Assembly: GCF_001562015.1 (NCBI RefSeq)
Contig: NZ_LASA01000009.1
Span: forward strand, 1 to 33,829
Length of the DNA: 33,829 nucleotides
Direction of reading: 5' to 3'
From: Endozoicomonas arenosclerae
GTDB lineage: Bacteria > Pseudomonadota > Gammaproteobacteria > Pseudomonadales > Endozoicomonadaceae
The position numbers and the translations under genes were made by a program. The notes beneath the pieces were generated by a model. The model had not been told where the DNA came from. It made no database searches and saw nothing but the letters and a program-made list of their open reading frames with translations. Positions 1-33,829 of the stretch are shown piece after piece; within the stretch, counting starts at the first letter, position 1; every line of letters begins with the position of its first letter.

Positions 1-153
1 GGAACGGTATTTGAAGTGGCTGAGGGTTAGCTCAATCCAACGGTAACATTCGTCCTTGGAGTCCCAGCCGGGCTCCAGACAGTCTGCTTGTGAAAGGAGG
101 CTTCTTACATCCTCCAGGGTTTTGATGAAATGGGTGTTCATGATGATTTTCAT
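1..153 (-). CDS. Probable transposase/integrase, N-terminal fragment (runs off the window edge)
   Basis: An open minus-strand frame of 51 codons runs from an ATG at 153 (or 141) to base 1 without a stop. The peptide contains GWDSKDECYRWIELTLSHFKYRS (split here as GWDSKDECYRWIE and LTLSHFKYRS). The pattern W-I-E-x-T-L-x-x-F-x-Y resembles, from memory, the N-terminus of DDE integrase-core transposases, ahead of the helix-turn-helix region. The catalytic part lies outside the window, so this is a family guess. A 12-bp direct repeat (GGCTCATTTCAT at 183-194 and 220-231) lies just upstream and could belong to the end of the element. The position just upstream of rpoZ, where gmk often sits in gammaproteobacteria, suggests an insertion there. 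Confidence 0.5.
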   Translation of the reverse strand, partial: MKIIMNTHFIKTLEDVRSLLSQADCLEPGWDSKDECYRWIELTLSHFKYRS

Positions 154-316
154 ATCCTCATCATGAACGACAGTGCTGAAGTCGGCTCATTTCATGTTAG
201 AAACCAGCCCCTTCTTCAGGCTCATTTCATATTGGAAGAGACTCGGGCTTGTTTGGACTCAGGTCGTAAAGTACACTGTAGTGTCGGCAAACTGGCTGTT
301 TTGGCCATGGGAATCG

Positions 317-358
317 AAGTGCTCTTTCTATTATTTTTTAGTAATAGAAAGAGCATTT
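317..358. repeat. Long inverted repeat (hairpin) upstream of rpoZ
   Basis: Bases 320-333 and 342-355 are perfectly complementary (14 bp, arm TGCTCTTTCTATTA) around an 8-base loop. One G-T wobble and two more pairs extend the stem to 17 bp. No T-run follows on either strand, so it is not a standard intrinsic terminator. It lies between the transposase fragment and rpoZ and may be a processing or insulating structure, or part of a mobile element end. Confidence 0.7.
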
Positions 359-387
359 CCACAGTGAACAAATTTGAGAGGTGAGCA

Positions 388-639
388 GTGGCTCGAGTAA
401 CCGTAGAAGACTGTCTGGATAATGTTGATAACCGTTTTGAACTGGTTATGGTCGCTTCCAAGCGTGCCCGTCAGCTGGCTATTGGCGGCAAGGAGCCCAA
501 GCTGGAATGGGAAAACGACAAGCCCACCGTTATGGCTCTGCGTGAGATTGCTGAAGGCCTGGTAACTTCTCTTTCTGTAGAAGAGAAAGTGGTAGACGAA
601 GACGAAGCAGCCATGTTCCTGGCTGGAGTTGAGGGGTAA
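388..639 (+). CDS. rpoZ: DNA-directed RNA polymerase omega subunit
   Basis: An 83-aa protein with the typical omega start ([20 protein letters not shown]) and the core helix stretch ASKRARQL. Omega binds the beta' subunit, helps assemble RNA polymerase and, in E. coli, forms part of a ppGpp-binding site. The start codon is GTG, preceded by GAGAGGTGAG. The length is close to the ~90 aa usual for the family. spoT follows 63 bp downstream on the same strand, the usual gammaproteobacterial order, so the two are probably co-transcribed. The gene normally found upstream (gmk) is not visible; a transposase fragment and a hairpin occupy that place. Confidence 0.96.
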
Positions 640-702
640 AACCTCCAGAATTTTCCCGGAGATGTTCTGGATGGCCGGATTGCTGCACAGGAGGAGCGGG
701 CT

Positions 703-2835
703 TTGCTGACTATTGAAGAGTTTGCCGGCCGCTTGAAGTCCTACCTGAATCCCGAACAGGTGAATCTTGTTCGCAGGGCTTACTATTACGCTGAGCAGGC
801 GCACGACGGCCAGACGAGGCGCAGTGGTGAGCCTTATATTACCCACCCGCTCGAGGTGGCTGCCATTCTTGCAGACATGCACATGGACCATCACAGTTTG
901 ATGGCTGCCATGCTGCATGATGTGATTGAAGATACCGGAATTGAAAAATCTGCCATTCACGAACAGTTCGGTGAAGTGGTAGCAGACCTGGTCGATGGGG
1001 TCAGCAAGCTGACTCACATGCAGTTTGAAAACAAGACCCTGGCCCAGGCTGAAAACTTCCAGAAGATGGCACTGGCCATGGCGCGGGATATCCGGGTCAT
1101 TCTGGTCAAACTGTCAGACCGACTTCACAACATGCGTACTCTGGGTGTTCTTCGACCGGATAAACGTCGACGTATTGCCAGAGAAACCCTCGATATCTAC
1201 GTTCCAATTGCCAACCGTCTGGGTATGCACAATCTTCGTATTGAACTCGAAGATCTGGGCTTTCAGGCTATGTATCCCATGCGCTCCCGGATGATCCGCC
1301 AGGCTGTGAAAGAAGCCAGGGGCAATCGTAAGGATCTTGTGGGTCAGGTTCAGAGAGCCATTGCCGCTCGTCTTGAAGAAGTGGGCCTTAAAGGCCGGGT
1401 GGTTGGACGGGAAAAGCACCTTTACAGCATCTATCGAAAAATGCGAAATCAGAGCAAGTCCTTTGCTGAAATCATGGACATGTTTGCCTTTCGCATAATC
1501 GTAGACAGCGCCGACAGTTGTTACCGTGCCCTGGGCATGGTTCATAACCTCTACAAGCCTATTCCCGGGCGCTTCAAAGATTACATCGCTATTCCCAAAG
1601 CCAACGGTTACCAGTCACTTCATACCAGTCTTTTTGGTATGCACGGTGTGCCCATTGAAATCCAGATCCGTACTCAGGAGATGGAAGACATGGCCAATAA
1701 CGGCATTGCTGCGCACTGGTTGTACAAGTCTGGCGATGAAGCTCTGTCGGGTAGCCATGCCCGCACACGTCAGTGGCTGAAAGGGGTATTGGAACTTCAG
1801 AAGAACGCCGGTGATTCTCTGGAGTTCATCGAGAACGTCAAAATCGATCTCTTCCCGGATGAAGTTTATGTCTTTACGCCCAAAGGCCATATTCTCGAAT
1901 TGCCCAAAGGGGCAACACCGGTAGACTTTGCCTACACGGTTCATACCGATGTGGGGAACACCTGTGTAGCCTGTCGTATTGACCGTCGTCTGGCTTCATT
2001 GAGCCAGCCTCTGCAGAGCGGTCAAACCGTTGAGGTGGTTACGGCTCCCGGAGCCCGACCGAATGTTGCCTGGTTGAACTTTGTTGTGACAGGTAAGGCC
2101 CGGTCAAACATACGTCATTTCCTCAAGAATCAGCGTCGAAATGAGTCTATTGCACTTGGGCGCCGTCTCTTGAACAAAGCTCTGGTCAGCTTCGAAACCC
2201 ATCTTGATGATATCGATGACCAGGTTCTGAAAGATCAGATTGAAGCGCTGAGCTTCGATACTCTGGATGATCTGTTGGAAGACATTGGTCTGGGTAATCG
2301 CATGGCCTATGTTGTGGCTCGAATGCTGATGGAGCCAGGCAGTGCGGAAGAAGCCGAGAAGACCCAGATAGATACTTCTGACTCTGAGAAGCCTCTGTCC
2401 ATTCGCGGTACTGAAGGGATGGTGATCAGCTTTGCCAAGTGCTGCTATCCGATTCCGGGTGATCCGGTAGTGGGTCATGTCAGCTCAGGTCGTGGCATTG
2501 TTATTCACACAGAAAGCTGTAAGAACATTGCTGATATTCGTCACAGTCCTGAAAAGGTACTGGAAGTTGATTGGGATAAAGATGTCTCAGGCGAATTCAC
2601 CGTTGAGCTGCTGGTGGAACTGGAACATCACCGTGGCATGATTGCTTCCCTGGCCACCAGTGTGACAGCGGTAGAAGGCAATATCGAAAAAATCAGTATG
2701 GAAGAGCGTGATGCCAGCTTCTGCATGGTTCAGCTGGTCATTAAGGTGAAGGATCGTCTCCACCTGGCTCGTATCATCAAGCGTCTACGGGTCATAAAGG
2801 GTGTCCACTCTATTAACCGCCGCAGAGAAGCTTAA
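703..2835 (+). CDS. spoT: Bifunctional (p)ppGpp synthetase/hydrolase SpoT
   Basis: A 710-aa RelA/SpoT homologue that makes and degrades (p)ppGpp, the stringent-response alarmone, in the cytoplasm. Domains in order: an N-terminal HD hydrolase (about 25-180) with an intact H48...H72-D73 signature (LHDVIEDTG), then a synthetase domain (about 230-350) with GREKHLYSIYRKM and RFKDYIAIPKANGYQSLHT. A TGS domain follows (about 385-450, DEVYVFTPKGHILELPKGAT), and a C-terminal ACT domain (about 635-705) ends the protein. The intact HD motif separates it from RelA, whose hydrolase site is dead. The start is TTG at 703, chosen because CAGGAGGAGC sits at 689-698. It lies directly behind rpoZ, as is usual for spoT. 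Confidence 0.96.
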   Translation: MLTIEEFAGRLKSYLNPEQVNLVRRAYYYAEQAHDGQTRRSGEPYITHPLEVAAILADMHMDHHSLMAAMLHDVIEDTGIEKSAIHEQFGEVVADLVDGVSKLTHMQFENKTLAQAENFQKMALAMARDIRVILVKLSDRLHNMRTLGVLRPDKRRRIARETLDIYVPIANRLGMHNLRIELEDLGFQAMYPMRSRMIRQAVKEARGNRKDLVGQVQRAIAARLEEVGLKGRVVGREKHLYSIYRKMRNQSKSFAEIMDMFAFRIIVDSADSCYRALGMVHNLYKPIPGRFKDYIAIPKANGYQSLHTSLFGMHGVPIEIQIRTQEMEDMANNGIAAHWLYKSGDEALSGSHARTRQWLKGVLELQKNAGDSLEFIENVKIDLFPDEVYVFTPKGHILELPKGATPVDFAYTVHTDVGNTCVACRIDRRLASLSQPLQSGQTVEVVTAPGARPNVAWLNFVVTGKARSNIRHFLKNQRRNESIALGRRLLNKALVSFETHLDDIDDQVLKDQIEALSFDTLDDLLEDIGLGNRMAYVVARMLMEPGSAEEAEKTQIDTSDSEKPLSIRGTEGMVISFAKCCYPIPGDPVVGHVSSGRGIVIHTESCKNIADIRHSPEKVLEVDWDKDVSGEFTVELLVELEHHRGMIASLATSVTAVEGNIEKISMEERDASFCMVQLVIKVKDRLHLARIIKRLRVIKGVHSINRRREA

Positions 2836-3506
2836 AAACCGGTGAGTGACTCCATCTGTCCGGTGTAAGGATTAACTTCCTGAAATACCTGCAGCTGCAC
2901 AGCGTTCAGCATATTCAGTATTTCCATCATGTTCGGTGGGGATACTGGTATGTCTGGCTGCTGCGGCAGCATGTTTATGACAAAGTGAGTGGGCAGCAAA
3001 AATCCGGTTGGCAGAGATACTAATACTTCTCCTGGCGCATTCAGTGAAAGGGTTATTTGAATACTGACCCATTGGCCATTCTGGCTCAGTACCCCCAAGG
3101 TCAGATAAATAACTCCTTGAATAGCAATAATGTGTTGAACAGACATGTGCTGATTGAACTGAGGGATGTTTTGATTCTGAGTCAGTGTCAGGGTAGCCAG
3201 GGCTGCAGGTATATGAGGCAGGAGCATGCCCACACCTTGCAGATTGGCATTTTGAATCTGATTGAGTAGATGAAAAGGAACATGGATCGTTTGTGCCTGT
3301 CCCTGAGTGGGTTGCACATTGATCTGCAGAGCTTGCTGGTTGGTAGTTCCGTGAGTAAATGTTACTTCAGCTGCTCTTGTGCCGCCTGGCTGACGAACCG
3401 TCGAGGCGTTATTAATTTCTCCAAGAGGAGTTGTCAGTGCATGGCTGTACTGGAGGCAGATTGCTGCTAACAACATGCAGATGCTTTTGATCGATCGCCA
3501 AATCAT
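2832..3506 (-). CDS. Putative secreted protein of unknown function
   Basis: A 224-aa protein not recognised from any family. The N-terminus looks like a Sec signal peptide: a basic start, the hydrophobic stretch [15 protein letters not shown], and probable cleavage after SHA (near residue 23). The mature part is rich in Gln, Asn, Thr and Leu, has almost no charged residues and no cysteines, and alternates polar and hydrophobic residues as a beta-rich fold might. Its stop codon overlaps that of spoT by 4 bp, tail to tail. Its start is divergent from ridA with about 115 bp between. The long frame, signal peptide and clean boundaries support a real gene. Confidence 0.65.
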
Positions 3507-3622
3507 TCTTGAATATTCCTTATTATTCGTTGAATCAGTATGGACGAAAATTCCATAAGGACTTGAAAAATACGTGTTGTCCCTTACTATTTGGCTCTTT
3601 TCTGTTGAGAAGTGAGCGCATA

Positions 3623-4009
3623 ATGAGTAACAGACAGACCATAAACACTGAGAATGCGCCTCAGGCCATTGGGACCTATTCTCAGGCGGTGAAGGCGGGA
3701 ACGACCGTCTATATTTCTGGCCAGATTCCCCTGGTTCCAGAAACCATGGAGCTGGATCAGGGCGATTTCAAAGCTCAGACCCGACGCTGTTTTGAAAACC
3801 TGAAGGCTATTGCAGAAGCCGCAGGGGGGGAGCTTCAGGATGCAGCAAAAGTGGGTATTTTTCTGACGGATCTCAGTAATTTTAACGCGGTGAATGAAGT
3901 AATGGCGGAGTACTTCACCCAGCCTTACCCTGCCCGTGCAGCCATTGGTGTTAAAGAACTGCCCAAAGGTGTGCCGGTAGAGATTGACGCTATCCTGGAG
4001 CTGAAATAG
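3623..4009 (+). CDS. ridA: RidA family reactive imine/enamine deaminase
   Basis: A 128-aa YjgF/YER057c/UK114 protein. RidA hydrolyses reactive 2-aminoacrylate and related enamines released by PLP enzymes, protecting enzymes such as transaminases. Family signatures are visible: [16 protein letters not shown] at the N-terminus, [12 protein letters not shown], the central [18 protein letters not shown] and a C-terminal [22 protein letters not shown], which includes the conserved Arg that binds the substrate carboxylate. The ATG at 3623 is chosen over the open frame from 3509 because homologues begin at this point. In many gammaproteobacteria ridA follows spoT, and here only the secreted-protein gene separates them. 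Confidence 0.92.
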
Positions 4010-4029
4010 CGCCAGAACAGAGCTTCGGG

Positions 4030-5286
4030 TTAGTCCCAGGGAACATCCCGATACGTGTTGGGGTATTTTTTTCTGTGTATGCTGCTTTTTTGTGCCGTTA
4101 AAAATATCTCAGCCGAGGGTGGTTTGACGTCGCCAAGGCGAGCAAGCCTTCTCAGCTGAGCTATGGCAATATCCCTTCGCGTTTCCAGCGAAATCTTTCC
4201 CGTTTGCATTAACTCTATTCGTCTGGCTGCGTACTGCCTCTGCTTTGTGGGTGGCAGTGTGATCTCCCCTTTGAGCTGTCGGACAATAACTTTGGCCTGA
4301 TACTGGAACAACATGAACGGAACCCCCAGAATTTCCATACCGGTTACAGAAAGTTCAGGGAACTCCGGATGGAACAGGTTCATATAAAGCGGCGCGACAG
4401 ATAACTTGTTGCCAGACAGGAAGGCACCTTTCAAAGATGTTATAACGCTGTCTTCTACTTGATAGCCCGTGCAGAGAATTAGTACGTCAACATCCTCAAG
4501 CTTTTCCCCGTCTTCAAGTATCAGGGTTTTTCCCCTGCACTCTGCAATGTCTTTATGGCGGGTAATATTGTTTCCTTCTCCGTAATAGCCTTCTTCAGGA
4601 ACCAGATGTTCTCTACTGCCTTTGTGAGCGCAAACATAAACTTTGGTGGCTTGAGGGCTGATTTCCCGGCTGATATCTTCTCCGGATGGCCCTGTCCCCA
4701 TAACGGCCACACGTTGGTTTCGATAATTTTCGGGTACGCGATAAGTGAGGCTGTGTTCAACTTTGCCTGTAAAATCTGAAAGCCCTTTGATGTCAGGCAA
4801 GGAGGGTGTGCTGTAGCGGCTGTTACAGAGCACGACGCCTGAGAACTCTTCCCCATTATCAGGCTCTGTCAAAGCTCGCCATTTTCGTGATCCCGAAGAT
4901 GAATCGATCTGCTCCAGTCCGACAAACTGATGGTTGAAGCGAATTTTTTCAATCAGGCTGGAGTGTCTGGCAAAGTCTTCAAGATAGTTACAGATCTGTT
5001 CCCGACTAGGGTAGGTTGGGGTTCCCTTAGGGTAAGGAAAACCCCAGACCTCCATAACCTGCTTGGGGAAATTGGCTCTCAGAGAAGGAAAGGCCGGACT
5101 GTAAATGTGTGACAATCCCTGCCTCACATCAGGAATCTCTGTCAGTGACTGCAGTGCCCAGGAGCCCCCCAGACATTCACGGCGTTCAAAAATCGCCACA
5201 TCTAAATCATTAGCCAGTAACTCACGGGCGATCATCAGACCAGCAGGACCGGCTCCGATGACGGCGATTTTTTTTCTATGGGACAT
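4030..5286 (-). CDS. Flavin-containing monooxygenase (class B)
   Basis: A 418-aa FAD- and NADPH-dependent monooxygenase. The FAD-binding Rossmann motif GAGPAG is at 11-16. The FMO signature F-x-G-x-x-x-H-x-x-x-Y is intact at 172-182 (FTGKVEHSLTY). The NADPH-binding GTGPSG is at 197-202, and LILCTGYQ matches the C-terminal FMO/NMO motif. Enzymes of this class oxygenate soft nucleophiles such as amines and sulfides. The substrate cannot be read from sequence; trimethylamine is one known substrate of marine bacterial FMOs but is not demonstrated here. The gene ends 20 bp from the end of ridA, tail to tail. Confidence 0.88.
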   Translation of the reverse strand: MSHRKKIAVIGAGPAGLMIARELLANDLDVAIFERRECLGGSWALQSLTEIPDVRQGLSHIYSPAFPSLRANFPKQVMEVWGFPYPKGTPTYPSREQICNYLEDFARHSSLIEKIRFNHQFVGLEQIDSSSGSRKWRALTEPDNGEEFSGVVLCNSRYSTPSLPDIKGLSDFTGKVEHSLTYRVPENYRNQRVAVMGTGPSGEDISREISPQATKVYVCAHKGSREHLVPEEGYYGEGNNITRHKDIAECRGKTLILEDGEKLEDVDVLILCTGYQVEDSVITSLKGAFLSGNKLSVAPLYMNLFHPEFPELSVTGMEILGVPFMLFQYQAKVIVRQLKGEITLPPTKQRQYAARRIELMQTGKISLETRRDIAIAQLRRLARLGDVKPPSAEIFLTAQKSSIHRKKYPNTYRDVPWD

Positions 5287-5341
5287 AACCTGTCTCTTTG
5301 AATCCGCTTCGAAACAGGATAGACGGTTTGTGAGGAGGTGG

Positions 5342-5364
5342 GCCGGAAGCTTAGGGCTTCCGGC
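5342..5364. terminator. GC-rich hairpin between the GNAT and FMO genes
   Basis: GCCGGAAGC (5342-5350) and GCTTCCGGC (5356-5364) form a perfect 9-bp stem with a 5-base loop. It lies just downstream of the GNAT stop on the minus strand. There is no T-run after it on that strand, so it may be a weak or Rho-assisted terminator or a stabilising 3' hairpin. Confidence 0.5.
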
Positions 5365-5372
5365 TAAGGTGA

Positions 5373-5942
5373 TTATAAGTTCAGGTATTGTTTGCGGGTC
5401 AGACCGTAGATCACTCTGTCTTCATCCGGAGCGTAATAACCGGCCTGATGCCCCTCTTTTACCATGCCAGACTTCATCATGACTCGTTCTGAGCCTGTAT
5501 TGTTGGCATAGCAGTCTGCCGTGACCTTATGAGCATCCAGCTGGTCAAAGGCATATTGGATCAGCATCTGACAACCCTGTGAGGCCAGTCCTTTTCCCCA
5601 GGCTCTTTGGGGAAGCTGGAAGCCCACTTCATAGACACCTGCCGTCATGGCTGCAGGAACCAGACCCAGCATGCCTGCAAAGTGGTTTGATTCCGCCTCT
5701 CTGATAATCAGCGTAATACTGGGTTCAGCTTTTCCAGACAATGCGGCTTCGTTTTGCTCCGCAATAGGCAGAAAGTAGTCGCGGTAGACACTTTCAGGTG
5801 CTGGAGCAAAGGGCAGGTAGCGAGTGACCTGCTCATCTCGAAGCATGAAAACAATGTCGTCAATATCGGAAGGCAGTAACAGTTTGATGAGATAGCCTTC
5901 CCGTAAGGTTTGGGGGCTATGGGCTAAAAAACGTTTTTCCAT
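5373..5942 (-). CDS. GNAT family N-acetyltransferase (RimJ/RimL-like)
   Basis: A 189-aa acetyl-CoA-dependent N-acetyltransferase of the Acetyltransf_3 type. Motif A is visible as YEVGFQLPQRAWGKGLASQGCQMLIQYAF, including the acetyl-CoA loop R-A-W-G-K-G-L-A. The next segment, DAHKVTADCYANNTGSERVMMKSGM, carries the N-x-x-S and MxKxGM elements typical of RimJ/RimL and spermidine-type enzymes. The substrate is unknown. The gene starts 11 bp after the rsgA-like stop, so the two are probably one transcription unit. A link to ribosomal protein acetylation would fit that pairing but is only an inference. Confidence 0.85.
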   Translation of the reverse strand: MEKRFLAHSPQTLREGYLIKLLLPSDIDDIVFMLRDEQVTRYLPFAPAPESVYRDYFLPIAEQNEAALSGKAEPSITLIIREAESNHFAGMLGLVPAAMTAGVYEVGFQLPQRAWGKGLASQGCQMLIQYAFDQLDAHKVTADCYANNTGSERVMMKSGMVKEGHQAGYYAPDEDRVIYGLTRKQYLNL

Positions 5943-5953
5943 AAAGTGTTTGA

Positions 5954-6994
5954 TTACCAGTTCTGTTTCAGACGTTTAGTGCTTTTGACAACGGATTTGA
6001 CATGGCGGCTAAAGGCCCTGTTCTGAGCCCGCCTTTCTGCCAGTGAAGCGCTGTTCATAGCCTGCTCCCTAAGAAGTTTCCGATAACTCTTCAGCCTTCT
6101 CTGGTCGAGATCGCTTGCCTCGATCGCAGACTTAACGGCACAACCAGGCTCTGACTCATGCTGACAGTCATGGAACTGACATTGTCCGGCAAACTCTATG
6201 ATGTCCGAGAACGTAGCGTCCACACCGGCCTCACAGTGGGCCAGTTGTATCTCTCTCATGCCTGGCGTATCCAGAAGCAGAGCTCCGGCAGCGGTTAAGT
6301 GCAAGGATCGGCCTGTTGTCGTATGTCTGCCCTTGCTGTCATCCTCACGGATGCTTCCGGTTTCTTGCTGAGACTGACCGAGAAGACCGTTGATTAAAGT
6401 CGATTTACCAACACCTGAAGATCCAATCAGGGCAACTGTTCTTCCAGGAGTACACCAGGGTTGAAGTGGCAGTAGGCTATCTTGATCAAGAGCATTAACG
6501 CCTTCTACCAGTAGGTTTCGATCCAGCGCCTGTACCTTGATCAGATAAGAGTCTGGGTCGGGACACAGATCTTTCTTGGTTAACACAATGACGGGCTCAA
6601 CTTCTGCTTCATTGACCAGTGCCAGGTAGCGTTCAATCCTGCTTAGATTGAAATCCTGATTCATTGAACAAACGATAAAAGCCGTATCTATGTTTGAAGC
6701 AATCAGCTGTTCTGAGACTTTTGAGCCCGCCGCTTTTCTGGAAAACAGGGACTGTCGATCCAGCAGTCTGTGAAAGTGCTGGTTATTCAAAAGTATCCAG
6801 TCGCCCACTGCCAGAGAGGGCATGTTTGCCGTTACTGCCAATTTTAAGGACGAACCTTCTATGGCGAGATCAATGTTGGAGCGATGGACAGCCGTGACTC
6901 TGGCCGGTGTTGTGGTTTCCCATTCGTCCAGAGTGAGTTGTTGTTGAAAAAACGGGCGCCATCCCAACTGTAGCAGGGAAAAAGTAATAGACAT
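5954..6994 (-). CDS. rsgA: Ribosome small subunit-dependent GTPase A (RsgA/YjeQ paralogue)
   Basis: A 346-aa circularly permuted GTPase involved in late 30S ribosome maturation. An OB-fold region (about 25-90) precedes the GTPase motifs in permuted order: G4 TKKD (139-142), G1 GSSGVGKST (191-199), G3 DTPG (242-245). The zinc module has C272, C277, H279 and C285 in the C-x4-C-x-H-x5-C spacing of RsgA. The N-terminus (LLQLGWRPFFQQQL) lacks the basic tail of E. coli RsgA and resembles a second RsgA-like subgroup found in other gammaproteobacteria, so this may be a paralogue rather than the main copy. AGGGG (7000-7004) is the ribosome-binding site. The upstream leader is unusual and is listed separately. 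Confidence 0.9.
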   Translation of the reverse strand: MSITFSLLQLGWRPFFQQQLTLDEWETTTPARVTAVHRSNIDLAIEGSSLKLAVTANMPSLAVGDWILLNNQHFHRLLDRQSLFSRKAAGSKVSEQLIASNIDTAFIVCSMNQDFNLSRIERYLALVNEAEVEPVIVLTKKDLCPDPDSYLIKVQALDRNLLVEGVNALDQDSLLPLQPWCTPGRTVALIGSSGVGKSTLINGLLGQSQQETGSIREDDSKGRHTTTGRSLHLTAAGALLLDTPGMREIQLAHCEAGVDATFSDIIEFAGQCQFHDCQHESEPGCAVKSAIEASDLDQRRLKSYRKLLREQAMNSASLAERRAQNRAFSRHVKSVVKSTKRLKQNW

Positions 6995-7003
6995 AAGAAC
7001 CCC

Positions 7004-7072
7004 TGACGTCTAATAAAACGTCATGAAGATGTTTCTTCTTGGGGCAAAGAGCCCCGGTTAAAAACCGGGCAA
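7004..7072 (-). promoter_or_regulatory. Attenuator-like leader with competing hairpins upstream of rsgA
   Basis: On the minus strand, segment 1 (7103-7110, CCGGGCAA, inside the leader ORF) is fully complementary to segment 2 (7065-7072, TTGCCCGG). Segment 2 also pairs with segment 3 (CCCGGTT at 7063-7069 with AACCGGG at 7053-7059). Segment 3 also pairs with segment 4 (GGGGC at 7051-7055 with GCCCC at 7041-7045). This is the 1:2, 2:3, 3:4 layout of an attenuator. No U-run follows the 3:4 stem, so control of translation is more likely than termination. A last 6-bp hairpin (7004-7009 with 7018-7023) ends right at the rsgA ribosome-binding site. Confidence 0.55.
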
Positions 7073-7091
7073 AGGAAGTGTTTTCAGCGGA

Positions 7092-7130
7092 TTAGGCGCT
7101 GATTGCCCGGAAGGTGCTTACTACAATCAT
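7092..7130 (-). CDS. Putative 12-aa leader peptide upstream of rsgA
   Basis: A very short minus-strand ORF encodes MIVVSTFRAISA. It is preceded by GGAGGGG (7135-7141) five bases before the ATG, one of the strongest ribosome-binding sites in the window. Its last codons contain pairing segment 1 of the hairpin set that follows, so a translating or stalled ribosome would change which hairpins form. This is the geometry of leader peptides in attenuated operons. The peptide has no strong run of one amino acid, so the signal that would stall a ribosome is unknown. Confidence 0.5.
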   Translation of the reverse strand: MIVVSTFRAISA

Positions 7131-7168
7131 GAGTCCCCTCCAGCGGTATCAAAAATATTAATGCTATG

Positions 7169-7197
7169 ACTTTAACAGATGAATTTTCTCTGCTCAA
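7169..7197 (-). promoter_or_regulatory. Possible sigma-70 promoter for the leader and rsgA
   Basis: On the minus strand, TTGAGC (7192-7197) and TAAAGT (7169-7174) are 17 bp apart, upstream of the leader peptide ORF. The match to consensus is moderate, and other AT-rich -10 choices exist nearby. Confidence 0.35.
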
Positions 7198-7209
7198 TCA
7201 GGAGTTGTA

Positions 7210-8109
7210 TCAGACATGTGTACAAATTGCTTCGCAGATTAGGTGAGTATTCAGGTTACGTTGCGTCAGCTCTGAAGTCTGTTGCCCTTCTTGTACGACA
7301 TTCATCCAATGATCGATCATGTCATGAAAACCCTTGGACTTAAGCATCGGGGTCCAGTCAGGCAGGCTCAAAACCTGTTCTTCATTATCTTTCCATTGGG
7401 CTCCCGACGTGAAAGAGTCGAAACGGAAAGAGGCATTCAGATAATCGGCCTGAATCACTTCGCGGGTTTTTCCGGCTAAGCGATTCATGGAAGCTTGGTA
7501 GAGGGTTTTGCCAGACTGCCATTGAATGTCCAGTCGAGCGAGGTCACTGTCCGTCTTCTGGCAATGGATAGACAGATCTTCCGGGGAGGTGTTCCCTTCT
7601 ACATTGATGCTGTCCAGGGCGTGGATGAAATCATCAAAAATGAAGGCTCTGGGTTCCCCTGCAAGATTGTGTCGGTGTTTTTCCCAGCGAAGAGCCAACA
7701 GGTCACTTTTCTTGCTGAGGTGTTGGTTGAGCAGGGGTAAATATCGACGATTAAAGCCCATAAACAAGGGCTGATTCTTTTTGGCTGCCAGTTCATACAG
7801 TGTTTCACACTGGCTGTAACGATCTGACAGGGGTTTGTCGACGAACACAGGCAAGCCGATGTTCAAAAAGAACTGAGCTATCTCGTAATGGGAGTTTGTT
7901 GCACTGTGAATCATTACTGCATCAATACCCATTGTTGGGAGTGATTGATAATGGGTGCAGGTTTCAGAGATTCGGTATTGCTTTGCCAGAAGATTGAGGA
8001 CTTTGGCGTTTCTTGTGCAGAAAACCAGTTCCAGATCTGCTCTCTGGGTTAATACTGGCAGATAGGCTTTCCGGGCAATGCTGCCCAGTCCGATTACGGC
8101 TATTTTCAT
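7210..8109 (-). CDS. Gfo/Idh/MocA family oxidoreductase (MviM-like)
   Basis: A 299-aa NAD(P)-dependent oxidoreductase. The N-terminal Rossmann domain begins MKIAVIGLGSIARKAYLPVL with the dinucleotide motif G-L-G-S-I-A. The family signature around the catalytic lysine is seen as VFVDKPLSDR (about 88-97), where E-K-P is replaced by D-K-P, a common variant. Members act on sugars, inositols or nucleotide sugars; this one resembles the short MviM/YceM-like proteins, whose substrate is unclear. The gene follows the SDR gene by 16 bp on the same strand, so they are likely co-transcribed. Confidence 0.85.
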   Translation of the reverse strand: MKIAVIGLGSIARKAYLPVLTQRADLELVFCTRNAKVLNLLAKQYRISETCTHYQSLPTMGIDAVMIHSATNSHYEIAQFFLNIGLPVFVDKPLSDRYSQCETLYELAAKKNQPLFMGFNRRYLPLLNQHLSKKSDLLALRWEKHRHNLAGEPRAFIFDDFIHALDSINVEGNTSPEDLSIHCQKTDSDLARLDIQWQSGKTLYQASMNRLAGKTREVIQADYLNASFRFDSFTSGAQWKDNEEQVLSLPDWTPMLKSKGFHDMIDHWMNVVQEGQQTSELTQRNLNTHLICEAICTHV

Positions 8110-8125
8110 GGTCGATTATTCATGG

Positions 8126-8986
8126 CTATTCAGCGGAGGTTGAGCTTATCAGCTCTGCGTAACCTGCTTTATAGTTTGGGAACCTGAAAGTGTAACCTGC
8201 ATCAATGATTTTTTGATTACTGCAACGTTTACTGCCTCTTGGAGGCGCAGGGTGACTGTCATCCAGTTCTACATGGAGTTGATCGGCCATCCAATGCAGT
8301 ACTTCAAACATGGGGGCGGGCTCGCTGTCGACACCAAGATAGAGAGAATCAACAGGCAGCTGTTGTTCATCTCTCTGAATCAAATGAGCAAGAATACCGG
8401 CGCAGTCGTCTCTGTGAATTCGGTTGCTATAAATAACAGGCTCTTCAGCACAACCTTCGCCTGCTTTTGCCCGATTGATCAGGCGGTTTCTGCCGGGCCC
8501 ATAGATACCTCCAAAGCGAACAGCTGTTGCCGGGAATGGACTGTTAACCAGAACTTCTTCCGCTTCCAGCATGATCTTTCCGGAATAACGGCTGGGTTCT
8601 GTGGGGGAGGTTTCATTCACCCATTCGCCACTATTCTGGTGATAGCAGCTGGTGCTTGAAGTGAAGAGTACCCGTTCGGGATGGTGACCTTCGGATTGCA
8701 GGCGGTAAAGAATATTGGCCAGACCCCTGATATAGGCGTTGCGGTAATTGTCTTCGCCGGGTCCATCCGATGCGGCTGAATAAACGACATAGTCAATTTG
8801 TGCTGGCCAACTGCCCAGTTGATCCGGGTTAGACAAGTCTCCCTGGATGGGATGAACGCCTTTGGGTAAGCGATCAATGCTACGGCGTAAGCCCCAGACA
8901 GAGTAACGGCCAGTTTCCAGAAGTTGTTGAGCCAGTTCGCAACCGACGTCACCGCAACCGGCAATTAATACATTCTTCTTGTTCAT
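8126..8986 (-). CDS. NAD-dependent epimerase/dehydratase-like SDR protein (YeeZ-like)
   Basis: A 286-aa extended-SDR protein. The Rossmann motif A-G-C-G-D-V-G lies near residues 9-15. It is followed by YVVYSAASDG and by LFTSSTSCYH, which holds the Ser region of the SDR active site; the usual Y-x3-K is seen as YSGKIMLE. FGGIYGPGRNRL matches the substrate-loop motif of NAD-dependent epimerases. It resembles E. coli YeeZ and related nucleoside-diphosphate-sugar epimerase-like proteins. The substrate is unknown. It is the first gene of a two-gene unit with the Gfo/Idh gene and starts just beyond the terminator of the large upstream gene. Confidence 0.85.
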   Translation of the reverse strand: MNKKNVLIAGCGDVGCELAQQLLETGRYSVWGLRRSIDRLPKGVHPIQGDLSNPDQLGSWPAQIDYVVYSAASDGPGEDNYRNAYIRGLANILYRLQSEGHHPERVLFTSSTSCYHQNSGEWVNETSPTEPSRYSGKIMLEAEEVLVNSPFPATAVRFGGIYGPGRNRLINRAKAGEGCAEEPVIYSNRIHRDDCAGILAHLIQRDEQQLPVDSLYLGVDSEPAPMFEVLHWMADQLHVELDDSHPAPPRGSKRCSNQKIIDAGYTFRFPNYKAGYAELISSTSAE

Positions 8987-9011
8987 TGCTGATTTGCCAC
9001 TTTTCAGGGAT

Positions 9012-9040
9012 AAAAAAAGGACACCCGAGAGTGTCCTTTA
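9012..9040 (-). terminator. Intrinsic terminator of the 1047-aa protein gene
   Basis: On the minus strand, AAAGGACAC and GTGTCCTTT form a 9-bp stem (9031-9039 with 9016-9024) with a 6-base loop. The stem runs into seven T residues (9018-9012), about 20 bases after the stop codon at 9061. Confidence 0.9.
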
Positions 9041-9060
9041 ATCTTCAGAAATTGCAAGGG

Positions 9061-12000
9061 TCAGCTTTCATCTCCAGTTTCTTTTTCAGGAGGTAACTTT
9101 TTCAGCAATCTTCCCAGAGAACTGAAGAGTTTGACTGCCTCTTCCTTACTTGCATTGAAAACTTCAGGGTGCAGGAAGTCTTCACAACGGCTTTTAATGA
9201 GGCTCATATTTGCATGGGCATCGTATTGAACGCTGGTAGCAGAAAGCTGGTCAGTGAGTTGAATGTCCGTATCATTTTCCAGTGTTTGTAAGTCAGCCAG
9301 CGTCAGGTAGTGTCCATCCAGCATGTGTTCAAGTTTGGCAAGGTAAAAAGCATGTGCTCCAATGAACTGACCCTTTTTGTCTGTGAGCAGCTTGTCATCT
9401 CCGTCTTCGATAACACCGGTATCCACGAGTTTCATCATTACATCGAAGTTTTCTGGTGACAGCCCTGTGTGGAACATGTCTCTGACCAGGTGATCTTTCA
9501 GATCGTATTTTGCCCTGAGCTCAGGCTCTTCTGGCCTCATGCGATAGAGTTGGTAGCACAGCATATCGCTTACCAGCATTTTCATCATAGAGAGCTCAGA
9601 CTTTCTTACTTCCATATAGGTCTGGACAAAGCGGCCATCGGGTGTTTGGTAAGGACTGGTTAATTCTATATCCTTCGCCATAGCATCTAGGGCAGGCTCA
9701 GTGACGTATTTACTGCCCCGGTACTTTTTGGTGATCTCAATAGATTTTTGTTGGAGGTAAGTTAATTGCCTCAAGGTCAGCATTCGATGAGCTTCAGTTT
9801 GTGATGCTGGTGCATCAAGGTGTTTTTCCAGATCATTGATACATTGAAGGTATCCTTCACGAAGTTCTACAAGCTCTCTTTCAAGAGCCATATACTCAGC
9901 CGCTTTGCCTGGGCGAAAGGAGATACTTGGGAGCCTGTCTACTTCCACACTGACCTGATACGCTTTTACCTTTCCTAGTGTCTTTTTTAGCTCCGTGTGC
10001 CACTTTTTGGCGTATTGAGCTTTAAGCTCAGCTATTTTTGCTTTTACCTCAGGGCAGATCTGATCCATCTTGACTGGGTTATTCAATTGCTTGGAAGCCT
10101 GCCCCAGTGCTTGCTCTTCTACTTCAGAAAAGCAGCTGACTGAAGGTGAATAGTTTGCCAGCATAGACAGTTTATTGGTCAGTTTTCCGGACTCAGAGCT
10201 TGATGTACGCCCTTGACGGGGGCGGGCTTCTCTACTCCACTCCTGCTCTCTGTAATTGAGCTTCTGTTTGAATTGTTCCAGTACCAGGTTGTCCCGTAGT
10301 TGGCTGCCAATCTTGTCATGATCCATATTGGTCACATAGAGCTGTTTGCCTACAGTGACACATTGCATCTTTGGATCCATACATTTAGGAGTAGTTATCA
10401 GAGCTACTTCCTGATCTGTCTCTGATAATTGAGATTGCTGCCTTGAATGCAAAGATTCTAGAGGAAGGACATTCAAAGAGCTTTCGGGAGACGAGCTCTG
10501 CATGCTAGTGGTTGATGTTGTTGCACTACTATGAAGTGATGATGGAAATGTGCCTAAATGGGCGTCGCCTTCGGAGAATTGTCTATGATGCGCTACTTCA
10601 GGTGAGGGAGACAGCAGATAGGGTGTCGTAACCGAAAGACTTCGGTTAACTTTGGGGGTTGTGCTGCTTCCATCGGAAGATGAGTCAGTATCCTGTTGAA
10701 GGCTTAATTTTCTGACTTCATGAGTACTGGCAGTCAGTTTCTTCATCGGGGATTCAAGAGCTAAAGAGGTTTGGGCAAACTCCCTGAGAGTTTGGGTTGT
10801 ATCTTCTTGAGGCGACGCTGTTGTGCTCTTACGATGACCTTCGAGAAGCTTCTTGTTCTTTGTTAAATTAAACTCACAATGACATCCAACAGGAGCCCAT
10901 AGGTCCCCTTGCCTTTCCATTCGAACAGAAAACTTCAGTAAAATGTGAGCTCTGTGAGTTCTTCTGGTGACAGCCCCTGGCTTTTGATATTGGTCGTACA
11001 AGGCACTTGCGGTGACTTCAACAGTGTCTTTATCCAGTACATTAAGAACCAGCTTGTGACCGGCATCACCTTTCCCTTTCTTGGTTGGATAGACCTGAAA
11101 GTGATTAGGCATTGCCATGAAAGGTTCATTTAAAGCATCCTGACGAACCAGGCCAGGTAATGCTTGCTGAAATCCTGGTACTAATTTTTCTACCCAGTAA
11201 TCTACAGCTGTCGCAATGTCTTCTTTTCTGGAATCTTTCAGCTCACCTTTCTTGGTGGTATCTCTCTCTTCAGAGATTTTTTTATCCAGATAGCTTCTAT
11301 GGACTGCGGTTGAATAAAGTTCTGACCGGCAATCCTTACCCAGGTCAATACAAATAACCATATCGGTACGATCCAGATCCCCAACCATTTTGCCTCTGTT
11401 TTCAGCGATTTTTTCTTCGTCAGTGCATAGCTGTTCCGACAAGCTATGAGTTATGGACTGAATACCGATAAGGGCATCTCTTTCGGTATCCGACAGCTGA
11501 ATTACTTCCCCATCTCTTTTGAATACAAAAGTGACGGGGTAACAGTATTCACCATGGCTGCTATCGGGACTGGGCCTTACGGCAAGGCAGGGGGTACTGG
11601 AAGGAACAAAAGAGTTATTGCTGATCCATTGACGATAAAGCTCCAGAATTACATGAGGTTCATGTGATGACATAAGCTGAGCAGCGAAAGTATTCTTGGC
11701 TGATGCCCCTGCTTCTGTATGAGAACTCTCTGTACTAATAGATAGCAGGTCACTCCAGCTTTTTGCCTGACGTTTCAGTGTGCCACTTTGCATAGGTGAG
11801 GCCTCTAAGGGACCTCCAACAGACCCTTCAACTTTTTGCACCATTTGGGAAAGGTATTCACGCGCCTGGATTGCTTGGAGGGTGGTACCTGCACAAAGGC
11901 ATTCCAGGATCATCTGATCGGGAAAACCATAGCGTTGTTCGGGTTGATCTGGCTTAGCTTTTGCTGCCCCGTCATCTTCTTCTTTCTCTGGTGAGGGGTA

Positions 12001-12204
12001 CTTGAATGAGGCATCTACCTTCGGGGTGAGAATGTCACTGCTTTCAGAATTTTGTAATCGAATGCGTGGAATTGAACCTGCGCTGCTGACACGTTTGTGA
12101 TTCATCTTGCCGTTATTATCAACTGCAGGTGGTGTCGAAGGCGTAGGAGTTGGCGATTGTTCCCGGCTCGTTAGAGTATCTGTTACAGGCGTATCTAGAT
12201 TCAT
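9061..12204 (-). CDS. Large Ser/Thr-rich protein of unknown function, effector-like
   Basis: A 1047-aa protein not recognised from any family. It has no signal peptide and no obvious membrane segment. Residues 1-90 are low-complexity and Pro/Ser/Thr-rich (for example TPTPSTPPA), as in disordered tails. Residues about 170-450 look globular, with a cysteine pair near 441-443 (GCHCEF). Residues about 459-600 are again rich in Ser and Thr, with several R-x-x-S-like stretches (NRSLSVTTP, HRQFSEGD). Residues about 680-1047 are charged and mostly helical, with possible coiled coils around 695-860. The gene stands alone, with AAGGGAA before its ATG and a strong terminator behind it. Large soluble proteins with disordered ends are often secreted effectors in host-associated bacteria, but no secretion genes are in view, so that role is a guess. 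Confidence 0.8.
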   Translation of the reverse strand: MNLDTPVTDTLTSREQSPTPTPSTPPAVDNNGKMNHKRVSSAGSIPRIRLQNSESSDILTPKVDASFKYPSPEKEEDDGAAKAKPDQPEQRYGFPDQMILECLCAGTTLQAIQAREYLSQMVQKVEGSVGGPLEASPMQSGTLKRQAKSWSDLLSISTESSHTEAGASAKNTFAAQLMSSHEPHVILELYRQWISNNSFVPSSTPCLAVRPSPDSSHGEYCYPVTFVFKRDGEVIQLSDTERDALIGIQSITHSLSEQLCTDEEKIAENRGKMVGDLDRTDMVICIDLGKDCRSELYSTAVHRSYLDKKISEERDTTKKGELKDSRKEDIATAVDYWVEKLVPGFQQALPGLVRQDALNEPFMAMPNHFQVYPTKKGKGDAGHKLVLNVLDKDTVEVTASALYDQYQKPGAVTRRTHRAHILLKFSVRMERQGDLWAPVGCHCEFNLTKNKKLLEGHRKSTTASPQEDTTQTLREFAQTSLALESPMKKLTASTHEVRKLSLQQDTDSSSDGSSTTPKVNRSLSVTTPYLLSPSPEVAHHRQFSEGDAHLGTFPSSLHSSATTSTTSMQSSSPESSLNVLPLESLHSRQQSQLSETDQEVALITTPKCMDPKMQCVTVGKQLYVTNMDHDKIGSQLRDNLVLEQFKQKLNYREQEWSREARPRQGRTSSSESGKLTNKLSMLANYSPSVSCFSEVEEQALGQASKQLNNPVKMDQICPEVKAKIAELKAQYAKKWHTELKKTLGKVKAYQVSVEVDRLPSISFRPGKAAEYMALERELVELREGYLQCINDLEKHLDAPASQTEAHRMLTLRQLTYLQQKSIEITKKYRGSKYVTEPALDAMAKDIELTSPYQTPDGRFVQTYMEVRKSELSMMKMLVSDMLCYQLYRMRPEEPELRAKYDLKDHLVRDMFHTGLSPENFDVMMKLVDTGVIEDGDDKLLTDKKGQFIGAHAFYLAKLEHMLDGHYLTLADLQTLENDTDIQLTDQLSATSVQYDAHANMSLIKSRCEDFLHPEVFNASKEEAVKLFSSLGRLLKKLPPEKETGDES

Positions 12205-12395
12205 GGTCAGAATTCCCTTTTAGCTGTGTATATCCATATGATGCCTCCTTGGACAATCAGGTTGATGATGAGTTCCTTGTGTCCTTGTAATGACAATGAG
12301 AAAACGGTGTTGGGCTGACATTTGGTAGAAATTGTTTAATAATAACTGTTTAAATTTACAGTATTCTGGTTGTTTCCAGGCAGGCTCGTATCATT

Positions 12396-13310
12396 ATGAC
12401 TCTCACAGAATTGCGCTATATCGTGACTCTTGCTCAGGAGCAGCACTTTGGGCGTGCTGCTGCCAAGTGTTTTGTCAGCCAACCCACTTTGAGTGTTGGG
12501 GTCAAAAAGCTGGAAGATGAGCTGGGTGTGGCCCTGTTTGAACGATCGCGGAACTCTGTCCGGGTGACCCCTATGGGGGAAAAGGTGATCAGTCAGGCCC
12601 AGAAAGTTCTGGAAGAAGTCTCTGGTATTAAACAGATAGCCAAGGCCGGACGTGATCAGCTGACCACACCACTGAGAGTCGGTGCTATTTACACCATCGG
12701 ACCGTATCTGTTCCCTCATCTTGTACCTCAGCTGGCACAAGTGGCGCCTAATATGCCGCTTTATATAGAAGAAAACTTTACAGCCGTACTGCGCAAAAAG
12801 TTGAGAATGGGTGAGCTGGACGCCATTATCATTGCACTGCCGTTTACTGAGCCTGATGTACTAACCCTGCCTCTCTATGATGAGCCTTTCCGGGTTCTGT
12901 TACCCGGTGGCCATGACTGGGAATCCAAAGAGGACATTGACCCTGCCGAGCTGGTGAACGAAGAATTGCTGCTTCTGGGAGAAGGCCATTGTTTCCGTGA
13001 TCAGGTGCTGGAAGCCTGCCCTCTTCTGGCTCAAAAAGACGATTCAGGCGAAGAAAGCGGTGGGATTGAAGCGTCTTCACTGGAAACTATTCGTCATATG
13101 GTGGCCTCAGGCATGGGCATCAGTGTGTTGCCTGAGTCAGCGCTGGTGGATAGTCACTATGCACCCAATGTTCTGTCATCCAGGCCTTTTCGGTCACCTT
13201 CTCCGAGCAGAACTGTTGCTTTAGCCTGGCGAGCCAGTTTCCCCAGACCCAAGGCAATAGATGCATTATCCAACGCTCTCAGGCTATGCTCTGTAGCGGA
13301 AGCCTCTTAG
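12396..13310 (+). CDS. oxyR: Hydrogen peroxide-sensing transcriptional regulator OxyR
   Basis: A 304-aa LysR-family regulator. The N-terminal helix-turn-helix covers about residues 1-60 (MTLTELRYIVTLAQEQHFGRA, SQPTLSVGVKKLE). The redox cysteines are at exactly residues 199 and 208 (GEGHCFRDQVLEAC), the same numbers as in E. coli OxyR, where peroxide joins them in a disulfide and turns on catalase and peroxiredoxin genes. This makes the identification strong. recG lies downstream, as it often does near oxyR in pseudomonads and relatives. The last two bases of the stop codon are the first bases of a 164-bp palindromic element. Confidence 0.95.
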   Translation: MTLTELRYIVTLAQEQHFGRAAAKCFVSQPTLSVGVKKLEDELGVALFERSRNSVRVTPMGEKVISQAQKVLEEVSGIKQIAKAGRDQLTTPLRVGAIYTIGPYLFPHLVPQLAQVAPNMPLYIEENFTAVLRKKLRMGELDAIIIALPFTEPDVLTLPLYDEPFRVLLPGGHDWESKEDIDPAELVNEELLLLGEGHCFRDQVLEACPLLAQKDDSGEESGGIEASSLETIRHMVASGMGISVLPESALVDSHYAPNVLSSRPFRSPSPSRTVALAWRASFPRPKAIDALSNALRLCSVAEAS

Positions 13311-13472
13311 GAGCCTGACCGAGAATATGCAGGTCGGCCTAAAGCCCAGAAAGATCGGCCAGGTTTTCCACTGAATTTGCTTAAATAGGTCAACTATTCG
13401 CACAAATCCAGTGAAAAACCTGACTCGATCTACTGAACTTTATGCTCGACCGCTATTCTCGGTCAGGCTCCT
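13309..13472. mobile_element. MITE-like palindromic element between oxyR and recG
   Basis: The ends are a perfect 19-bp inverted repeat, AGGAGCCTGACCGAGAATA at 13309-13327 and its complement at 13454-13472. The similarity continues inward for about 70 bp per side with scattered mismatches (for example CAGGTTTTCCACTG opposite CAGGTTTTTCACTG), ending in a small central stem AATAG/CTATT. The whole 164 bp could fold into one long hairpin. It encodes nothing. This is the form of a miniature inverted-repeat transposable element or a large repeated palindrome. No clear target-site duplication was found. It could also act as a two-way terminator. Confidence 0.7.
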
Positions 13473-13519
13473 GGGAGGACAGAACAAATAAAAAGGCAAT
13501 AGCGGTGTATTGAGGTGAT

Positions 13520-15604
13520 ATGGTGAAGCCCCTGCATGAGATTCCTGTGACGGCACTCAAAGGTGTCGGGGCTGCACTGGCCGAAAAACTGGCAAAAATT
13601 CATATCCATAACCTGCAGGATTTGCTGTTTCATTTACCTCTGAGGTATCAGGACCGCACTCGTATCACTCCTATTGCGGCTATCCATCCTGAAGGCGACT
13701 ATGTGATTCAGGGTTCTGTGGTGGCATCTGATATCTTGATGGGCAAACGGCGGAGCCTCCTTTGTCGCATCAGTGACGGTACCGGCTCGGTCGGTTTGCG
13801 GTTCTATCATTTCTCCAGTGCCCAGAAAAACAATCTTAAGCCCGGTGCAGAAATACGCTGTTTTGGTGAGCCACGACGTGGTGCCTCCGGTCTTGAGCTT
13901 TATCATCCTGAATATCGTGTCATCAAACCCGATGACGATATTGATGTTGAAGAGACGTTAACTCCTGTTTATCCCGCAACGGAAGGGCTGACCCAGCAGA
14001 GAATACGCAGTCTTTGCGAGCAGGCACTGGAAAAACTGGATCATCCGGAAGCTTTACAGGAATGGTTGCCGGAAGACGTTCGCTGGAAGTATCAATTGGG
14101 ATCGCTGGTGGATGCGGTGGAGTTTCTGCACTCCCCTCCTCCCGATGTTTCTGTTGAATTGTTATCTGAAGGGCGCCATCCGGCACAGATCAGACTGGCC
14201 TTTGAAGAGCTGCTGGCTCACAACCTGAGCATGCAGAAGCTGCGAACATTGATTCGAACGGTAAAAAGCTATGAGATGCCTCCCAAGCAGACTCTCACCC
14301 GTGACTTTCGTGATCAGCTATCATTTTCGCTGACGGGCGCTCAGGAAAAGGTGCTGGCAGAAATCAGTCAGGACATGATGCAGCCTGAGCCCATGTTGAG
14401 GTTGGTACAGGGAGACGTAGGTTCAGGTAAAACTGTCGTTGCCGCCTTGGCTGCACTGCAGGCGGTAGAGAATGGTTACCAGGCTGCGGTGATGGCACCC
14501 ACTGAAATATTGGCAGAGCAGCATGAGAAAAACTTTAAAAGCTGGTTAAAACCTTTGGGAATTTCTGTCGCTTATCTTTCAGGAAAAACCAAAGGCAAAA
14601 AACGACAGCAGGTACTGGAGGAAATCGCCCAGGGAGACGCTGCCGTTGTCGTGGGAACCCATGCTCTTTTTCAAGATGAGGTAGAGTTCAAAAAGCTGGG
14701 GCTGGCCATTATTGATGAGCAACATCGTTTCGGGGTTCATCAGCGGATGGCTCTTAGAAAGAAAGGTGAGTTGAATGGTGGTCAGCCTCATCAGCTCATT
14801 ATGACCGCTACACCCATACCCCGAACCTTAGCCATGAGTGCTTATGCAGACCTGGATTGTTCGGTCATTGATGAACTACCGCCAGGCAGGACACCGATCA
14901 ATACCGTTGTTATTGGTGATGATCGACGTGAACAGGTGATGGAGCGTTTGCGTTCTGCCTGTCTTGAAGGGCGTCAGGCCTACTGGGTGTGCACCTTGAT
15001 TGAAGAGTCAGAGGCTTTGCAGTGCCAGGCGGCTGAAGTCACTGCTGAACAGCTGCGCGAAGCTTTACCTGAACTGTCTATTGGCTTGGTACATGGTCGT
15101 ATGAAAGCGGCTGAAAAACTGGAAGTCATGGACGCTTTCAAATCAGGCCATATGCACTTGCTGGTGGCCACAACAGTCATAGAAGTGGGAGTGGATGTCC
15201 CCAATGCCAGCCTGATGATTATTGAAAACCCTGAACGTTTGGGCTTAGCTCAACTACACCAGTTAAGAGGCCGGGTTGGACGGGGCAATATAGCCAGCCA
15301 CTGTCTTTTGATGTATCACGCACCTCTATCACAGCAGAGTAAAGAGCGCTTGCAGGTGATGAGAGACTCCAGCGATGGCTTTGTCATTGCCGAAAAAGAT
15401 CTGGAGTTACGGGGCCCGGGTGAAGTGCTGGGTACTCGACAAACCGGCCTTGCCCAGTTCAAGGTGGCTGATCTTGAGCGGGACGCTACCTTACTGGAGC
15501 AGGTCAGGGATGCGGGTCAGGTGTTATTGAATGAAGCCCCGCAAAATGCTGAGCCTTTGATTCTGCGCTGGCTGGGGCATGCTGAGAAATACGCTAATGT
15601 GTAG
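13520..15604 (+). CDS. recG: ATP-dependent DNA helicase RecG
   Basis: A 694-aa helicase that reverses stalled replication forks and remodels Holliday junctions. The N-terminal wedge (OB) region starts with LKGVGAALAEKL and contains RYQDRTRITPIA. The helicase core follows, with Walker A GDVGSGKT near residue 300, the DEQH box (IIDEQHRFG) near 400, TATPIPRTLAMS, and motif VI in QLRGRVGRG near 590. The length matches the ~690 aa of E. coli RecG. GAGGTGAT precedes the ATG. The gene lies behind oxyR and the palindromic element, with no other promoter clearly seen. Confidence 0.96.
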   Translation: MVKPLHEIPVTALKGVGAALAEKLAKIHIHNLQDLLFHLPLRYQDRTRITPIAAIHPEGDYVIQGSVVASDILMGKRRSLLCRISDGTGSVGLRFYHFSSAQKNNLKPGAEIRCFGEPRRGASGLELYHPEYRVIKPDDDIDVEETLTPVYPATEGLTQQRIRSLCEQALEKLDHPEALQEWLPEDVRWKYQLGSLVDAVEFLHSPPPDVSVELLSEGRHPAQIRLAFEELLAHNLSMQKLRTLIRTVKSYEMPPKQTLTRDFRDQLSFSLTGAQEKVLAEISQDMMQPEPMLRLVQGDVGSGKTVVAALAALQAVENGYQAAVMAPTEILAEQHEKNFKSWLKPLGISVAYLSGKTKGKKRQQVLEEIAQGDAAVVVGTHALFQDEVEFKKLGLAIIDEQHRFGVHQRMALRKKGELNGGQPHQLIMTATPIPRTLAMSAYADLDCSVIDELPPGRTPINTVVIGDDRREQVMERLRSACLEGRQAYWVCTLIEESEALQCQAAEVTAEQLREALPELSIGLVHGRMKAAEKLEVMDAFKSGHMHLLVATTVIEVGVDVPNASLMIIENPERLGLAQLHQLRGRVGRGNIASHCLLMYHAPLSQQSKERLQVMRDSSDGFVIAEKDLELRGPGEVLGTRQTGLAQFKVADLERDATLLEQVRDAGQVLLNEAPQNAEPLILRWLGHAEKYANV

Positions 15605-15706
15605 TTTGCTCAGGATAACTGTCTGAGAGCAGGCTACCTCCTGGTGGCAACTGAAAATTCCTGTGCTATTAGAATTGAGTGTTCCCTTTCTATCTAAGTG
15701 AATGTG

Positions 15707-16597
15707 ATGAAGATTTCTCGACGTGGTTTTATTGCTGCGCTGACTTCCTCTACTTTTGTCTCGCAATTTCCCCTTACCTTTGCGCTATCGGAAGATGCAA
15801 AGCAAACCAATAAGGATGGGCGCTCTTTTCGTAATTATGAAGAAGCCCCTGAGCACGTTCGGCAGTTTTATAAAGAACATCATGCAAAACAAACTCATGC
15901 TTTTGCCAAAGATAGGCTGGCCTTTTATCAATCGCTGAATCAGGGAAAAGAGACTGCCTGGGGAATGCTCGAGCAACTCGATAAGGTGGTGGATAACAGT
16001 GACCCTGATATTGATTTATCCCAGCTGGAGCATTCCTATCAGACAGCAGAAGCCATCAGGCGAGATGGTTTGCCGGAGTGGTTACAGTTAACCGGTTTTA
16101 TTCATGATATGGGGAAAGCCCTGGTTTTCTGGGGAGAACCTCAGTGGGCGGTGGTAGGTGATACTTTTCCGACTGGTTTGAGGCATTCAAACCGGATTGT
16201 GTGTTTTGATTATTTGGAAGCCAATCCTGACAGCCAGATACCTGAATTCAATACCGACTTTGGCTTATACAGACCCGGTATCAGTCTTGATCAAGTCACC
16301 ATGACCTGGGGGCACGACGAATACCTCTATCAGGTACTGAAAAACCAGTCACGCCTGCCTGAAGAAGCGTTGTTTGTTATTCGCTATCACTCATTGTATC
16401 CCCTCCATTCAGCCAGAGATCCAAGGTATATGGCCTTAATGAACGACCAGGATCGTCAAAATATGAAGTGGGTTGAAGTCTTTAACCAGTACGATTTGTA
16501 CAGTAAATCATCTCTGGTTCAGAAAGATAAGAAAGCACTTGAGAAACATTATAAAGAGCTGGTTGCCCAGTACATTCCCGGAGAAATTCGCTGGTAA
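15707..16597 (+). CDS. Myo-inositol oxygenase family protein with Tat-type signal
   Basis: Similar along its length to eukaryotic myo-inositol oxygenase (MIOX), the non-haem di-iron enzyme that cleaves myo-inositol to D-glucuronate. Counting from the upstream GTG at 15698 (299 aa), all six iron ligands are present: H112 (EHSYQTAE), H136-D137 (GFIHDMGKAL), H206 (WGHDEYLYQV), H231 (RYHSLYPLHSARD) and D266 (FNQYDLYSK). The conserved GEPQWAVVGDTFP is also there. The N-terminus MKISRRGFIAALTSS is a twin-arginine export signal. The ATG at 15707 is chosen because it places this motif at the very start. Export of a folded metalloenzyme by Tat makes sense, but MIOX is normally cytosolic. No inositol catabolism genes are next to it. 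Confidence 0.88.
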   Translation: MKISRRGFIAALTSSTFVSQFPLTFALSEDAKQTNKDGRSFRNYEEAPEHVRQFYKEHHAKQTHAFAKDRLAFYQSLNQGKETAWGMLEQLDKVVDNSDPDIDLSQLEHSYQTAEAIRRDGLPEWLQLTGFIHDMGKALVFWGEPQWAVVGDTFPTGLRHSNRIVCFDYLEANPDSQIPEFNTDFGLYRPGISLDQVTMTWGHDEYLYQVLKNQSRLPEEALFVIRYHSLYPLHSARDPRYMALMNDQDRQNMKWVEVFNQYDLYSKSSLVQKDKKALEKHYKELVAQYIPGEIRW

Positions 16598-16617
16598 ATT
16601 GTTGGGCAGAGCCTATG

Positions 16618-16656
16618 CGACAGCTCAAAATTTCGGGAAATATTTTTGAGCTGTCG
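16618..16656. terminator. Hairpin between convergent MIOX and cra genes
   Basis: CGACAGCTCAAAA (16618-16630) and TTTTGAGCTGTCG (16644-16656) form a perfect 13-bp stem. The stem lies between two convergent stop codons, and its A/T-rich inner part gives short U stretches in both directions. It probably serves as a bidirectional terminator. Confidence 0.7.
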
Positions 16657-16682
16657 TAAGCTCGACGGAGCTATTGAAAGCG

Positions 16683-17675
16683 TTAAATGAGTCGACAGAT
16701 GATTTCCCTGTCCAGGACAATCTGGCTTTGATACTCGCGCTTGTTGAATTTGGCGTCGAGGCTTCCCATGGCTTGTTTGGCCATTTCTTCATACTGCTGT
16801 CTGGCGGAATGAATGGTAAATGGCAAGAGGTCGAGAATATAACTGTCACCAAAGGTGGCCCAGTCGATCTGTTCTGGCATTTTATCCAGATGTTTGCGGG
16901 TAAACTGCAGAACACCTTCCATCAAGGTGAAAGAGCCGGTAAACAGTTTTTCTGGCAGTGACTGATGCTGCCTGAAATAGTCTTTCATCATGCTGTAACC
17001 TGCCTCAACGGAGTAATCCAGATGGTGCACGGTTGCGATGTTTTCTGCTTCACCGGATTCTTCCAATGCTTCACTGAAGCCCTGAAATCTCAGGCGACAG
17101 TTATCCAGTGCCTGATTACCACCAAAATAGGCAATAGCACCGGGACGTCCTGTCAGCATCACTCGGGTGAGCTCTTTGGCTGCCTTGCGGTCATCACTGA
17201 TGATCGAGTCCAGTGCTGCGCCTGACTGAAATCGGTCCAGCAAAATGACGGGAATGCCCCGCTTTTCAGCTTGATGATAAACGCGGTAGTCCGTTACGGT
17301 GCTGACTGAGATGATGGCCTCAACCTTTCGACCCGTCAGGGTTCTGACCAGCTTTTCTTCCATCTCGGGCTCATCATCAGAGCAACTGATAATCAGTTGA
17401 TAACCGGCCTTTCGTGCCAACTGTTCCAGATGTTTGCTCAGTTCAGCAAAACCATGGTGCATTAAATCCGGCAGAATAAGGGCCAGTAGTTTGCTGTTCC
17501 GGCTTCTGAGGCCTGCAGCCTGGGCATTGGCAACGTAATGGTGCTCTCTGGCCAGTTCCAGAACCTTCTCACAGGTCTTCTCACTGATTCGATAGCGTTC
17601 TGCATGTCCGTTCAGAATAATGCTGGCTGTGGACTTGGAAACACCGGCCAGTCTCGCCAAATCTTCTAACTTCAT
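16683..17675 (-). CDS. cra: Catabolite repressor/activator Cra (FruR), LacI family
   Basis: A 330-aa LacI-type regulator. The N-terminal helix-turn-helix reads MKLEDLARLAGVSKSTASIILNG, followed by AERYRISEKTCEKVLELAREHHYVANAQAAGLR, which is diagnostic of FruR/Cra rather than other LacI members. The rest is a periplasmic-binding-protein fold (LLALILPDL, GIPVILLDR, TFGDSYILDLLPFTIH). Cra binds fructose-1-phosphate and then releases its operators. It is divergent from fruBKA with two Cra operators in the gap, as in pseudomonads, so control of the fru operon is very likely. Confidence 0.93.
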   Translation of the reverse strand: MKLEDLARLAGVSKSTASIILNGHAERYRISEKTCEKVLELAREHHYVANAQAAGLRSRNSKLLALILPDLMHHGFAELSKHLEQLARKAGYQLIISCSDDEPEMEEKLVRTLTGRKVEAIISVSTVTDYRVYHQAEKRGIPVILLDRFQSGAALDSIISDDRKAAKELTRVMLTGRPGAIAYFGGNQALDNCRLRFQGFSEALEESGEAENIATVHHLDYSVEAGYSMMKDYFRQHQSLPEKLFTGSFTLMEGVLQFTRKHLDKMPEQIDWATFGDSYILDLLPFTIHSARQQYEEMAKQAMGSLDAKFNKREYQSQIVLDREIICRLI

Positions 17676-17735
17676 GGGCGAAAGAAATGATCCATATCAA
17701 AAAAATTGTCACAGAGGACAACAATTTATTCATAA

Positions 17736-17751
17736 GCTAAATCGGTTCAGC
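17736..17751. promoter_or_regulatory. Cra/FruR operator 1
   Basis: GCTAAATCGGTTCAGC is a near-palindrome matching the Cra consensus (GCTGAAWCGNTTCAGC type). It lies in the cra-fruB divergent gap, 60 bp upstream of the cra start. Confidence 0.85.
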
Positions 17752-17767
17752 TAATATGCTGGGCATT

Positions 17768-17783
17768 GCTGAAACGGTTTAGC
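17768..17783. promoter_or_regulatory. Cra/FruR operator 2, abutting the fruB start
   Basis: GCTGAAACGGTTTAGC is a strong Cra site. It ends 4 bases before the fruB ATG, in the place where a ribosome-binding site would be expected. Two sites spaced 32 bp start to start (about three DNA turns) would allow both dimers to bind one face. Confidence 0.87.
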
Positions 17784-17787
17784 CCAT

Positions 17788-18912
17788 ATGTTAACACTGA
17801 ATTTATCCAGTATTTTCCTAAATCAATCTGCTGAAGATAAGTTACAGGTAATCGAGCTAATCGGCCAGAAAATGGTTGAGGTCGGATATACCACAGAAGC
17901 TTACACTGCAGGTTTGAAAGCGCGTGAAGCCATTTCCTCCACATTCCTGGGAAATGGTATCGCTATTCCACATGGTACTCCGGACAGCCGTGATGCTGTC
18001 CTCCAGACCGGTGTGGTCATTCTCCAGTTCCCCAAAGGTGTTGACTGGGGAGAAGGCGAGAAGGTCTTCATGGCGGTAGGCATTGCCGCCCGTTCCAATG
18101 AGCATTTACAGATCCTGAGCGGACTGACACGGGTTCTCGACAATGATGACCTTTGTCTGCATCTGGCAAAAACGGACAATCCCGAGGATGTCATTGAGGC
18201 CATAAACCCTCAGTCCAAACAGCGTACTCTTATTTCCGAGAAATTAGTTCAGTGTCGAAGTGAAGTTAATACGCCGTTTGCACTTAAAGCTGTAGCTGCA
18301 TCCATGCTGGGTGCTGAAGGTTATCTGGAGTCTGGTGCTGAAGAGGCCCTGGCCAGTACCCATGCGATAGTGTCAGGTTCGATAGCGTTTATCAGTACGG
18401 CAAAAGCGACCAGTACCGGGATTGCCCTGATAACGCCGGCAGTCCCTATTTCTTTTGCTGGTAAGTCCGTTAATCTGTTGGTTGCTGTATCCGCTTGTGA
18501 TTCAACTCATGTTTCCATTCTGAAAGAGATTGGCTCCTGGTCGGATGATGCCCTGCTGGCTGACAAGCTGGAAAAGATTGCACCTGCAGATCTGCTGAAC
18601 GCTGCAAAAGGTCAGGGCTGGCCTATCCCTTCAGAAGACGTACTCAGTCGTGAATTCATAATTTTTAATCCTAATGGCATGCATGCCCGTCCGGGTAAGG
18701 TGTTTGTATCGACGATCAAACCTTTTGAGTCACGGATTGAAGTCAGAAATCCCGATAAAGGCAACGCCTTTATCAATGGCAAGAGTTTGATGAAATTGTT
18801 GAGCCTGGGGATCACCAAAGGCACAACCATTGAAGTGAAGGCCAGTGGTCCGGATGCCCAGGCAGCCATGGGAGCACTGGAACAGGCCATCAGCGAAGGA
18901 CTGGGCGAATGA
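17788..18912 (+). CDS. fruB: Fructose PTS multiphosphoryl transfer protein FruB (EIIA-M-HPr)
   Basis: A 374-aa cytoplasmic PTS protein passing phosphate from enzyme I to FruA. The EIIA-Fru domain (about 1-145) has its phosphorylated His at 62 in IAIPHGTPDSR. A middle domain (about 150-280) follows, resembling a second EIIA without a clear active site. The C-terminal HPr-like domain (about 287-374) has active His299 in NPNGMHARPGKVF and NGKSLM near 331-335. This is the DTP arrangement of E. coli FruB. No Shine-Dalgarno sequence is seen; a Cra operator occupies that position. The gene overlaps fruK by four bases (ATGA), so the two are translationally coupled. Confidence 0.95.
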   Translation: MLTLNLSSIFLNQSAEDKLQVIELIGQKMVEVGYTTEAYTAGLKAREAISSTFLGNGIAIPHGTPDSRDAVLQTGVVILQFPKGVDWGEGEKVFMAVGIAARSNEHLQILSGLTRVLDNDDLCLHLAKTDNPEDVIEAINPQSKQRTLISEKLVQCRSEVNTPFALKAVAASMLGAEGYLESGAEEALASTHAIVSGSIAFISTAKATSTGIALITPAVPISFAGKSVNLLVAVSACDSTHVSILKEIGSWSDDALLADKLEKIAPADLLNAAKGQGWPIPSEDVLSREFIIFNPNGMHARPGKVFVSTIKPFESRIEVRNPDKGNAFINGKSLMKLLSLGITKGTTIEVKASGPDAQAAMGALEQAISEGLGE

Positions 18913-19865
18913 TCGTTACAGTAACGCTGAACCCTGCCAAGGATCAGACTGTCCAGCTTGAAAAGTTGCACGTGGATGCTGTGAACGCGGTAGACCAGGT
19001 TGTCGAAACAATGGGAGGTAAAGGCATCAATGTTGCCCGGGTTTTGTCTGACCTTGGGGCTGATGTTTTAGCCACAGGGTTGATGGGCGATAAAGATCAG
19101 TCCCTCTTTCAGGAATACCTTGATAAGTATCAGGTGCAAACTCAGTTTGTCACTCTGGAAGGTTCTGTGCGCTCCAATATCAAGCTGGTTGATCGCTCAA
19201 CCGAAGAGGTCACTGACATCAACTTTCCTGGCTTTAATGCCAGCGATTCTGATCTTGATACTGTGCTTCAAGTTATACGAGCACAGCCTGGCATCTCATT
19301 TGTAGCCGTATGTGGCAGTTTGCCTCCGGGCATTTCTCTGAACGCATTCGAAACATTCTTGCAGTCCATTAAAGAACTGGGGTTCAAGCTGGCCGTTGAT
19401 ACCAGTGGTAAAGCTCTGGATGCAGCCATTCGGGTGAAACCAGACTTGATCAAGCCAAACTTGTCGGAACTGTCGGATTGGGCTGAACAAGCCATGAGTC
19501 AGGAAGAGGCCGTCAGTCTGGCAGCAGAGCTTTCTGATGCAGGTATCAGCGATGTGGTTCTGTCCTGTGGGGCTGATGGTGCCTGGTTTGTTCATCATGA
19601 TCAGGCAATTAAGGCTCTTCCAGGCAAGGTCAAAGTCGTCAGCACAGTAGGTGCCGGAGACTCCATGATGGCGGCCTGCCTGTTTGGAATTACCCGTGAA
19701 CTACCCAGAAAAGACTGGGCCAGGCTGGCAACTGCCTGTGGCATGAAAGCTGTTTCCCAGCCAGGGGTGGGTGAGTGCTCGGAAGAGACACTGATGGAGT
19801 ATCTGGCTTCAGTTGAAGTCATTGAAGTTGGAAACAAGGTGAAGTTTGCCGGAGCTGCCCGGTAA
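18909..19865 (+). CDS. fruK: 1-phosphofructokinase FruK
   Basis: A 318-aa PfkB-family sugar kinase that phosphorylates fructose-1-phosphate to fructose-1,6-bisphosphate. The N-terminus MIVTVTLNPAKDQTVQL is typical of FruK. The PfkB glycine motif GGKGINVARVLSDLG is near 36-50. The C-terminal anion-hole and catalytic motif, TVGAGDSMMAA, is near 247-257, with the catalytic Asp in G-A-G-D-S. It is the middle gene of fruBKA: its ATG overlaps the fruB stop, and fruA begins just after its stop. Confidence 0.95.
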   Translation: MIVTVTLNPAKDQTVQLEKLHVDAVNAVDQVVETMGGKGINVARVLSDLGADVLATGLMGDKDQSLFQEYLDKYQVQTQFVTLEGSVRSNIKLVDRSTEEVTDINFPGFNASDSDLDTVLQVIRAQPGISFVAVCGSLPPGISLNAFETFLQSIKELGFKLAVDTSGKALDAAIRVKPDLIKPNLSELSDWAEQAMSQEEAVSLAAELSDAGISDVVLSCGADGAWFVHHDQAIKALPGKVKVVSTVGAGDSMMAACLFGITRELPRKDWARLATACGMKAVSQPGVGECSEETLMEYLASVEVIEVGNKVKFAGAAR

Positions 19866-19877
19866 ATGAGGAATACA

Positions 19878-21563
19878 ATGAAGCATTATGTATTGATCAG
19901 TGCCTGCCCTTCTGGGGTGGCAAGCTGTTTTCTTGCAGCCGATAAGTTATCTCGGGAAGCCTCTACTAAAGGCATTCAGCTGAGTGTTGAAGTTGATAGC
20001 GCTCTGACCAGTGAGCGATTGGAAGCCTCTGTTTTTGACAGCGCGGATTGTGTTCTGGTGGCCAGTGAAACCATCAGTAGTTCTCTGGCTGAAAGGTTGG
20101 AAGGGTTGCGCGTTTTCAAAACTTCTGCCCAGGCTATTCTCGACAACCCTGCCGCTGTTCTTGATCAGGCAGAAGAGAATGCCCAGCCACTGGAAGCCAG
20201 TGCAAAGGCACCCAAAGTGGTAGCTGTCACGGCCTGTCCAACAGGTGTCGCTCATACTTTCATGTCTGCTGAAGCTCTGGTGGAAGCCGGTAAATCACTG
20301 GGCTACGGGATTCTGGTGGAAAAGCAAGGATCTGCTGGCGCTAAAGACTCTTTGACAGCAGAACAGATCGCCGAAGCAGATGTTGTAATTCTGGCTACTG
20401 ATATTGAAGTGGATACCACACGTTTTGCCGGTAAAAAAGTGTTCAGGACTTCCACGGGTGAAGCGCTGAAAAAGTCTGAATCTGTTTTGAAGAGAGCTCT
20501 GACAGAAGGCAGTGAACTTAAAGCTCAAGCTGCAGCCAAAACTGCGATCGAGAAGAAAAAAGCTTCCGGTGCTTATCAGCATCTGTTGACTGGTGTCTCC
20601 TATATGCTGCCTCTGGTAGTGGCAGGTGGCCTGATCATCGCTCTGTCTTTTGCATTTGGTATCAATGCTTTTGAGCAGGAAGGAACGCTGGCTGCTGCCT
20701 TGATGAGTATTGGTGGCGGCAGTGCTTTTGCTCTTATGGTGCCGGTTCTGGCTGGGTATATCGCTTTCTCTATTGCTGAACGCCCTGGTCTGGCACCGGG
20801 CATGATTGGCGGTATGTTGGCTTCTACTCTGGGAGCAGGTTTCCTGGGCGGTATCATTGCGGGCTTTATAGCGGGTTATTCCGCCAACGGTGTAAAGAAA
20901 GCTGTACGGCTTCCGGCAACTATGGAAAGCCTGATGCCAGTCCTGGTGATCCCTCTGCTGAGTTCGTTGATCACCGGGTTGTTGATGATTTATGTCGTGG
21001 GTGCTCCTGTAAAAAGCATCATGGACACCATGACGGCTTTCCTGCAAAGCATGAATGGTACCAATGCATTGCTGTTGGGTGCACTGTTGGGGGCGATGAT
21101 GGCCTTCGATATGGGTGGGCCTGTCAACAAAGCCGCTTATACATTTGGCGTAGGTCTGATTACCAGTCAAACCTATGGTCCTATGGCTGCGGTTATGGCC
21201 GCAGGTATGGTGCCTCCTCTGGGTCTGGCCCTGGCGACTATTCTGGCAAAGAAGAAGTTCAGCAAAGAAGAACTGGAAGGTGGCAAGGCTGCCGGTATTC
21301 TGGGGCTTTGCTTCATTACCGAAGGCGCCATTCCATTTGCGGCCCGTGACCCTTTACGAGTGATTCCCTGCAGTGTGGCGGGTTCAGCCCTGACTGGCGC
21401 TATTTCCATGTGGATGGGCATTGGCCTGAAAGCGCCTCATGGTGGTGTATTTGTCATGATGATTCCAGAAGCCATCAGTAATGTGGGTGGGTATGCCATG
21501 GCTATTGCTTTGGGTACCATTGTGACCGGTGTCGTCTACAGCGCACTGAGAAAAAATCCCTGA
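19878..21563 (+). CDS. fruA: Fructose-specific PTS enzyme IIB'BC, FruA
   Basis: The membrane permease that imports fructose and phosphorylates it to fructose-1-phosphate. Two EIIB-like domains come first: an N-terminal B' (ISACPSGVASCF, about 5-80) and the true EIIB (about 103-200) with the phosphorylated Cys120 in VTACPTGVAHTF. The EIIC membrane domain (about 222-561) has hydrophobic segments such as MLPLVVAGGLIIALSFAFG and the family stretch MAFDMGGPVNKAAY; it ends with ITEGAIPFAARDPLR. The ATG at 19878 is preferred because GAGG lies seven bases upstream of it. An in-frame ATG at 19866 is also possible. Its 3' end overlaps the convergent S10 peptidase gene by 28 bp. Confidence 0.95.
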   Translation: MKHYVLISACPSGVASCFLAADKLSREASTKGIQLSVEVDSALTSERLEASVFDSADCVLVASETISSSLAERLEGLRVFKTSAQAILDNPAAVLDQAEENAQPLEASAKAPKVVAVTACPTGVAHTFMSAEALVEAGKSLGYGILVEKQGSAGAKDSLTAEQIAEADVVILATDIEVDTTRFAGKKVFRTSTGEALKKSESVLKRALTEGSELKAQAAAKTAIEKKKASGAYQHLLTGVSYMLPLVVAGGLIIALSFAFGINAFEQEGTLAAALMSIGGGSAFALMVPVLAGYIAFSIAERPGLAPGMIGGMLASTLGAGFLGGIIAGFIAGYSANGVKKAVRLPATMESLMPVLVIPLLSSLITGLLMIYVVGAPVKSIMDTMTAFLQSMNGTNALLLGALLGAMMAFDMGGPVNKAAYTFGVGLITSQTYGPMAAVMAAGMVPPLGLALATILAKKKFSKEELEGGKAAGILGLCFITEGAIPFAARDPLRVIPCSVAGSALTGAISMWMGIGLKAPHGGVFVMMIPEAISNVGGYAMAIALGTIVTGVVYSALRKNP

Positions 21564-23032
21564 CCCTTGATTATGAGCCCGGAAAGATCCGGGCTCCAGG
21601 CTATTTGCCCCTCACCAGTCAGGTCTTCTGTTCTAACCGGATCCTGCAGTTTAAAAAACCATTGGCTCATGCTGTCCTGTCGTACAAAATTCTGCATCAT
21701 ATCGAAGGCAAACTTTGGCTGGTCCATCGGTACCAGGTGACCTGCTGTTGGAAAAGTAAACAATGTCAGGTTGCCGGATGAGCGAACGGTCTGGTAAGCC
21801 TGATCATACTCGTCAAAGAAATCTTTCTGCCCGGTAGCAAGAAAGTCCTGCTTACCGCTCCAGTCTATGGTTTGCAGCCAGGAAATGGTGGCAAAGTTGT
21901 TGCAGCACATATCCTGATCCCCTGAATAAATCAGTACCGGCATGGATTCAATCAACGTGGGGAATAGCTCGCTCCTGGAGTTCTGTTCTCCGGCTGCAAA
22001 CTGGTCTGCTACCCAGTTATTGGTGTCGTCCCATTTTTTAGTGGCAACAGAAACGGCATTAATGGCGGTTCTTACATCATCGCGGTTAAGGTACTGACCC
22101 AGAGCCTTGAAAACGTAATCAGGCCCTCTTCTGCGAAAATCATATAAGTTTCTTTGTGAGTCTTTCACCACTATGTTCACAGCCTTCATACAGTAATCGT
22201 TGACCCACTTTGGAACGGTATAACCCTTAAACTTCAGAATCTGCGTTGTACAGTTGTCTGCCATGGTTTTTGTCTGGTTGAACTGGGTATACGTCAGTGT
22301 TCCGTGTTCACCTGCAAATACCGGCATAAGAGGGTTCTGTATGGCTGGGTCTACCCACGGGTTGCCTAGGGATATTTTGACCAGCTTGATGGTTGAGTTG
22401 GACGGATCCTTGTTCATCTCAAGGATCTTGGTGGCAATACTGGGTACATAGTGTCCACCAAATGATTCACCGGCAATAATGAGAGGGCGCGAGCGGAAGT
22501 TCTTGTCCTTATGATTATCCAGAAACGCCTGAATACCTCGGTAAAGTTGTTCCGTGGCTTCTTCTTCATTCTGGGCTGCAGCGGCCTTAGTGGTACTGAA
22601 AGACAAGCCCGTACCTGCTGGTTGGTCTATGGCTAAATAGGCTGCAATTTTGTGCCATGAGTAGAGGCGGGGCTTGATGAAGTTGCTGCTTTTTTCCATT
22701 GCAGATGGATCAATGTAGAAAGGACCATTCTCCATAAAAAAACCGTCCAGACTGGAAGAACCGGGTCCTCCATTAAGCCAGATCACAATCGGACTTGTGT
22801 CATTGCCATTCCCAGACTCTGCAAACCAGTAAAAGAGGAAAGCTTCTCCACCGTCGGATGCTGTGTTGACTTTCAGGTGGCCTGCCTCCTGACCCTCAAT
22901 AGTGCCTGTATATCCGGGCAGACTCGTTACTGGTGCTGGAGGTATGGGTTCCTGCGGGTTGGAAGGAGAGGCTAGAGTGCTAAGCGACAGTAATAGAGTA
23001 ATGCCGGCAAGCAGAGTGCGAAGTCTAAGCAT
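21536..23032 (-). CDS. Secreted serine carboxypeptidase, peptidase family S10
   Basis: A 498-aa alpha/beta-hydrolase peptidase that removes C-terminal residues from peptides at acidic pH. A Sec signal peptide is clear (MLRLRTLLAGITLLLSLSTLA, cleavage near 21). Family motifs: WLNGGPGSSS (85-94), the catalytic Ser190 in GESFGGHYVP, the Asp box YSGDQDMCCN (D371/D373) and His431 in TAGHLVPMDQP. Cysteines at 260, 280, 375 and 376 could form the disulfides known in this family. S10 enzymes are mainly eukaryotic (plant and yeast vacuoles, animal lysosomes), and the protein reads like them throughout. Its last 28 bp overlap fruA. A Fur box lies about 130 bp upstream, though it better fits a small RNA on the other strand. 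Confidence 0.92.
   Translation of the reverse strand: MLRLRTLLAGITLLLSLSTLASPSNPQEPIPPAPVTSLPGYTGTIEGQEAGHLKVNTASDGGEAFLFYWFAESGNGNDTSPIVIWLNGGPGSSSLDGFFMENGPFYIDPSAMEKSSNFIKPRLYSWHKIAAYLAIDQPAGTGLSFSTTKAAAAQNEEEATEQLYRGIQAFLDNHKDKNFRSRPLIIAGESFGGHYVPSIATKILEMNKDPSNSTIKLVKISLGNPWVDPAIQNPLMPVFAGEHGTLTYTQFNQTKTMADNCTTQILKFKGYTVPKWVNDYCMKAVNIVVKDSQRNLYDFRRRGPDYVFKALGQYLNRDDVRTAINAVSVATKKWDDTNNWVADQFAAGEQNSRSELFPTLIESMPVLIYSGDQDMCCNNFATISWLQTIDWSGKQDFLATGQKDFFDEYDQAYQTVRSSGNLTLFTFPTAGHLVPMDQPKFAFDMMQNFVRQDSMSQWFFKLQDPVRTEDLTGEGQIAWSPDLSGLIIKGQGFFLSAL
21575..21596. terminator. Hairpin behind fruA, inside the end of the S10 gene
   Basis: GAGCCCGGA (21575-21583) and TCCGGGCTC (21588-21596) make a perfect 9-bp stem with a 4-base loop, 12 bases after the fruA stop. 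There is no T-run. It probably ends or stabilises the fru mRNA, and it lies inside the last codons of the convergent peptidase gene. Confidence 0.6.
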
Positions 23033-23137
23033 TGGGAAGTCTACTTCTCAGATAAAAGTGAATAGCCTTCAGAAAAGTAGAATGAGGTGGTGTGAGGAGC
23101 AAATCACATCCTGGTGAAAAAAAAACCAAAAATAGAG

Positions 23138-23178
23138 TTGCAAACTGCCTGATTAGATATAGAATGATAATCATTCTC
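23138..23178 (+). promoter_or_regulatory. Sigma-70 promoter with overlapping Fur box
   Basis: TTGCAA (23138-23143) and TAGAAT (23160-23165) are spaced 16 bp. A Fur box at 23160-23178 matches 16 of 19 positions of the classical consensus GATAATGATAATCATTATC by my own count. It covers the -10 element and the expected transcription start. Iron-loaded Fur would block this promoter, and iron starvation would release it. Confidence 0.8.
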
Positions 23179-23302
23179 ATTAACAATAAAAAAGGAGATG
23201 CCTATCGAAACCAGACTTTTTGACCTGATTAACTGGTAAACAGCTACCAGTAACTCGCATATCCTCATCGTTTTGGCGGCTCGTCCCAAGCCGCCTTTTT
23301 TT
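23172..23302 (+). ncRNA. Candidate Fur-regulated small RNA (RyhB/PrrF-like by design)
   Basis: The promoter and Fur box drive transcription to the right, and 130 bases later there is a strong intrinsic terminator, with no convincing gene between. The predicted RNA is about 131 nt. It contains a 7-bp hairpin, ACTGGTA/TACCAGT (23232-23238 with 23245-23251), an unpaired stretch CGCATATCCTCATCG (23257-23271) and the terminator hairpin. TCCTC in the unpaired part is complementary to ribosome-binding sites of the GAGGA type, as a translation-blocking seed would be. A U-tail and adjacent hairpin would suit Hfq binding. The sequence does not obviously resemble E. coli RyhB or Pseudomonas PrrF; the analogy is in layout only. 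Confidence 0.7.
23275..23302 (+). terminator. Intrinsic terminator of the candidate small RNA
   Basis: GGCGGCT (23275-23281) and AGCCGCC (23289-23295) form a 7-bp GC-rich stem, followed by seven T residues. It is functional only on the plus strand. Both neighbouring genes are on the minus strand, so it needs an unannotated plus-strand transcript to make sense. Confidence 0.9.
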
Positions 23303-23352
23303 ATTCCAGAGTTTTATAGATTACCGTTGGCTTCTCAGCCTGCCAATTGCTT

Positions 23353-24717
23353 TCAGGCATCATCAAGTTTCAGGCTCTGCAGTTTATCGAAAAGAGGTCT
23401 AATGACTGTTAAATGTTCTTCGGCATATCGCTGTTTTTCCGAGATGGTTAGCTCTTCTGGACTCTGCTCGGTTTTTATTGTTTCTTCCAATGCCTTTTGT
23501 CCCATATTGAAAATATAACGGCTAGATAATGCTAAGGGGCGATAACCAAAGCCGATAAGCATGCCCTGTAGCCAGAGAATTGCGACTCGGGTGTTGGCAT
23601 CCGGGAAGGGTCTGAGACTGAGAAGCTCTAGTATTGAAGTGGATACAGTTTCATACAGCTGAGCCTCAGTTTGTATGCCCTGCATTTTGGCTGAGGTCTC
23701 TGAAAACCAGTGGTCCAGTGGTGCTCTAATGAATTTGTCAGGCAGTTCGTTGTAGCGCAGAAAGGCAATTCCTTCCTGTTGCAACCGGGGGATCATGGCA
23801 TTAATCGTGCTGTGGACCAGGCTGTAACCCCCTTTGCCTTTGAACTTATCTAATGTGTATTTCCATCCCAGCACCATGCTCAGTTCGTGAGGGTTTACCT
23901 TATTAAGGGCCTGAAGGTAAGAATCTAGATCCTGTCGTGAGCAATAGTAAGCTGCTACTTCTTCCATGAATGCCTGAGCCTCAGCTCTGGAACCGGGAGG
24001 CTGTTGATAAAGCTTTACGGCCAGCTCAACAGGCACAGCCAGATAGATATCTTTATTATTGATAAACACTCTGAAGCAGAAAGGAGGTAATTCCGGCAGA
24101 CCTGCTAATTGACAGGCTTTATCCAGCTTCTCTTTGGATTCGTAGAGTGTCGCCTCAGAGCATTCGGACTCTGCATACTTTTTTACACAAGGAGCGTCAT
24201 GCCCATAGACGGGTTGTTTCAAAACCTTATGCTGGGTAGGAATGTATCGGAAGTCCCCTGCCCTGTATGTTGTTGAGGAGAAACCTGAGCAATCTCGTGG
24301 ACCATGCTCAAAGCTGTGTGAATGAAGATCTTGCAGCAAAGATTCCAGCTCAGAGGGTGAGGTGAAGCGGCCATTGCTTATGGCATCAACCATAAAGATC
24401 CAGCTGTTCACCAGGCTCTGACCTTTGCCTTTTTCTTCACTATGATAATTCTCCCATTGAGTCAGCGCTTTCTGATCAAAAACGATTGGCAGAAGCTGTT
24501 CAGGCGACAAGCCTTTAAGATGCTTTAAGCCTTCATAGCCCGGTTTAACCAAAGGAGACGCTTTGCTTAAATCCCGGAAAGTGGAGGTGGGCAATGCCTC
24601 TGGCTCCGGAATTTCCTTTTTATATTCAGCAGGATTGTCTCCAGACTCTTGCTCAGAAAGAGCCGGATTAGATGAATAAATTTCCTTGCCCGTTGGTTTG
24701 GGTGATGTGGGTTCCAT
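23353..24717 (-). CDS. Fic-like domain protein with degenerate active-site motif
   Basis: A 454-aa soluble protein from the ATG at 24717; an in-frame GTG at 24744 would add nine residues. Near residues 369-377 it reads RPFPDANTR, aligning with the Fic motif H-P-F-x-D/E-G/A-N-G-R. The catalytic His is Arg and the second Gly is Thr, while P, F, D, N and R are kept. The helices around it (ETVSTSILELLSL before, VAILWLQGMLIGFGYRPL after) fit a Fic core. Active Fic proteins transfer AMP or other phosphate-linked groups to target proteins; with Arg for His this one may be inactive or work differently. The first ~60 residues are polar and probably disordered. It may be a secreted effector, but no secretion signal is evident. 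Confidence 0.7.
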   Translation of the reverse strand: MEPTSPKPTGKEIYSSNPALSEQESGDNPAEYKKEIPEPEALPTSTFRDLSKASPLVKPGYEGLKHLKGLSPEQLLPIVFDQKALTQWENYHSEEKGKGQSLVNSWIFMVDAISNGRFTSPSELESLLQDLHSHSFEHGPRDCSGFSSTTYRAGDFRYIPTQHKVLKQPVYGHDAPCVKKYAESECSEATLYESKEKLDKACQLAGLPELPPFCFRVFINNKDIYLAVPVELAVKLYQQPPGSRAEAQAFMEEVAAYYCSRQDLDSYLQALNKVNPHELSMVLGWKYTLDKFKGKGGYSLVHSTINAMIPRLQQEGIAFLRYNELPDKFIRAPLDHWFSETSAKMQGIQTEAQLYETVSTSILELLSLRPFPDANTRVAILWLQGMLIGFGYRPLALSSRYIFNMGQKALEETIKTEQSPEELTISEKQRYAEEHLTVIRPLFDKLQSLKLDDA

Positions 24718-24862
24718 GCCTCTTCCGTCCCTGATATGAAACACTAATCCTGTTTTTACTATAGGAGCGAGTTAACCACAGAGACATTAGATTCAGTTTT
24801 TTTTCATCCAATTTCCGAAAAATGAGGTATAACCTTCTACGGACCAAAGGAGGAAAGTGTTA

Positions 24863-25348
24863 ATGGATGTTCTCAAGTACGAAATGCCACTATTAACCGG
24901 CGAAGTTCAGTCCCTTGCTGATTACAAGGGTAAAGTGGTGCTGATTGTGAATACCGCCAGCCAGTGTGGGTTTACGCCTCAATTCAAAGGGCTGGAAGAA
25001 CTCTATAAAGAGTATGAAGACCAGGGACTGGTTATTCTGGGGTTCCCTTGTAACCAGTTCGGCAAGCAGGAGCCTGGTGACAGTGGTGAGATCGGTGCAT
25101 TTTGCGAAAAAAATTATGGTGTCACTTTTCCAGTTTTTGAAAAGATAGAAGTTAATGGGACTGCGGCAGCGCCTTTGTATCAAGATCTGAAAAAGGCGGC
25201 TCCCGGTTTAATGGGTACCAAAAACATTAAGTGGAACTTCACCAAGTTTCTTCTGAATCGTCAGGGCGAAGTGGTTGAGCGCTATGCGCCAACAACCAAG
25301 CCGGAAGAGCTGGAAGCTTCTATCAAAGAGCTGCTTTCTCGGGATTAA
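24863..25348 (+). CDS. Glutathione peroxidase family thiol peroxidase (BtuE/GPx type)
   Basis: A 161-aa cytoplasmic peroxidase reducing hydrogen peroxide and lipid hydroperoxides. The catalytic residues are in place: C35 in [11 protein letters not shown]69 in [12 protein letters not shown], and W124-N125 in KWNFTKFL. C81 in [11 protein letters not shown] sits where the resolving cysteine of two-cysteine GPx enzymes lies, so thioredoxin rather than glutathione may be the reductant. The ATG at 24863 is nine bases after GGAGG, while an in-frame GTG at 24857 is too close to it. The gene is divergent from the Fic-like gene and is followed by the RDD gene, about 100 bp downstream. Confidence 0.94.
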
Positions 25349-25452
25349 ACGAACTTGCCGGAAGCCAAAGCAGTACTTCCTGTATCCAGAGTCCATTTGA
25401 TGTTTGCCAATTCAGCCGATATGGATGGATAACCACCTTCGGGAGCAATTTA

Positions 25453-25911
25453 ATGTCAGAGCTGGAATCATCCCCTGAAATATCAGAAACCCTGGAATAT
25501 GCCGGCTTTCTTGACCGGTTCTGGGCAACACTGATCGATACACTGATTCTGATGGCTATAACTCTGCCCCTTACCATGATTATCTATGGGGGGCAGCTGA
25601 CTATAGAAGGCTCAAGACAGCTCCTGGGTCCCTGGGATATCGTCATCAATTGGTTATTTCCGGCCCTGGCCGTCGTGTTGTTCTGGCATTATAAAAGTGC
25701 CACACCGGGCAAGATGATCATTACCATGAAGGTCGTAGATGAAAAGACCGGCCTCGCTCCCGGACTTTCTCAATCGGTCATACGTTACCTGGCGTACTTT
25801 GTCTCTATTTTGCCTTTCTTTCTGGGATTTTTCTGGATAGCAGTGGATAAGAAAAAGCAAGGCTGGCACGACAAAATTGCGGGAACCGTCGTAGTAAGAC
25901 TAAGAAAGTAA
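25453..25911 (+). CDS. RDD family membrane protein
   Basis: A 152-aa inner-membrane protein of unclear role. The RDD signature is seen as AGFLDRFWATLIDTLIL (about 17-33). Hydrophobic segments follow at about 25-45, 62-80 and 113-132. The linker LFWHYKSATPGKMIITMKVVD carries the family's conserved T-P-G-K, and the C-terminus has the typical WIAVDKKKQGWHDKIAGTVVV. GGGAG seven bases before the ATG supports the start. Some RDD proteins are linked to ion exchange, but no function can be assigned here. Confidence 0.88.
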   Translation: MSELESSPEISETLEYAGFLDRFWATLIDTLILMAITLPLTMIIYGGQLTIEGSRQLLGPWDIVINWLFPALAVVLFWHYKSATPGKMIITMKVVDEKTGLAPGLSQSVIRYLAYFVSILPFFLGFFWIAVDKKKQGWHDKIAGTVVVRLRK

Positions 25912-26030
25912 GCTATTCCATCCAAGATAGTTCGAATAGATGATGCTCCTATTGATTGACTTGCATAGCTTGGCAGGACGTTGACCTGCCCAGTCAGGAA
26001 GTACCAAGTTAATTGAATAGGGAGTCCTCA

Positions 26031-26756
26031 ATGTTTGCCAGACTGTGTTGCATTGTCGTCAGTCTTTTTTATCTGTCCCAGTCATCGGCCATCACTCTGA
26101 AGGAACAATTTAATCTGGAGCGCCAGGCCTACCGGGTTGCCAGTTCGTTCTATTATATTTCTTTCGATGAAGGGAGTAGTGACGCTTATCAGGAGTTGGA
26201 AAAAGAACTGTTGAATATGGACAGTGAGTTAAATGCTATAAAAACACCCAATGTAGAGCAGCTGAATGACATCAAGGCGTCCTGGGAAACCATGAAAGGC
26301 TTTTCCCGTCAGAATGAGATGAAAGACGATGGCTATACATCTCACTATGCAACAGTTGACTTAAATACTTCCAGATCTGATCTGGTTAAGATTATTAGCA
26401 GTGAGAGTTATGCTGAGCCTTTGCCAGAAGATGTTAAGGCATTGAGACTGGCTGCTGATATGCAGCGACTGGCCATGCTTTATGCTGAAGGCTCAGTCAG
26501 CCTGATAGGCTTTCCTTACGATGAGCTTGATATTGATGCGAAGAAATTTGGGGAAGAACTCAGGGCACTGGAAAAGAGCCTGACGGGCAAGAGCCCTGAG
26601 GCCAAAAAGAAAGCAAAAGAAGCGGTCAGAGCCTGGGTCTACATCGAAAACGCACTGATTCAGTACTATGAGATCAATGTGCCTGAGCTGGTTAAACGAA
26701 TGAATGACGTCATTGTGAGCCGTTTGCTGGATGTGAGTGAATTAACAGCTTCCTAA
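26031..26756 (+). CDS. Putative secreted helical protein of unknown function
   Basis: A 241-aa protein, family not recognised. It starts with a signal peptide (MFARLCCIVVSLFYLSQSSA, cleavage near 20). The mature part is acidic and strongly helical by eye, with heptad-like stretches (LEKELLNMDSELNAI near 50, KKAKEAVRAWVYIENALIQYY near 200). It contains no cysteine, so it is probably a soluble periplasmic or secreted protein. The ATG at 26031 is chosen over the open frame from 26013 because AGGGAG sits just before it. It stands alone between the RDD gene and a ~490-bp gap. Confidence 0.75.
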   Translation: MFARLCCIVVSLFYLSQSSAITLKEQFNLERQAYRVASSFYYISFDEGSSDAYQELEKELLNMDSELNAIKTPNVEQLNDIKASWETMKGFSRQNEMKDDGYTSHYATVDLNTSRSDLVKIISSESYAEPLPEDVKALRLAADMQRLAMLYAEGSVSLIGFPYDELDIDAKKFGEELRALEKSLTGKSPEAKKKAKEAVRAWVYIENALIQYYEINVPELVKRMNDVIVSRLLDVSELTAS

Positions 26757-27250
26757 ACTCGGGAGTTGTTCTTCTCTCTGTCAATAAATTGAACGATTGT
26801 TCCTGGCTGCAGGATCCCGAGGAATAGCAGTCAGGACATGTGGTATTTACGGCTATCTGGTCGTTGTCTTCTGCCAGTCACTTCTTTAGAATCCGCGGCC
26901 ATGTTTGACCCTGAAAAATGCATGTTTCCTCTGGCTACGCCAGTATGGAAATGCCTTTTTCTATGGGCATAGAGCTTGCATATGGGTTTTCGTAACAGAC
27001 AGCCCTGACCGGCTCCTATAACTAAAATCATTCTGTCGCCACTACATTACCTTCCTGACCATCATGAGTTAAGAATGCCTTTTGGCATGCTTCGTGATGA
27101 AAGGGCCAAAGCAGTAACCCGCTATCACGAGGTATTGCTCATCAGTCCTCTACACTCTTGTAAGAGTATTCTGGATAGAGCGTCAGATTTACACAGATTG
27201 AGAGTGACAGGTCCCCTTGGTCGAAAGACTGCCTGTCTGAATCGGAGGCA
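26757..27250. other. Gene-free stretch ahead of the SulP gene
   Basis: No ORF here has a plausible product and ribosome-binding site. Short inverted repeats are present: ATGCC-TTTT-GGCAT (27075-27088) inside a larger imperfect hairpin, ACTCTT-GT-AAGAGT (27154-27167), and GACAGG/CCTGTC (27206-27211 with 27232-27237) just upstream of the SulP start. They may be a regulated 5' leader or operators for the transporter gene. Confidence 0.5.
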
Positions 27251-28813
27251 ATGTTGTTCGAACTTAGAGCAAACAAGGTAGCTACCATGAAAAATGACCT
27301 GCTATCGGGTCTGACGGTAGCGCTTGCATTGGTACCAGAAGCGGTAGCCTTTGCATTCGTCGCAGGTGTTGAGCCGTTGGTAGGTCTTTACGCTGCATTT
27401 ATGGTAGGTCTTATCACCGCCGCTATTGGTGGTCGTCCGGGTATGATCTCCGGTGCTACCGGTGCCCTCGCTGTGGTTATGGTAGCTCTGGTAGCTGATC
27501 ATGGTGTTCAATATCTGTTTGCCACAGTTGTATTAATGGGCATCATCCAGGTGTTGGCGGGTGCACTGAAACTGGGCAAATTTATTCGTATGGTGCCTCA
27601 CCCTGTAATGCTGGGCTTTGTTAACGGCCTGGCTATTGTTATTTTTCTGGCTCAGCTGGGTCAGTTTGGTGTTGAAGGTGGTACAGGATGGTTGTCTGGC
27701 ACCTTTATGGAAGGCAGTGTCATTGATGTTGCCTGGATGCAGGGTCAGGAACTGGGTCTGATGCTGGGGCTGGTGGCACTCACCATGGCCATTATTCATT
27801 TCCTGCCCAAGCTGACGACTGCTATTCCTTCTTCTCTGGCAGCCATTCTGGTGGTATCTCTGCTGGTGATTGGCCTGGGTCTGGATACGCGAACTGTGGG
27901 CGATGTAGCCGGTATTGCGGGTGGATTACCAGAGTTCAGCATTCCCATGGTTCCATTCAATATGGAAACCTTCCTGATCATACTGCCCTACTCTCTGGTA
28001 CTGGCGGCCATCGGTCTGATTGAGTCCCTGTTGACCCTGCGCATGGTGGATGAAATCACTGAAACTCATGGCAGCTCAAACCGTGAGTGTGTGGGACAGG
28101 GCGTTGCCAACATCGTTACCGGCTTCTTCGGTGGTATGGGCGGCTGTGCCATGATCGGCCAGAGCATGATCAACGTGAACTCCGGTGGTCGTGGTCGTCT
28201 GTCGGGCATTTCCGCAGCGTTGTTCCTGCTGGCATTTATTCTGGTGGCTTCTTCACTGATTGAAAGAATTCCTGTTGCAGCCCTGATAGGCGTCATGTTT
28301 ATTGTGGTGATTGGTACCTTTGAGTGGAGTAGCTTCCGTATCATGCGTAAGGTGCCCAAAGGTGATGCTTTTGTATTAGTGCTGGTCTCGGTGGTGACCG
28401 TTCTAACCGATTTGGCCATGGCCGTGATTATCGGTGTGATCGTATCAGCCCTGATTTTTGCCTGGGAACACGCTAAGCATATCAAGGTTGAGAAGAAAGA
28501 AGATCGCGAAGGCTCCAGTGTTTATAAAGTTCGTGGTCCTTTGTTTTTTGGTTCCACGACTCATTTTCTCGAGCAGTTCTCACCCAAGACAGACAACAGT
28601 GATGTTGTAATTGATTTTGCAGACTCCAGAGTTTGTGATCATTCGGGTCTGGAAGCCATCGATACTCTGGCTGAACGTTACACTAATGCAGGCAAAACAT
28701 TGCACCTGCTGCACTTGAGTCAGGACTGCCAGAAGCTGCTGAAGAAAGCAGGTAGCATGGTGGAAGTTAATGTGATTGAAGATCCAAAATACTTTGTAGC
28801 CACTAATGCCTGA
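27251..28813 (+). CDS. SulP family inorganic anion transporter with STAS domain
   Basis: A 520-aa inner-membrane transporter of the SLC26/SulP family, moving sulfate, bicarbonate or another anion. The N-terminal signature ([36 protein letters not shown]) is typical, with PEAVAFA replacing the more common PQALAYA. The membrane region runs to about 410, with segments such as [20 protein letters not shown] and [24 protein letters not shown]. The cytoplasmic STAS domain (about 420-520) has [21 protein letters not shown]. BicA-like sodium-bicarbonate carriers share this layout, but the anion cannot be named from sequence. GGAGG lies close to the ATG, and an intrinsic terminator follows. Confidence 0.93.
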
Positions 28814-28844
28814 TCATTAGTCTTGTTATCCCTGATTGCTACTG

Positions 28845-28879
28845 AGAAGCCCGGCTATTGAGTCGGGCTTCTTGTTTTT
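28845..28879 (+). terminator. Intrinsic terminator of the SulP gene
   Basis: AGAAGCCCG (28845-28853) and CGGGCTTCT (28864-28872) form a 9-bp stem, followed by a short T-run (TTTTT at 28875-28879). It lies about 30 bases after the stop codon. Confidence 0.88.
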
Positions 28880-29004
28880 AGAGGGAAGTTAAAAAGGTAA
28901 CTGTGGTGAAAAGTTTCAGTTTATTGTAATTTTTCGGACAGCTGGCTTACCAGCATGATAGTGTTAATCTATCGAGAAAAATAACAATAAATGGGAGAAA
29001 CCCT

Positions 29005-29124
29005 ATGCCGTACGCTGTTTTCGGTAAAGGACATGGGGAAAGTCTGCGGGTCCTGATACCACATTTTCAGCCAGTCCTGATGTCGTGCTTTATTTCTCAG
29101 GAGGTCAGTTATGGAACCTCTTGA
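29005..29124 (+). CDS. Possible 39-aa upstream ORF overlapping the BASS gene
   Basis: ATG at 29005 with GGGAGA six bases upstream opens a 39-codon frame (starting MPYAVFGKGHGESLR) whose stop lies 14 bases inside the transporter gene. The peptide matches nothing I recognise. It could be a leader giving translational coupling, or a chance ORF. Confidence 0.25.
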   Translation: MPYAVFGKGHGESLRVLIPHFQPVLMSCFISQEVSYGTS

Positions 29125-30061
29125 TATCAACTTTGACAGCTCTGCTCTTTACGTCATGAATGCCATGATGGCATGCGTTATCTTCGGTGTGACCCTGACG
29201 TTGAAGGTTGATGACTTCAAAAGAGTCATAAGGCAGCCAAGAGCTCCCATTACGGGTTTGGTTGCTCAGTTCTTTTTGTTTCCTGCTATCACCACATTCA
29301 TTATCTGGCTCTTTGCTATTCCACCCGAATTGGGTCTGGGGATGATCCTGCTTTCATCCTGCCCCGGCGGCAGTATTTCCAACATCCTCACTTATCTCTC
29401 ACGAGGTAATGTTGCAGTTTCAGTGAGCATGACAGCGGTATCCAGTGTTGGGGCGATTGTGATGACCCCTTTTAACTTTGCTTTTTATGCAGCCCTGAAC
29501 CCTTCAACCCGAGCCATTCTTCAGGACATAGTGATTGATCCTGTCAGTTTGCTGGGGCTGTTTTTCCTGATTCTGGGGATTCCTCTGGCACTGGGCATGT
29601 ATTTAGGTTCAAAGTTTCCGGAATTTGCTCGAAAGGTCGAGAGGCCTTTCAGGGTAATATCCATGACGGTCATGCTGGGTTTTGTGATTGTTGCCTGTGC
29701 AAACAACCTTGAGTCGATGTTGAAATACATTGGCATCATTGCTGTTACCGTCATAGGTTTGAATACACTGGCATTGTTAATTGGCTATGGCGCTGGAAAG
29801 TTGACCGGCTTGCCGGAAGCTGATCGTAGAGCTGTCACTATGGAAGTAGGAATACAGAACTCGGGGCTTGGTTTCTCAATACTCTTTACTTTCTATCCGG
29901 AAATGACGGCCATGATTCAAGTGGTTGGACTGTGGGGTGTCTGGCATCTGGTCAGTGGTATGGCGTTAACATGGTTCTGGAGTCGGCGAGCTTCAGGACA
30001 GAAAGAAAATGAACGGAATTTTCAGGCGCTGGAAGCAGATGGCGCTCGAGAGCCAGGCTAG
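29111..30061 (+). CDS. Bile acid:sodium symporter (BASS) family transporter
   Basis: A 316-aa inner-membrane transporter with nine or ten hydrophobic segments. Typical BASS features are ALTLKVDDFKRVIRQPRAP-like text after the first helix (TLTLKVDDFKRVIRQPRAP), LLSSCPGGSISNILTYLSRGNVA (about 81-103), which is the sodium-binding crossover region, and MEVGIQNSGLGFSI near 247-260. Bacterial members import organic anions with sodium; the substrate could be a bile-acid-like molecule, pantoate or a 2-oxo acid. AGGAGG lies seven bases before the ATG. The gene follows the SulP terminator and precedes the SRPBCC gene by about 60 bp, and may be co-transcribed with it. Confidence 0.9.
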   Translation: MEPLDINFDSSALYVMNAMMACVIFGVTLTLKVDDFKRVIRQPRAPITGLVAQFFLFPAITTFIIWLFAIPPELGLGMILLSSCPGGSISNILTYLSRGNVAVSVSMTAVSSVGAIVMTPFNFAFYAALNPSTRAILQDIVIDPVSLLGLFFLILGIPLALGMYLGSKFPEFARKVERPFRVISMTVMLGFVIVACANNLESMLKYIGIIAVTVIGLNTLALLIGYGAGKLTGLPEADRRAVTMEVGIQNSGLGFSILFTFYPEMTAMIQVVGLWGVWHLVSGMALTWFWSRRASGQKENERNFQALEADGAREPG

Positions 30062-30122
30062 TCGGGTTGATGGCTTTCTCGATGGGTAGGTGGATATCCG
30101 TGTAGTTGAAAGACGAATAAAA

Positions 30123-30686
30123 ATGAACAAAAAGTATTTAGCCGCAGGTTTGACTCTGACAGTATTTGCAGGTCTCAGCTTATGGCCTGCAGATAACCCG
30201 CGAATGGCAGTGAGCTCAACGCAGGTGATCGATCTACCTGTTGAGCAGAGCTGGGAAAAAATGAGTAACCTTGCTGTTTCCCATCATTATGTTCCGGACG
30301 TTATAGATACCAGAATGCTGACGGATCAGACTCAAGGAGTAGGAGCCAGTCGTCGGGTCTTTAAGAGTGAAGATCAGTATGTTGATGAAACGGTTGTGGA
30401 ATGGAATGAAGGCAAGGGGTTTGTGATTAAATTGCACAACGAAACGTTTTTTTTGCCTTTTAAAGAAGGCCGGTTTCGCTATCAGATCACTGATGTGGGT
30501 TCCCAGCAGACAGAGTTTACTGGAACCATGAGTTTTGAGCCTCCCATGGGCTTGTTGGGTGACTGGCTTTTTCGCAATGTGATGGCTGCTCCGATCAGCA
30601 AGACCGTGGAACAAACTGTTTTGGGGCTTCGTTACTACTATGAAACCGGGCAGCCGGTCAGCGATGAGGTTCGGGAAGCACTCTAG
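30123..30686 (+). CDS. SRPBCC family protein, exported or membrane-anchored
   Basis: A 187-aa protein with an N-terminal hydrophobic stretch (KKYLAAGLTLTVFAGLSLW) that is either a signal peptide or an anchor. The rest fits the START/Bet v 1-like SRPBCC fold: VIDLPVEQSWEKMSNLAVSHHYVPDV at the start of the domain, VGASRRVFKSEDQYVDETVVEWNEGKGF in the middle and a long C-terminal helix (ISKTVEQTVLGLRYYYETG). Such domains bind hydrophobic ligands in a deep cavity. The ligand is unknown. An in-frame GTG at 30090 is an alternative start, but it would put polar residues ahead of the signal. Confidence 0.78.
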   Translation: MNKKYLAAGLTLTVFAGLSLWPADNPRMAVSSTQVIDLPVEQSWEKMSNLAVSHHYVPDVIDTRMLTDQTQGVGASRRVFKSEDQYVDETVVEWNEGKGFVIKLHNETFFLPFKEGRFRYQITDVGSQQTEFTGTMSFEPPMGLLGDWLFRNVMAAPISKTVEQTVLGLRYYYETGQPVSDEVREAL

Positions 30687-30741
30687 AGAGACATCAGTGG
30701 TGCCGTTATTCTAATTGAGGAAATGCGGAACCACTTACGAT

Positions 30742-32046
30742 ATGCCTTCACCAGGAAAGCGAGTTAATCAGCAACCGGTGGCCTTTGAGTTGCGATCCTT
30801 TGTTGATGACGCTGATCTTTCAACCAGTCGCTCTCAAGCCAAAACCCGAACAGGCAGGGTTGTGAGTGCTTCTACTCGAAGACGTGTGCTCGACGAGGCT
30901 TTTCTCGGAGAGCGCATGCCTCAGAAAAATCTTCGCCAGAGAGCCGCTAAAAAATTAAAAAACGGGTATTTAAAAGCGAAAGTGGCTGTAGCCAATACTT
31001 TGATTAAGGCTTTCACCCGTCTTGATGATCAGTTAGCTCGGTTGTTTCGTAGCGAGAAAGTGGATAGTGGACTACCTCGGCGCTTTTTTCCTGGTTACAC
31101 CTTGGGTGATCTAATTGAAACCAGAGAGAGCTTTCTGGGGCCATTAATTGCAGAAAATACAGAGGATCTAAGCGGTTTTGTATTTTCAAAAGGCATTCCA
31201 GAGGTTGAATTGAAGCATTACAACCGCCCCAGGTTGATAGTGATCAGAGATGGCGCTACGAATAAATATGGTCATGCCCTGCTTGCTTTTGGAGACCCTA
31301 CTTCAGGTGACGACCGTTATGTTCAGATCAGCTCAGCACACTGGTATCCGGAGCATCTGAATAGTCACCAGTTCAGTGAATATCTTCAGAAGTGGGAAAA
31401 CAACATAGCCTTCGAGATCGATCTCAAATGCAAAGATGAAGAAAGTATGAGAAATAAGCTAAATGAGCTATCTCAAAAAAAATGGCTCTGGGGCGGACCT
31501 TTGCATAACTGTTTAACATTTTGTAGAGAAGTAGCAGAAGCTGGCCGATGTGAGGAAGGCATATTCTCAGAGTTTGGGACACTCAGTAATCGTATTCCAA
31601 CCAGTCTTGAAAAAGGTTTTCATAAAGGAACTGCTCATGTTCTTGGCAGGGCTATGGAAAAGCACAAGCTATGGAGTCATGAACTGGAGAGGCTGCAAAT
31701 AAAGCTTGATGATCTTTGTTTTGAGCAGTTTGATGAAACTGAAGATGTATTTCTGAAAGCAGAAACAGCAGAAGACCTTCTGGGTGAATTGCTAACCAGC
31801 GCCAGTTCTATTATTGATGCAGCCCTGCTACCAGGAAAGTTTCAAAAGGCATTAAAGGCTGCGCTGCAGAGTCAGGTCCGCAAGATGGCAAATGAAGAGC
31901 TGTATAAAACCAATATGATGTACCTGGAAAATGAAAATCGTCTACTGGCCGATCTACCTCTGGCCACTGCTTACAATATGCCAGTTAGCAGCCGGATAAT
32001 TGGCCCGCAGTCCCATGATGGCTTTCATGATGGGGGCGGGCTATAG
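30742..32046 (+). CDS. Unrecognised protein with possible permuted papain-like thiol hydrolase site
   Basis: A 434-aa protein with no signal peptide. The first ~115 residues are basic and polar (SRSQAKTRTGRVVSASTRRR). A central segment then places a conserved-looking His in NKYGHALLAFG and, about 79 residues later, a Cys in GGPLHNCLTFCREV. The His-before-Cys order with N-C is the pattern of circularly permuted NlpC/P60-like enzymes such as LRAT and PPPDE proteins. This is pattern reading, not a confirmed family. The C-terminal ~140 residues look helical, ending SHDGFHDGGGL. The ATG at 30742 is chosen; an in-frame TTG at 30715 is possible. It may be a host-directed effector, but this is a guess. 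Confidence 0.65.
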   Translation: MPSPGKRVNQQPVAFELRSFVDDADLSTSRSQAKTRTGRVVSASTRRRVLDEAFLGERMPQKNLRQRAAKKLKNGYLKAKVAVANTLIKAFTRLDDQLARLFRSEKVDSGLPRRFFPGYTLGDLIETRESFLGPLIAENTEDLSGFVFSKGIPEVELKHYNRPRLIVIRDGATNKYGHALLAFGDPTSGDDRYVQISSAHWYPEHLNSHQFSEYLQKWENNIAFEIDLKCKDEESMRNKLNELSQKKWLWGGPLHNCLTFCREVAEAGRCEEGIFSEFGTLSNRIPTSLEKGFHKGTAHVLGRAMEKHKLWSHELERLQIKLDDLCFEQFDETEDVFLKAETAEDLLGELLTSASSIIDAALLPGKFQKALKAALQSQVRKMANEELYKTNMMYLENENRLLADLPLATAYNMPVSSRIIGPQSHDGFHDGGGL

Positions 32047-32089
32047 TGCTCTGGCTACGTGCCTGCAATATAGGCAAATCAATAAGCTG

Positions 32090-32755
32090 TCAGACTGGCT
32101 GCTGTTCTTTTATTAGCTTTTCTGCTGAGCCTTCCATGGAATCTTTAATGAGAGAATAGATGGCTCTTAGCATCAGTACTTTGCTTTGCTCTGCTAATAC
32201 TGAGTTCTCTTTTGTAGAATTAATGTGCTCAAAGTATGTATTGCCAATTCTAAACATTATTCTGGCCAGATTGATCAGCTCTTCTTGTTGCCACTTAGAA
32301 CCATAATGACGAAGAATATTGGAGAACCGCTCAGAAATTCTCTCGTCAAATGAGGCATGAAGCTCTGCCAGCTGAGGCATGGCAAGCATCGCTCTGTTCA
32401 GCTCGAACTCCAGTTTGTGGTTGGCTGGGTCCGAATATTCCCTGTCTCCCATCAGAATCAGTAGCTCGTTTAGCCCCATTTTGTGTTCATCAAAATTTTC
32501 ATATTCGTTAAAACGCTGCAAAACCTCGTTGATCATATCTTCGCAGAGCGCATATATAACAGCCTCTTTATTTGGGTAGTATTGATACAGTGAAGCGACC
32601 GGAATACCAGCTCGCTCGGCAATACCTACGGCTGTCAGAGACTCATAACCTCCTTCAACCAAGAGTGCGGCAGTCACTTCAAGAATCGACTCTACCCTTT
32701 TTTTAGAGCGGCTCTGGACCGGCAGTTTACGTGGCTTAATAGCAGCGTTGGACAT
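32090..32755 (-). CDS. TetR family transcriptional regulator
   Basis: A 221-aa one-component regulator. The N-terminal helix-turn-helix (about 20-65) reads ILEVTAALLVEGGYESLTAVGIAERAGIPVASLYQYYPNKEAVIYAL, the standard TetR pattern. The C-terminal ligand domain (about 85-205) is all helical and not diagnostic. GAGGAG seven bases before the ATG supports the start. It converges with the preceding gene, and its promoter faces a 450-bp region without genes, so its target may be itself only. Its ligand is unknown. Confidence 0.9.
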   Translation of the reverse strand: MSNAAIKPRKLPVQSRSKKRVESILEVTAALLVEGGYESLTAVGIAERAGIPVASLYQYYPNKEAVIYALCEDMINEVLQRFNEYENFDEHKMGLNELLILMGDREYSDPANHKLEFELNRAMLAMPQLAELHASFDERISERFSNILRHYGSKWQQEELINLARIMFRIGNTYFEHINSTKENSVLAEQSKVLMLRAIYSLIKDSMEGSAEKLIKEQQPV

Positions 32756-33204
32756 TTATAGACTCCTCTGCCTATAACAACTAAACGACTTATAACCATG
32801 TTCATGGCTAATGCTCATCGTTTTAGAGTTAGGTGTATTTCTCGAACACATATAAAAGTAGATACATATCTGAACAAATAAAGGTCGATGTAAAAAAATT
32901 AGTTCCCTTTATCTTTCATGAGTTAGCTGACGGTAAAAAACACCCTTTCTGACATGTATCTATTAGTTCTTATTTTGGTTTTTACTACTTGAAGGTAAGA
33001 GCGGGAACGTAATTGAAAATCATCTGCAGGCTTAGTCTTGCAATGGGTCTTCTGATTTATTCTACAGAGGGTATCTGGGAGGATTAGAGGAAATTGGGTG
33101 TACTTTATTAAGAACAAACACTCGTTTTGGTTTTCGTGGATATAAATACAAAAAATTAACCTTGTTAACTATTAGGTGATAGTACGTGAGTGTTTTTTGG
33201 CGTA
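32756..33204. other. AT-rich gene-free stretch between tetR and the rrn promoters
   Basis: No gene is evident. Near the TetR start there are short palindromes, CCATG-TT-CATGG (around 32797-32808) and AGATA-CA-TATCT (around 32861-32872), which could be operators for the TetR protein. The rest is AT-rich, as is common upstream of rRNA promoters. Confidence 0.4.
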
Positions 33205-33232
33205 TTGAACCCCTCATAAAAATCTGTATAGT
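33205..33232 (+). promoter_or_regulatory. rrn promoter P1
   Basis: TTGAAC (33205-33210) and TATAGT (33227-33232) are 16 bp apart, upstream of the 16S gene. AT-rich DNA lies upstream. Confidence 0.65.
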
Positions 33233-33279
33233 TCGCCTCCTCTAACGGAGCAGGTCGCCACAGCAGCTGAACTGAATCG

Positions 33280-33296
33280 CCAGACAAAATGTCTGG
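33280..33296. promoter_or_regulatory. Palindrome abutting rrn P2
   Basis: CCAGAC-AAAAT-GTCTGG is a perfect 6-bp inverted repeat that ends at the first base of the P2 -35 element. It could be a regulator site or an RNA hairpin in the P1 transcript. Confidence 0.45.
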
Positions 33297-33324
33297 TTGA
33301 CAACATCGGCTGACAAGGTAGAAT
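33297..33324 (+). promoter_or_regulatory. rrn promoter P2
   Basis: A consensus -35 TTGACA (33297-33302) and TAGAAT (33319-33324) are 16 bp apart, followed by the GC-rich discriminator GCGCCGCC. GC-rich discriminators are typical of ppGpp-sensitive stable RNA promoters. Confidence 0.75.
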
Positions 33325-33413
33325 GCGCCGCCGCTGAACAAGAAAAGCAACACTGACTCAACATCAGGGTTTGCAAGTTTAGCGGGTTGAAAAGCGGTTT
33401 GGAAAACAAGCAC

Positions 33414-33441
33414 TTGACAACAAAAACGGTCGCGGTAAGAT
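33414..33441 (+). promoter_or_regulatory. rrn promoter P3
   Basis: A consensus -35 TTGACA (33414-33419) and TAAGAT (33436-33441) are 16 bp apart, with the GC-rich discriminator AGCGGCCTC. It is the promoter nearest to 16S, about 280 bp from its mature 5' end. Confidence 0.75.
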
Positions 33442-33480
33442 AGCGGCCTCGCTGATCGGCACCAACTGCTGATTCAGCTG

Positions 33481-33516
33481 ATTAAAACCTTCTTGTTTTA
33501 ATCCTGTTCTTTAACA
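33481..33516 (+). promoter_or_regulatory. rrn leader antitermination region (hairpin plus boxA)
   Basis: The hairpin ATTAAAAC/GTTTTAAT (33481-33488 with 33495-33502) is followed directly by boxA, TGTTCTTTAACA (33505-33516). This is close to the E. coli rrn boxA, where NusB/NusE and other Nus factors load to prevent early termination. Confidence 0.85.
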
Positions 33517-33718
33517 AATTATCAGACAATTCGTGTGGGCGCTTGTGCGAATGGCATCGGTCAACAAAAGTTGTTCTCAATTTTGAATGATTTAAAATGC
33601 TGATCAAGCAAGTGAACATACTCGTTAATTCAGCTCTCTCACAGAGAGTTAAATAAATGTGACGTTTAATTGTAAGATTGAGCAGCGGATTGCCCTCGGG
33701 CATGAAGCAAAACGATTT

Positions 33719-33829
33719 AAACTGAAGAGTTTGATCATGGCTCAGATTGAACGCTGGCGGCAGGCCTAACACATGCAAGTCGAGCGGTAACAGAACTAGC
33801 TTGCTAGTTGCTGACGAGCGGCGGACGGG
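33719..33829 (+). rRNA. rrs: 16S ribosomal RNA, 5' end (partial, runs off the window)
   Basis: The conserved 16S start AAACTGAAGAGTTTGATC is followed by ATGGCTCAGATTGAACGCTG, the site of the universal 27F region, and by the GGCGGCAGGCCTAACACATG stretch common in gammaproteobacteria. The first variable region is cut by the window edge. The mature 5' end is placed by comparison with the E. coli 16S start. Confidence 0.98.

Follow-up and report, generated by a model that had tools for sequence, protein, structure and literature searches.

A predicted PrrF-like iron-sparing small RNA of Endozoicomonas, absent from Rfam, and its predicted targets

In the Endozoicomonas arenosclerae DNA analysed here (the window, 33,829 bases in full), two minus-strand open frames enclose a plus-strand unit that begins with a promoter and ends with an intrinsic terminator. 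Its parts and neighbours, in coordinates of the window, are as follows.

21536-23032, minus strand: flanking frame of 498 aa
23138-23165, plus strand: sigma-70-like promoter, TTGCAA-16-TAGAAT, 9/12 consensus match
23160-23178, plus strand: Fur box over the -10 element, 16/19
23172-23302, plus strand: predicted small RNA of about 130 nt, its start placed about 7 nt after the -10 element
23194-23201, plus strand: GGAGATGC, the GGAG of which is invariant in 16 homologues
23219-23230, plus strand: segment A, TTTGACCTGATT, a 12-nt complement of the sodB leader of the window's genome
23232-23251, plus strand: central hairpin ACTGGT...ACCAGT, 6 pairs, with compensatory changes
23254-23269, plus strand: segment B or seed, CTCGCATATCCTCATC, predicted to pair with ribosome-binding sites
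23262-23269, plus strand: TCCTCATC within the seed, common to the PrrF core
23275-23302, plus strand: intrinsic terminator and U tail, stem 23275-23295 followed by TTTTTTT
23353-24744, minus strand: flanking frame of 463 aa, between the small RNA and gpx

A preliminary description of this DNA had reported the promoter with its overlapping Fur box and the terminator on the same strand. This observation is confirmed, the terminator ending 137 bases past the promoter. Matches of such promoter quality are not rare in the region (6 found between 20000 and 27000, 8.8 expected). The Fur site is the only one in the 33,829 bases of the window when the Fur consensus is scanned with at most 3 mismatches, where 0.01 would be expected; the matches at 23160-23178 (+) and 23166-23184 (-) are overlapping readings of this one site. 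The terminator is the richest in G-C pairs (6/7) among the 10 terminator-like sites of the region.

The RNA 23172-23302 has a predicted fold of -30.5 kcal/mol (z -3.1), which is equalled by 1 of 200 shuffles. In this fold GGAG of GGAGATGC pairs with part of the seed, a closing helix that is absent from some minimum-energy folds. The TCCTC stretch, previously considered unpaired, is thus partly paired in the predicted fold. As to the surroundings, the 463-aa frame bears a very weak similarity to the XopAC/AvrAC effector family of NCBIfam (E 0.0009, 18 bits, cut-off 450) and is not found at the corresponding place in genomes G002, G003 and G008. The start of a 16S rRNA gene is located at the contig end (33719-33829, +).

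A DNA search of 57 related genomes identified the unit in five more genomes of the same genus (G004, G003, G002, G008 and G001), and a short seed pattern retrieved ten more in a sister genus (g7), in which a Fur-like box and the seed stand approximately 145-165 bases apart. A covariance model of the RNA core (R1, 23190-23302), built from the same 16 sequences that it recovers, gave strong matches (E 2e-14 to 1e-26) in 16 of 37 family genomes, one per genome. These are 6 of the 10 genomes of the window's genus (g1) and 10 of the 12 of g7; the carriers that have names are Endozoicomonas and kin. Weak matches in G019 and G021 (E 0.2-0.7) and weak second ones in G004 and G026 were not counted. Both g7 genomes without a match, G033 and G057, are fragmented, and gpx was likewise not found in either.

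The preliminary description had proposed a covariance search in relatives and expected promoter, hairpins and terminator to be shared by them, and the entire unit is indeed kept in these 16 genomes. A -35/-10 pair scoring 8-9/12 and a Fur box of 14-16/19, always beginning at the first base of the -10 element, are present in all 16 homologues, as are the blocks GACCTGA and TCGCA(A/T)ATCCTCATC. The central hairpin, predicted earlier from the window, is 100% paired across 15 distinct sequences. Two of its pairs are changed on both sides, including a C-G/U-A switch between genera; single changes of A-U to G-C and of A-U to G-U also occur. Its paired cells and covariation score were reached by none of 500 shuffles, and the number of doubly changed pairs was equalled in 55 of 500. 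The terminator is found in 16/16, its stem in the sister genus keeping the structure with different letters.

An exact pattern searched over 84,980 species retrieved 19 stretches, 12 of which belong to Endozoicomonas or kin (one of these labelled Oceanospirillales Hp36, one labelled Salinisphaera). The other seven are scattered and are read as chance matches; such a pattern would miss diverged forms. A chance origin of the unit itself is excluded mainly because it is conserved in 16 genomes.

Two structural variants were seen among the homologues. In the sister genus, where the predicted RNA is about 190 nt long, an extra 5' hairpin, GGCTCAAC...GTTGAGCC, is present (e.g. L063, about 2957-2993) that the six carriers of the window's genus lack; its C-rich loop CTCTCCCC might serve as a further arm for binding. 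The loop of the central hairpin is about 35 bases longer in two of 16 homologues, those of G008 (L079, about 5559-5593) and G001 (L007).

Four genomes of the window's genus (G005, G006, G007 and G009) gave no R1 match. A diverged copy was sought in them and rejected: a pattern of Fur box plus GGAG occurred in 0/4, and the region upstream of gpx contained no such RNA. Fur-like BLAST matches were obtained in G005, G006 and G007 and none in G009, and no small RNA was seen at them. In G005 (L239, about 444-485, +) and G007 (L241, reverse strand) the Fur-like box directly precedes a protein gene whose ribosome-binding site reads GATGAGG.

Complementarity to sodB was found in every carrier. In 16/16 the sodB leader contains an uninterrupted stretch of 7-12 nt complementary to segment A, with duplexes of -10.0 to -19.5 kcal/mol, and GACCUGA is the predicted sodB-leader-pairing block of the RNA. 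The best sodB duplex in the four genomes of the same genus without the RNA is -6.4 to -8.8 kcal/mol, and the homologous place in their sodB reads GATC (G005, G006, G007) or GATT (G009), as opposed to GGTC in carriers; G005 still has a 7-nt A-rich sodB stretch. Two outside genomes without the RNA reached -11.3 and -12.5 kcal/mol with one or the other RNA. Shuffles were run for five carriers, and 1, 3, 0, 2 and 25 of 500 matched the duplex. The match begins 38-64 nt upstream of the start codon, off the ribosome-binding site.

Pairing across genera is asymmetric. RNAs of the window's genus form stronger duplexes with g7 sodB (-14.1 to -16.1 kcal/mol, five tested) than the cognate g7 RNA does, and g7 RNAs pair more weakly with sodB of the window's genus (-8.4 to -12.1, six tested). 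Lineage-specific co-evolution is therefore not supported. The g7 sodB leader further contains TTTGCGAA, an 8-nt complement of TTCGCAAA located beyond the hairpin, and this second half of the site is co-linear in 10/10; by energy it does not surpass shuffles, of which 149-360 in 500 were as good.

The other arm of the RNA was compared with start sites. TCCTCATC of segment B is complementary to GATGAGGA, and two genomes per genus (G000, G002, G035 and G030) were surveyed for GATGAGGA followed by ATG within 10 bases. This gave 60, 28, 32 and 25 matches (145 over the four genomes). A script read 110 distinct contexts; the other G000 matches were read separately or are the small RNA itself, and seven GATGAGGATATG matches near G000 contig ends, presumably more copies of the repeated element described below, were left out. 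Sites were kept if they start an open frame no shorter than 80 aa that is preceded by no more than 30 in-frame codons, which yielded 21 gene-start sites representing 15 distinct genes.

Four genes have a seed site in both genomes of a lineage, and all four encode iron proteins as judged by Pfam or NCBIfam similarity or, for one of them, by its cysteines; leuC alone passes its NCBIfam cut-off. These are leuC and a FadH-like flavoenzyme in G000 and G002, petB of the bc1 complex in all four genomes and, in G035 and G030, a PreT-like protein that contains a 4Fe-4S domain. The FadH-like enzyme was assigned by eye, from its 4Fe-4S-type cysteine pattern. If one protein in ten is taken as an upper estimate for the use of iron, four of four would be expected by chance about once in 10,000, a post hoc figure without a matched control. 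The complementarity of TCCTC to GAGGA-type ribosome-binding sites, noticed from the window, thus extends to the fronts of iron-protein genes.

Three iron proteins were matched in one genome each. The first is a HiPIP, by Pfam; the second resembles YgfK, a 196-aa fragment scoring 297 bits where the cut-off is 835; the third is PhoX-like, a kind of protein that uses iron. The remaining 8 of 15 genes have no iron link: a chromate transporter, a YcsF/PxpA-like protein (by eye), an AAA protein and five nameless ones. The family libraries were compared with the 15 genes except L203, L327, L332 and L339. The petB duplex amounts to -25.0 kcal/mol in g7 and -23.9 in G002; its site overlaps the end of petA, and its conservation may reflect petA coding sequence. 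Duplexes of HiPIP, L205 and L339 were equalled by 24-27 of 200 shuffles (HiPIP by 27).

Target prediction at the 5' regions of iron-protein mRNAs, suggested earlier as a check, hence returned sodB, leuC, petB and the FadH-like and PreT-like genes and failed for sdhC. The latter, a classic target and one of those of RyhB, showed no conserved complementarity to the RNA across 10 genomes (a 10-nt stretch occurs in G026 alone) and was rejected.

A repeated element occupies positions 1-190 (-) of the window and was read at 17 further places of this genome, mostly near contig ends. It is probably insertion-sequence-like. Its open frame begins with GATGAGGATATG, which complements the seed perfectly over 12 nt; in G002 this 12-mer was found only in the small RNA itself. 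The RNA could bind the start site of the element, and the complementarity is probably a coincidence.

Since layout and seed recall PrrF, the two RNAs were compared. No Rfam family reaches its threshold at this RNA in the window's genome or in the other carriers, which agrees with the earlier suggestion of a possibly undescribed member. The PrrF model (RF00444) scores 17.2 bits in the window and 24.3 in G008, the best case, against a gathering score of 90 bits; in a search across the 16 homologues, a PrrF match up to E 10 was obtained in G008 as the sole exception, the other 15 giving none. From the PrrF core UCUCCUCAUCAGGCUAAUCACGG (model consensus) only the UCCUCAUC part is present, and the remaining AGGCTAATCACGG is missing from the Endozoicomonas RNA. 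The claim that the RNA has no obvious sequence likeness to its functional counterparts therefore fails for TCCTCATC, common to the PrrF core, and holds for the rest, which is largely different and is rejected by the PrrF model.

PrrF matches of 57-71 bits were detected in sister genera in which the R1 RNA was not found (4 of 6 genomes in g5, 2 of 2 in g8) and in no carrier of this RNA, in a genome-wide search whose strict filters discard weak matches. Of the 57 genomes, only G054 passes the family cut-off. Both models were searched in 36 genomes of the family, and no genome matches both strongly. The loci are also different: PrrF is found beside an mrcB-like gene and this RNA beside recG or gpx, as judged from four g5/g8 PrrF loci with genes named by eye except gpx. 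The RNA is thus classed as PrrF-like in its predicted function and its seed, and not as a PrrF member, its scores being below the cut-off and its locus different.

According to PMC4211561, PMC13104616, PMC12004955, PMC5501646 and PMC5815094, PrrF was discovered by a search for a Fur site plus terminator, is Fur-controlled, has sodB and other iron-protein mRNAs as targets and acts on antR in an Hfq-dependent manner. Both RNAs have a Fur box over the promoter, a similar length and a terminator, and they share sodB as a target (for PrrF as stated in PMC13104616, here as a prediction). The present RNA differs from PrrF in that it is devoid of AGGCUAAUCACGG, contains an extra sodB-pairing block, occupies a different locus and gives one strong match per genome. 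RyhB of enterobacteria is comparable in the predicted role, being Fur-repressed and acting on iron-protein mRNAs (PMC4211561). It differs in that Rfam gave no match to it here, whether at the gathering threshold over the window or, at the locus, with E values up to 10, and in that sdhC is not predicted as a target. ArrF of Azotobacter is comparable as an iron-linked small RNA acting on sodB, according to the title of a reference in PMC4211561.

These comparisons bear on the origin of the RNA. It might descend from PrrF as an orthologue that has diverged strongly in Endozoicomonas, which would be compatible with the mechanism proposed below. The Fur box over the promoter common to both RNAs points in this direction, as does UCCUCAUC shortly before the terminator (directly before it here, some 20 bases before it in PrrF). 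The confinement of the 57-71 bit matches to sister genera where this RNA was not found does so as well. Against this stand the scores below gathering, the missing AGGCTAATCACGG and the different locus, and a single shared 8-mer may equal convergence on the ribosome-binding site. We consider descent from PrrF a serious possibility, at slightly less than even chances. It is rather unlikely, in our view, that a separate family unrelated to PrrF replaced it in Endozoicomonas and converged on a ribosome-binding-site seed, with two arms flanking one hairpin.

Another explanation takes the unit for a dual-function RNA or small mRNA under Fur, with GGAG(NTG)CCTATCGAAACC...TGG-TAA encoding a peptide of 11-13 residues that ends in DLINW. 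Within the window's genus, frame and stop survive a 3-base indel and several synonymous changes in the six carriers (by eye). However, the NTG start directly abuts GGAG with zero spacing, and a normally spaced start would be ATC or ATT. The frame is different in the sister genus, with a one-base shift in G035 (by eye), and the GACCTGA block is accounted for by sodB complementarity, translation being unneeded. A conserved small peptide was rejected, as the frame is maintained in one genus only, and a coding function is very improbable.

In a further, very unlikely explanation the unit would serve the glutathione peroxidase gene (gpx) downstream, as a leader or attenuator under Fur control that is read through: gpx is the next same-strand gene downstream in the g7 loci examined and in G003, G008 and G001, but a minus-strand gene separates the terminator from gpx in the window, the RNA is intact in G002 and G004 with no gpx among the downstream frames listed, and G005, G006, G007 and G009 have gpx with no small RNA seen upstream. 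In the latter four genomes gpx comes shortly after a recG-like gene (named by eye), and no such RNA was seen in the gap between them. Because the RNA persists where the downstream gene differs, it is not the leader of that gene. Given the variable gpx neighbourhood and the gap devoid of the RNA in four genomes, the RNA is a cassette of its own, which lineages have gained or lost. The earlier statement that both flanking genes lie on the opposite strand is accordingly true of the window (21536-23032 and 23353-24744), and in several relatives the downstream gene is on the same strand. On the strand opposite to the recG-like frame of G002 and within its bounds, a sub-threshold match to the Yersinia small RNA Ysr141 was noted (L125, 170-424, -; 46.7 bits, cut-off 196), perhaps due to coding conservation.

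The reading that we prefer, at a probability of roughly 0.8, is that the locus encodes a trans-acting iron-sparing small RNA of about 130 nt, whose seed and GACCUGA arms are predicted to act on iron-protein mRNAs. Comparison of sequences thereby supports the interpretation offered in the preliminary description, a Fur-controlled candidate small RNA of RyhB/PrrF layout; Fur box, promoter, hairpin, seed and terminator are all conserved in 16 genomes. From the computed anatomy, conservation and complementarities we infer its transcription, its control by Fur, its binding by Hfq and the direction and effect of regulation. When iron is present, Fur-Fe(II) would occupy the -10 element and block transcription. 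When iron is absent, the RNA would be made, end at the terminator and presumably be held by Hfq via its U tail. The seed UCCUCAUC would then pair with GAUGAGGA-type ribosome-binding sites of iron-sulphur and haem mRNAs (leuC, petB of the bc1 complex and those for the FadH-like and PreT-like enzymes) and block their translation. GACCUGA, on the opposite side of the central hairpin, would pair with the sodB leader well upstream of the start codon. As with PrrF and RyhB, the outcome would be that dispensable proteins consume less iron.

Bacteria of the genus Endozoicomonas are widely distributed as partners of corals and other marine animals. Searches of open-access papers for iron or small RNAs in these bacteria retrieved no title or abstract start that describes such an RNA. 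The predicted RNA is a further representative of a known functional class, known here through comparison. Should the two-arm reading be true, one arm would serve iron-sulphur and haem start sites, and both would clamp the 5' part of the sodB leader. With sister genera carrying either PrrF-like RNAs or this one, the family may offer a case of turnover among iron-sparing RNAs, and for Endozoicomonas a candidate regulator would be defined, together with a small set of predicted targets.
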